Source: an uncultured Veillonellaceae bacterium (lineage in GTDB: Bacteria; Bacillota; Negativicutes; Selenomonadales; Selenomonadaceae). Taken from it: DNA of 44,675 nucleotides. The position numbers and the translations under genes were made by a program. Below the pieces are notes generated by a model that saw only the letters and a program-made list of their open reading frames with translations, did not search any database and was not told the DNA's origin. Positions within the stretch are counted from its first letter, which is position 1. The number at the start of each line of letters is the position of its first letter. The DNA lies in the NCBI GenBank assembly GCA_900316275.1, contig ONCF01000002.1:1-44675 (forward strand), written 5' to 3'. Positions 1 through 44,675 of the stretch are shown piece after piece.

Positions 1-127
1 CTAAGAAAGAGAAGGAAATTCTCCATCCTGTGTCTCTTAGAGATGCTCTTTTCTGGGCAGATGGAAAAGAACTGATATCGCTATCTTTGAGAGCACGCTC
101 AACCCGGAGACACGTCGCCGGGGCGGC

Positions 128-1945
128 ATGCACTACACGAGTATAGAGAACATCCACAAGGTCATTGACCCACTGTTTTTGGATGAGTACAAGAAAAAAT
201 TCCGTGAGGCCATGGCTATAAAAACCGTCAAGACACGCGTAGCCAAGCTGAAAGAGCTGCAACGTGAACTGGCCAGTGGCAAGTATTTTGACCCGGCGTG
301 CGGCAGCGGCAACTTCCTCACGGAAAGCTATCTGAGCCTGCGTCGGCTGGAGAACGACATCCTGCGCGAGACCGTCATGGACAAGGCCGGCACCGGTGTG
401 TTGGGCTTTGAGGATGACGAGCACAGCTTTATCCAGGTTAGCATCCAGCAGTTCTATGGCATCGAGATCAACGACTTTGCCGTGAGCGTCGCGAAAACAG
501 CCATGTGGATAGCCGAGAGCCAGATGTTCCAAGAAACTGAGGGCATTGTGCACAAGGAAATGGATTTCCTGCCGCTTTCGACGAATGCCAATATCCACGA
601 AGGTAACGCTTTGCGTATGGACTGGCGTGAGGTACTCAAGCCCGATGATTCGGTTAAGATTTTGGGTAATCCGCCGTTCGTAGGCGGCATGATGATGTCC
701 AAAGAGCAAAAGGCGGATGTAAAGGAAATTTTTGCGGGCGATAAAAGTGCGAAAGCTGGCGAGTTGGACTATGTGTCCTGCTGGTACAAAAAAGCCATGG
801 AGTTTATTCATGGTACCGCAATACGCTGCGCTTTCGTATCAACTAACTCCATTACGCAGGGGCAGCAAGCAACGACTCTTTGGAAGAATTTGGTGCAGCA
901 AGGACTGGTCATAAATTTTGCCTACAAGACGTTTGTCTGGACTAACGAATCTGCAAACAAAGCGGCTGTCCATTGTGTTATTATCGGCTTTTGTGCTGCC
1001 AAAGACAATGCTGAAAAGAGGCTCTTTAATGGTTCACAGTCACAGCATGTCAAACATATCAACTCGTATTTAATGGCCGCCCCTGACTTCTTTGTGGAGA
1101 GCCGAACGTCACCCTTGGTGGCTGGAATTCCACCAATGTTTTTCGGTAGTATGCCACGCGACGGTGGCGGTTTCAAGCTTACACCGGAGGAGAAATCTGC
1201 TTTGGTAAAGCAAGAGCCGCTGGCAGGTAAATGGATACATCCTTACATTGGGTCATACGAATTTATCAATAACAAGGCTCGATACTGCCTATGGTTGGTT
1301 GGCGCAAATCCAGCTGAAATTATGCAGTGTCCTACGGTGCTGAAGCGTGTCGAGGCTGTGCGTGACTTCCGGGCGAAAAGTGTGGCGGCTGCAACACGGA
1401 AATTTGCGGCTACGCCGACAGTTTTCTGTCAGATTGCCCAGCCGGATGTACCTTATATCGCGGTCCCCAAAACCTCATCGGAGAATCGAAGATACATTCC
1501 TATGGGTTTCCTACAACCAGATGTTATTGCCAGTGATTTGTTGTTCGTGATTCCGCATGCGCAACTTTACCATTTTGGCGTGCTCGAAAGTAACGTTCAT
1601 ATGGCATGGATGCGGCTGGTGGCAGGAAGGCTCAAGAGCGACTATCGCTACGCCAAGGATATCGTCTATAATAACTATCCCTGGCCGCAGCCTACAGCAG
1701 AGCAATATGCTGAGATTGAACGCACGGCCCGAAATATTCTTGATGCGCGTGCAAAGTATCCGGATAGTACTCTTGCCGATATGTATGGTGAGCACATGTA
1801 CCTATATGCTGATTTGCTGGAAGCCCATCGCGCCAACGACCGTGCTGTCATGCGTGCTTATGGCTTTGACGTTAAGCTGCCAGAGAGCGAATGCGTGGCT
1901 GAGCTGATGAAGCTGTATCAGCAGCTGGCTGGGCAAACGAAGTAA
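128..1945 (+). CDS. 5'-truncated N6-adenine-type DNA methyltransferase (restriction-modification remnant)
   Basis: Class I SAM-dependent DNA methyltransferase of the large type II/IIG-like group. The SAM-binding motif FDPACGSGNF is at residues 54-63 and the catalytic NPPF motif at 181-184; the rest resembles the target-recognition half of these enzymes. Family members are usually several hundred residues longer and carry an N-terminal region before the 'HYTS' segment. Here the homologous frame continues upstream of the ATG (IFESTLNPETRR at about 83-118) but has no ATG, GTG or TTG start and meets an in-frame stop at 38-40. The gene has therefore lost its 5' part by deletion or frameshift and is probably a remnant. 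No ribosome site precedes the ATG. Its base composition is visibly more AT-rich than the genes downstream, which suggests horizontal origin. No partner endonuclease is seen. Confidence 0.75.
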   Translation: MHYTSIENIHKVIDPLFLDEYKKKFREAMAIKTVKTRVAKLKELQRELASGKYFDPACGSGNFLTESYLSLRRLENDILRETVMDKAGTGVLGFEDDEHSFIQVSIQQFYGIEINDFAVSVAKTAMWIAESQMFQETEGIVHKEMDFLPLSTNANIHEGNALRMDWREVLKPDDSVKILGNPPFVGGMMMSKEQKADVKEIFAGDKSAKAGELDYVSCWYKKAMEFIHGTAIRCAFVSTNSITQGQQATTLWKNLVQQGLVINFAYKTFVWTNESANKAAVHCVIIGFCAAKDNAEKRLFNGSQSQHVKHINSYLMAAPDFFVESRTSPLVAGIPPMFFGSMPRDGGGFKLTPEEKSALVKQEPLAGKWIHPYIGSYEFINNKARYCLWLVGANPAEIMQCPTVLKRVEAVRDFRAKSVAAATRKFAATPTVFCQIAQPDVPYIAVPKTSSENRRYIPMGFLQPDVIASDLLFVIPHAQLYHFGVLESNVHMAWMRLVAGRLKSDYRYAKDIVYNNYPWPQPTAEQYAEIERTARNILDARAKYPDSTLADMYGEHMYLYADLLEAHRANDRAVMRAYGFDVKLPESECVAELMKLYQQLAGQTK

Positions 1946-2002
1946 GGATAGGATTGATTTTATCTGGAAAATGCGTAAATGAACGCCATTCATAAATTTT
2001 GC

Positions 2003-2031
2003 TTGACAGGCGCGCGAGCGTATGCTATCGT
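2003..2031 (+). promoter_or_regulatory. Promoter of the SAM riboswitch-metK transcript
   Basis: A perfect -35 TTGACA (2003-2008) is followed after 17 bp by TATCGT (2026-2031). The latter is preceded by TG at the extended -10 position. Transcription would start about 20 bp before the riboswitch P1 helix. Confidence 0.7.
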
Positions 2032-2056
2032 GTAGACAGTACAACTGAACAGGAGA

Positions 2057-2158
2057 CTTCATCCAGAGCAGTGGAGGGAATGGCCCGATGAAACTGCGGC
2101 AACCCTTGCGTATGCAAAACGGTGCCAATTCCTTTAGGCAAAGACCTATAAGATGAAG
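2057..2158 (+). ncRNA. SAM-I (S-box) riboswitch aptamer
   Basis: The leader shows the S-box signature. The P1 helix is CTTCATC (2057-2063) with GATGAAG (2152-2158). The conserved segments CAGAG, GTGGAGGGAATGGCCC, GATGAAACTGCGGCAACC and GGTGCCAATTCC follow in the right order. It senses S-adenosylmethionine. Binding should stabilise P1 and allow the terminator that follows to form, so excess SAM shuts off SAM synthetase production. Confidence 0.95.
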
Positions 2159-2174
2159 GGAGGAAACGAGATTT

Positions 2175-2207
2175 AATCCCTGCCCTTATAGGCAGGGATT
2201 TTTAGTT
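2175..2207 (+). terminator. Riboswitch expression-platform terminator
   Basis: A 10-bp perfect stem AATCCCTGCC / GGCAGGGATT with loop CTTATA is followed by a T-rich run (TTTTAGTTT). It lies 16 nt downstream of the SAM-I aptamer and before metK, the expected place for SAM-dependent attenuation. Confidence 0.9.
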
Positions 2208-2298
2208 TGCGTGGCGAAGTTTCCTGCTGGAGTTAGGGACATGCAGACGGCGTAGATGCATGCAGTAATGTCCCGTATAGTCAAGGAGGTATGACTAA

Positions 2299-3489
2299 AT
2301 GAGCAAGAAACGTATGCTGTTCACCTCGGAGTCGGTGACGGAGGGTCATCCGGACAAGCTGGCTGACCAGATTTCCGATGCCATTCTCGATGCCATTCTC
2401 GCGCAGGATCCGCAGGGCCGCGTGGCCTGCGAGACGCTCGTGACGACGGGGCAGGTGCATGTCGTGGGCGAGATCTCCACGAGCTGCTATGTGGATATAC
2501 CGAAGATTATCCGCCAGACCATCCGTGAGATTGGCTACACGCGCAGCGATTACGGCTTTGATGCCGACACGGTGGGCATCCTCGTCTCGCTGGACGAGCA
2601 GTCGCCGGATATCGCTCAGGGCGTCAACGAGGCGCTCGAGGCGCGCGAGGGTGAGATGGAGGCCGAGGACGCTATCGGCGCGGGCGACCAGGGCATGATG
2701 TTCGGCTATGCGACGAACGAGACACCGGAGTACATGCCGCTTTCCATCGCGTTGGCACACAAGCTGTCCCGCCGCCTCGCCGAGGTGCGCAAGAATGGCA
2801 CGCTGAAATATCTGCGCCCGGACGGCAAGACGCAGGTCACCGTGGCCTACGAGGATGGCAAGGCAGTAGCAGTCGATGCCATCGTCATTTCGACGCAGCA
2901 TGACCCGGATGTTACGCTCGAGCAGATTCGCAAAGACCTCATCGAGCAGGTCATCAAACCGGTTGTGCCGGCTGAGCTCTTGAGCGATGCGACGAAAATC
3001 TTCGTCAACCCGACGGGCAAGTTCGTCGTGGGCGGCCCGCAGGGCGACTCTGGCCTCACCGGGCGCAAAATCATTGTCGATACGTACGGCGGCTGGGCCC
3101 GCCATGGCGGCGGTGCCTTCTCGGGCAAGGACCCCACGAAGGTGGACCGCAGCGCGGCCTATGCGGCGCGCTATGTGGCGAAGAACATCGTGGCCGCTGG
3201 TCTCGCCGACCGTTGCGAAATCCAGCTGGCCTATGCCATTGGCGTCGCGCACCCCGTGTCCGTCATGGTCGATACGTTCGGCACGAACAAGGTGGACGAG
3301 GCGACGATTGAGTCGCTCGTGCAGAAGCATTTCGACCTGCGTCCGGCCGGCATCATCAAGATGCTCGACCTGCGCCGTCCTATCTACCGCCAGACGGCGG
3401 CCTACGGCCATTTCGGCCGCACGGACGTCGACCTGCCCTGGGAGCACACGGACAAGGCCGACGCATTGCGCAAAGAAGCCGGCCTCTAA
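2299..3489 (+). CDS. metK: S-adenosylmethionine synthetase
   Basis: Makes S-adenosylmethionine from methionine and ATP in the cytosol. The 396-residue length is typical. Motifs visible are [11 protein letters not shown] (10-20, ATP/methionine site), [12 protein letters not shown] (127-138) and the glycine-rich [19 protein letters not shown] loop near 270-288 that carries the catalytic Lys and Asp. The start is set by a strong AAGGAGGT site 8 bases upstream. It sits directly under the SAM-I riboswitch, so it is feedback-controlled by its own product. A small unknown gene follows after 13 bp and probably shares the transcript. Confidence 0.98.
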
Positions 3490-3502
3490 GGAGTGATAGC
3501 GC

Positions 3503-4216
3503 ATGCGTAAGGTCGTAGGCGTGGCGCTCTTTATCTACGCAGTGATGCTCGGGGCGGGCGGCACGGCGTACTATGTGCTCTCGCAGCGCCAGCCGCCTGC
3601 ACCAGTCGAGACGCAGCCGGTTGAGAAAGGGCCAACGCCCGAGGAACTGGCCGAGGCCCAGCGGCGTGAGGCCGAGCGGGCGGCGAAACGGGCCCGCGAG
3701 GAGGAGCTCGCCCAGCAGGTTGACGCGCTGAAACAGCAGCTGGGCAGCAAAATCGTCAACGGCGTCACGTACTACGGTTTCCCGAGCCGCGAGATGCCCG
3801 CGCCCGGCGTCTACCTGCGCCCCTACACCTGCTACGACGGCAACGGCCTGAATGTGAAGATGGACATCTACTACCACTACACCATCGACGACGGCACAAA
3901 TATCGCGTGGATTCACGGCGACCACCTCGCGGTGAACTGTGACGGGCAGAGCTACGATTTTGCGCTCAACAAGCAGAATAGGCACGACATCACGGCTTCC
4001 GATGCCACGGGTCTCTCCGAGCACTACGTCATGACGGCGACGGAGCCGATGCTCTCGATGCTCAAGCAGGCCGCCCAGGCGGAGAGTGTGAGCATCCAGT
4101 ACTATCAGGCCGCGAATGGCAAGGTGCGTTCGCACACGCTGACGGCGGACGAGCGCGCGCATATCGCACAGGTCATGCAGCTGTATAAACTTATGGGTGA
4201 GCAGCTCACTTTATAA
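3503..4216 (+). CDS. Membrane-anchored protein of unknown function
   Basis: A 237-residue protein that I do not recognise. It has one N-terminal hydrophobic segment (about residues 5-26) acting as signal anchor or uncleaved signal peptide. Then come a short Pro-rich stretch (31-46) and a charged, probably coiled-coil helix (about 46-78, rich in E, A, R and K). A C-terminal domain of about 155 residues has two cysteines that could form a disulfide (in TCYDG and VNCDG). The topology suggests an extracytoplasmic domain on a helical stalk. It starts 13 bp after metK with an AAGGAG site, so it is probably cotranscribed with and riboswitch-controlled alongside metK, although a functional tie to SAM is not evident. 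Confidence 0.75.
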   Translation: MRKVVGVALFIYAVMLGAGGTAYYVLSQRQPPAPVETQPVEKGPTPEELAEAQRREAERAAKRAREEELAQQVDALKQQLGSKIVNGVTYYGFPSREMPAPGVYLRPYTCYDGNGLNVKMDIYYHYTIDDGTNIAWIHGDHLAVNCDGQSYDFALNKQNRHDITASDATGLSEHYVMTATEPMLSMLKQAAQAESVSIQYYQAANGKVRSHTLTADERAHIAQVMQLYKLMGEQLTL

Positions 4217-4226
4217 ATTGCAGACG

Positions 4227-4264
4227 AAAAATCGCCTGTCCTGACTGGGGATAGGCGATTTTTT
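4227..4264 (+). terminator. Rho-independent terminator after the metK operon
   Basis: AAAAATCGCCT (4227-4237) pairs with AGGCGATTTTT (4253-4263), with further pairing inside the loop. The hairpin ends in a T run. The A-tract on the left arm makes it potentially bidirectional, serving the converging MFS remnant too. Confidence 0.9.
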
Positions 4265-4305
4265 GAATATAAAAACTTTTGGTGCTTTAACTGATTAGAT
4301 GGCTA

Positions 4306-4800
4306 TCAATCCACCCTGACCTGTGGGTGCAGCTCGCGCTGGTGCTCGGGCGCGATGATGGGGGCGAGGCCGTTGACCATCATGAGGATGGCATAGAAGC
4401 GTGTAAGCTCCGGCCCCTCGCAGACGTCACGCGCGATAGCGCGTGAGATGACGATGCCACACGCACCAGCGAAGCCCTGAATAAAGCGCAGGGCGAGGAA
4501 GAGGGCAATATGCGTGACATAGGCGCAGCCGGCCGAGGCGAGTGTGAAGACGAGCATGCCGGTGAGCAGCGGCACCTTGCGTCCGCGCATGTCGCTGATC
4601 GGGCCGGAGAAAATCTGCCCCAGCGCCATGCCCAGCATGGTCATCGTGAGCGTCATCTGCGTGAGTGAGGCGCTGATGCCGAGGTCAGACTGCACAACGG
4701 GCAGCGAGGGCAGGTACATGTCGGTCGAGAGCGGCGCCATGGCTGACATGATACCAAGGAAAATAATCATACAGAGACGTCCTCTGCGGGATAACTGCAT
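4306..4800 (-). pseudogene. Truncated Bcr/CflA-type drug-efflux MFS transporter
   Basis: The N-terminal 150 or so residues of a major facilitator of the Bcr/CflA (DHA1) group. TM1 carries the family's STDMYLPSLP motif (about 25-34). The loop 2-3 motif is seen as GPISDMRGRK (about 66-75), and TM3 to TM5 follow. Full-length members have about 400 residues and 12 helices. This one stops at residue 164, just after LAPIIAP, with an unrelated tail (EHQRELHPQVRVD). The start is supported by an AGGAGG ribosome site. With about five helices it cannot be a working transporter. Confidence 0.85.
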
Positions 4801-5044
4801 AAATATCTACCTCCTGAAATAGCGGTGCTGAGGCCTGGCATAGAGGACACTCGCACCGCGTTACCGCTATTTAAGCAAGTTGCGGCGGCAAAAGCAACGT
4901 GCGCCGGAACACAGGCAAAAACGGTAAAAAACGCGCACGTGCAGGCAGGAAACAGGCGTGTTTTGGCGAATATAAACAAGGATAAGAGTATTGGGGAAAT
5001 ACGGAGATTATAGCAGGCACTTGAGGGAAGGGGACTGATGTGTT

Positions 5045-6610
5045 ATGAACAGCTCAGAGACGATTGCCCAGCTGTTTAAAGAGAGACTGAAGAAAGTATC
5101 GGCGCTTGTGGTCGCCGTGGTCGTCGTGGTTATGGGGAGCCTGTATCTCTTTACGAGCTATACGGGCGTGGTCAACGACGCGGGTATCGTGCGCGGCGGC
5201 AGTCAGCGCGTGGTGAAGCAGGTGCTGGCGGGTGCGGATGAGAGCAAAACGGTCGCGGCCGTGGAGGGCAAGCTCACGTCCATCGGCGGGCGTATGCACC
5301 TCGGCAGTTTCCCGAGTGAGCGCGATGCCTGCGAGCAGTACTGGCAAAAGACCGTGAAGCCGGCCATTGAACAGTACAAGCAGGATAAGAATGCGGCGCC
5401 GCTGCTGGAGGCCAGCGAGACGTATTTCGCCAAGACGAATACGATGGTCGATGCGGCGCAGTTCATGGTTGACATCATGGCTGTCATTCTCTATATCCTG
5501 CTCATCGGCTTCGTGGCCGTCGTGCTGCTGGTGCTGCGGCGCGGTATCTACCAGACGTTCCTCGACCGTGTCGTCGAGCCGCTGGCGGCCCTGGAGGAGA
5601 GTGTGCAGAGCATGGTGCGCGGCAACCTTTCGCAGCGCTTTGACTACAGCCGGGCGGACGAAATCGGTGCGGTGTACGACCTGCTGCGACAGATGAGCAA
5701 GTCGCTCCAGAGCTACGTGCAGGACATCGACAAAAATCTCTCCGTCATGGCGGGCGGCGACCTGGTTACCGTATCGGACGCACACTATGTGGGCGATTTC
5801 CAGCCCATTCAGGAGAACTTGCAGCATATCCGCGCGACGATGTGCGAGGCCATGCAGTCCATCGGCCGCATGGCGGACGAGGTGGCTGTGAGCGCCGGTG
5901 AGGTCTCGAAGGTTTCGCAGAGTCTCGCCGAGGGCGCGGTCTCGCAGAACGAGAGCGTGCAGGACTTGCAGGAGCATATCAACAGCGTCATCGAGCAGAA
6001 CGAAAAGGTAGACAGCTTCGTGGCCGAGGCCAAGGAGTCGGCTAAACATACGCGGGAGAGTGTGGCCGCGAGCCAGGCCGAGGTGCACCGCGTCGTGGCC
6101 GCCATGCAAGACATCAGCAAGGCTTCGGAGGAAATCCGCGGCATCCTCGGCACGCTGGAGGCCATCACGGGCCAGACCTCGCTGCTGGCGCTGAACGCCT
6201 CTATCGAGGCGGCACGTGCAGGCGAGGCGGGACGCGGTTTTGCCGTGGTCGCCGACGAGGTGCGCAAGCTCTCGGACGAGTCGGCTAAGAACACGCAGGA
6301 AATCGGCGCGCTCATCGGCAAGGCTCTCGCCGCCATCGAGAGTGGCATTCAGGTCGTCGACAGCGCCGAGGCCTCCATGGGCAGCATCACCGGCGCGACC
6401 ACCAAGGTCCGTGAGGTCATCGACAATCTGCAGGCGCAGTCGCACGCGCAAATGGACAAGCTGGCCCGGGTCGACAAGCTCTCGCAGAATATCCTTTCCG
6501 TCGTCACGGATAACTCCGCCGTCTCCGAGGAGTGTGCCGCCTCGAGCAGCGAGCTCTCAAACTATTCCGATGCGCTCAAGGAAAATGTGGGCCGTTTCCG
6601 CACGGAGTAA
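5045..6610 (+). CDS. Methyl-accepting chemotaxis protein
   Basis: Transmembrane chemoreceptor that signals to CheA/CheW. TM1 is at about 19-38, a short extracytoplasmic sensor region of about 100 residues follows, TM2 is at about 141-165 and the HAMP domain at about 166-220. The long coiled-coil signalling domain contains the hairpin tip around [20 protein letters not shown] (371-390) and the conserved [18 protein letters not shown] that follows. The periplasmic region is too small and divergent to name a ligand. It has its own GGGAAGGGG ribosome site and no chemotaxis partner gene beside it, so it is an orphan receptor acting with che genes elsewhere. It implies a motile cell, in keeping with the FliB-like gene near 10 kb. 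Confidence 0.95.
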
Positions 6611-6671
6611 TGCGGCAGGAACGATTTCGACAGTTAGATGACATTTATACCCGCTTCGCGCCTGATTTTGC

Positions 6672-6700
6672 TTGCAGGTGTGGGGCGGGTATGTTATAAT
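6672..6700 (+). promoter_or_regulatory. Promoter of rpsO
   Basis: TTGCAG (6672-6677), a 17-bp spacer and a perfect TATAAT (6695-6700) preceded by TGT, giving an extended -10. It lies 112 bp upstream of rpsO. Confidence 0.8.
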
Positions 6701-6707
6701 GCTAGAG

Positions 6708-6785
6708 GTTTCACGGAGACGTGGAACGAGCGACCACAGCTCAGACAGCGAAGTACTCCGACGCTGGCTTAGCTGTTGGTGAAAC
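6708..6785 (+). ncRNA. Structured rpsO mRNA leader (candidate S15 autoregulatory element)
   Basis: The untranslated leader between promoter and rpsO ribosome site is closed by GTTTCAC (6708-6714) pairing with GTGAAAC (6779-6785). A branched, GC-rich interior contains an internal AGC-GCT helix. Leaders of this kind, in which S15 represses its own mRNA, are known in Firmicutes. I infer the function from position and the closing helix, not from a full consensus match. Confidence 0.5.
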
Positions 6786-6812
6786 ATTTATTTTACAGGA
6801 GGAATCAGTAAC

Positions 6813-7091
6813 ATGCTGACTCAGGAAGCAAAACAGGAAATCATCAAAAAGTACGCCGTGCATGAGGGCGATACGGGCTCTGCCGAGGTGCAGATTGCGG
6901 TGCTGTCCGCGCGTATCGACTACCTCACCGAGCATCTCAAGCAGCACAAGAAGGATCATCATTCCCGTCGCGGCCTGCTGAAGATGGTCGGTCATCGCCG
7001 CCGTCTGCTCAGCTATCTCTACAAGACTGACATCGAGCGTTATCGCGCGATTATCGGCAAGCTGGGCATCCGTTCCACGGTGGAGCGTTAA
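6813..7091 (+). CDS. rpsO: 30S ribosomal protein S15
   Basis: Small-subunit protein that binds the central domain of 16S rRNA. The 92-residue protein shows the family core: [17 protein letters not shown] near 19-35, the [11 protein letters not shown] rRNA-binding loop near 46-56 and the C-terminal [26 protein letters not shown] (6797-6802) lies 10 bases upstream of the ATG. It is followed by pnp, the conserved bacterial rpsO-pnp order. Confidence 0.98.
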
Positions 7092-7112
7092 TCCGATTTT
7101 TGCTGACGCAGG

Positions 7113-7159
7113 GGCTGCCTGCCGGGCTCTCGGGCCTGGTGGGCAGCCTTTTCTGTTTT
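7113..7159 (+). terminator. Hairpin between rpsO and pnp
   Basis: GGCTGCC (7113-7119) pairs with GGCAGCC at 7142-7148 around a second GC-rich stem-loop. A weak T-rich tract (TTTTCTGTTTT) follows. It may act as a partial terminator or as an RNase III-type processing site between rpsO and pnp. Confidence 0.6.
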
Positions 7160-7271
7160 ATGCGGAATTTTGTACAGGTTTTTCGCGGCTTTTAACAGGA
7201 TTTTTCCTAATCACGTGGAATAGAGAAACATGTAAGGTATGAATAAAGAGAGAGCAGATGGAGGCAAAGCA

Positions 7272-9347
7272 ATGCAGACGTTTGAAATGGAGCTGGGTGG
7301 CCGCAAACTGGTCATCGAACAGGGCAAAATGGCCAAACAGGCCAACGGCGCCGTACTGGTGCGCTATGGTGACACTGTGGTGCTCGTGACGGCCACGGCC
7401 TCGAAAGAGCCGCGCGAGGGTGTGGATTTCTTCCCGCTCACCGTTGATTATGAGGAAAAGATGTATGCGGCGGGCAAAATCCCCGGCGGTTTCATCAAAC
7501 GCGAGGGGCGTCCGTCGAGTGACGCTATCCTCTGCGCGCGGCTCATCGACCGGCCTATCCGCCCATTGTTCCCGAAAGGTTACCGCAACGACGTGCAGAT
7601 TGTGGCCACGGTGCTCTCTGTGGAGCCGGACAATGCGCCAGAGCTACTCGGCATGCTCGGCGCCTCGGCGGCGCTCACGGTCTCCGATATCCCGTTCATG
7701 GGGCCGATTGCGGGCGTGCGCGTCGGGCGCATTGGCGAGGAATTCGTAATCAACCCGACGGAGGAGCAGCGCGCGCAGTCCACGCTGAACCTCACGGTCG
7801 CGGGCTCGCACGATGCCGTGATGATGGTGGAGGCCGGTGCCAACGAGCTGCCGGAGGAGGTCGTGCTCGACGCCATCCTGTTCGGTCATCAGCAAATCAA
7901 AAAGCTCGTGGAGTTCCAGCAGCAGATACAGGCAGCCTGCGGCAAGGAGAAGGCAGAGCCGCGCCTGTTCCTCGTGCCGGCGGAACTGCGCGACGCCATC
8001 CGCGATTTCGCCAAGGACAAGCTCGACGCGGCGACGCGTAATCCGGACAAGCTGGACCGCGATGCGCATATCGCGGCCGTCAAGGCCGAGGTCATGGAGC
8101 ATTTCCTCGCGGAGTATCCCGAGAGTACGGCGGAGATTGAGATTGCGCTGCACGATATCGAAAAGGAAATCGTACGCCACATGATTACGCACGAGAAAAT
8201 CCGTCCGGACGGACGTGCACTGGATGAGGTGCGGCCCATCAGCTGCGAGGTCGGCCTGCTGCCGCGCGCGCATGGCTCGGGCCTGTTCACGCGTGGGCAG
8301 ACGCAGGTGCTCACGGTCACGACGCTCGGTCCGCTCTCCGACGAGCAGATTATCGACGGCCTCGGCCCCGAGACGAAGAAGCACTACATCCATCACTACA
8401 ATTTCCCCGGCTACTGCGTGGGCGAGGCAAAGCCCATGCGCAGCCCCGGCCGTCGCGAAATCGGCCACGGTGCGCTGGCGGAGCGCGCGCTGCTGCCGGT
8501 CATCCCAACGACGGACGAGTTCCCGTATACTATCCGCCTTGTCTCGGAGGTGCTGGAGTCGAACGGCTCGAGCTCACAGGCCTCCGTCTGCGGCAGTACG
8601 CTGTCGCTCATGCAGGCCGGCGTGCCTATCAAGCGCCCGGTCTCCGGTATCGCCATGGGTCTCGTGAAGGACGGTGACGACTACACCATCCTCACGGATA
8701 TCCAGGGCATGGAGGATGCGCTCGGCGATATGGACTTCAAGGTCGCAGGCACGGAACGCGGCGTCACGGCCATCCAGATGGATATCAAAATCGGCGGCAT
8801 CACGCGCGATATCCTCGCGGCCGCGCTCGCGCAGGCCAAGCGTGGCCGGGCCTTTATCCTCGGCAAGATGCTAGAGTGCATTGCTAAGCCTAATCCAGAG
8901 CTCAGCCCGTATGCGCCGCGCATCGAGACCATGCACATCGAGGTCGACAAGATCCGCGAGGTCATCGGCACGGGCGGCAAGGTCATCAAGGGCATCATCG
9001 ACGCCACGGGCTGCGAAATCGACATCGAGGAGGAAGGCAGCATCTACATCGCCTCGACGGATGCGGCGGGCATGGCCAAGGCCAAGCAGATGATCGAGGA
9101 CATCGTGCGCGACGTCGAGGTCGGCCAGGTCTACACAGGCGTCGTCACGCGCCTCATGAAGTTCGGTGCCTTCGTGAAAATACTGCCGAATAAAGAGGGC
9201 CTCTGCCACATTTCGCAGCTCTCCAACCACCGCGTGGAGCGCGTGGAGGACGTCGTGGCCGTGGGTGACCAGCTCGAGGTCAAGGTTGTGGAAATCGATG
9301 ACAAAGGCCGCATCAATGTGAGCCACAAGGCCGTTATGCGGCGCTGA
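7272..9347 (+). CDS. pnp: Polyribonucleotide nucleotidyltransferase (PNPase)
   Basis: Phosphorolytic 3'-5' exoribonuclease of the RNA degradation machinery. The order is complete: first RNase PH domain (about 10-140), helical linker, second RNase PH domain (about 310-545, with [11 protein letters not shown] and [21 protein letters not shown]), KH domain ([13 protein letters not shown] near 555-570) and C-terminal S1 domain ([22 protein letters not shown] near 630-650). I choose the ATG at 7272, preceded by GGAG at 8-base spacing, giving 691 residues. An in-frame ATG at 7239 would add 11 residues without a clear ribosome site. PNPase genes often autoregulate through a hairpin in the leader, and one is present upstream. 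Confidence 0.97.
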
Positions 9348-9382
9348 GACAGTACGGATTAAAACTTCAAAGTGCGTAAACG

Positions 9383-9409
9383 AAAAGCAGCCTGTGCGGC
9401 TGCTTTTTT
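9383..9409 (+). terminator. Terminator of pnp
   Basis: AAAAGCAGCC and GGCTGCTTTTTT form a perfect stem with a TGTGC loop and a run of six Ts. Confidence 0.92.
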
Positions 9410-9502
9410 AGTGGACCCCCGGGGGTCCGATAATTTCGGGTTTAAAAATTGTAGTAGGATAATGGCGTTTGCCCGGCTGGCAACACCAGCTGACATTGCT
9501 TG

Positions 9503-10459
9503 TCAGGACAAATCGTATAGGGCGTTGAACAATTCCAGGGAGGCGTCTTCCTTCGGCTGGATAAAACGCTCCACGGTCTTGCGGAAGGCCGGCTGCAGCT
9601 GCAGGCGCTCGACGTGGCTCAGCAGGGCGTAGGTCTCGTGCAGGTGCAGCTGGTCGCGGCGCACGACGGCCAGCGTCATGAGCGCCAGCTCTGTGAGCTT
9701 GTAGATGCTCACGAACGTCCAGTAGTTGTGTACGATGCCGCCGTCCAGCGAGCAGGGATAGAAGCGCGCAAAGAAGGTATAGACGAGATGATTTTCGAGG
9801 AGCAGCGGCCAGCGCTGGGCGGCCTGGGCAAAGGCGGCGTGGCATTCGGTATAGGTGCGTTCGGTGCGCTTTGCCTCCTGCAGCGCGTCGAGGCTGAAGA
9901 CCTGGCGGATGAGTTCGCGGTAGTCCGTCTCGGCCTGCGCGTCCGTGAGCAGGTGCTGGCTCGCGAGTTTGCCGAGCAAGCCCCAGAGCAGGCCCAGATA
10001 GGCCGCGGGCTCGAACTGGATGGCGCGCATGGCCTCGTCAAAACGTGCGCGGAACGCGGGGGAGTTGTAGCTCTTGATGAGCGCCCCCAGCTGGTGCCCG
10101 CGCTCTGTCGCTACGTAGTCCGCCGCGTCCTCGAGGAACAGGCCCAGGAGGATGAGGCGCTGGTTCAGGCCGTATTCGCGGCGGCGCAGCAGTAGCATGC
10201 AGGAGCGCTGCAAATCGAGCATGAAGCCGCGCTCCGGTGCGAGCTCGGTACCTGTCTGCAGCCACGGCGTCAGCGCGTCGTCACTAACGCGGCGGTAGCG
10301 GAACTGCAGGGGGCGGTCTGGGAAAATAATGCTGCCGGCCGCCTCGGGCGTCGTGAGCAGCAGCGAGCTTTCGTAGATATCGTTGACCGCGTAGGCCAGA
10401 TACTGTGCCGTGGCTGGCGGCGCCTCCTGATAGGCTGGTTCGAGGCAGAGGGTTTCCAT
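9503..10459 (-). CDS. FliB-like protein (flagellin lysine methylase family, C-terminal region only), tentative
   Basis: A 318-residue cytosolic, helix-rich protein. Parts resemble the C-terminal half of FliB, the flagellin lysine N-methylase family: YGLNQRLILLGLFLED near residues 96-111, and ENHLVYTFFARFYPC near 220-234 followed by a hydrophobic helix. FliB proteins normally begin with a cysteine-rich cluster that binds a metal centre. That cluster is absent here, as only a few scattered cysteines occur, so methylase activity is doubtful. The start is supported by AAAGGAG about 10 bases upstream. It is monocistronic and converges with pnp. The assignment rests on pattern memory alone; an uncharacterised family is the alternative. 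Confidence 0.5.
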   Translation of the reverse strand: METLCLEPAYQEAPPATAQYLAYAVNDIYESSLLLTTPEAAGSIIFPDRPLQFRYRRVSDDALTPWLQTGTELAPERGFMLDLQRSCMLLLRRREYGLNQRLILLGLFLEDAADYVATERGHQLGALIKSYNSPAFRARFDEAMRAIQFEPAAYLGLLWGLLGKLASQHLLTDAQAETDYRELIRQVFSLDALQEAKRTERTYTECHAAFAQAAQRWPLLLENHLVYTFFARFYPCSLDGGIVHNYWTFVSIYKLTELALMTLAVVRRDQLHLHETYALLSHVERLQLQPAFRKTVERFIQPKEDASLELFNALYDLS

Positions 10460-10475
10460 AGGCAGGTGCTCCTTT

Positions 10476-10516
10476 TAAGGAAATGCTGATTTAACGATTT
10501 AATCAGTGCTCCCTTA
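10476..10516. repeat. Short palindromic intergenic repeat, copy 1
   Basis: Imperfect inverted repeat: TAAGGAAATGCTGATT (10476-10491) against AATCAGTGCTCCCTTA (10501-10516), with 12 of 16 positions pairing. It shares the GGAAAYGCTGAT core with elements near 18720, 35351 and 44587. Confidence 0.6.
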
Positions 10517-10529
10517 TGTTCTTGCTTTT

Positions 10530-10558
10530 ATTGTAGCAGATGCAGGGGCCTTTGTCTG
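10530..10558 (-). promoter_or_regulatory. Candidate promoter of the FliB-like gene
   Basis: On the minus strand, CAGACA (10558-10553), a 17-bp spacer and TACAAT (10535-10530) preceded by TGC. The rest of the 260-bp gap to the next gene is AT-rich and shows nothing else I can name. Confidence 0.45.
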
Positions 10559-10720
10559 CTTATTAGCAAAAAATGGGAAATACTTTTGCCATTTGCGCAC
10601 GAAAAAAAGGATATTACGCAACTGTGTCGAAATTATAAAAACAGATTAGATTGCGATACGAGACAGGGGCCGCCGCAGAGGTTTGCGCGGCGGCTGGCAG
10701 TGTAAGGGATTTGTGGGGAA

Positions 10721-11680
10721 ATGGAAGCAAAATTAGCGGAGACGATGGTTTTGGGGCATGCCGTGGGCGACGCGTTGGGCGTGCCGGTGGCCTATGGGGA
10801 GCGTCAGCGGCTGCAGCAGCATCCGGTCAAGGATATGTTGGGCTTTGGCGCCTATCCGGTGCCGCAGGGCAGCTGGTCGGACGTGACGAGCCTGCCGCTG
10901 GCCTGCATGAGCAGCATGCTACAGACCGGCTACGCGGACTATGCGCAGATTATGCAGGAGTTCAGCGCCTGTGTGGACCACGGTAAATACACGCCGGACG
11001 GCGAGGCGTTCGAGATTGGACACAGCAGCCGCCACGCCATCAAAAAATTTCAGGAGGGGGTACCGCCACTGGCCTGCGGCGGGCAGGGCACGGCGGATAA
11101 TGGCTGTGCAGCGCTCACCCGCATGGATCCGGCTATCCTTTATCTCTACGCGCGGCACGGCAATGACCTCGAGCCGGAGGATATGCAGGTCATCCGGGAT
11201 ATGGCCAGCCTCACGAATGCGCACGCCATCAGCTGCATCGCCTGCGGCGTCTACGTGCTGCTGGGGGTGGAGCTTTGCCATGGCACGCCGCTGGAGCGGG
11301 CGCTGGAGCTCGCGCTTGCCACGGCCCGCGACTACTATGGTCTGCAGCCGGATCATGGTGTGGACGCGCGCAAGGCGTTTCTCCGCCTGGAAAATATTGC
11401 GGCCCTGCGTCAGCTGCCCGCAGAGGAAATCAGCAGCGACGGCTATGTCGTGCACGTGCTCGAGGCCACGCTCTGGGTGCTGCTCAATACCACGGACTAC
11501 GAGCAGGCGGTCATCCGGACCGTCAGCCTCGGCAACAACACGAACAGTCTGGGCGGCGTGACGGGCAGCCTCGCCGCTATGCTCTACGGCCGTGAGGCCA
11601 TACCGGAGCGTTGGCTGCGCGAACTGCGGGCCCGCGAGCAGCTCACGCAGCTGGCCCAGGCCTTTGAGGAGCGTTTCTGA
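10721..11680 (+). CDS. ADP-ribosylglycohydrolase-family protein with altered metal site (probable pseudoenzyme)
   Basis: Belongs to the ADP-ribosylglycohydrolase (DraG/ARH) fold: HAVGDALGVPVAYGE at 13-27, a WSDVTSLPL segment at 52-60, a NGCAALTRMDPAI segment at 127-139 and the C-terminal helix LGNNTNSLGGVTGSLAAMLYG. Active members remove ADP-ribose using two divalent metals held by a TDDT-like motif and a GDTD(T/A) motif. Here the first reads SDVT (53-56, one Asp lost). The second reads NNTNS (272-276), with the key Asp positions replaced by Asn. Fold and length (319 residues) are otherwise intact, with no stop or frameshift. It is therefore probably catalytically dead or repurposed as a binding protein. 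The ATG follows GTGGGGA closely. Confidence 0.8.
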   Translation: MEAKLAETMVLGHAVGDALGVPVAYGERQRLQQHPVKDMLGFGAYPVPQGSWSDVTSLPLACMSSMLQTGYADYAQIMQEFSACVDHGKYTPDGEAFEIGHSSRHAIKKFQEGVPPLACGGQGTADNGCAALTRMDPAILYLYARHGNDLEPEDMQVIRDMASLTNAHAISCIACGVYVLLGVELCHGTPLERALELALATARDYYGLQPDHGVDARKAFLRLENIAALRQLPAEEISSDGYVVHVLEATLWVLLNTTDYEQAVIRTVSLGNNTNSLGGVTGSLAAMLYGREAIPERWLRELRAREQLTQLAQAFEERF

Positions 11681-11730
11681 GCATGACTGACCTGCGTTAG
11701 CAAATTGTAAAATTTTTTGTCTGCATGTGT

Positions 11731-11758
11731 TTGCAAGCCCTGCCATAAGTGCTATAAT
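11731..11758 (+). promoter_or_regulatory. Promoter of the 122-residue unknown gene
   Basis: TTGCAA (11731-11736), a 16-bp spacer and TATAAT (11753-11758) with TGC directly upstream (extended -10). Confidence 0.75.
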
Positions 11759-11807
11759 CGTGTTACCGAATATGAGCGAAAATCGTATGTGGAAGGGAAG
11801 GTGAATC

Positions 11808-12176
11808 ATGAATCAGCAGATGCAGGACGCGCGCCAGGAGGAATTGGCGCTCTTTAACGATGAAATCACGCAGATGATTGAGGCGACGCTCGCGGAGCTG
11901 GAGGAACGCAGCCGGGCGGCGCACGACTCGTTTACGCTGTCGGCCCTGTGCGCCTGCCGGGCGGCTATGGCGCAGGAGCGGCAGGACGAGCCGGCGCAGA
12001 AGGTGCAGATTATGTTCGACCTGGCCATCATGGAGGATATGCTCCAGATGCCGGACCTCACGCTGGCCTATCCGGAGATGCTGCCGGAGTCGTTTGCCGT
12101 GGAGTTTCGCATGTATCGCCTGCGCACGCGACAGGAACGCACAGAAAAAATCCGTCAGGCTATCCTGGCGATGTAA
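11808..12176 (+). CDS. Small helical protein of unknown function
   Basis: A 122-residue acidic, soluble, predicted all-helical protein that I do not recognise. Its N-terminal half (ARQEELALFNDEITQMIEATLAEL) looks like an amphipathic or coiled-coil helix. No signal peptide, membrane segment or metal motif is visible. The gene is well supported by a strong extended -10 promoter 50 bp upstream, a GGGAAGGTG ribosome site and its own terminator, so it is a true single-gene unit. Confidence 0.75.
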   Translation: MNQQMQDARQEELALFNDEITQMIEATLAELEERSRAAHDSFTLSALCACRAAMAQERQDEPAQKVQIMFDLAIMEDMLQMPDLTLAYPEMLPESFAVEFRMYRLRTRQERTEKIRQAILAM

Positions 12177-12197
12177 TATGATAGAAGTAAAACTGTA

Positions 12198-12230
12198 AAG
12201 GCGGTGCCTCGTGTGGGGCACCGCCTTTTT
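12198..12230 (+). terminator. Terminator after the 122-residue unknown gene
   Basis: AAGGCGGTGCC / GGCACCGCCTT perfect 11-bp stem followed by TTTTT. Confidence 0.93.
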
Positions 12231-12310
12231 GGTGTTTGGGTGGTCTAGGGATTTTTGACGTGATGGCCTTAAATGGCGTATGGACTGGCCTGCGTGCACA
12301 TAGCGTCTGT

Positions 12311-13324
12311 TCAGCCGTGCGGATGGTACATTTTGTTGAGCGGGTTTTCTTTGAACAGGTTGCCCTGCTCGATGTAGCGGTGTACCATCTTTTCTGACTT
12401 GTGGCGCGTCTGGCGCATGATGGAGAGCGCGTCGACATCGTGCTGCGCCGCACTTGTGGCGAAACCGCGCCGCAGGCTGTGCCCGGCAAAGTTCGCGGGG
12501 TCGAGGCCGGCCATGCCCGCATATTTCTTGACGATGAGCGCCACGGCCTTGTCCGTGAGCTCATGGTCGCGCAGCTCCTGATTGCGTTTGAAGCCCCGGA
12601 ACAGCGGTCCCGCGTGCAGGCCACTCGCGCGTAGCCAGGCCTCTACGGCGCGCACGGCGCAGATTTCCGCCTCAGGCGCGTAGGGGATGGCGATGGTCGC
12701 GCCCTTGCCGAGCTGGTCGCCCTTGGACTGCGGCACGAAAATCATGAGTCCCTGCGGCGTCAGCGTGAGGTCCTCGACCTGGATGTGCACGAGCTCCGAG
12801 CGGCGGAATGCCCCCGCAAAACCGAGGAAGATAAGCGCACGGTCGCGCAAGGAGACGATGTCCTCGCCAAAGCAGTCCGCGAGCAGGTAGAGCGTCTCCA
12901 TGAGGATGGGCGACTTGCCGCGCTGGAACGTGCCTTTTTCGCGGCGGATGGCGGCCATGGCCGCGCGCACCATGGTCGCCTTGGCCGGATTGCGCTCGCG
13001 GTCGTAGCCGGCAGCGAGATGGTTCTCCGAGATGGCCGTGATGCGGCGTGCCACCGTGTTGGCCTTCGCGTCGTCCGCGAGGTCGTTGATGTAGTTCACA
13101 ATAGTCTCGGGCGTCGTCGGCAGCGCCTGTTCGTCATGTGCCGCGCACCAGTCCACGAAGTCCGCCCAGTCGCAGCCATAGGCCTTGAGCGTGTTCGCAG
13201 CCTTCGATTTCTGCATGCGCCGCTTGCTCTTATACGAGAGGCGGCTGTTTTCCTCAATCAGCTGGTTATGCCCCAGCAAAAATGCGTTGTCAGCGCCTGA
13301 ATGTGTGTTGCTGTTTGTAGCCAT
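12311..13324 (-). CDS. Tyrosine recombinase/integrase (phage integrase family)
   Basis: Site-specific DNA recombinase of 337 residues. The N-terminal SAM-like core-binding domain spans about 40-135 (TLKAYGCDWADFVDWC). The catalytic domain follows, with the full set of active-site residues: Arg in GAFRRSEL (about 174), Lys in QSKGDQ (201), H-x-x-R in GHSLRRGF (282/285), His in RQTRHKS (308) and the nucleophile Tyr in VHRYIEQ (317). The overall look is like Cre-type or plasmid/phage integrases rather than the XerC/D pair. No phage genes, att-site repeats or excisionase are visible beside it, so it is an orphan: either the residue of a lost element or a host inversion system. The ribosome site is weak. 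Confidence 0.9.
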   Translation of the reverse strand: MATNSNTHSGADNAFLLGHNQLIEENSRLSYKSKRRMQKSKAANTLKAYGCDWADFVDWCAAHDEQALPTTPETIVNYINDLADDAKANTVARRITAISENHLAAGYDRERNPAKATMVRAAMAAIRREKGTFQRGKSPILMETLYLLADCFGEDIVSLRDRALIFLGFAGAFRRSELVHIQVEDLTLTPQGLMIFVPQSKGDQLGKGATIAIPYAPEAEICAVRAVEAWLRASGLHAGPLFRGFKRNQELRDHELTDKAVALIVKKYAGMAGLDPANFAGHSLRRGFATSAAQHDVDALSIMRQTRHKSEKMVHRYIEQGNLFKENPLNKMYHPHG

Positions 13325-13387
13325 AGTTATCAGTTCTTTCTTGCTTGGTCACTACCTCACATTATAATGTAAATCGTCCAGATAAGC

Positions 13388-13415
13388 AAAAGAAAAGCGA
13401 CGCCCGCGCGTCGCT
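13388..13415 (-). terminator. Terminator of the AEC transporter gene
   Basis: On the minus strand AGCGACGC / GCGTCGCT with a 4-base loop (13396-13415) is followed by TTTCTTTT. Confidence 0.85.
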
Positions 13416-13434
13416 ATGGAGTGTATACTCAGTT

Positions 13435-14388
13435 TTAGAACATGCCCACCATTTTCGAGGCAAAAATCCAGGCAAAGATGGTGAAGCAGGAGAGCGCCGA
13501 GGTGAGGATGACGCAGTTGCCGGCGAGCGGGCCGTCGCTGCCCATCTGCTGAGCCATGGCGTAGCTGGCTACGGCGCAGGGCGTCGCGAACACGGCGATA
13601 AGCGAGACGAACTCGATGCCGCGGAAACCGCAGAGCGCGGCGAGCGGCAGCATGATGCCCGGCACGAGCACGAGGCGGCTCACGATGCAGAAAATGAGCT
13701 GTTTTTTCTCCGCCACGAGCGCGTTGACCGTGAACGAGGCACCGAGGATAATCAGCGCGATGGGGGAGGTGGCGGCCGCAATCTGTGCCAGTGGTTTCAC
13801 GACCGGCGCGGGCAGCGTGACGCCGAGCACTTTAAAAATAAAGCCCACGATGAGGCCATCGATCATCGGGTTTGTGAGCACGCCGCGCAGGATGGGCCAG
13901 AGCGCGAACGAGCCGCCGCGGAACGTCTCGAGTACGAAGACCGCGAGCACGTTGTAGACGGGGATGACGACGGAGATGAGCACGGTCGGAATCACGACAT
14001 TCTCGTCGCCGAAGATGTTTGCGACCACAGGGATGCCGAGCAGCACGAAGTTACTGCGCCACACGGCCTGTGACATGGCGCCGCGCCGCTTGTTCGACGG
14101 CTCGATGAGCATGATGATGCCCGTGAAGAGCACGCACATCGCGATGACGCCGAGACCGGCGAACGCGAGCAGCGAGGGGCGGATGGGCACGGTGAAGTCC
14201 GCATGGTAGATGTTGTAGAACATCATGATGGCGAAAAACACGCGGAACACCATGCGGTTCACATGGCTGAGTTCGCTTGGCGTGAGCAGCTGCAGTTTCT
14301 TGATAATGAGGCCGATGGTGATGAGGATGAAAATCGGCACCACGGCACCTACGGCCACGATGAAGTTACTAAAAATTGTCGGATCCAT
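13435..14388 (-). CDS. AEC (auxin efflux carrier) family transporter
   Basis: Inner-membrane secondary transporter of 317 residues with about 10 predicted helices. It shows the family's N-terminal pattern (GAVVPIFILITIGLIIKKL, about 14-32) and C-terminal half (SPIALIILGASF near 217-228, ATPCAVASYAMAQQMG near 272-287). Bacterial AEC proteins commonly move malate or other organic acids; the substrate here cannot be read from sequence. It is monocistronic, with a terminator just downstream, and diverges from the EamA transporter across a 200-bp AT-rich region. Confidence 0.9.
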   Translation of the reverse strand: MDPTIFSNFIVAVGAVVPIFILITIGLIIKKLQLLTPSELSHVNRMVFRVFFAIMMFYNIYHADFTVPIRPSLLAFAGLGVIAMCVLFTGIIMLIEPSNKRRGAMSQAVWRSNFVLLGIPVVANIFGDENVVIPTVLISVVIPVYNVLAVFVLETFRGGSFALWPILRGVLTNPMIDGLIVGFIFKVLGVTLPAPVVKPLAQIAAATSPIALIILGASFTVNALVAEKKQLIFCIVSRLVLVPGIMLPLAALCGFRGIEFVSLIAVFATPCAVASYAMAQQMGSDGPLAGNCVILTSALSCFTIFAWIFASKMVGMF

Positions 14389-14509
14389 ATATAATTCCTT
14401 TCATATAGTAGGTATAGCCACGTTTTATGTTTCTTAGAAGCCAATCCTTGTTTAGCTCTATTATGACACGAATTTCGGTGTATGAAAAGTAGCAATATTT
14501 AAAGCAACA

Positions 14510-14538
14510 TTGATAAAATTTATGGTTATTGCTATAAT
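14510..14538 (+). promoter_or_regulatory. Promoter of the EamA transporter gene
   Basis: TTGATA (14510-14515), a 17-bp spacer and TATAAT (14533-14538) with a TGC extended -10. Confidence 0.8.
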
Positions 14539-14585
14539 CTGAGACATAAATCACAATTGCGTGGCACGGGAAAGGTGTGAATGTT

Positions 14586-15470
14586 ATGCTGACAACGCGG
14601 CAAAAGGGCATCGTCCTGGCCATCACGGGCGGCGCGTTCTGGGGCGGTTCGGGCGTGGCGGGACAGTATCTGCTGCAGAACTGCGGTTTCGGTACGGCCT
14701 GGCTCGTGGCGACGCGCATGGTCACGGCGGGCATCATCCTGCTGCTCATCGACGCCGTGCAGCATCATGGTGACATCTTCTCTGTGTGGCGCGAGGGCCG
14801 CAATGCGCGGGAACTGCTCATCTTTGCCCTGCCGGGCATGCTCGCTGTGCAGTACTCCTATTTTGCCTGCATCCAGTACGGCAACGCGGCGGCGGCCACG
14901 GTGCTGCAGTACCTCATGCCAGCGTTCATGGTGCTGTACACGACCGTGCGTACGCGCCAGCTGCCGAGCGGCGTGCAGGCGGGCTGTGTGGCGCTCGCCA
15001 TCCTTGGCACGTTTCTGCTCGTGACGCATGGCGAGCCGGGCACGCTCGCGCTGCCGGCCATCGCGCTGTTCTGGGGCATTGTTTCTGGCATCACGGGCGC
15101 TGTCTACACCATGTCACCGAAGCGGCTCATTCGCGCCTACCGCGCGACGCTTATCACGGGCTGGGGCATGCTCATCGGCGGCCTCTGCCTCGTGCCCTGG
15201 GGACAGCCCTGGCAGGCGACAGGCACGTGGACGGCCCTCTCGCTGGCCGTGTTCCTTTACATCATCGTTTTCGGCACCGTGCTGGCGTTCTGGTTCTACC
15301 TCGGCAGCACGAAATACATCCCGCCCGCCGAGACCGGCGTGCTGGCCTCCGTGGAGCCGCTGACGGCCATCGTGCTCTCCGTGCTGCTGCTCGGCGCGAG
15401 CTTCGGCCCCGCAGAGATACTCGGCGCCATCTGCATCCTCGCGACCGTGGCCATCCTGGCGCGCAGCTAG
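14586..15470 (+). CDS. EamA/DMT-family transporter
   Basis: Ten-helix drug/metabolite transporter of 294 residues built of two EamA repeats. The N-terminal repeat starts with GIVLAITGGAFWGGSGVAGQ. The second repeat ends in the typical PAETGVLASVEPLTAIVLSV segment before the last helix. It is probably an exporter of amino acids or other small metabolites. I take the ATG at 14586 because GGGAAAGG lies 10 bases upstream; a GTG at 14577 abuts that site too closely. A strong promoter lies 48 bp upstream. Confidence 0.92.
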   Translation: MLTTRQKGIVLAITGGAFWGGSGVAGQYLLQNCGFGTAWLVATRMVTAGIILLLIDAVQHHGDIFSVWREGRNARELLIFALPGMLAVQYSYFACIQYGNAAAATVLQYLMPAFMVLYTTVRTRQLPSGVQAGCVALAILGTFLLVTHGEPGTLALPAIALFWGIVSGITGAVYTMSPKRLIRAYRATLITGWGMLIGGLCLVPWGQPWQATGTWTALSLAVFLYIIVFGTVLAFWFYLGSTKYIPPAETGVLASVEPLTAIVLSVLLLGASFGPAEILGAICILATVAILARS

Positions 15471-15520
15471 CTGGTATGTGCGTGTGCAGGCGCTGTAAAT
15501 AGTAGCATACATAGTAAATT

Positions 15521-15562
15521 GCCCGTCTCACAGGTATCAGGCTTGTCAGGCGGGCCGTTTTT
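15521..15562 (+). terminator. Terminator of the EamA transporter gene
   Basis: GCCCGTCTCACA (15521-15532) pairs at 10 of 12 positions with TGTCAGGCGGGC (15544-15555), followed by CGTTTTTGTT. Confidence 0.7.
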
Positions 15563-15605
15563 GTTGTAAAATACAAAGTTGTGACTGACAAAGGGGGCGG
15601 GACGC

Positions 15606-16310
15606 ATGAAGGATGAGACCATTGCGCAGGTGCAGGCGGAGACACAGGACTGGACGTATCCGCAGGAACTGCCCGCGACGTGCCACGGCTTTGTGCTGGA
15701 CCGCGAGGTGCACATCACAGGTGATATGTATGACCTCTTTACCTATACCTGCGAGGAGCGACACCAGCAGGTCGTGGCCTATTTCCATGAGGAGACGCAC
15801 GAGTACAAACTGCGCGTGAGCTATGGCCTCATCACGTTCTGCCGCATAGAGTACATCACACCGAAACTCGCGGTGTTCGAGGCGCAGCTGCGCAAGGAAC
15901 TGGACCAGACGCTCGCCGACATGGCGACGTTCAATCCCGCGACACTGAGCAGCATTGTGCGCGACAAACAGATTATGGAGTGGGAGGTCGCGACACAGCT
16001 GCCTGCGGAGCTCGAGGGCTTTGAGCTCTATATCCGGCCCACCGAGCCCGTGAAAATCACCAATGGCTCCTATATCATCATCGATTACGTGGATTTCGCG
16101 CTTGCGAGCAGTTTTACGGCCTACTACAACATCTTCCGCGACGAATTCTTTGCCGAGGCGCGCATCTGGCGCATCCCCGACGTGACGTATGATTTTGACG
16201 CGCATACGTTGCAGGAACTGGAGAAGAACCTGCACGAAAAACTGGTGCCGCGCCTGCAGGAAATCCGCGCGCGGGCCGTTGCCGAAAAGGATGAGGTGCA
16301 TTATACATGA
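15606..16310 (+). CDS. Unknown protein translationally coupled to a nucleoid-associated protein
   Basis: A 234-residue soluble acidic protein without signal peptide or membrane segment; I do not recognise the family. It has a mixed alpha/beta appearance, rich in aromatic residues, and ends in a charged helix (LQELEKNLHEKLVPRLQEIR). Its stop codon overlaps the ATG of the downstream NdpA-family gene (ATGA at 16307-16310), so the two are translationally coupled and probably act together. The ribosome site GGGGGCGGGA lies close upstream. A role with nucleoid or DNA structure is only inferred from this coupling. Confidence 0.75.
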   Translation: MKDETIAQVQAETQDWTYPQELPATCHGFVLDREVHITGDMYDLFTYTCEERHQQVVAYFHEETHEYKLRVSYGLITFCRIEYITPKLAVFEAQLRKELDQTLADMATFNPATLSSIVRDKQIMEWEVATQLPAELEGFELYIRPTEPVKITNGSYIIIDYVDFALASSFTAYYNIFRDEFFAEARIWRIPDVTYDFDAHTLQELEKNLHEKLVPRLQEIRARAVAEKDEVHYT

Positions 16311-17314
16311 CCATCGTAATCAACCACGCCGTGCTGCATATCCTGGATTTCAATTCGGGACTCACAGTGTACTCCGACGAGGAGCTCGCGCTCGAGGACA
16401 GCATCCAGACGTTCCTGCTCAAGCATATCGAGAAAAGCTGGGGCAGCCAGAGCGCGAAGCCGGGCCAGTTCTACGAGGACAGCGTGTTCCAGCAGCACTT
16501 GCAGAAATATACGGCGGGGGAGCTCTCCTTTATCGCGTTCTCCAAGGAAATCGGCAAGACGCTGGAGCAGGCGTTCACGCATGCCGAGGAAATGGCCTCG
16601 GCCGACGTTATCGTGGCCGATGTGCGCATCGACGACGTGCCGCAGCTCGTCGTGTTCAAGAGCAACAGCCACATGGGCTACACGCATCAGGTGCAGCAGC
16701 TGGAGGGCGGCGGCTTCCGCAACGAGATTATCAACCACTACGCCATCATGCCGAACCTCACGCAGCGCATGGACGAGTTTGCCTTTATCAATCCGGAGAC
16801 GCAGGCCATCAGCGTGAGCGCGAAAAAATACACCATCGACGGCAACGCCATCTACGTGCTGCCGGAGATCCTGCTCGAGTGCAGCCTCACGCCGTCACCG
16901 CAGGAGGCCGTGAAAAAGCTGCAAAAGACGGCGCAGAAAGTTGCCGAGGCCTACGGGCAGGACGAGGTGGCCGCAGCGACGGCTGCCAAGAGCTACGTAG
17001 CCGAGCGTCTGGAGCAGGAGGACACCATCGACCTGCAGGCGGCGGGCAAGGAGATTTTTCAGGGCAGTCCGGCCATGCAGGCTGACTTCCAGGAGGCCGT
17101 GACGGACGCCGGCTTTACCGCGCCTGTGCAGGTCGACCGCGAGGCCACGCTGAAAAAGGTTTGCAAGCACAAGCTCAAGACCGACACGGGCATCGAGCTC
17201 ACGATTCCCACGGACTATTTCGATAACACGGAATATGTCGAGTTCAACAATAACGAGGACGGTACGCTGTCCATTACGCTCAAGCATATTTCCAATATCA
17301 TAAACCGGGCCTGA
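16307..17314 (+). CDS. Nucleoid-associated protein of the NdpA/YejK family
   Basis: A 335-residue protein matching the 37-kDa nucleoid-associated (NdpA/YejK) family. The N-terminus is VINHAVLHILDFNSG. The middle contains DVPQLVVFKSNSHMGY and HYAIMPNLTQRMDEFAFIN. The C-terminal DNA-associated domain ends in a GIELTIPTDYFDNTEYVEF segment. Homologues bind the nucleoid or are found beside phage-defence genes; the biochemical role is unclear. It starts inside the stop codon of the preceding unknown gene. No restriction or defence gene sits next to it. Confidence 0.85.
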   Translation: MTIVINHAVLHILDFNSGLTVYSDEELALEDSIQTFLLKHIEKSWGSQSAKPGQFYEDSVFQQHLQKYTAGELSFIAFSKEIGKTLEQAFTHAEEMASADVIVADVRIDDVPQLVVFKSNSHMGYTHQVQQLEGGGFRNEIINHYAIMPNLTQRMDEFAFINPETQAISVSAKKYTIDGNAIYVLPEILLECSLTPSPQEAVKKLQKTAQKVAEAYGQDEVAAATAAKSYVAERLEQEDTIDLQAAGKEIFQGSPAMQADFQEAVTDAGFTAPVQVDREATLKKVCKHKLKTDTGIELTIPTDYFDNTEYVEFNNNEDGTLSITLKHISNIINRA

Positions 17315-17328
17315 GACAGCGCCCGGCA

Positions 17329-17358
17329 GGGGGCCAGCTGCCCAGGTGGGCGGTCCCC
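17329..17358. other. Stable GC-rich hairpin between ndpA-like gene and PLP lyase
   Basis: GGGGGCC (17329-17335) pairs with GGTCCCC (17352-17358), with an inner GCCC/GGGC stem and an AGGT loop. There is no T run on either side. It could stabilise the upstream mRNA 3' end or be a weak terminator. Confidence 0.45.
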
Positions 17359-17392
17359 GATAGCACATATATTTTGAGAGGAGTTCCTGATT

Positions 17393-18637
17393 TTGCCATT
17401 TTCCCAGAAATTGCTGGACCTGAAAAAAGAGGTGCTGGCGGAGTGCCAGCCGCAGTTCGCCGAGATTGATGCCATTGCCGAGGCCAATACGCTCAAGGTG
17501 CTCGACGCCATGCGCGAGTGCAAGGTGGCGGCGGCGCATTTTAACCAGAGCACGGGCTATGCCTATGACGACATCGGCCGCACGAAGCTCGAGGAGCTGT
17601 ACGCCAAAGTGTTCGGCGCGGAGCGCGCGCTCGTGCGCACGCAGTTTGTCTCGGGCACGCATGCGCTGGCGACGGTGCTGTTCGGCATTTTGCGTCCCGG
17701 CGACGAGCTCGTGTCGCTGACCGGTGCGCCCTACGATACGATGCAGACCGTTATCGGCTACGCGGCACCCAGCCCCGGCTCGCTGAAAGAGTTTGGCGTG
17801 CTCTACAATGAGCTGCCCATGGTTGATGGCCAGGTCGATATCGCGCATATCAAGGACGTCATCACCGACAAGACGAAGATGGTGGAAATCCAGCGCTCGC
17901 GCGGCTACAGCATGCGTAATCCGCTCTCCATCGAGGATATCCGTGCCATCACGGCCGAGGTGCACCGTATCAAGCCGGACTGCATCTGCTTCGTCGATAA
18001 CTGCTACGGCGAGTTCGTCGATACGCTGGAGCCTGTGCAGGTGGGCGCGGACATTATGGCCGGTTCGCTCATCAAAAATCCGGGCGGCGGTATTGCGCCG
18101 ACGGGCGGCTACATCGTGGGCAAGGATAAACTCGTGGAGCTCGCGTCGTACCGCCTCACGGCACCGGGCATGGGCGACGAGCTCGGCGCGAGCCTCAGCA
18201 ACAACCGCCTGCTGTTCGAGGGCTTCTTTCTAGCACCGCACGTCGTGGCGCAGGCCATCAAGGGGGCCGTGTTTGCGGCGGGGCTGTTCAGCCGTCTCGG
18301 CTACAAGACGCTGCCACTGCCGGGCACGAAGCGCGGCGACATCATCCAGGCCATCGAGCTCGGCACGGGCGAGAAGCTCTGCGCGTTCTGCGCGGGCATT
18401 CAGAAATATTCGCCCGTCGACTCCTACGCTACGCCGGAGCCCTGGGATATGCCAGGCTACGAGGATAAAATCATCATGGCGGCCGGTACGTTCGTGCAGG
18501 GCGCGTCCATCGAGTTTAGCGCCGACGGTCCCATGCGGGCCCCGTACAACGTCTACCTGCAGGGCGGCCTGACCTTTGAGAGTGCCATGCTCGGTATATT
18601 GGGCGCAGCACAGGCTATTGAGGACCTCAAGAACTAA
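17393..18637 (+). CDS. Methionine gamma-lyase/aluminium-resistance family PLP protein (YnbB type)
   Basis: Cytosolic PLP-dependent enzyme of the Cys/Met metabolism fold, annotated in Firmicutes as aluminium resistance or methionine gamma-lyase-like protein. Its 414 residues are typical. SGTHA (88-92) binds PLP phosphate, VDNCYGEF (201-208) holds the ring-binding Asp, and Lys228 in GSLIKNPGGG is the Schiff-base lysine. The substrate of this subgroup is not firmly established. The start is TTG, supported by GAGAGGAG about 8 bases upstream; no ATG start fits. It may be transcribed with the preceding pair, since only a hairpin without T run separates them. Confidence 0.9.
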   Translation: MPFSQKLLDLKKEVLAECQPQFAEIDAIAEANTLKVLDAMRECKVAAAHFNQSTGYAYDDIGRTKLEELYAKVFGAERALVRTQFVSGTHALATVLFGILRPGDELVSLTGAPYDTMQTVIGYAAPSPGSLKEFGVLYNELPMVDGQVDIAHIKDVITDKTKMVEIQRSRGYSMRNPLSIEDIRAITAEVHRIKPDCICFVDNCYGEFVDTLEPVQVGADIMAGSLIKNPGGGIAPTGGYIVGKDKLVELASYRLTAPGMGDELGASLSNNRLLFEGFFLAPHVVAQAIKGAVFAAGLFSRLGYKTLPLPGTKRGDIIQAIELGTGEKLCAFCAGIQKYSPVDSYATPEPWDMPGYEDKIIMAAGTFVQGASIEFSADGPMRAPYNVYLQGGLTFESAMLGILGAAQAIEDLKN

Positions 18638-18647
18638 ATAGATATAG

Positions 18648-18701
18648 ACAGAACGCCCTATGGCTGGCAGTTGAATCCAGTCATAGGGCGTTCTGTTTTT
18701 T
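18648..18701 (+). terminator. Terminator of the PLP lyase gene
   Basis: ACAGAACGCCCTATG pairs with CATAGGGCGTTCTGT, a perfect 15-bp stem, followed by TTTTT. Confidence 0.93.
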
Positions 18702-18719
18702 GGGCAAATGTTGATGCTA

Positions 18720-18771
18720 TAAAGAAACGCTGATGAAATCGTCAGCTCATCTTTTTATCAGTGTTTCTTTA
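18720..18771. repeat. Short palindromic intergenic repeat, copy 2
   Basis: TAAAGAAACGCTGAT (18720-18734) and ATCAGTGTTTCTTTA (18757-18771) pair at 14 of 15 positions. The right arm overlaps the last three bases (18769-18771) of the converging YolD-like gene. Same family as the elements near 10476, 35351 and 44587. Confidence 0.7.
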
Positions 18772-18969
18772 ATCAGTGTCCCCCGTGGTTTGCTGTTCGT
18801 GACGTTTGATGGCGGCGGCGATGACCTCCTCGTAGCCGCTGAGCGCGGCGAAAGGGGCGAACTGCGCCGCACGCTTGCTGCGCTCCATAGGCGCGTGCCG
18901 CGCGGAGCGGTGGTGCGGCAGGTCAATGATGTCGCTGTAGTCGTCGGGCTTTACTGGTTGTTCTGCCAT
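18769..18969 (-). CDS. YolD-like small protein
   Basis: A 66-residue protein with the core of the YolD-like family: YSDIIDLPHHRSARH (11-25), then MERSKRAAQFAPFAALSGYE (28-47). In Firmicutes these small proteins are encoded next to Y-family polymerases of the UvrX type, as here, 93 bp downstream of the polymerase in the same direction. The molecular role is not known; an accessory role in translesion synthesis is inferred. AAGGAGG lies about 10 bases upstream of the ATG. Confidence 0.8.
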   Translation of the reverse strand: MAEQPVKPDDYSDIIDLPHHRSARHAPMERSKRAAQFAPFAALSGYEEVIAAAIKRHEQQTTGDTD

Positions 18970-19062
18970 GTTGGCGTGGCCTCCTTGTGTGCGGTGCTTG
19001 ATATGGGGGATGCTGCGGCAGGCTTATTTCTGCAAGTATGTGACGAGTATCCCGTACGCTGC

Positions 19063-20580
19063 TCAGGCCTTGTGACCACCGATTTGCTGGTTGCGCTCGA
19101 TGGTCGTTGCGCCCTCCTGCAGGCTCATGCCGCGCAGGAGGGCGTTTTTGCCGAACTTTTTCTGCATCTGCAGCACGGCCTGCTGCAGGGCGGCCTCCTT
19201 GGCGGCGGCTGTCTGCGCGGCGCTATCCGTCTGCGCGAAAAGATCCATTTCCTGCGGGCCGGCCTGCTCCTCAGCGTAGGCCTGTTCGGTGATGACCTGG
19301 GCGGCCGTGACCGTGCAACGGCGGATGAGCAGCTCCGGGTCGACGATGCGGTCGTAGAGCTCGCCCATGGCCGTGAGGATGGCCCGGCTGGAGGCCGTCG
19401 GGGCCGGGAAACTTTGCGAGCCGTGTGCGGGCTGCGGCACGAGGCGTCCGTAGTGGTCGCGGTGCGTGGGACCATGGTAGCGGGCGGCGCGGCCCGCGTC
19501 GCGCAGATTGTCGATATCGTAGCCGACGTCGAGCACAATCTGGCTCGTGCGCAGGCCTTTGCGTACGAGGTCGAGCGCGAGCCGGTCGGCCATTTCCAGG
19601 ACGATGAGCCGCCCTTTGACTGAGCTGTAGGGCTCCATGAGCACCTGCCCCGAGGAGAGGCTGCTGCTCATGGGCTGGTAGGCCTTGATGTCCCGCATGG
19701 TCGTGGGCTCCCAGCCCCAGGCGTGGTCGATGAGCAGCTCCGCGTTGACGCCGAACAGTTTGTAGAGCAGATCCTCATTGTAAAAATCGCCCGGCTGGCC
19801 GACGGAGCAGCGCGCGATGTCGCCCATCGTATGTATGCCGTAGCGCGCAAGTTTTTTCACGAGGCCGGGGCCGACGCGCCAGAAGTCGCGTAGGGGGCGG
19901 TGTGCCCAGAGCTTTTCCCGGTAGCTGTGCTCGTCGAGCTCGGCGATGCGCACGCCGTCTTTGTCCGCGGGCATATGCTTCGCCACGATATCCATGGCGA
20001 TTTTCGCGAGGTAGAGGTTCGTGCCGATACCGGCCGTGGCTGTGATGCCGGTTTCGCGCAGCACGTCGCGCACCATGCGCAGGGCGAGGTCGTGCGGCGT
20101 CGTGCGGTAGGTCTGCAGGTACGGTGTGACGTCGATAAAGACCTCGTCGACGGAGTAGGGGTGGATGTCCTCGGGGGCCACGTAGCGCAGGTAAATGCCG
20201 TAAATGCGCTTGCTGTACTCCATGTAGAGGTGCATGTGCGGCGGCGCGACGATGTAGCCTGCGCGCAGCTCGGGATGGGCCGCGAGCGTGGGCGCGTCAT
20301 CGGACTCGCCCGTGAAACGATGGTGGGGCGCCGCCGCCTGCCGCCCACCGTTCACGATGCGCATCTGCTCCATGACCTCGAACAGGCGCGGCCGCCCGGG
20401 GATGCCGTAGGCCTTGAGCGAGGGTGAGACGGCGAGGCAGATGGTCTTCTCCGTGCGCGTGGGGTCGGCCACGACGAGGTGTGTGGTCAGCGGGTCGCGC
20501 CCGCGCTCGTGGCACTCCACGGAGGCATAGAAAGATTTCAGGTCAATCGCCACATACCAGCGCTGTTGTGCCTGTGCCAT
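19063..20580 (-). CDS. Y-family DNA polymerase (UvrX/ImpB type)
   Basis: Error-prone translesion polymerase of 505 residues. The palm begins with AIDLKSFYASVEC (about 11-23), containing the first catalytic Asp and the steric-gate aromatic pair. The second catalytic motif is YSVDEVFIDV (about 141-150). Helix-hairpin-helix (VGPGLVKKLARYGIHTMGDIA) and little-finger regions follow. The C-terminal 70 residues are Ala/Gln-rich and may carry a clamp-binding peptide (QEMDLFAQ). I use the ATG at 20580 because AGGAGG precedes it at 7 bases; a GTG at 20589 lies inside that ribosome site. It is followed by the YolD-like gene, the usual Firmicutes pairing. I see no convincing LexA box upstream. Confidence 0.93.
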   Translation of the reverse strand: MAQAQQRWYVAIDLKSFYASVECHERGRDPLTTHLVVADPTRTEKTICLAVSPSLKAYGIPGRPRLFEVMEQMRIVNGGRQAAAPHHRFTGESDDAPTLAAHPELRAGYIVAPPHMHLYMEYSKRIYGIYLRYVAPEDIHPYSVDEVFIDVTPYLQTYRTTPHDLALRMVRDVLRETGITATAGIGTNLYLAKIAMDIVAKHMPADKDGVRIAELDEHSYREKLWAHRPLRDFWRVGPGLVKKLARYGIHTMGDIARCSVGQPGDFYNEDLLYKLFGVNAELLIDHAWGWEPTTMRDIKAYQPMSSSLSSGQVLMEPYSSVKGRLIVLEMADRLALDLVRKGLRTSQIVLDVGYDIDNLRDAGRAARYHGPTHRDHYGRLVPQPAHGSQSFPAPTASSRAILTAMGELYDRIVDPELLIRRCTVTAAQVITEQAYAEEQAGPQEMDLFAQTDSAAQTAAAKEAALQQAVLQMQKKFGKNALLRGMSLQEGATTIERNQQIGGHKA

Positions 20581-20804
20581 GCTGCCCACCTCCTCGCAGT
20601 AAAAGTAACTGAAATTGCGTCAATGCAGCGTTGCTGCGCAGTGCCATGTTTCACACCCTGCTATACTGTCATCATTAGGAGACTCCAGTCTAGCAGGTTT
20701 ATCTTAAATTTCGCAAAATAAAAGGAAGAAACCGACGTCAGGGCGAATATATACGTATAAAACTGCGTAAGCTTTAGCTGTATTTCAGGAAGGGGACTGG
20801 AAAC

Positions 20805-22826
20805 ATGGGAAAAGCAGAACATATCGGACTGGTAGCGGACGATGAGTGGCTGGCACCGTATGAGGACGCCATCCGTGGGCGCCACGACCACGCCGTGTGG
20901 AAAATCAGCCAGCTGACGGGGGGCAGCGGCAGCCTCGCCGACTTCGCAAACGGGCACCAGTATTTCGGCCTGCATCGTACGACGGACGGCTGGGTTTTCC
21001 GCGAGCGCGCGCCGCATGCGCTGGATATTTTCCTCATCGGCGACTTCAACGGCTGGCAGGAGCAGCAGCGCTACCGCTGCCAAAAGGTGGGCGACTCGGG
21101 CAACTGGGAGTTGAAATTGCCCGCGGAGGCTATCCATCACGGCGACCTCTACAAGATGAAGGTGAAATGGTCGGGCGGCGAGGGCGAGCGCATTCCCGCC
21201 TGGTGCCAGCGCGTCGTGCAGGATGAGCAGACGAAGATTTTCTCCGCGCAGGTCTGGGACCCCGCGGAGCCCTACGTCTGGCAGCAGGGGCATTTCCACC
21301 CCGACCGTGACCCGCTGCTCATCTACGAGTGCCACATCGGCATGGCGGGTGACGCGGAAAAGGTCAGCAGCTATCGTGAGTTCAAGGAAAATGTCCTGCC
21401 ACGCGTGAAGCGCGACGGCTACAACGCCATTCAGGTCATGGCCATTCAGGAGCACCCGTACTACGGCAGCTTTGGCTATCATGTGAGCTCGTTCTTCGCC
21501 GCGAGCTCGCGTTTCGGCACGCCCGAGGAGCTCAAGGACCTCGTCGACACGGCGCACAGCATGGGTATCGCCGTCATCATGGACCTCGTGCACAGCCACG
21601 CGGCGCGCAACGAGGCCGAGGGCCTCGGCAACCTCGCGGGCGACCCGAACCAGTATTTCTATCCGGGCGATAGGCACGACCATCCGGCCTGGGACAGCCT
21701 CTGTTTCGACTACGGCAAGGATGACGTCATTCACTTCCTGCTTTCGAACTGCAAATACTGGCTGGAGGAGTACCATTTCGACGGCTTCCGCTTTGACGGC
21801 GTGACCTCGATGCTCTACTACAGCCACGGGCTGGGCGAGGATTTCAACGGTTACGGCGATTATTTCAACGGCCATCAGGACGACAACGCCATCTGCTATC
21901 TGACGCTCGCGAACGTGCTCATCCACGAGGTGAATCCCGACGCTATCACCATCGCCGAGGACGTGAGCGGCATGCCGGGCCTTGCGGCGCCGTTTGCGGC
22001 GGGCGGCTACGGCTTCGACTACCGCCTCGCCATGAACATCCCCGACTATTGGATTAAACTGATTAAAGAAAAGAAGGACGAGGACTGGCATCCGTCGGGC
22101 ATTTACTGGGAGCTCACGAACCGCCGACAGGGCGAGCGTACGATTTCCTACTGTGAGAGCCACGACCAGGCACTCGTGGGCGACAAGACGATTATTTTCC
22201 GCCTCATTGACGCCGACATGTACTGGCATTTCCGCAAAAACGACATGAGCGGCCCCGTCACGCGCGGCATCGCGCTGCACAAGATGCTGCGTCTCGCCAC
22301 GGCCTCGACGATGAACGGCGGCTATCTGAACTTCATGGGTAATGAGTTCGGTCATCCGGAGTGGATTGACTTCCCGCGCGAGGGCAACGGCTGGAGCTAT
22401 AAATACGCGCGCCGCCAGTGGCACCTCGTCGACGACGACACGCTCTGCTACCAATGGCTCGGTGACTTTGACCAGGCCATGTTGCGCGTGCTCAAGAGCG
22501 TGCCGGCCATCGAGAACATCCCCGTGCAGGAAATCTGGCACGACGACGGCGACCAGGTGCTGGCCTATGCGCGCGGCGAGCTCGTCTTCGTCTTCAACTT
22601 CTCGCCGACGCGCTCATTCCCGGACTACGGCTTCCTCGTGCCCGAGGGTAAATATAAAGTTGAACTCAATAGCGACGCGAAACAGTTCGGCGGCAACGGC
22701 TTCGCCGACGACAGCGTCGTGCACGCGACGAACTACGACCCGCTCTATGCCAAGGATGGCAAGGGCTGGCTGAAACTCTATATCCCCGCGCGCAGTGCCG
22801 TGGTGCTGCGGCGGCAGAAAAAATAA
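20805..22826 (+). CDS. glgB: 1,4-alpha-glucan branching enzyme, eukaryote-like (GH13_8) form
   Basis: Makes alpha-1,6 branches in glycogen. The 673-residue protein has an N-terminal CBM48 domain (about 55-150, LIGDFNGWQ) and a GH13 barrel. The nucleophile is Asp331 (GFRFDGV), the acid/base Glu385 (TIAEDV) and the transition-state Asp454 (CESHDQ). A C-terminal all-beta domain follows. The SSFFAASSRFGTPEELK and FMGNEFGHPEWIDFPREGN segments recall the eukaryotic/GH13_8 branch rather than the classical GlgB. It is a stand-alone gene with AGGAAGGGGA upstream; no glgC, glgA or glgP is adjacent. Confidence 0.92.
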   Translation: MGKAEHIGLVADDEWLAPYEDAIRGRHDHAVWKISQLTGGSGSLADFANGHQYFGLHRTTDGWVFRERAPHALDIFLIGDFNGWQEQQRYRCQKVGDSGNWELKLPAEAIHHGDLYKMKVKWSGGEGERIPAWCQRVVQDEQTKIFSAQVWDPAEPYVWQQGHFHPDRDPLLIYECHIGMAGDAEKVSSYREFKENVLPRVKRDGYNAIQVMAIQEHPYYGSFGYHVSSFFAASSRFGTPEELKDLVDTAHSMGIAVIMDLVHSHAARNEAEGLGNLAGDPNQYFYPGDRHDHPAWDSLCFDYGKDDVIHFLLSNCKYWLEEYHFDGFRFDGVTSMLYYSHGLGEDFNGYGDYFNGHQDDNAICYLTLANVLIHEVNPDAITIAEDVSGMPGLAAPFAAGGYGFDYRLAMNIPDYWIKLIKEKKDEDWHPSGIYWELTNRRQGERTISYCESHDQALVGDKTIIFRLIDADMYWHFRKNDMSGPVTRGIALHKMLRLATASTMNGGYLNFMGNEFGHPEWIDFPREGNGWSYKYARRQWHLVDDDTLCYQWLGDFDQAMLRVLKSVPAIENIPVQEIWHDDGDQVLAYARGELVFVFNFSPTRSFPDYGFLVPEGKYKVELNSDAKQFGGNGFADDSVVHATNYDPLYAKDGKGWLKLYIPARSAVVLRRQKK

Positions 22827-22845
22827 CTTTAGAGCGCTCTCTTCG

Positions 22846-22879
22846 AGACGGTGGCACAAGCACGTGCTGCCGTCTTTTT
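22846..22879 (+). terminator. Terminator of glgB
   Basis: AGACGGTGGCAC and GTGCTGCCGTCT form a 12-position stem with one mismatch, followed by TTTTT. Confidence 0.85.
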
Positions 22880-22954
22880 GAGTTTAGTAAAGCGTAGGGA
22901 TTTATCGGCGAGTAAGTTTTTCTTTGCCTGTCTGTTGAACATGTTTAAGCGATA

Positions 22955-23410
22955 GTGGCACAGCATGAGCAGGAGCAGGCCAGATCCAACCTCGCACTGG
23001 CGCAGGCGGACTACGAGCGCTACGCCGATCTCGTGACGAGCGGAGCGGTCTCGCGCCAGACGTTCGAGCAGTTCCAGACGAAATACGAGTTCGCGCAGGC
23101 CACGTATGAACAGGCGGGCGCGAGCGTGCGGCAGGCGCCTATGCTCTACATCATGCCGGGCCTGCTCTACAGCGGCCTCTCGTGGCCGCCTTTCGACATG
23201 AGCTCGTTTGCGGCGGCGTTCGGCGCGCTGCTGCCCATGACCTATGCGGGCGACGCGCTGCGTGACATTATGCTATCGGGCTATGCGCCCGACCTCACGC
23301 GCAATGTGGGCATCATGCTGCTGTTTTTTATCATCGGTGGCTGGCAGTACAGTCGGCGTCTGCGGCGTCTGCGCACGTCGTCGGCACAAACAGAGCAGAC
23401 AGTCTTGTGA
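22955..23410 (+). pseudogene. Fused remnant of an HlyD adaptor and an ABC-2 permease
   Basis: A 151-codon frame made of two unrelated pieces. Residues 1-59 are the coiled-coil hairpin of a HlyD/EmrA-type periplasmic adaptor (LALAQADYERYADLVTSGAV, then SRQTFEQFQTKYEFAQATYE). From about residue 60 it becomes the C-terminal part of an ABC-2 type permease (LYIMPGLLYSGLSWPP, ALLPMTYAGDALRDIML, last helix MLLFFIIGG). Such genes normally sit in the order adaptor, ATPase, permease. One in-frame deletion of several kilobases between the adaptor coil and the permease end explains the join near 23130. There is no convincing ribosome site and the start is GTG, so it is a deletion scar rather than a working gene. 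Confidence 0.8.
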
Positions 23411-23479
23411 CCTTTGGCCTAAAGTTAAATCCTCGTAGCTGCGGCGGGGATTTTTTCGTGTGGTCAGCGTCACTTTTTA

Positions 23480-23508
23480 TTGTAATGCCAGGCAAATCTT
23501 GCTACAAT
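23480..23508 (+). promoter_or_regulatory. Promoter of the cNMP-domain gene
   Basis: TTGTAA (23480-23485), a 17-bp spacer and TACAAT (23503-23508) preceded by TGC (extended -10). The 95-nt leader that follows is GC-rich and can fold. Confidence 0.7.
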
Positions 23509-23607
23509 TATGGGTGGTGCGTGTGCATTGACGGTAGAGCGCAGCGTGAGGGTAATCGCCCGCGCGGCCCCGGCCGTTCACCATAGATGTTGGAGGTATC
23601 AGTAGTC

Positions 23608-25728
23608 ATGGGAAAGATTGACGTAGCACAGGGCGAAGTCCTGCACCGGCAGGGCGACAGCGTCGAGAGCGTGGAGCTGCTTTTAAAGGGCAGTTTCTCG
23701 CTGCAGGCAGGTGAGGACTACGCGCTGCAGGCCGACAGCGGTGCTATCCTCGGCGCGTTCACGCCGGCGGGGGAGACATATCGCTATACCTATACGGCGA
23801 GTGAGGCGGGTACGCTGTTCGCGTATGATTACAACAGCGAGGAGGACCTCATCTCGGCCATCAAGGAGACGCCGGCCATCGCGCCGGTTATGGCCTCGGC
23901 CACGGTCGCACTGGTCAATGGCCTCATCGATGCGCTGGACTCACTCTACGAAAAGGGTCGCGGTCTCGTGCTCGACCTGAAATCGAACTATACGGACTAC
24001 CGCAATGTTTGTGCCGCGCTTATGACGCCGCCGCAGACCTACGCAACTGTGGAGGCACTGGAGCTGCCGGAGCGGCCGGAGCTGCTCTCGAGCTGGCAGG
24101 TGGATTTCTGGCAGGCCAGCTACGAGCAGGATGAAAAGCTGCGTCAGGGTTATTATCCGACGGATATCAATTTTTGCGTGGGTACGATTTTGCAGGCGGC
24201 GCAGATGGCGCAGCTGCTGCAGCCGGCGCTCGATGCCATGACAGATTTCATCCACACGACGCAGGCCCAGACGGACGATTTCGTGCGTGAGTACCATACG
24301 CAGAAAGCGAAGCTGGACGAGGCGAAGCGTCAGGAGGCGCTGGGCACGGGCGAGGGCGAGCTGCCGTCCATTCAGAACGCCATGAGCACGATTTTGGCGT
24401 TCTCCGGCATCTCACGCGATATCGCGGAGAAATTCCGCAACGACATTTTGAGCTTTGCGCAGATTGCCAACAAGACGGAGAAGTCGGACACGATGCGTCG
24501 CTTGCGTCGCGATATCGCCGATAATTTCTACAAAATTTACGAAGCGGCCTTTTTCCGCAGCCTCGAGACGGCGGAGCTGCCGGCCGAGGTCAAGATGTTC
24601 TTCCTGTTCGGCTTTGTGGATGAGCATCTGGCGGGGACGGAGAACACGGCGGCGCTGTACAAATACGCCCTGCTCTGGGAAGATGACCCTGAGGGACGTG
24701 TGCTCACGACCTACGGCTGGCTGCGCAAAATCTACGCGGGTGAGGTACCGCCGTCGAAGAACGAGTTCGATCAGGACTGGTCGGAGTGCGTCAAGGAGCG
24801 CCAGCGTACGCATGAGATTACGGACCAGGAGGCGGAGGCCCTGCTCGCGGACCGCAAAGCGATGGTGCATTTCGAGCTCACGAATATGATTGCCAGCGCG
24901 AACAAGATGACCTACGGCAGCGTGTTCTCCTTCGTGCCCGCGTTCTTTGCCGAGTCCGTCGTGCGGCCGCTCGAGAACTGCTTTGCCTCGCCGGCGGATG
25001 TGCGCGCGGCGCTGGACAAGGTGCGCTCTATCGACTACAGCTGCTTCTACCGCCCGGCGCTGACCTCCTATCAGCAGTGGAAAATCAACTCGTTCGAGTA
25101 CCACGTCGAGGTGCTGCCCTACATCATCCTCATGCCAAACTTCGGCAGCCGTGGCGTGATGTGGCAGGACATCGAGGGCCGCCGCCGCACGACGCCCGCG
25201 CATTTCGTGCTGTCCGTGTTCCATTCGGCCGAGCTCGAGGACACGGTGCTGCACCTCTGTGCGCAGTTCCGCTGGGAGATGTGCAAGCGCATTCAGGGCG
25301 TCCACTACGCCGACATCCGCGACCCGTCGCTCACGTCGGAGTACATCAACTATCTGCAGTTCTATAAAAAGAATCACGAGCTTTCGGCCGCGCTGAAGGA
25401 AAAGGTCAAGGAGACGCTGAAACGCTACCGCAATAGCTACCGCGACGTCTTCATCGCCGAGTACGAGATATTCGTACGCAACGAGTCCACGGGTATGTCA
25501 CGCCTGAACAAAATCTCGCGCGAGCTGCTGTTCAAGTATTGCACGTTCTCCCAGGCCTACCGCGATGTACTGGCCTCGAACCCGCAGTATATGCAGCTCA
25601 TCTCGCACTGGACGGCCAACCAAAAGGCCAAGCTCAAAACGCTGGGCTTCATGGAGCACAAAATCAAGGGCTTCAAGGCCGAGGTCCCGCCCGAGGTCAC
25701 AAACGAAATCGCGTTTACGCAGATGTAA
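23608..25728 (+). CDS. Large protein with cyclic-nucleotide-binding-like N-terminal domain, unknown function
   Basis: A 706-residue soluble protein. The first 110 residues look like a cNMP-binding/Crp-type beta-roll: QGEVLHRQGDSVESVELLLKG, then GAILGAFTPAGE. The classical RxS phosphate-binding cassette is not evident, so the ligand is uncertain. The remaining 590 residues are mainly helical and aromatic-rich, without catalytic motifs or membrane segments that I recognise. The ATG at 23608 follows GGAGG at 11 bases; an upstream in-frame ATG at 23587 overlaps that site. It has its own promoter and terminator, so it is a single-gene unit. It may be a structural or regulatory protein particular to this lineage. 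Confidence 0.75.
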   Translation: MGKIDVAQGEVLHRQGDSVESVELLLKGSFSLQAGEDYALQADSGAILGAFTPAGETYRYTYTASEAGTLFAYDYNSEEDLISAIKETPAIAPVMASATVALVNGLIDALDSLYEKGRGLVLDLKSNYTDYRNVCAALMTPPQTYATVEALELPERPELLSSWQVDFWQASYEQDEKLRQGYYPTDINFCVGTILQAAQMAQLLQPALDAMTDFIHTTQAQTDDFVREYHTQKAKLDEAKRQEALGTGEGELPSIQNAMSTILAFSGISRDIAEKFRNDILSFAQIANKTEKSDTMRRLRRDIADNFYKIYEAAFFRSLETAELPAEVKMFFLFGFVDEHLAGTENTAALYKYALLWEDDPEGRVLTTYGWLRKIYAGEVPPSKNEFDQDWSECVKERQRTHEITDQEAEALLADRKAMVHFELTNMIASANKMTYGSVFSFVPAFFAESVVRPLENCFASPADVRAALDKVRSIDYSCFYRPALTSYQQWKINSFEYHVEVLPYIILMPNFGSRGVMWQDIEGRRRTTPAHFVLSVFHSAELEDTVLHLCAQFRWEMCKRIQGVHYADIRDPSLTSEYINYLQFYKKNHELSAALKEKVKETLKRYRNSYRDVFIAEYEIFVRNESTGMSRLNKISRELLFKYCTFSQAYRDVLASNPQYMQLISHWTANQKAKLKTLGFMEHKIKGFKAEVPPEVTNEIAFTQM

Positions 25729-25737
25729 GGGCATAGC

Positions 25738-25767
25738 AAAAGGCTCCCTCAGAGAGGGAGCTTTTTT
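25738..25767 (+). terminator. Terminator of the cNMP-domain gene
   Basis: GCTCCCTC (25743-25750) and GAGGGAGC (25754-25761) with a 3-base loop, preceded by an A tract and followed by six Ts. It can serve both the gene on the left and the converging MFS remnant. Confidence 0.92.
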
Positions 25768-25797
25768 ATCGCATATATTTGTCAGATTATATGGCGT

Positions 25798-26385
25798 TTA
25801 GGCCTGCTGGCGGAAGATAACGTAGGCGAGGACGAGCTCGACGAGGAGCAGGCTGGCGAGGAAGGCGAAGGCACTGGTGATGCTCGTGGCCTGCACGATG
25901 AAGCCGATGAAGGCCGGGCCCATGAGCACGCCGAGGTAGCCCATGGTGCTTACGGCGGGTACGGCCTCGTTGACGGGCATGACCTTTTGCCGGCCCATCA
26001 TGGAGTAAAAGACGGGTACGACGTTCGCACAGCCGACGCCCACGAGGAAGAAACCGGCGTAGAGGAGTGGCAGTTGCGGCGCGAGTATAATGGCCAGAAA
26101 GCCCATAAAGGCGAGCACGGCGCCCCCGTAGATGACGCGGCGTTGGCCGAGGCGCATGATGAGTGCATCGCCCGTAAAGCGCATGATGAGCATGGCGGCC
26201 GAGCACCTTCATCCAGATGGCCGAGATACCGGCACCGGTAAAGCCACCGATGCTCCAAAACGCCTGCATACGGCTCATGATGAGGCGCCGCGCCGCTTGC
26301 TCGATGATGACGGCCTGGATGTTGATGCAGGTGTCGATGCTGCCCATGCAGGCACCAAAGGCGAGCACGGTTTCGTTATCAACTT
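25798..26385 (-). pseudogene. Frameshifted, 5'-truncated MFS transporter
   Basis: On the minus strand, about 60 codons from 26385 encode the middle of an MFS protein (ETVLAFGACMGSIDTCINIQ, then IMSRMQAFWSIGGFTGAGIS). Near 26195-26205 the homology jumps frame and continues to 25798 (RFTGDALIMRLGQRRVIYGG, then GVGCANVVPVFYSMMGRQ and LLVELVLAYVIFRQQ). The first helices are missing because a stop lies just before 26385. The gene thus has both a 5' truncation and an internal frameshift and is dead. A dispersed repeat starts about 40 bp beyond its broken 5' end, which may mark the deletion point. Confidence 0.85.
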
Positions 26386-26427
26386 AACATAGAGCAGTGA
26401 TAATGTCAAAGTTTGTGACCATAAATT

Positions 26428-26529
26428 CCTGGCCCCCTCCGCAGAGGTGCGCAGGCTCTTGGTGCTTCAGCGCTTAGAGCCTGCCATACACCGTAGGGCT
26501 GTCGCCGTAGGCGACTGGGGTGTTTTTTG
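26428..26529. repeat. Dispersed intergenic repeat, copy 1
   Basis: Begins CCTGGCCCCCTCCGCAGAGG and ends TAGGCGACTGGGGTGTTTT. The ends match a second copy at 31692-31779 (CCATCCGCAGAGGGG and TAGGTGACTGGGGGTGT), while the interior has diverged. A short TCGCC/GGCGA hairpin sits in its right end. It lies between the MFS remnant and the murB promoter. Confidence 0.55.
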
Positions 26530-26543
26530 TAGTTTATAACTGG

Positions 26544-26571
26544 TTGCTTATTTGCGTCTATGTAGTATAAT
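26544..26571 (+). promoter_or_regulatory. Promoter of murB
   Basis: TTGCTT (26544-26549), a 16-bp spacer and TATAAT (26566-26571). Confidence 0.7.
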
Positions 26572-26619
26572 ATTTCTGTCATTATTTTACACATAACATC
26601 TTTGATTGGAGATATAGCC

Positions 26620-27543
26620 TTGAAAACAGCAGAGAGAGAAGCCTTTATTGCCGCTTGCCGGGAGTTTTTGCAGCCGGAGCAGTTCCTGCTCGACGAGCCG
26701 ATGCGTCTGCATACGACGTTTGAAATCGGCGGGCCGGCGGATTTTCTCATTTTTCCGTCCTCGGTGGCGGAGCTGCAGCAGGTACTGCGCCTCATTCACC
26801 AGTATGAGTTGCCACTTGTCATCCTCGGCAACGGCTCGAATGTGCTCGTGCGTGACAAGGGCATCCGTGGCGCCGTGGTGAAGTTCAACGGGCCCATGTC
26901 CGATATCCGTGTGGAGGGCAGCCGTCTCGTCGCGGGCGCGGGGGCGTTGCTCAAGGATGTCTCGGATGCGGCGGCGACGCACGGTCTCACGGGGCTGGAG
27001 TTCGCCTGCGGCATCCCGGGCAGCATTGGTGGTGCGCTCTTTATGAACGCCGGTGCCTATGATGGTGAAATGAAGAACGTAGCTGACGTCGTGCGCACGG
27101 TGACGTTGACGGGCGAGGCACGCAGCTACAGCCGCGATGAGCTGGCGCTGGGCTATCGGCACAGCCTTTTTCAGGAGAACGGTGAGGCCATCTACGAGGT
27201 GGAGCTGCAGCTGCAGCCGGGCGACCAGCAGGCCATTGACGCGAAAATCGCCGACTTTACCGAGCGGCGGGAAACCAAACAGCCGCTTGACATGCCGAGC
27301 GCGGGCTCGACGTTCAAGCGGCCAACGGGTTACTATGCGGGTACGCTGATTGACCAGACGGGGCTCAAAGGTCTCGCGGTCGGTGGTGCGCAGGTTTCGA
27401 CGAAGCACGCGGGCTTTGTCGTGAACAAGGGGGGCGCGACGGCGGCCGATGTGCTCGGACTCATTCACGAGGTGCAGCGCCGGGTCAAGGAGTCGCACGG
27501 CGTGGAGCTGCACCCGGAGGTGCGCATTATCGGCGAGGCCTGA
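26620..27543 (+). CDS. murB: UDP-N-acetylenolpyruvoylglucosamine reductase
   Basis: FAD- and NADPH-dependent second step of UDP-MurNAc synthesis for peptidoglycan. At 307 residues it is of normal length. FAD-domain motifs GNGSNVLVRDKGIRG and CGIPGSIGGALFMNAGAYDGE are present. The substrate-domain segment SAGSTFKRPTGYYAG contains the catalytic Ser, and the C-terminal Glu is in PEVRIIGE. I choose the TTG at 26620, preceded by GGAG at 8 bases; a TTG at 26602 has no ribosome site. It is monocistronic and converges with the hyp operon. Confidence 0.95.
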   Translation: MKTAEREAFIAACREFLQPEQFLLDEPMRLHTTFEIGGPADFLIFPSSVAELQQVLRLIHQYELPLVILGNGSNVLVRDKGIRGAVVKFNGPMSDIRVEGSRLVAGAGALLKDVSDAAATHGLTGLEFACGIPGSIGGALFMNAGAYDGEMKNVADVVRTVTLTGEARSYSRDELALGYRHSLFQENGEAIYEVELQLQPGDQQAIDAKIADFTERRETKQPLDMPSAGSTFKRPTGYYAGTLIDQTGLKGLAVGGAQVSTKHAGFVVNKGGATAADVLGLIHEVQRRVKESHGVELHPEVRIIGEA

Positions 27544-27625
27544 GGAGCCGTCAGTCATCAATCTATGCAGGAAGTTTACGCGCATTTCCCGCAAGAAAGT
27601 TTTGCACCGTCATTCTTTAACCAGC

Positions 27626-27661
27626 TTAAGCGGCAGTTTCTGAAAGGGGATTGCCGCTTAA
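27626..27661. terminator. Shared hairpin between murB and hypD
   Basis: TTAAGCGGCA (27626-27635) and TGCCGCTTAA (27652-27661) form a perfect 10-bp stem. The right arm includes the hypD stop codon. There is no clear T run on either strand, so its strength as a terminator is uncertain. Confidence 0.5.
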
Positions 27662-28707
27662 AGCTGTGCGCCGTATTGATACCAGGCGGAGCAGGCGCCC
27701 TCGTGGGAGACCATGCACGCGCCGACCGGCGTTTCGGGCGTGCAGATTTTGCCAAAGAGCGGGCAGTCGGGCGGCGTGCAGGCACCGCGCAGGATGTCGC
27801 CGCAGCGGCAGGCCGGGTTTTGCTGGCCGCTTTGTTTTGGTATGGCAAATTTTACGCGTGCATCAAAAGCGGCGAACTCCGGTCTAAGTTCGAGGCCACT
27901 GGCGGGGATGATGCCGAGGCCACGCCATTCGGTGTCGCAGGGCTGCATCATGCTGTTTACGAGCTGCTGGGCGGCAGGGCTGCCTTCGGCCTTGACGACG
28001 CGCGGGTAGCAGTTGGCAAAGAAGGGCTGGCCCGTGGCGCTCTTCTTGATAATCGTGGCGAGGGCGGTGAGGATTTCGCTGGCGGTAAAGCCGGTGACGA
28101 CGCCGGAGATGCCCTCGGCGACGAGGCTCTCGGGCACGCTGGTGCCAGCGATGGCGCAGACGTGGCCGGGATAGAGGTAGGCGTCACAGCTGCCCGCCAT
28201 GGCGTGGTAGGCGGCGGGCATGGTCTTGTTGGCCGTGAGCAGGGAGAAGTTCTTGAGGCCGGCGGCCTGAGCACGTCGGACGGCGAGGCAGGCGCCAGGC
28301 GTCGTGGTCTCGAAGCCGACGGCGAGGAAGGTGACCTGCTCGTCGGGATGTTCTACGGCGTAGGTCTCGGCGTCAAGCGGCGTGTAGACGACCTGCACAT
28401 GGGCGCCCTGACTGCGGGCGTCGGCGAGGCTTTCCTGCGAGCCGGGGACGCGCACGAGGTCACCGAAGGTGCAGATGGTGACACCACGCTCGAGTGCGAG
28501 CCAGATGGCTTCGTCGATGTAGGCGGTAGGGGTTACGCAGACGGGGCAGCCAGGGCCGGAGATGAGTTGGATGTTTTCCGGCAGCAGGGAGCGGATGCCG
28601 AGGCGGAATATTTCGTGCGTATGCGTGCCGCAGACTTCCATGATGCGGAGTTTGGGCCCGCGATAGCCCGTGACGAGGTCGCGGGCTTTTTGTAGTTGTG
28701 CGTTCAC
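27658..28707 (-). CDS. hypD: [NiFe]-hydrogenase maturation protein HypD
   Basis: Iron-sulfur protein that, with HypC, carries the Fe(CN)2CO unit for [NiFe]-hydrogenase. The 349-residue protein has CGTHTHE (26-32, redox Cys), GPGCPVCVTP (51-60, Cys pair for Fe binding), GFETTTP near 131 and PGHVCAIAG. The C-terminal cysteine set for the [4Fe-4S] cluster runs from CRCGD through DCPLFGKICTP to GACMVSHEGAC. The start is GTG with AAAGGA upstream. It is the last gene of a hypF-hypC-hypD operon, 15 bp after hypC. Confidence 0.97.
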   Translation of the reverse strand: MNAQLQKARDLVTGYRGPKLRIMEVCGTHTHEIFRLGIRSLLPENIQLISGPGCPVCVTPTAYIDEAIWLALERGVTICTFGDLVRVPGSQESLADARSQGAHVQVVYTPLDAETYAVEHPDEQVTFLAVGFETTTPGACLAVRRAQAAGLKNFSLLTANKTMPAAYHAMAGSCDAYLYPGHVCAIAGTSVPESLVAEGISGVVTGFTASEILTALATIIKKSATGQPFFANCYPRVVKAEGSPAAQQLVNSMMQPCDTEWRGLGIIPASGLELRPEFAAFDARVKFAIPKQSGQQNPACRCGDILRGACTPPDCPLFGKICTPETPVGACMVSHEGACSAWYQYGAQL

Positions 28708-28722
28708 AGTGGGTTCAGTCCT

Positions 28723-28929
28723 TTACAGATTATTCATGACCGCGGCGGCTTCGCTGGCGTCGTCGCTGGTGATTTTCGCGATGGCGAGGCCGGCGTGTAC
28801 CATGACGTAGTCGCCGGGGTCGACGTCTGCGAGCAGCTCGGCCGAGACTTCGCGACGCGCCCCCGAGGCATCGACAAGCGCCGTGCCGTCCTTAATCTTC
28901 AAAACTTTTGCTGGTAATCCTACACACAT
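28723..28929 (-). CDS. hypC: Hydrogenase maturation chaperone HypC
   Basis: A 68-residue HypC/HupF chaperone. The essential N-terminal Cys2 is in MCVGLPAKVLKI, and the conserved PGDYVMVHAGLAIAKI follows near 38-53. It binds HypD to assemble the Fe(CN)2CO moiety and then hands it to the hydrogenase large subunit. It starts 2 bases after the hypF stop with AAGGAG overlapping the hypF end, a sign of coupled translation. Confidence 0.97.
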   Translation of the reverse strand: MCVGLPAKVLKIKDGTALVDASGARREVSAELLADVDPGDYVMVHAGLAIAKITSDDASEAAAVMNNL

Positions 28930-28931
28930 GG

Positions 28932-31415
28932 TTATTCTCCTTTATGGTTCAGATAATACATAGCACGCGTGGCCTGTCCTAAACAGATTCCTCCGTCGTT
29001 AGGCGGGATGAGGTGGTGGCGCAGGACGGTGAAGTGATGGACCGTGAGGGCCTGCGTGGCGAGCTGCATGAGCAGGGTGTTCTGCATGACGCCGCCGGAG
29101 AGAGCGACGGTCTCGAGGCCGGTGGTCTCGCGTGCCTGCACGCAGGCATTAGCTATCATAGCAGCGAGGCCGGCGTGGAACGTGTAGGCGAGCTGCTCGG
29201 TGTCGGTACCCTGTAGGCGCGCGCGCAACAGCTGGCTGAACAGCTGGTCGGTGGGCAGGTGGCAAGGGGTTGCTGTTGCACTGGTCGAGGCGGTGGCAGA
29301 TGTCGGGCCTGCGTCAGTGCAGGGTAGGTCAGCCGCGAGGCGCTGCATGGCCTGCAGGTGTTCGGCGGCGGTACGCGTGCGGGCGTAGCGGTCGGCGGCG
29401 AACTGGAGGTACATGCTGGCCTCGCCTTCGAAGGTGGAGGCTTTGCGGATGCCGAGCAGGGCGCTGGTGGCGTCGTAGAGGCGGCCGGCGCTGGTGCTGG
29501 TGATGGTGTTGATGTGGTTATCGGCCATGAATGTCTGGGCCGCGAGTGCGTCGGCTGGGCAGAGCTGCAACTGGTCGTTGAGCGCGGCGAGACGCTCCTG
29601 GTCGTGGCCGCTGAGGGCGTAGAGCAGGGCGATGGCGACGCGCCAGCCTTCGCGGGAGGCTTTGTCGCCGCCAGCCTGCAGGAAGGGTGCTATGCTGCCG
29701 AGGCGGGTGAAGCCGGCGTAGTCGCAGCGCAGGATTTCGCCGCCCCAGATGGTGCCGTCGGTGCCGTAGCCGGTGCCGTCAAAGCTGACGCCGATGACGG
29801 GCTGGCTGTAGTCGTTTTCGGCCATGCAACTGAGGATGTGGGCGTAGTGGTGCTGCACGGGCAGCAGGGGGAGGCCCATCTCCTCTGCGACGGCGGTGGT
29901 GTTGTAGCGCGGGTGCATATCGCAGGCGATGAGCGTGGGCTCGGTTTCGAGGAGCTCGGTGAGGCGGTGGACGGTTTCTTTGAGCGCGAGGACGGTGCGC
30001 AGGTCGCTCATGTCGCCGACGTAGGGCGAGGGGTAGAACAGGCTGTTGCGTCCGACGCAGAACGTGTTTTTGAGCTCGCCGCCGATGCCGAGGACGGCGC
30101 CGTGCCAGTCATTTTTGAGCATGACGGGCAGCGGGGCGTAGCCACGGCTGCGGCGTATCATGTAGGGTTCGCCCGCGAGGTAGTCCATGACGGTGTCGTC
30201 AGCGCGGATGCGGATGGCGCGGTCGTGGGAGAGCAGGAGGTTGCAGAAGCCGCTCAGCGCCTCGGTGGCGCCTTTATCGTCACGGCAGATAGGTGCCCCG
30301 GCTGGATTGCCGCTGGTCATGACGAGCACATCGGGCATGTGCTCCTGCACGTCGTCAGGGTAGTCGAAGAGCAGCATCTGCACGGGTGCGTAGGGCAGCA
30401 TGACGCCGATTTTCGGGTTGCCCGGCGCGACGAGGTAGGTAATCTGCGGCGCGGTGGCCACAGGTGCTGTTTCAGCCGTGGGGTTGTCCGCAGGGGCGAC
30501 AGGCATTGCTTCTTGCACGTTGCTCGCCTGGTGTTCTGTCGTGTTTGCCTTATCTGGGGCTGGTTTGCGGCGCAGCAGGATGATGGGTTTCTGGTGGCCG
30601 GTGAGGATAGCTTCCTGACCGGGCTCGAGCTCGCATTCGCGCTGCACGGCAGCCATGTCGCGTGCCATGATGGCGAAGGGCTTGACAGGGCGGTGTTTGA
30701 GCTGGCGCAGGCGGGCGACGGCGTTGCTGTTGCGCGCATCGCAGGCGAGGTGAAAGCCGCCGATGCCTTTGATGGCGACGATGCCGCCGCTGGCGATGGT
30801 ACGGCGGGCGCGCGTGAGGGCGTCGGCACCGCGGCAGGCCTCGTCACCGATGATGTAGAGTTCGGGGCCGCAGTCGTTGCAGCAGACGGGCTGGGCGTCG
30901 TAGCGGCGGCTCTCCGGGTCGGTGTATTCGTGGGCGCATTCCTCGCACATGGGGAAGGCTTTCATGCTGGTGCGTTCGCGGTCGTAGGGCATGGCGTCGA
31001 GGATGGTGAGGCGCGGGCCGCAGGCGGTGCAGTTGATGAAGGGGTGCAGGTAGCGGCGGTTCGCGGGGTCAAAGAGCTCGGCGCGGCAGCGGTCACAGGT
31101 GGCGATGTCGGGTGAGACAAAGATGTCGCCTTTTTCGCGTGCGCTGTCGATGATGGCAAAGGTGGTGTAGGTCTCAGGCGCCGCGAGGGGCTCGGTGTCG
31201 ACTTTGAGGATGGCGGCGCGCTCGGGCGCCTCGGCTTCGAGGCCGGTGAAAAAGGCGGCGCAGTCTTGGTCGCTGCCCTGGGCGAAGATTTCGACGTAGG
31301 GGCCTTTGTTGCAGACGCTGCCGCAGATATGGTGGCGCGTGGCCAGCCGGTCGACAAAGGGCCGGAAACCGACACCCTGTACGATGCCGTAGACTTTACT
31401 ATGATAAAGGGCCAT
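28932..31415 (-). CDS. hypF: Carbamoyltransferase HypF
   Basis: Makes the thiocarbamoyl group on HypE that becomes the cyanide ligands of [NiFe]-hydrogenase. Domains in order: acylphosphatase-like (YGIVQGVGFRPFVDRL near 8-23), two zinc fingers (CDRCRAELFDP, INCTACGPRL; CEECAHEYTD, CNDCGPEL), YrdC-like domain, and Kae1/carbamoyltransferase-like domain with HHYAHILSCMAE and SFDGTGYGTDGTIWGGE. It is longer than usual (about 827 residues), mostly through a low-complexity insert after ILLRRKPAP. The ATG at 31415 is my choice; a TTG at 31427 is also possible. The partner hypE, and hypA and hypB, are not in the window. Confidence 0.95.
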   Translation of the reverse strand: MALYHSKVYGIVQGVGFRPFVDRLATRHHICGSVCNKGPYVEIFAQGSDQDCAAFFTGLEAEAPERAAILKVDTEPLAAPETYTTFAIIDSAREKGDIFVSPDIATCDRCRAELFDPANRRYLHPFINCTACGPRLTILDAMPYDRERTSMKAFPMCEECAHEYTDPESRRYDAQPVCCNDCGPELYIIGDEACRGADALTRARRTIASGGIVAIKGIGGFHLACDARNSNAVARLRQLKHRPVKPFAIMARDMAAVQRECELEPGQEAILTGHQKPIILLRRKPAPDKANTTEHQASNVQEAMPVAPADNPTAETAPVATAPQITYLVAPGNPKIGVMLPYAPVQMLLFDYPDDVQEHMPDVLVMTSGNPAGAPICRDDKGATEALSGFCNLLLSHDRAIRIRADDTVMDYLAGEPYMIRRSRGYAPLPVMLKNDWHGAVLGIGGELKNTFCVGRNSLFYPSPYVGDMSDLRTVLALKETVHRLTELLETEPTLIACDMHPRYNTTAVAEEMGLPLLPVQHHYAHILSCMAENDYSQPVIGVSFDGTGYGTDGTIWGGEILRCDYAGFTRLGSIAPFLQAGGDKASREGWRVAIALLYALSGHDQERLAALNDQLQLCPADALAAQTFMADNHINTITSTSAGRLYDATSALLGIRKASTFEGEASMYLQFAADRYARTRTAAEHLQAMQRLAADLPCTDAGPTSATASTSATATPCHLPTDQLFSQLLRARLQGTDTEQLAYTFHAGLAAMIANACVQARETTGLETVALSGGVMQNTLLMQLATQALTVHHFTVLRHHLIPPNDGGICLGQATRAMYYLNHKGE

Positions 31416-31447
31416 GATGTGGCTCAACTCACTTTCATTTTTGGTTT

Positions 31448-31674
31448 GTGGCTGCCGTCCGCGCCGACTGGCGAAATAGCGTCATTACGCTGAGAAATTT
31501 TGCTAAAAGATTTTTTTGTCGTGAATTAATCCTAGAAAAGTATTTAAACGCGCTTCGCTTGAACGAAAATACTTTTATGAGGAAGCTAGTCGGCAAAAAA
31601 ATCTTTCTTAACGCAAAATTTCAACGCTCCATTCGTGCTATTTCACCAGTCGGCGCTACGTTAGTGGCAACTAC
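31448..31674. repeat. ~227-bp imperfect palindrome (MITE-like element)
   Basis: The gap upstream of hypF is one long inverted repeat. Outer arms GTGGCTGCC (31448) and GGCAACTAC (to 31674) are similar. GCGCCGACTG (31461-31470) is an exact inverse of CAGTCGGCGC (31647-31656). GAAATTTTGC (31494-31503) is an exact inverse of GCAAAATTTC (31613-31622), and further inward AAAGATTTTTTTG and AAAAGTATTT also match inverted copies. The centre lies near 31555. It is AT-rich in the middle, has no coding capacity and separates the hyp and nitrogenase-like operons. It resembles a non-autonomous transposable element or a very long RNA hairpin. Confidence 0.75.
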
Positions 31675-31691
31675 ATGACGCGGTGGCAAAA

Positions 31692-31779
31692 CCTTGGCAC
31701 CATCCGCAGAGGGGACTGTCAGCGTTAGCTTAAGCAGACGCTTAGCGGTCGCTTATCCTTTAGGTGACTGGGGGTGTCC
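31692..31779. repeat. Dispersed intergenic repeat, copy 2
   Basis: Shares its ends with 26428-26529: CCATCCGCAGAGGGG on the left and TTTAGGTGACTGGGGGTGT on the right. It lies directly downstream of the nitrogenase-like operon, next to the large palindrome. No open frame or terminator is recognised in it. Confidence 0.5.
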
Positions 31780-31799
31780 TGTGGCGACAATCTCTTATG

Positions 31800-32858
31800 T
31801 TAAGTCTCTCCGCTTACGGCAAAATGTGGCATATCCATAAATGTTATATCTACATCTGCGGGTACCGCTCTCCGTAGCGCCGGGTCGCCGATGATGGTGT
31901 CATAGTGCTGCTCGCGTATGGTGGCGATGAAGTCATCCTCTTCGCGCAGCTGCATATCCTGCGGCTGCGTTTGTGCTGTGTCCTGCATAAACCAGGTGGC
32001 GCAGGTGGTTTTGGCCTGCGGATGACTCCTTTGCAGGTAGTCGCGGCAGGCGTTGGCGGCGTATTGCTGGTGGACGATGAGGATGTTTTGCGCCGTGGGG
32101 GGGACGGTGTCCATTATAGCTGTCTCGGCGGTAGTGAGGGGACAGCGGCATACGTAGGGCGTGCCGTATTTTTCCTGTAGGTATTTTACCGCAGCCAGGC
32201 CGGCGGGGCTGTAGGCGATGTTCCGTGTGTTGTCGCCTGCCTGCTCGTAGGCAGCGAGGTCGCTGTCGAGGCCGTAGAGGCGGATGGTGTCGTAGTCAGG
32301 ATATGCTTCCCGCAGCGCCGTGCGCAGTGCGTCACCAGTCAGGTCGGCGAGGTCGAGCGGTGTCGTTCCCCAGACCCCGAGGATGCGCTCGTCCCTTTTG
32401 GCTGCTGGCGCGGCGAAGGTTTTGAGCAGCGCGAGGTAGGCGGCGCTGATGCCGGCGTCGTAGAGGTGAGTGCCCGTAGTGGGAATGGTGATGACGGGGC
32501 GGCCGAGGCGTTTTTGACCGAGGCGGGCGAGGGCCTGATAGTCGGTGCCGATGACGGCGGGGACGGGGGTGCCGACGATGGCGGCGAAGGGCACGTCGAT
32601 GTCCGCACAGGCGCGGGCCATTTTGTCGAGCAGGCGGTCGTCGCGGCCCATGATGGCGTCCATGTCGCGCAGGCCGGCGCTGAAGACGGCGCTGGTGTGG
32701 TCACCAAGGCCCCAGCGCGGCTCGTCGAAGCCGCAGATGTTACCGGCGCAGCCACCGGCGTCACAGATGACGACGAGGCCGCCGAGCGGGTAGAGCACGG
32801 CGGCCGCACCGCTGTCGTCGGGGGCAAAGGGGGCGAGGTAGAGGCGGAGTCCTTTCAT
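31800..32858 (-). CDS. Nitrogenase-like component 1, short beta-type (NifK/NifE-like) subunit
   Basis: A 352-residue protein of the nitrogenase component 1/oxidoreductase superfamily, clearly shorter than NifK (about 450-520). The N-terminal cluster region reads VVICDAGGCAGNICGFDEPRW, with Cys32, Cys37 and Cys42. The SAGLRDMDAIMGRDDRLLDKM segment corresponds to the G-x-x-K-L helix of the family. The usual third cluster cysteine is missing: the aligned stretch is AAIVGTPVPAVIGTDYQAL. Other conserved parts are GRPVITIPTTGTH and ILGVWGTTPLDL. It starts 5 bp after the larger subunit gene and is last in the operon nifH-like, alpha-like, beta-like. It would form a heterotetramer with that subunit; the substrate is unknown. 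Confidence 0.82.
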   Translation of the reverse strand: MKGLRLYLAPFAPDDSGAAAVLYPLGGLVVICDAGGCAGNICGFDEPRWGLGDHTSAVFSAGLRDMDAIMGRDDRLLDKMARACADIDVPFAAIVGTPVPAVIGTDYQALARLGQKRLGRPVITIPTTGTHLYDAGISAAYLALLKTFAAPAAKRDERILGVWGTTPLDLADLTGDALRTALREAYPDYDTIRLYGLDSDLAAYEQAGDNTRNIAYSPAGLAAVKYLQEKYGTPYVCRCPLTTAETAIMDTVPPTAQNILIVHQQYAANACRDYLQRSHPQAKTTCATWFMQDTAQTQPQDMQLREEDDFIATIREQHYDTIIGDPALRRAVPADVDITFMDMPHFAVSGET

Positions 32859-32863
32859 GTGTG

Positions 32864-34228
32864 TTACCTTCCAAAACTTATTTTTGCTGCAAAGCCGAGT
32901 GCCAACCGTGCAGGAGATGCTGGGCAGGGCGCTCCTCGGGGGGTGAGCTGCTGGCGCATGGCGGTGAAGAGGGCGCGGATGGCGGCGAAGCCGAAGGGCT
33001 GTATCTCGTCGTGCCAGCCGATGCCGGGGACGTCGGGGTGATACCAGCAGGCGTCCTCGCCGATGGCGAAAGTGACGCCGGAGTCCGCCGCGTCGTAGTG
33101 CACCATGGTGGGGCTGAGGTTTGTATAGATGCGTGTATCCGGGCTGAGCTGGCCGAGCTGGCGCACATAATAGGCGTCGTCGGCGCGCGGGTTGGCGAAG
33201 ATTTCCTCGACCGTGAGGCCGCTGCGCACGAGGGCGAGTGCAAGGTCAAACGGGTTCGCATTCAGGCGGCTGCCAATGGCGAAATGCAGGTCGCTGTGCT
33301 GCGTGCAGAAGGCGCGGATGTCCTGCATGACGGTAGTGACAAAGGGAAAATGGTTGGACGCGTGTACGCCGAGAGCCTTGGCCAGCGCGCGGTATTGGTT
33401 GGCGAGGCGGTCGGCCTGATAGGTGCGTCGCAACTCGATAAAGGGGATGTGCAGGCGCCCGGCCATTTGCGTGGCGGCATCGCGCGCCTCGCTGTCGAGC
33501 ACGAGGTTGAAGTTTGCCGTGGCCATGTCCTGATAGGCCGCGTAGTCCGCGCAGGTCGCAAGCTGGCGCACGGTTTTGAGGCCCCACTGGCGCAGCAGCG
33601 TGGGGAGCTCGCAGTCAGCGGCGAGCGGCGTGAAGTAGCCGAGCAGGTTGCAGGCCGTCGGGTCCTTTTTTTGCGGCTCTAGCAGGCCATAGATAGACTC
33701 GCGCACGGCGACCATGGGTGGGTGGCTGCCGTCACGGGTGAGCGCGTACATGTAGCAGGGACGCACGGGCAGGCCGCAGCGCTCCTCCGCGCGGCGACAG
33801 ACGCGCTCCATATCGGTGCCGAGCAGGGCGTCGACGCAGGTCAGGCAGAGCATGATGACGCTCGGGCGCTCCGTGCGGCTCGCGACGAACGCGGCCACGG
33901 CCTCGGGGATGCGCTGCAAATGCCGCCCGGTCACGATGTCGTTATCATTGAGCTCGTAAAAGGCGAAGCGCTCGCCGTAGTGCCCCGGGCCGCGCAGGGC
34001 GGCCGTGTTGCGTCCGCAGCAGCCGGGGGAGATGAGCAGCATGATGGAGCCGGGGATGGAGAGCCCAGCGCGCTTCACGCCGAAGCCCTGCGCGCCCGGC
34101 GAGTTGAAGTCGAGTGCGGCGGGGGAGTTCCAGATGAGGTGGGCGTCGAGCTGGAACGGCGCGGGCAGCGGGTCGAGCCCGTGCCCGGCCAGTGCGGCGG
34201 CTGTCATGTAAAACGGTTTATCGGACAT
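32864..34228 (-). CDS. Nitrogenase-like component 1, alpha-type (NifD-like) subunit
   Basis: A 454-residue member of the nitrogenase component 1 superfamily. Cluster-type cysteines are Cys70/71 (ISPGCCGRN, like the first NifD P-cluster Cys) and Cys128/131 (LCLTCVDALLGTDMERV, like the CP-x-x-LIGDD motif). The middle P-cluster cysteine is absent: the FYELNDNDIVTGRHL stretch aligns with the NifD E-x-DIVFGG region but has no Cys. I cannot find the NifD residues that hold the iron-molybdenum cofactor. A simple [4Fe-4S] cluster shared with the smaller subunit, as in protochlorophyllide or F430-type reductases, is therefore more likely than a P-cluster/FeMo-co pair. It follows the nifH-like gene after 133 bp. 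Confidence 0.85.
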   Translation of the reverse strand: MSDKPFYMTAAALAGHGLDPLPAPFQLDAHLIWNSPAALDFNSPGAQGFGVKRAGLSIPGSIMLLISPGCCGRNTAALRGPGHYGERFAFYELNDNDIVTGRHLQRIPEAVAAFVASRTERPSVIMLCLTCVDALLGTDMERVCRRAEERCGLPVRPCYMYALTRDGSHPPMVAVRESIYGLLEPQKKDPTACNLLGYFTPLAADCELPTLLRQWGLKTVRQLATCADYAAYQDMATANFNLVLDSEARDAATQMAGRLHIPFIELRRTYQADRLANQYRALAKALGVHASNHFPFVTTVMQDIRAFCTQHSDLHFAIGSRLNANPFDLALALVRSGLTVEEIFANPRADDAYYVRQLGQLSPDTRIYTNLSPTMVHYDAADSGVTFAIGEDACWYHPDVPGIGWHDEIQPFGFAAIRALFTAMRQQLTPRGAPCPASPARLALGFAAKISFGR

Positions 34229-34361
34229 GATAGGGGAGTCTCCTTATGGGGTAATGCCGGTGGGGCAACATGCCACGGCTGCGTGCAAACGTTGTTGGTG
34301 CCTGTCGTGGACTGTCAGGTGGTAAAGAACGCCGCAAACATTGTGCTGGATAGCTGTGGCG

Positions 34362-35123
34362 TCAGTGCCGTTTATTACGGTCGAGCAGGCGCTGGGCCAG
34401 CGTGAGGAATTTCTGGCTGATGGGCAGCGACGGGTCACCCTCGATGACGGTCTGGCCTTTTTCCTCGTAGATGTTGATTTCGTCGCTGCGCGGCAGGTCG
34501 GCGAGGATGTCGATGAAGTGCTGCTGGGCAAAAGCGGCGACTTTGGCGTGCTCGTTCGGCGTATTGCGGCGGTTCAGGATGACACCGCGCAGGTGCGCAT
34601 AGCCACGGTCAGCAAAGTTCTCCACAGCCATCGCGATGTTGTTGGCGGCGTAGAGGGCCATTTTCTCGCCGGAGGTCACGATGAGTACGTCCTCGGCGTA
34701 GCCCTGGCGGATGGGCGCGGCAAAACCACCGCAGACGACGTCGCCGAGCACGTCGTAGAGCACGACGTCCGGTTTAAATTTCTCAAAGAGATGCAGATCC
34801 TCGAGCAGGCCAAACGTGGCGATGATGCCGCGCCCCGCACAGCCGAGGCCCGGCGTGGGGCCGCCCGTCTCGATGCAGAGCACGCCGCCGAAGCCGGTTT
34901 TGGCGATTTCCTCGAGCTGCTGCGGCTCGTGGTCATATTTGCGCATATATTCCATGACGGGCAGGAGCGGCTGACCGCCGAGCAGGTTGATGGTCGAGTC
35001 GGCCTTCGGGTCGCAGCCAATCTGGATGACGCGCTGCCCGAGGTGGGCAAACGCCGCTGCGAGGTTGCTGGTTAGCGTCGACTTGCCGATGCCGCCCTTG
35101 CCGTAGATTGCAATTTTCAGCAT
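34362..35123 (-). CDS. NifH-family nitrogenase-like reductase (iron protein)
   Basis: ATP-dependent electron donor to nitrogenase-like enzymes; a homodimer bridged by one [4Fe-4S] cluster. The 253 residues carry P-loop GKGGIGKST (8-16), [10 protein letters not shown] (35-44), the first cluster ligand Cys95 in [14 protein letters not shown] (Arg98 is the ADP-ribosylation position of true NifH) and the second ligand Cys131 in [17 protein letters not shown]. It is very NifH-like, unlike its poorly conserved partners. The ATG at 35123 is preceded by GGAGG at 10 bases; upstream in-frame starts lack a site. It heads the operon. The 133-bp gap after it holds no gene. Confidence 0.93.
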
Positions 35124-35160
35124 GTATATCTGGCCTCCAATTATCATATGGTTCCTATTT

Positions 35161-35189
35161 ATTATAATCATTTATCTCTGCTTTGGCTA
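35161..35189 (-). promoter_or_regulatory. Candidate promoter of the nitrogenase-like operon
   Basis: On the minus strand TAGCCA (35189-35184), a 17-bp spacer and a perfect TATAAT (35166-35161), 38 bp before the nifH-like start. Confidence 0.6.
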
Positions 35190-35317
35190 TAGGCTGACAG
35201 AAAAAAGGTGTACCGATTTCTATAAATTTGCTGGCCCTCAGGTCATGTGCTGCGTGGCGTAGCGTGACGGATATGCTAACAAGTGTGAGAAATGTGCTTT
35301 TTTTCACGCGCGTTTTA

Positions 35318-35326
35318 TGGTACAAT
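35318..35326 (+). promoter_or_regulatory. Extended -10 element of the flavodoxin promoter
   Basis: TGG followed by TACAAT (35321-35326). The -35 region is a T run with poor match, which suggests a regulated or weak promoter. Confidence 0.55.
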
Positions 35327-35333
35327 GCAACAG

Positions 35334-35348
35334 TGATAATAATTCTCT
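35334..35348 (+). promoter_or_regulatory. Candidate Fur (iron) operator
   Basis: TGATAAT-A-ATTCTCT matches the Fur 7-1-7 consensus (TGATAAT-N-ATTATCA) at 12 of 14 defined positions. It sits at the predicted transcription start, 8 bp after the -10 of the flavodoxin gene, where binding would block transcription when iron is plentiful. Confidence 0.5.
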
Positions 35349-35350
35349 TT

Positions 35351-35386
35351 TAGGAAAATACTGGCAAATAAAGCAGTGTTTCTTTA
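35351..35386. repeat. Short palindromic repeat, copy 3 (flavodoxin leader)
   Basis: TAGGAAAATACTG (35351-35363) and CAGTGTTTCTTTA (35374-35386) pair at 9 of 13 positions. The right arm is identical to 13 bases of the copy near 18757-18771. It lies in the 5' leader of the flavodoxin mRNA, just before its ribosome site. Confidence 0.5.
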
Positions 35387-35404
35387 GCAGAAAGGAACGA
35401 TGAT

Positions 35405-35980
35405 ATGGGCAAGTGGGCAGTGATTTATTCCTCCGTGACGGGCAACACGCGCAAGGTGGCCGAGGCCATCGCTGAGGCACACGGCGAGGCGGACGTGTTC
35501 CGCGTGCAGGATGCGCCGCAGGACCTCAGCGGCTACGAGGTCGTGTGCATCGGCTACTGGCTGCGTCTCGGCGGCCCGGACCCGCTGACGCTGAAATATC
35601 TGGCGCAGGTGCACGACGCGCAGGTCTGCTTCTTTGAGACGCACGGCACGGAGCGCGGCACGGAGCATGCGGTCACGGCCTTTGCCCGCGCGGCGTATGC
35701 GCTGGGGGACGGCTGCGAGATTATCGGCACGTTCGGCTGCCAGGGCGCTATCAACGAGGCGCTGAAGGAGAAACGCCGCAACGCCGGCCCTGACGATCCG
35801 CATGGCGGCGCCGAGAGTCTCGCACGTTGGGAGCGGGCGGCCAGCCATCCCGATGCGGCCGACCTCGCCGATGCCGCCGCCTTTGCGCAGGCCATGCAGC
35901 ACAAGCTCGCGGCCCGTGAGCGCTACCGCGCCAAGATGGCCGCGAAAATGGCGGCCAGCCGACAGCCCGCGGATGCCTGA
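35405..35980 (+). CDS. Flavodoxin-family protein divergent from the nitrogenase-like operon
   Basis: A 191-residue FMN-binding electron carrier. The phosphate-binding loop is IYSSVTGNTRKVAEAI (about 7-22). The two flavin loops appear near CIGYWLRLGGPDP (48-60) and ETHGTERGTEHA (78-89). It is longer than simple flavodoxins (about 140-170) by a charged Ala-rich C-terminal helix. AAAGGA precedes the ATG. It is transcribed away from the nifH-like gene across a shared intergenic region with a Fur-box-like site, so it could replace ferredoxin as donor to the NifH-like protein under low iron. That partnership is inference from position. Confidence 0.85.
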   Translation: MGKWAVIYSSVTGNTRKVAEAIAEAHGEADVFRVQDAPQDLSGYEVVCIGYWLRLGGPDPLTLKYLAQVHDAQVCFFETHGTERGTEHAVTAFARAAYALGDGCEIIGTFGCQGAINEALKEKRRNAGPDDPHGGAESLARWERAASHPDAADLADAAAFAQAMQHKLAARERYRAKMAAKMAASRQPADA

Positions 35981-36020
35981 GCAAGCCACGGCCGCTTTGC
36001 TGTGAGTTTCCCGGTTTTCA

Positions 36021-36060
36021 AGCCCGCTGTGTGCTGAGGTGCGCCGCGGGCTCTTTGTTG
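36021..36060 (+). terminator. Terminator of the flavodoxin gene
   Basis: AGCCCGC (36021-36027) and GCGGGCT (36046-36052) pair perfectly around a large loop, followed by CTTTGTTG. Confidence 0.6.
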
Positions 36061-36224
36061 ACTTCACTTATCTGCTGTACCTGCGTGGCTTACATGTCTC
36101 TACATGTATACATGAGAAAACGGCCTGTTTGGCGCGACAAGTATCTTTTTCTGTGTTATGATAATAACCGTTCGTATTTATCATATTTCTGTTTTTGTTT
36201 ATAGGACACAGGAGGTACTTATTC

Positions 36225-37574
36225 ATGGAAGGACTCATACCTGTCCTCAACGCTATCGATTCTTTTATGTGGGGGCCGCCGCTCATCACGCTGCTCGTCG
36301 GCACGGGCATCTACCTGACCATCCGGTTGCGGCTGCTGCAGGTCTTCCGCCTGCCCATGGCGCTGCGTCTGATTTTCCAGGCGAAAAACGACGGCAGCGG
36401 TGACGTCTCCAGCTTCAAGGCGCTCTGCGTGGCGCTGGCGGCGACGGTCGGCACGGGCAACATCGTCGGTGTGGCCACGGCCGTCAAGGTTGGCGGCCCG
36501 GGAGCCATTTTCTGGATGTGGGTCGCGGCGTTTTTCGGCATGGCGACGAAATACGCCGAGGGCCTGCTGGCCGTCAAATACCGCTCCGTCGATGAGAAGG
36601 GCGAGGTTGCGGGCGGCCCGATGTTCTACATCCGCAATGGCATGGGCGAGCAGTGGAAACCGCTCGCGACGTTCTTCGCCTTCGCCTGCATCGGCGTGGC
36701 GTTCTTCGGCATCGGCACGTTCCCGCAGGTCAACGCCATCGTCGACAGTATGGAGATTTCCTTCGGCTTCCCGAAGGCGGCGACGGACGGCATCCTGACC
36801 TTCTTTATCCCCGCCATCACGCTCGGCGGCCTGCAGAGCATCGCGAAAATCGCCTCCAAGGTCATCCCGTTCATGGCGTTCCTCTACGTCGCCGTCTGCT
36901 TAGGCCTGCTCGTCACGGACTATGCGAATATCCCGGCAGCCATCAGCCTCATCATCGAGAGTGCCTTCACGGGCACGGCGGCCGTGGGCGGTTTCGCCGG
37001 TTCGACGATCATGATGGCCATGCAGAACGGTATTGCGCGCGGCGTGTTCTCCAACGAGTCCGGCCTCGGCTCGGCGCCGATTGCCGCCGCTGCGGCCAAG
37101 ACGAAATGGCCGGCGGAGCAGGGACTCATCTCCATGACGGGCACGTTCATCGACACGATTATCATCTGCACGATGACCGGTCTCGCGCTCGTACTCACGG
37201 GCGTCTGGCAGGGGGATGCCGCCGGTGCGGCCATGACGAGCAACGCGTTCGCGAGTGTCTACGGCCCGGTCGGCAGCAGCCTGCTCACCATCTCGCTAGT
37301 GCTGTTCGCGTTCACGACCATCCTCGGCTGGAACTACTACGGCGAGCGCGCCTGCATCTACCTGTTCGGCACGCGGGGCGTCACGCCGTACCGCGTGATT
37401 TTCATCTGCCTCATCGCCTCCGGCGCGTTCCTCAAGCTCGAGGCCATCTGGGTGCTCGCGGACATCGTCAACGGCCTCATGGCCATCCCAAATCTCATCG
37501 CGCTCATCGCCCTCTCCGGCGTCATCGTTGCAGAGACGAATAAATACCTGAACCGCGATAAGCTGCAGGACTGA
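36225..37574 (+). CDS. Sodium:alanine symporter family protein (AGCS)
   Basis: Inner-membrane Na+-coupled amino-acid (alanine/glycine) importer with about 10-11 helices and 449 residues. Family signatures are ALAATVGTGNIVGVATAV (the N-x-G-x-V region near 72-89), MWVAAFFGMATKYAEGLLAV, and NESGLGSAPIAAAAAKT near 284. The ATG at 36225 has AGGAGG 9 bases upstream; a start at 36195 would lie before the site. A weak -10 TATGAT (36157-36162) precedes it. It is monocistronic, ending at a good terminator. Confidence 0.95.
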   Translation: MEGLIPVLNAIDSFMWGPPLITLLVGTGIYLTIRLRLLQVFRLPMALRLIFQAKNDGSGDVSSFKALCVALAATVGTGNIVGVATAVKVGGPGAIFWMWVAAFFGMATKYAEGLLAVKYRSVDEKGEVAGGPMFYIRNGMGEQWKPLATFFAFACIGVAFFGIGTFPQVNAIVDSMEISFGFPKAATDGILTFFIPAITLGGLQSIAKIASKVIPFMAFLYVAVCLGLLVTDYANIPAAISLIIESAFTGTAAVGGFAGSTIMMAMQNGIARGVFSNESGLGSAPIAAAAAKTKWPAEQGLISMTGTFIDTIIICTMTGLALVLTGVWQGDAAGAAMTSNAFASVYGPVGSSLLTISLVLFAFTTILGWNYYGERACIYLFGTRGVTPYRVIFICLIASGAFLKLEAIWVLADIVNGLMAIPNLIALIALSGVIVAETNKYLNRDKLQD

Positions 37575-37619
37575 GCGCAGGCCAGTAACGTAAAGCATTA
37601 CGCCGAAAAACATGGTTTT

Positions 37620-37653
37620 AATCGTCAGGGCGAGCAGCTCTGGCGATTTTTTG
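37620..37653 (+). terminator. Terminator of the alanine symporter gene
   Basis: AATCGTCAGGGC and GCTCTGGCGATT pair at 10 of 12 positions (plus wobble) with a GAGCA loop, followed by a T run. Confidence 0.85.
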
Positions 37654-37702
37654 TGTGCGTGCAGACTGACACAGATATATTGCCTACTGTATCCTACTTG
37701 TA

Positions 37703-37730
37703 TTGACATCAGACAGTTAAATGCTATAAT
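37703..37730 (+). promoter_or_regulatory. Promoter of the antitoxin gene
   Basis: Perfect TTGACA (37703-37708), a 16-bp spacer and perfect TATAAT (37725-37730) with TGC extended -10. It is the strongest promoter match in the window, only 24 bp from the antitoxin start, where RelB-type antitoxins usually bind. Confidence 0.88.
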
Positions 37731-37754
37731 AAAGCCAGAAGGGAGATGGTAGTG

Positions 37755-38024
37755 ATGACTACGAGTATGACCATCAGAATGGACCCCAATGTTAAACAGG
37801 CAGCGCAGGAACTGTTCCGTTCGTTGGGGCTGGATATGACGACGGCGATTAATATTTTTTTACGCCAGGCGCTAATACACAATGGTCTGCCATTTAAGGT
37901 GACCTATGACCGCCCAACGGAAAAAACCTGGCAGGCATTGCGGGTAGCAGAAAATGATACAGATATACACGGGCCGTTTGCTACCGTTGACGAGATGATG
38001 GAGGACCTGAATGCTGACGATTGA
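37755..38024 (+). CDS. RelB/DinJ-family antitoxin
   Basis: An 89-residue antitoxin of a type II toxin-antitoxin module. The N-terminal ribbon-helix-helix DNA-binding part (TTSMTIRMDPNVKQAAQELF, then SLGLDMTTAINIFLRQAL) is typical of DinJ. The C-terminal tail (NGLPFKVTYDRPTEKT onward) would wrap the toxin. The ATG at 37755 follows AGAAGGGAG. It normally neutralises a RelE/YafQ mRNA interferase encoded in the next overlapping frame; here that toxin is cut short, so the antitoxin is effectively an orphan. Confidence 0.9.
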   Translation: MTTSMTIRMDPNVKQAAQELFRSLGLDMTTAINIFLRQALIHNGLPFKVTYDRPTEKTWQALRVAENDTDIHGPFATVDEMMEDLNADD

Positions 38025-38178
38025 ATATCCGAGTACGTTCAAAAAGGATTTCAAGCATAACCAGCATAAAACATCGACCCGCCGTATGCGCAGACATACG
38101 GCGGGATTTTTCGTGCAGAAAATTTGCCAGGTTGCCTGCCAGTTGACCTTTGCGATCAGCGGTTGCGTTATCCTATAG
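38011..38178 (+). pseudogene. Truncated YafQ/RelE-type toxin
   Basis: A 55-codon frame overlapping the antitoxin 3' end by 14 bp, the usual TA arrangement. Only the first 20 or so residues (MLTIEYPSTFKKDFKH) match the start of YafQ/RelE toxins, which are about 90 residues. After that the frame runs through a strong terminator hairpin and continues as unrelated sequence. The catalytic C-terminal half (His and Arg/Tyr residues) is missing, so there is no active toxin. It is too short to be noticed by length-based gene calling. Confidence 0.75.
38078..38114 (+). terminator. Terminator inside the toxin remnant
   Basis: CCCGCCGTATG and CATACGGCGGG form a perfect 11-bp stem with a CGCAGA loop, followed by ATTTTT. 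It lies just where homology to the toxin ends. Confidence 0.9.
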
Positions 38179-38240
38179 ATGTCATCAGGAAGGAGCGCCG
38201 TCGGGAAGTGATGGCGCGGGTCTATAGGAGTTTGATTGAC

Positions 38241-38549
38241 ATGACGAGTCTGGAGAAATTTTTGCTAGCGGCCGCGGGCGGCGCAGCGGCGCTGATTGCA
38301 ACGGGTATCCTGCTGGACGACGAGCCGGAGGACGACGAGGAGGAGACGACGGCCGACGAGGATGCCGTCAACGAGTTGAAATGGCATCTGCACAGCCAGG
38401 TCAAAGAGGCCATCGTGAACTGCCAGACCGACAGCGAGCGGCAGGCCCTCTGCGCACAGCTGCAGCAGGTCATCAGCGATCTGCAGCAGACGTACGGCGT
38501 TGGTGCGCAGGATGTGGCCAGCACTGACGAGCAGGAGATGTCCACGTAA
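38241..38549 (+). CDS. Small acidic single-pass membrane protein of unknown function
   Basis: A 102-residue protein. An N-terminal helix (EKFLLAAAGGAAALIATGIL, about 5-24) anchors it. A strongly acidic segment (DDEPEDDEEETTADED, about 26-41) and a helical domain with three or four amphipathic stretches (QVKEAIVNCQTDSERQALCA, then QLQQVISDLQQTYG) follow. I do not recognise it. The ATG at 38241 follows AGGAG at 10 bases; the frame stays open further upstream to 38124 but overlaps the toxin remnant there. Confidence 0.65.
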   Translation: MTSLEKFLLAAAGGAAALIATGILLDDEPEDDEEETTADEDAVNELKWHLHSQVKEAIVNCQTDSERQALCAQLQQVISDLQQTYGVGAQDVASTDEQEMST

Positions 38550-38650
38550 GTCGAGGCGCCGCAGCGCCCCACCGCTGACCAACAAGCGCGGCCGCTGAGT
38601 TGGCAGTTATTGCATGGTAGGTGGTTGAATTGTTGGCTATATGATGTGAG

Positions 38651-38685
38651 GGCTCGTCCTGTGTGCCAACGTGGGGCGGGCCTTT
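38651..38685 (+). terminator. Weak terminator after the small membrane protein
   Basis: GGCTCGTCC (38651-38659) pairs with GGGCGGGCC (38674-38682) including two G-U pairs, then TTT. The remaining bases up to 38821 show no other feature. Confidence 0.5.
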
Positions 38686-38821
38686 GGCGTATCTGGTTAG
38701 TTCCCGTATCGTAATATTTATTTCAGCCGTTACCAGCAAGCAGGATTTTGGCGCGGCGTGGCGAAGTAAATGCAGATAGATGAATAATTGGGCAGACAGG
38801 GTAACGATGGAGGTATGCGGC

Positions 38822-40825
38822 ATGCAGGGGGAGACGCGTGAGCTGACAGTGGAGCAGCTGCCTTTGTCGCTGCTTTATGGGCGCTGGCAGGAGGAGCATT
38901 TCGAGGTGCTGGGCGTGTCGTCGGGGCTGTGCCGGGAGTTCGGCGTGGCGGCGGCACAGGTGCAGCGCTTTTGGGAGCAGCCGCTCGAGCGGGTCATTCA
39001 TCCGGACGACGTGTTACGCGCACGCACGACGGTGCATGAGGCGCTGGCACATCCGGGGCAGCAGCAGCATGTGCTCTGCCGCGTGCTGAAACCGGGGGCG
39101 GAGGAGCAGTTGCAGCATATCTGGCTGCAGTGTACGCTCGTGGCCATCAAGCAGGAGACGGAGGAGCTTTACCTCTACATTGCGCATACGGATACCACAA
39201 GGGAGCGGCAGCAGATGGAGAAGAATCAGCGCGCAGCGGCGGCGATGGATACGCAGATACTGGACATTTTGAATGCGATACGGCCCGCCGTGTTCTGGAA
39301 GGACAAGCAGCGGCGCTTTCTCGGTGCGAACCAGGCGTTTCTGGACTATTACGGTTTCCCCGATACCTCGGTTATCATCGGCAAGACGGACGACGATATG
39401 GGCTGGCACGACGACGACGCGCCGTTCCGCAACGACGAACTGCAGGTGCTGGAGACGGGGCGGCCGACGTACCGCGTGCTCGGTCACTGCCAGAGCCACG
39501 GCGAGATGCGCGATATCGTGGCCTCGAAAAGTCCGATTTACGACAACCAGCATAATATTGTGGGCCTCGCGGGCACGTTCGAGGATGTGACGGACGAGCG
39601 GCGGCAGCACGAGCGCATCCTCGAGCTGAACCAGCAGCTGAAAAAGAGCCTGAACCTGCTGGAGCAGGACAATCAGGCGGACAAGGCGTTTTTCTCGAAT
39701 GTGAGCCACGACATGCGCACGCCCATGAACGCCATCGTGGGCTTTACGGAGCTTGCGACGCAGGCGCAGGACGCTGAGGTCAAGCAGGCGTATTTGCAGA
39801 AAATCGCCAATGCGAGCAAAATTCTGCTGCAGCTCATCAACGACACGCTGGAAATCTCGCGTCTCTCGAACGGCAAGCGCCAGCCGGAGCCTGTGGTCGT
39901 GGAGCCGTCGACGATGTTCGAGTCACTGCTCACGACGATTCAGGAGAATGCGGCGGCCAAAGGCGTGTTCTTCAACACGCAGCTGCGCTTCGGGGAGATT
40001 TCTGCGTTCAAGCTGGACCAGGTGCGCCTGACGAAAATCCTCATGAACCTGCTCTCGAATGCCGTGAAATTCACGCCGGCGGGCAAGGGTGTGAATCTGT
40101 TCGGCTTTATCAAGGAACGGCCGGACGAGCAGCACTGCACGCTGCGCTTCATCGTCAAGGATTGCGGCATCGGCATGTCGAAGGATTTCCTGCCGCGCAT
40201 GTACAACGCGTTCGAGCAGGAGCGCGTGACGGAGAACGGCACGGGCCTCGGCCTCTCCATCGTCAAGGGGCTCGTCTCGCTGCTGCACGGTACGATTGCC
40301 TGCGAGAGCGAGCTGGGCAAGGGCACGGCGTTCACGGTTGACCTGCCGGTGGAGATTGTGCCGCTGCCCAAAACGGAGCACAAGGAGCAGGTGACCGCCG
40401 CGCCGCAGGTGCTGCAGGGCGCGCATATCCTCCTCTGCGAGGACAACGCGCTGAACCAGGAAATCGCCGTGACCCTGCTCTCGATGCAGGGCCTGCAGGT
40501 CGATACGGCGGCGGACGGCAAGGTGGGCGTGCACATGTTCCAGGCCTCGGAAACGTACCACTACGATGCCATCCTCATGGATATCCGCATGCCGGTCATG
40601 GATGGGCTGCACGCGGCGCAGGCCATCCGCAACCTGCCGCGCGCCGATGCCCCGCTCGTGCCTATCATCGCGCTGTCGGCGAATGCGTTCCCCGAGGATG
40701 TGCAGAAATCGCAGGCGTTCGGTATGAACGACCACCTCACGAAACCACTCGACATCCAGAAAATCTGCCAGTCACTCGGCCAGCACATCACGCGCTACCA
40801 TGAGGTGCAGGTGGATAAAGTGTAG
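38822..40825 (+). CDS. PAS-domain hybrid sensor histidine kinase
   Basis: A 667-residue cytosolic sensor with no membrane segment. It has a PAS-like domain (about 25-125, HPDDVLRARTTVHEAL), a second PAS domain (about 150-260, RPAVFWKDKQRRFLGANQAF), and HisKA with phospho-acceptor His296 in VSHDMRTPMNAIVGF. The HATPase domain shows LLSNAVKFTP, DCGIGM and GTGLGLSI. A C-terminal receiver domain has LLCEDNALNQE, Asp587 in LMDIRMPVMDG, and LTKPLD. No separate response regulator or Hpt gene lies beside it, so phosphotransfer partners are elsewhere. The ATG at 38822 follows GGAGG at 8 bases; an upstream ATG (38780) is unsupported. Confidence 0.94.
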   Translation: MQGETRELTVEQLPLSLLYGRWQEEHFEVLGVSSGLCREFGVAAAQVQRFWEQPLERVIHPDDVLRARTTVHEALAHPGQQQHVLCRVLKPGAEEQLQHIWLQCTLVAIKQETEELYLYIAHTDTTRERQQMEKNQRAAAAMDTQILDILNAIRPAVFWKDKQRRFLGANQAFLDYYGFPDTSVIIGKTDDDMGWHDDDAPFRNDELQVLETGRPTYRVLGHCQSHGEMRDIVASKSPIYDNQHNIVGLAGTFEDVTDERRQHERILELNQQLKKSLNLLEQDNQADKAFFSNVSHDMRTPMNAIVGFTELATQAQDAEVKQAYLQKIANASKILLQLINDTLEISRLSNGKRQPEPVVVEPSTMFESLLTTIQENAAAKGVFFNTQLRFGEISAFKLDQVRLTKILMNLLSNAVKFTPAGKGVNLFGFIKERPDEQHCTLRFIVKDCGIGMSKDFLPRMYNAFEQERVTENGTGLGLSIVKGLVSLLHGTIACESELGKGTAFTVDLPVEIVPLPKTEHKEQVTAAPQVLQGAHILLCEDNALNQEIAVTLLSMQGLQVDTAADGKVGVHMFQASETYHYDAILMDIRMPVMDGLHAAQAIRNLPRADAPLVPIIALSANAFPEDVQKSQAFGMNDHLTKPLDIQKICQSLGQHITRYHEVQVDKV

Positions 40826-40933
40826 GCAACGAATCAGCATTTTCTATAAAATGCCGACTGCACTGCGCCATGCTGGTATTGGCTTTTGGCAGTGTTTGTC
40901 CCCATAATTTTGGGGTGCAATATATTGAACACG

Positions 40934-40972
40934 AAAAATTCCCTGCGGCGTTTGGCCTGACAGGGAATTTTT
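40934..40972. terminator. Bidirectional terminator between the hybrid kinase and nadE
   Basis: AAAAATTCCCTG (40934-40945) and CAGGGAATTTTT (40961-40972) are perfect 12-base inverted copies with A tracts outside. The hairpin therefore gives a T run on either strand and can serve both converging genes. Confidence 0.9.
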
Positions 40973-41010
40973 GCGTTTATATGGTTAGCAATTTTATCTG
41001 CGTGGGTCCA

Positions 41011-42903
41011 TTACCGGGCCAGCAGCTGCGCTTTCAGCTCGCGGTAGTGGCGCGTGTAGTAGGGGCCATTCTGGGCCTCGCGGTGGTCAAAGCCATAGGC
41101 GCGGCGGCTGACGGCGAGGATGGGCGGGGTCTGGATGCGTTTGGCGATGGCCATGCCGGTGAAGAGGTTCCACCAGCGCTCGAGGTCGGCGATGAAGTCG
41201 GCGGCCGTGGGGAAGTACTGCGCCACGAGGCCAGGCGCGCAGCCGAGGTTCTGCTCGACCGTGTCCTCGCGGTACCAGGTGAGCAGGTCTTCCGGCGTGG
41301 CCTTTTGCCAGCGCTCGATAAAGGCGCGGAACAAGTAGTCGTGGTAGGGGTACTTGATGGGGTCGCCCTTGCCCTCGTCGACGTTCTGCGCGGCGGAGAG
41401 CTCGGCGGAGGGCACGATGTCGATGATGCCCTGCGGGATGACCTCGCGTCCGTAGACGGTGTCGTTCAGGTAGTGGGCGAGCGCGTAGACCTGATGTTTC
41501 CAGAGGTCGGCGAGTGCCGCGAGGAAGCCGGACTGGTCGCCGTAGAGCGTCGAGTAGCCGACGGTCGTTTCCGCCTTGTTCGCGTTGCAGGTGAAGCCGC
41601 CGCCAAAGGCCGCCGCCGCACCCGCGAGCACGCGCGCACTGCGGTCGCGTGCCTGGATGTTCTCGGCGACGAACGAGCTCACGGCGAGGTGCTGCGTCCC
41701 ACCATCGCGCAGCAGCGTCATCTGCGTATGCTCGAGCTGGTCGAGCGTGTGGTCGACGGACTCCTGGATGGGCACGACCATGTAGTTGCAGCCGAGGTTC
41801 TCCGCCAGCTGCTGCGAGAGGCCTTTCGTCGTGGCCGAGTTGAACACGCTCGGCATGTTGACGAGCAGCAGGTTCTCGGGGCCGAGTACCTTGTTGTACA
41901 GCGCGGCGGCTACGGCGGAGTCGATGCCGCCCGAGATGCCGATGACGACTTTTTGCATGTGTATATTGGCGAGGAAATGGCCGACGCCATAATGCAGCGC
42001 ACGGTAGATGTGCGCGATGTCCGGCTCCTCAGGGGGCGTGACGTCGGGCAGGCTGGCCATCTGGTCGAGCTCGACAAAGGCGAGGTCCTCCTTAAACTCC
42101 GGCGCGGAGACGACGACGCGGCCTGCGGCATCATAGGCCGTGCTCGAGCCATCGAACGTGTAGACGGTCTTGCCGTTGTTCTGCAGGCCGATGCAGTTCA
42201 CGTAAAAGAGTGGCACGTGGGCGTCGCGCGCCTCGCGGCCAAACACGCGGTTGCGCTTGTTATTTTTGCCCAGTGTGTAGGGCGAGGCCGAGATATTCAC
42301 GTAGAAGTCCACAGGGCCGCTCTGGCGCAGGATGTCGACGGGCGAGACCTCGTAGTCGTCGCTCCAGCCGTCCTCGCAGAGCAGGCAGCCCACGCTGTAG
42401 TCCTGGCCTTTGATGGTCAGCGTGAGCGGCGCGAGCAGCTGTGCGGGCGTCGTGCCGAGCTCGCGCGCGAGTTTCTGCAGGCTGAAGAAATGCCGTGTGT
42501 CGTCGAACTCGCGGTAGTTCGGCAGCAGCGTTTTGATGACGAAGGGGTACGGGCTGCCGTCGGGCTGTACGAGCGCGCCGTCCTGTGCGATGAAGCAGGC
42601 ATTGTACTTGCGCACGCGGCCATCGTTGTTTTTCTTGTTCCAGTCGGCGGCGATGTTGCCGAACATGACGGTGATGCCCTGCGCGGCCGCGATGATATCG
42701 CGCCCGTAGCTTTCGCAGTCGCGGATAAAGGAGGACTGCTCCCACGTGTCGCCGAGCAGGTAGCCCGGCACGGCCATCTCCGGGAAGATGACAATATCGG
42801 CGGCCTGTTTTTTGGCCGCGTCGATGAGGCGCAGGATGGTGGCCGTGTTCTCATCCGGGTGGCCGGGGATGACCTCCATCTGGGCCATAGCAATTTTCAG
42901 CAA
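41011..42903 (-). CDS. nadE: Glutamine-dependent NAD+ synthetase
   Basis: Last step of NAD synthesis, amidating nicotinate adenine dinucleotide with glutamine-derived ammonia. The 630-residue protein has an N-terminal nitrilase-like glutaminase domain with the Glu42 (FPEMA), Lys124 (IKTLLPNYREFDD) and Cys176 (LLCEDGW) triad. The C-terminal synthetase domain has the PP-loop SGGIDSA (324-330) and NKAETTVGYSTLYGD. The start appears to be TTG at 42903 with GAGGTG 7-8 bases upstream. It is monocistronic and diverges from thrC. Confidence 0.96.
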   Translation of the reverse strand: MLKIAMAQMEVIPGHPDENTATILRLIDAAKKQAADIVIFPEMAVPGYLLGDTWEQSSFIRDCESYGRDIIAAAQGITVMFGNIAADWNKKNNDGRVRKYNACFIAQDGALVQPDGSPYPFVIKTLLPNYREFDDTRHFFSLQKLARELGTTPAQLLAPLTLTIKGQDYSVGCLLCEDGWSDDYEVSPVDILRQSGPVDFYVNISASPYTLGKNNKRNRVFGREARDAHVPLFYVNCIGLQNNGKTVYTFDGSSTAYDAAGRVVVSAPEFKEDLAFVELDQMASLPDVTPPEEPDIAHIYRALHYGVGHFLANIHMQKVVIGISGGIDSAVAAALYNKVLGPENLLLVNMPSVFNSATTKGLSQQLAENLGCNYMVVPIQESVDHTLDQLEHTQMTLLRDGGTQHLAVSSFVAENIQARDRSARVLAGAAAAFGGGFTCNANKAETTVGYSTLYGDQSGFLAALADLWKHQVYALAHYLNDTVYGREVIPQGIIDIVPSAELSAAQNVDEGKGDPIKYPYHDYLFRAFIERWQKATPEDLLTWYREDTVEQNLGCAPGLVAQYFPTAADFIADLERWWNLFTGMAIAKRIQTPPILAVSRRAYGFDHREAQNGPYYTRHYRELKAQLLAR

Positions 42904-42921
42904 AATAAAACACCTCGCAGA

Positions 42922-42950
42922 GTTACAAAAGCCTAAATATATGGTATAAT
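42922..42950 (+). promoter_or_regulatory. Promoter of thrC
   Basis: GTTACA (42922-42927), a 17-bp spacer and TATAAT (42945-42950) with TGG extended -10. Confidence 0.7.
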
Positions 42951-42985
42951 GTCAAACAACACTTGTAACGGTATGTAAGCCGTGG

Positions 42986-43042
42986 CAGGCACGCTGGTGC
43001 CTGTGAGAGTGTGATGGTGGCGCATGGCGCGGCCACAACTGT
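42986..43042 (+). other. Structured thrC leader
   Basis: The roughly 140-nt leader between the promoter and thrC contains a perfect hairpin, CAGGCAC (42986-42992) with GTGCCTG (42997-43003). A second GC-rich hairpin (GGTGGCG...CGCGGCCAC) follows. It has no T-box, known riboswitch consensus or Thr/Ile-rich leader peptide that I can recognise. Confidence 0.4.
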
Positions 43043-43101
43043 CATTTTAGCATAGTTTTCCCAGGTAATAAAGCGACTAGAAGATTGAGAGGGGTTTATT
43101 C

Positions 43102-44589
43102 ATGCAATATTTCAGCACGCGCGGTGACGATAGCCGCCTCAGCTCGGCCGAGGCCATTCTCAAGGGGCTGGCGCCCGACGGCGGCCTGTTCGTGCCAGAG
43201 CAGCTGCCGCAGGTAGATGCGGACTTTATCGCGGGGCTCGCGCCACTCACCTACGAGAAGCGTGCCGCGCGCGTGCTGGGGCTGTTCCTCACGGACTACA
43301 CGGCGGACGAGCTCATGGGCTGCGTTGAGCGTGCCTATGGCAGTGGGAAATTCGACACGGCAAAACGCGCACCGGTGGTGACGCTCAAAGACGCCTCGGT
43401 GCTCGAGCTCTGGCACGGCCCTACGAGCGCGTTCAAGGACATGGCGCTGCAGCTGCTGCCGCAGCTCATGCAGACGGCGCTCACGAAGACAGGCGTTACG
43501 GACACGGTGCTTATCCTCGTCGCGACGTCAGGCGACACGGGCAAGGCGGCGCTTGCGGGCTTCTGCGACGTGCCGCAGATTAAAATCATGGTCTTTTACC
43601 CCGACGGCGGCGTGAGCCGCATCCAGCGCCTGCAGATGTGCACGCAGGCGGGGGAGAACGTGAATGTCACGGCGGTCAGGGGCAATTTCGACGACGCGCA
43701 GAGCGGTGTCAAGGAAATCTTCAGCGACGCGGCGTTTAATGGCGAGCTGCAGGCGGCGCAGGTGCGCCTCTCCTCGGCGAACTCCATCAATTGGGGACGC
43801 CTCGTGCCGCAGATTGTCTACTATTTCAGCGCCTACGCCGACCTCGTGACGGCGGGGACCATCAAGGCGGGCGAGGAGATTAACTTCACCGTGCCCACGG
43901 GTAATTTTGGCGACATTCTTGCGGGTTTTTATGCGAAAGAGATGGGCCTGCCCGTGCACAAACTCATCTGTGCCTCGAATGCGAACAACGTGCTCACGGA
44001 CTTCCTGCGCACGGGCGTCTATGACCGCAACCGTGCGTTCTACAAGACGATTACGCCCTCTATGGATATCCTCATCTCCTCGAACCTCGAGCGCCTGCTC
44101 TACCATCTGACGGGTGACACGGCGCAGGTCGCAGGCTGGATGGGTGAGCTCGCGGCCACGGGACGCTACGACGTGGGCGAGGCCTTGCTCGGGAAAATCC
44201 AGCAGACATTCTGGGCCGACTGGGCCGACGATGCCAAGACGCAGGCCACTATCAAAGATGTGTATGATGCCAACCACTATGTCTGCGATACCCATACGGC
44301 CGTGGCCTATGCCGTAGCGCGCAGCTACCAGCAGGCGACGGGCGACACGCATCACATGGTCATCGCCTCGACGGCCAGCCCGTATAAATTCAACGGCAGC
44401 GTGCTCGCGGCACTCGGCGCTGAGACCTCGGGCCTCGACGAGTTCCAGTTGCTCGACAAGCTGGCCGAGTACAATCCCCAGCCGGTGCCCGCTGGTCTCG
44501 CCGCGCTTGCGCACCTCGACGTGCGCCATCAGGGCGTCTGCGAGAAATCGGGCATGCGCGCGGCTGTGCTCAATTTTGCGCGTAAATAA
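43102..44589 (+). CDS. thrC: Threonine synthase
   Basis: PLP enzyme converting O-phosphohomoserine to threonine, in the cytosol. The 495-residue length and the N-terminus (MQYFSTRGDD) match the longer ThrC form. The Schiff-base Lys112 lies in HGPTSAFKDMALQ. SGDTGKAAL, RIQRLQM and VPTGNFGDILAG (phosphate loop) follow in order. GAGAGGGG precedes the ATG. It has its own promoter and structured leader; hom and thrB are not adjacent on this side. Confidence 0.97.
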   Translation: MQYFSTRGDDSRLSSAEAILKGLAPDGGLFVPEQLPQVDADFIAGLAPLTYEKRAARVLGLFLTDYTADELMGCVERAYGSGKFDTAKRAPVVTLKDASVLELWHGPTSAFKDMALQLLPQLMQTALTKTGVTDTVLILVATSGDTGKAALAGFCDVPQIKIMVFYPDGGVSRIQRLQMCTQAGENVNVTAVRGNFDDAQSGVKEIFSDAAFNGELQAAQVRLSSANSINWGRLVPQIVYYFSAYADLVTAGTIKAGEEINFTVPTGNFGDILAGFYAKEMGLPVHKLICASNANNVLTDFLRTGVYDRNRAFYKTITPSMDILISSNLERLLYHLTGDTAQVAGWMGELAATGRYDVGEALLGKIQQTFWADWADDAKTQATIKDVYDANHYVCDTHTAVAYAVARSYQQATGDTHHMVIASTASPYKFNGSVLAALGAETSGLDEFQLLDKLAEYNPQPVPAGLAALAHLDVRHQGVCEKSGMRAAVLNFARK

Positions 44590-44605
44590 AGGAAACGCTG
44601 ATTAA
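44587..44605. repeat. Short palindromic repeat, copy 4 (one arm)
   Basis: TAAAGGAAACGCTGATTAA overlaps the last bases of thrC and carries the same GGAAACGCTGAT core as the copies near 10476 and 18720. I see no matching second arm in the remaining 70 bases; it may be truncated or continue outside the window. Confidence 0.5.
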
Positions 44606-44675
44606 TTGAGTTAGTCCAGATTGACGTAGATTTTTCGTCTGGGCTAGGAAATGGCTCGAAGGCATAGCGGTGCTA

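Follow-up and report, generated by a model that had tools for sequence, protein, structure and literature searches.

A nitrogenase-like gene set with HypFCDE as a probable HydG-independent route towards the [FeFe]-hydrogenase H-cluster

The stretch of DNA analysed here (the window; 44,675 nucleotides from an uncultured Veillonellaceae bacterium) carries a NifH-type gene together with two genes for nitrogenase component 1 subunits, which raises the question of what such an enzyme would act on. A first-pass annotation had described the locus, at 31800-35123, as a minimal three-gene system. The three genes themselves were confirmed by their open reading frames and by Pfam matches (cut-offs of 25 bits for Fer4_NifH and 28.6 bits for Oxidored_nitro):

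H, 34362..35123, minus strand: NifH-type [4Fe-4S] ATPase reductase of 253 residues (PF00142, 290.8 bits)
D, 32864..34228, minus strand: component 1 alpha-like subunit of 454 residues with a NifE-like fold (PF00148, 80.8 bits)
K, 31800..32858, minus strand: shortened component 1 beta-like subunit of 352 residues (PF00148, 51.7 bits)

As had been noted from the sequence, H retains its P-loop (GKGGIGKST) and both cluster cysteines (C95 and C131), all of which are invariant among 95 orthologues, as are C37 and C83. D and K had been described as strongly diverged proteins with NifD/NifK-like cluster segments. This description holds for the component 1 fold and for three P-cluster cysteines, but the other ligand positions are occupied by different residues. 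C71, C128 and C131 of D are invariant among 78 orthologues, while C37 of K is invariant and C42 is 98% conserved among 93. C71 and C131 of D correspond to alpha-Cys88 and alpha-Cys154 of nitrogenase and C37 of K to beta-Cys95, whereas non-cysteine residues are found at the positions of alpha-Cys62, beta-Cys70 and beta-Cys153. As single chains, D and K are modelled to adopt the component 1 fold: the AF2 models (pLDDT 84 and 86) gave a best Foldseek match to NifE for D (E 1e-15) and a component 1 match for K (E 8e-15). Among solved structures, NifE was the best match of both proteins with profiles and models alike, so that D and K are nearest to this assembly scaffold. In some relatives, K and D are fused.

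With regard to known families, the trio falls in no characterised clade represented in the trees or profiles, which agrees with the earlier view of an uncharacterised, ATP-driven nitrogenase-like system. H scored 297.9 bits against the NCBIfam nifH equivalog (cut-off 394.35) and 286 bits against CfbC (cut-off 402). The match to CfbD reached 16.8 bits (cut-off 268), Cfb being compared by profile and the trees containing no Cfb sequences. The scores against BchL (211 bits, cut-off 345) and BchN (19 bits, cut-off 420) were likewise too low. In the trees, the proteins are separate from the Nif and Bch clades, the latter (BchL/N/B) forming long branches. A Bch or Cfb identity was thus rejected on the profile cut-offs and, for Bch, on the trees. 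Nitrogen fixation was ruled out because the cofactor ligands are missing, the FeMo-co Cys275 column being occupied by another residue in D. A second NifH/DK cluster, belonging to a different clade, is present elsewhere in the genome, on contig C31. D and K lie apart from the Mar-like pairs of this contig in a tree built without a verified Mar sequence, and their match to the solved Mar structure is weak (E 4e-4, versus 7e-14 for NifE).

The locus is not restricted to three genes. Directly downstream of the trio, on the same strand, lie three hyp genes which had been missed:

hypF2, 28932..31427, minus strand: carbamoyltransferase HypF (TIGR00143, 715.8 bits, cut-off 466)
hypC2, 28723..28929, minus strand: HypC chaperone with a Met-Cys start (TIGR00074, 68.4 bits, cut-off 48)
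hypD2, 27658..28707, minus strand: divergent HypD (TIGR00075, 394 bits, cut-off 193)

Relatives share a conserved order of nine to eleven genes, H-D-K-hypF-hypC-hypD-hypE-(TM1266)-(H2)-D2-K2, in which hypF comes after K at nearly all loci. In the genome under study this set is split, H-D-K-hypF-C-D being in the window and hypE-D2-K2, also overlooked previously, on contig C58. Each D/K pair retains three of the six P-cluster cysteines (two in D or D2, one in K or K2), and D2, like D, has no cysteine in the Cys275 column. HypF, HypC, HypD and HypE of the operon all exceed their NCBIfam cut-offs. The residues predicted to handle iron and cyanide are intact: the C-terminal PRIC motif of HypE (64/64), the N-terminal MC of HypC (85/85), and the CGTH and GPGCPVC motifs of HypD (81/81). 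One operon (G002) has neither hypD nor hypE, and no H nearby.

A motif scan of 84,980 species revealed about 500 relatives, the best 80 of which cover four phyla. They include Selenomonadaceae, in line with the anaerobic, host-associated Bacillota lineage proposed earlier. Among the GTDB loci of these best 80 relatives, TM1266, a regulator of [FeFe]-hydrogenase, was found inside or beside the operon in 35, HydE in 17 and HydF in 13. Genes of these types even sit between D and K in some loci (L109, L116 and L135), and locus L123 is a single same-strand run of TM1266-HydF-HydE-H2-D2-K2-H-D-K-hypF-C-D-E. In Selenomonadaceae, HydE and HydF are mostly not linked to the operon.

HydG, a tyrosine lyase that yields CO and CN, is regarded as the source of these ligands in [FeFe]-hydrogenase. 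All 45 operon-positive genomes encode an [FeFe]-hydrogenase (PF02906) and none encodes HydG, compared with 15 HydG-positive genomes among the 23 without the operon. The 64 genomes with [FeFe]-hydrogenase comprise 45 with the operon, 15 with HydG, none with both and four with neither (Fisher p 2e-11, and 6e-8 for Selenomonadaceae alone, both uncorrected for kinship in a sample that is non-random in this respect). Two genera (g3 and g16) contain species of both types, never with operon and HydG in one genome. The gene set thus occupies the place of HydG and is mutually exclusive with it. HydF exceeded its cut-off in 43 of the 45 operon-positive genomes (exceptions: G011 and G144); HydE, sought in part of the genomes, was found in the genome under study and in or next to many operons. 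The four genomes with neither system (G009, G013, G025 and G073), three of which have HydF, point to further routes, gene losses or gaps in the assemblies. The genome under study encodes HydE (360 bits), HydF (519 bits) and a group A6 [FeFe]-hydrogenase (874 bits), and a profile search found no HydG. ThiH-like radical SAM proteins (160-217 bits) were rejected as hidden HydG: most stop at about position 400 of the 470 in the profile, short of the last part of the HydG C-terminal region, and comparable matches occur in HydG-positive genomes too.

Taken together, the presence of HypFCDE and D2K2, the linkage to HydE, HydF and TM1266, and the exclusion of HydG make an H-cluster precursor the likely "substrate" of the system. 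On this genomic evidence, we consider it quite likely that the trio belongs to a dedicated pathway, independent of HydG, that builds the diatomic-ligand portion of the H-cluster of [FeFe]-hydrogenase.

Given that HypF, HypC, HypD and HypE exceed their cut-offs and that the genome under study encodes a [NiFe]-hydrogenase, the operon could instead be an accessory set for the maturation of that enzyme. However, among the 23 operon genomes from outside Selenomonadaceae, 21 gave no match to the [NiFe] large subunit and the other two only a partial one of about 50 bits; in those 21 genomes the operon HypD is the sole HypD. Within Selenomonadaceae, [NiFe]-hydrogenase occurs in 119 of 121 genomes irrespective of the operon and comes with a HypD of its own; in the genome under study, a distinct, hydrogenase-linked HypD is found on contig C114. 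Of 27 genomes examined for HypB, moreover, 14 gave no match above the cut-off. Co-occurrence refutes this role for genomes without [NiFe]-hydrogenase, leaving it extremely improbable overall, and the operon hyp genes appear to serve the nitrogenase-like set rather than [NiFe]-hydrogenase.

A NifH-like protein with two component 1 subunits and partial P-cluster ligands would also suit an enzyme that reduces a small organic molecule or a tetrapyrrole, similar to Mar, CfbCD or DPOR, which is close to the first-pass view. Such an enzyme is very unlikely here, as the proteins lie outside the Nif and Bch clades and far below the profile cut-offs, and the conserved partners are hydrogenase maturation genes that point away from a small-molecule substrate. 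It is somewhat less unlikely, yet still improbable, that HypFCDE equips a new nitrogenase-like enzyme with its own Fe(CN)2CO-type cofactor for the reduction of an undefined substrate, the loss of HydG and the linkage to HydE and HydF being secondary (for example, if HydE and HydF lent a function to this cofactor). The dedicated HypFCDE where [NiFe]-hydrogenase is absent, and the two D/K pairs, which resemble a catalyst and a scaffold, would fit such an enzyme. It is disfavoured by the strict exclusion of HydG, by the [FeFe]-hydrogenase in all operon genomes, and by the absence of any recurrent substrate-pathway gene beside the operon, where TM1266, HydE and HydF are the only widely recurring non-core families.

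For an H-cluster pathway, the genetic evidence is strong and the chemistry is inferred. In many gut bacteria with [FeFe]-hydrogenase but no HydG, the conserved set probably takes over the function of HydG by another route. It is likely that this is a second, HydG-free route to the H-cluster: CN would come from carbamoyl phosphate via HypFCDE, an organometallic iron precursor would be acted on by two nitrogenase-like enzymes, and the route would be in wide use among common gut bacteria, including Blautia, Roseburia and Anaerobutyricum. Judging from their motifs and known families, HypF and HypE would convert carbamoyl phosphate into a thiocyanate on the C-terminal cysteine of HypE, and HypC-HypD would carry an iron that bears CN and CO, the roles these proteins have in the maturation of [NiFe]-hydrogenase. 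Two ATP-driven reductases, one formed by H and D-K and the other by D2-K2 together with H or H2, may then take up the iron unit in the cavity where nitrogenase and NifEN hold their cofactor. For both, a [4Fe-4S] site is predicted where the subunits meet, and FeMo-co ligands are absent. Reductive remodelling in this cavity, such as conversion of CO2 to CO, removal of surplus cyanide or lowering of the iron oxidation state, could yield a low-valent Fe-CO-CN synthon. HydE and HydF, whose genes are present, would complete the [2Fe] unit and load the apo-hydrogenase. The ligand ratios differ, with two CN and one CO on each iron carried by HypCD but about one CN and two CO required on the way to the H-cluster; this mismatch makes the remodelling step hypothetical.

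If correct, this proposal would explain active hydrogenase in many abundant gut hydrogen-cyclers, and probably also in gas-fermenting acetogens without detectable HydG (PMC9431212). Nitrogenase-like proteins would gain a role in organometallic cofactor assembly, the maturation worlds of [NiFe]- and [FeFe]-hydrogenases would be joined, and the long-unplaced HypCDEF sets of HydG-less genomes would become directly testable. Acetogenic clostridia possess [FeFe]-hydrogenase, HydE, HydF and HypCDEF, several being devoid of HydG and of HypA/HypB (PMC9431212), a puzzle that fits a HydG-independent route. The available main text of a gene-essentiality paper on C. autoethanogenum (PMC9004356) does not mention the operon, and other papers on this organism give HypEDCF as a block without its neighbours. 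In the open-access literature searched, bioRxiv apart, we found no paper that connects nitrogenase-like genes with the lack of HydG.

The closest published description concerns the NifHEN-like genes of the Coprococcus catus type, which adjoin hydrogenase maturation genes in two linked copies (Dos Santos et al. 2012, PMC3464626). They share with the operon two cysteines in the alpha-like and one in the beta-like subunit, as well as the hydrogenase maturation neighbours, and very probably belong to the same family. One sentence there proposes metallocluster assembly; in contrast to the present proposal, the accessible text draws no tie to [FeFe]-hydrogenase, HydE/HydF or HydG absence. In the trees, the NifHDK-like genes of Sporomusa pSPTER and Treponema pTS1 are some of the closest relatives, but they lack hyp genes and are linked to ABC transporters of the iron/siderophore type. 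The operon resembles the NifEN/NifH scaffold in the best match of D and K to NifE and in the logic of an ATP-driven Fe protein acting on a scaffold. It differs in the missing Cys275, the incomplete P-cluster ligands and the separate clade, and no NifB-type partner was seen beside it. With HypCDEF of [NiFe]-hydrogenase it shares four proteins with all catalytic and carrier residues, whereas the operon set stands amid nitrogenase-like genes, and occurs in genomes without [NiFe]-hydrogenase; in about half of the genomes examined for it, HypB does not exceed its cut-off. HydG-HydE-HydF maturation has the same presumed end product, HydE and HydF are kept, and TM1266 lies in the operon; the difference is that, in 45 of 45 operon genomes, HydG is replaced by HypFCDE and two nitrogenase-like pairs.

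The three genes that the first-pass annotation had described as a minimal reductase were found to be part of a larger operon which, in its occurrence, stands in for HydG, the known source of CO and CN in the [FeFe]-hydrogenase H-cluster, and which is linked with HydE, HydF and TM1266. We propose that this operon probably provides a HydG-independent route to the Fe-CO/CN part of the cluster. The trio was confirmed by Pfam as three minus-strand genes at the positions first assigned, none reaching an NCBIfam equivalog cut-off; the three hyp genes that follow are all above theirs:

34362-35123, minus: H, NifH-type (PF00142, 290.8 bits)
32864-34228, minus: D, component-1 subunit, 454 residues (PF00148, 80.8 bits)
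31800-32858, minus: K, component-1 subunit, 352 residues (PF00148, 51.7 bits)
28932-31427, minus, directly downstream of K on the same strand: hypF
28723-28929, minus: hypC
27658-28707, minus: hypD

Just upstream of H, a divergent flavodoxin-like gene at 35405-35980 (Flavodoxin_3, 121 bits; BilS model, 98 of 155 bits) is a possible electron donor; its conservation beside the operon was not seen. The window also carries a SAM riboswitch at 2056-2159 (88 bits).

With D as query against 121 family genomes, close orthologues were found, and in most cases another, distant component-1 pair (D2-K2) lay about 7 kb downstream. Most family loci read have the order H-D-K-hypF-hypC-hypD-hypE-D2-K2, and "minimal three-gene" thus no longer applies; the window's genome carries the set in two parts, with hypE-D2-K2 on contig C58. 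Scanning 84,980 species genomes by motif yielded 502 stretches that encode relatives; represented among the top 80 are Selenomonadaceae, Lachnospiraceae (Blautia, Roseburia faecis, Coprococcus comes, Anaerobutyricum hallii), Clostridium luticellarii, Coriobacteriia, Lentisphaeria and a Synergistaceae MAG, with 50-55% identity for most of those outside Selenomonadaceae. The set is kept in nearly all loci with sufficient sequence. Lachnospiraceae have an additional NifH (H2) ahead of D2-K2, and in Lentisphaeria H2-D2-K2 comes first. D and K share one reading frame (about 790-840 residues) in L051, L053, L054 and L057, which suggests that natural fusions occur in some Selenomonadaceae. The main operon of the Schwartzia-type genome G020 lacks D2-K2, and an H-D-K set nearest to H2-D2-K2 lies elsewhere (L058:7274-10593).

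A HydG model (cut-off 312) was searched in a non-random sample of 68 genomes. True HydG (890-940 bits) was detected in 15 of the 23 Selenomonadaceae without the operon and in none of 45 operon-positive genomes, isolates among them. [FeFe]-hydrogenase was present in all 45 and in all 15 HydG genomes, and HydF in 43 and 15, respectively, two operon genomes giving no HydF match. The 64 genomes with [FeFe]-hydrogenase comprise 45 with the operon, 15 with HydG, none with both and four with neither (Fisher p 2e-11 overall and 6e-8 within Selenomonadaceae, values that ignore kinship). In two genera, some species are of one type and some of the other. The window's genome gave no HydG in the same search; it does have HydE, HydF and an [FeFe]-hydrogenase of group A6, with all three H-cluster Cys motifs intact in its translation. 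The four genomes with neither (G009, G013, G025, G073; HydF in three) possibly reflect a third route, loss or an assembly gap.

Among the flanking genes of the 80 loci, clustered for recurrent families, three non-core families recur: TM1266, the "iron-only hydrogenase system regulator" (TIGR03959, 102 bits), in 35, HydE in 17 and HydF in 13. The maturases lie inside the operon in L109, L116 and L135 (H-D-HydE-HydF-K), L123 reads TM1266-HydF-HydE-H2-D2-K2-H-D-K-hypF-C-D-E, TM1266 sits between hypE and H2 in Lachnospiraceae, and HydF directly follows K2 in a Selenomonad relative (L051).

A role for the operon in serving [NiFe]-hydrogenase is rejected on the co-occurrence pattern of [NiFe] and HypD. 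A [NiFe] large-subunit match occurs in 119 of 121 Selenomonadaceae genomes regardless of operon status, and operon-positive members generally encode a divergent HypD in the operon besides another near the hydrogenase (exceptions with a single HypD: G002, G018). Outside this family, the [NiFe] large subunit is absent from 21 of 23 operon genomes, whose sole HypD is the one encoded in the operon; the remaining two gave no more than a short, weak [NiFe] match and do have a second HypD. HypB was below cut-off in 14 of 27 genomes. The residues needed by HypCDEF are kept, namely the HypE C-terminal PRIC (64/64), the HypC N-terminal Met-Cys (85/85) and the HypD CGTH and GPGCPVC (81/81). As the G002 operon (L050:6181-13710) lacks hypD and hypE, as well as H at that site, and the genome has one HypD, it may borrow the hydrogenase-linked Hyp set.

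In trees, H, H2, D, D2, K and K2 each cluster as a single group, separate from Nif, from Bch (long BchL, BchN and BchB branches of unsure position) and from this genome's own Mar-like genes; iron-transporter-linked genes of Treponema and Sporomusa are near relatives. Sporomusa termitida and Treponema saccharophilum carry NifHDK-like trios on plasmids, next to ABC transporters of the iron/siderophore type (L182:14959-18231, L183:14220-17393). In each pair, three P-cluster-type Cys are retained (two in D or D2, one in K or K2) and the FeMo-co Cys275 is missing, as would fit a [4Fe-4S] relay and an unoccupied cavity. The ligand set could be completed by other Cys that are invariant (D C128, K2 C23) or nearly so (K C42, 98%). 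Foldseek matched the models of D (pLDDT 84) and K (pLDDT 86) best to NifE/NifEN; in VIA-align, the scores of NifN, DPOR and nitrogenase differ by about one Z unit at most (from Z 24.2 to about 23).

By analogy with known family chemistry, HypF and HypE would use carbamoyl phosphate as the source of cyanide, and Fe with CN and CO would be carried by HypCD. The ATP-driven nitrogenase-like pairs may then convert this HypCD-type unit into a low-valent Fe-CO-CN synthon, which HydE and HydF would complete. Some remodelling would be necessary because of the CN:CO ratio; this is the least certain step, with CO supply from CO2, cyanide removal or Fe reduction as candidate changes.

A second nitrogenase-like cluster, on contig C31 of the window's genome (L006:2114-13071), encodes a cysteine-synthase-like protein, a D/K pair, a NifX-like protein, a NifH above the nifH cut-off (469 bits), an NMT1-type ABC transporter and another D/K pair; it resembles methylthio-alkane reductase-type clusters. 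Dos Santos et al. 2012 (PMC3464626) reported that Coprococcus catus has NifHEN-like genes next to genes for hydrogenase maturation, with metallocluster assembly as the authors' guess; the Cys pattern given there is the same as in the operon pairs. In several acetogenic clostridia with HydE, HydF and HypCDEF and without HypA/HypB, Di Leonardo et al. 2022 (PMC9431212) detected no HydG, for which they had no straightforward explanation. Judged from C. luticellarii (L125), the Hyp genes of C. ljungdahlii likely belong to this operon. A literature search of partial coverage found no paper joining this neighbourhood with HydG absence. Each protein of the proposed pathway is a member of a known superfamily.
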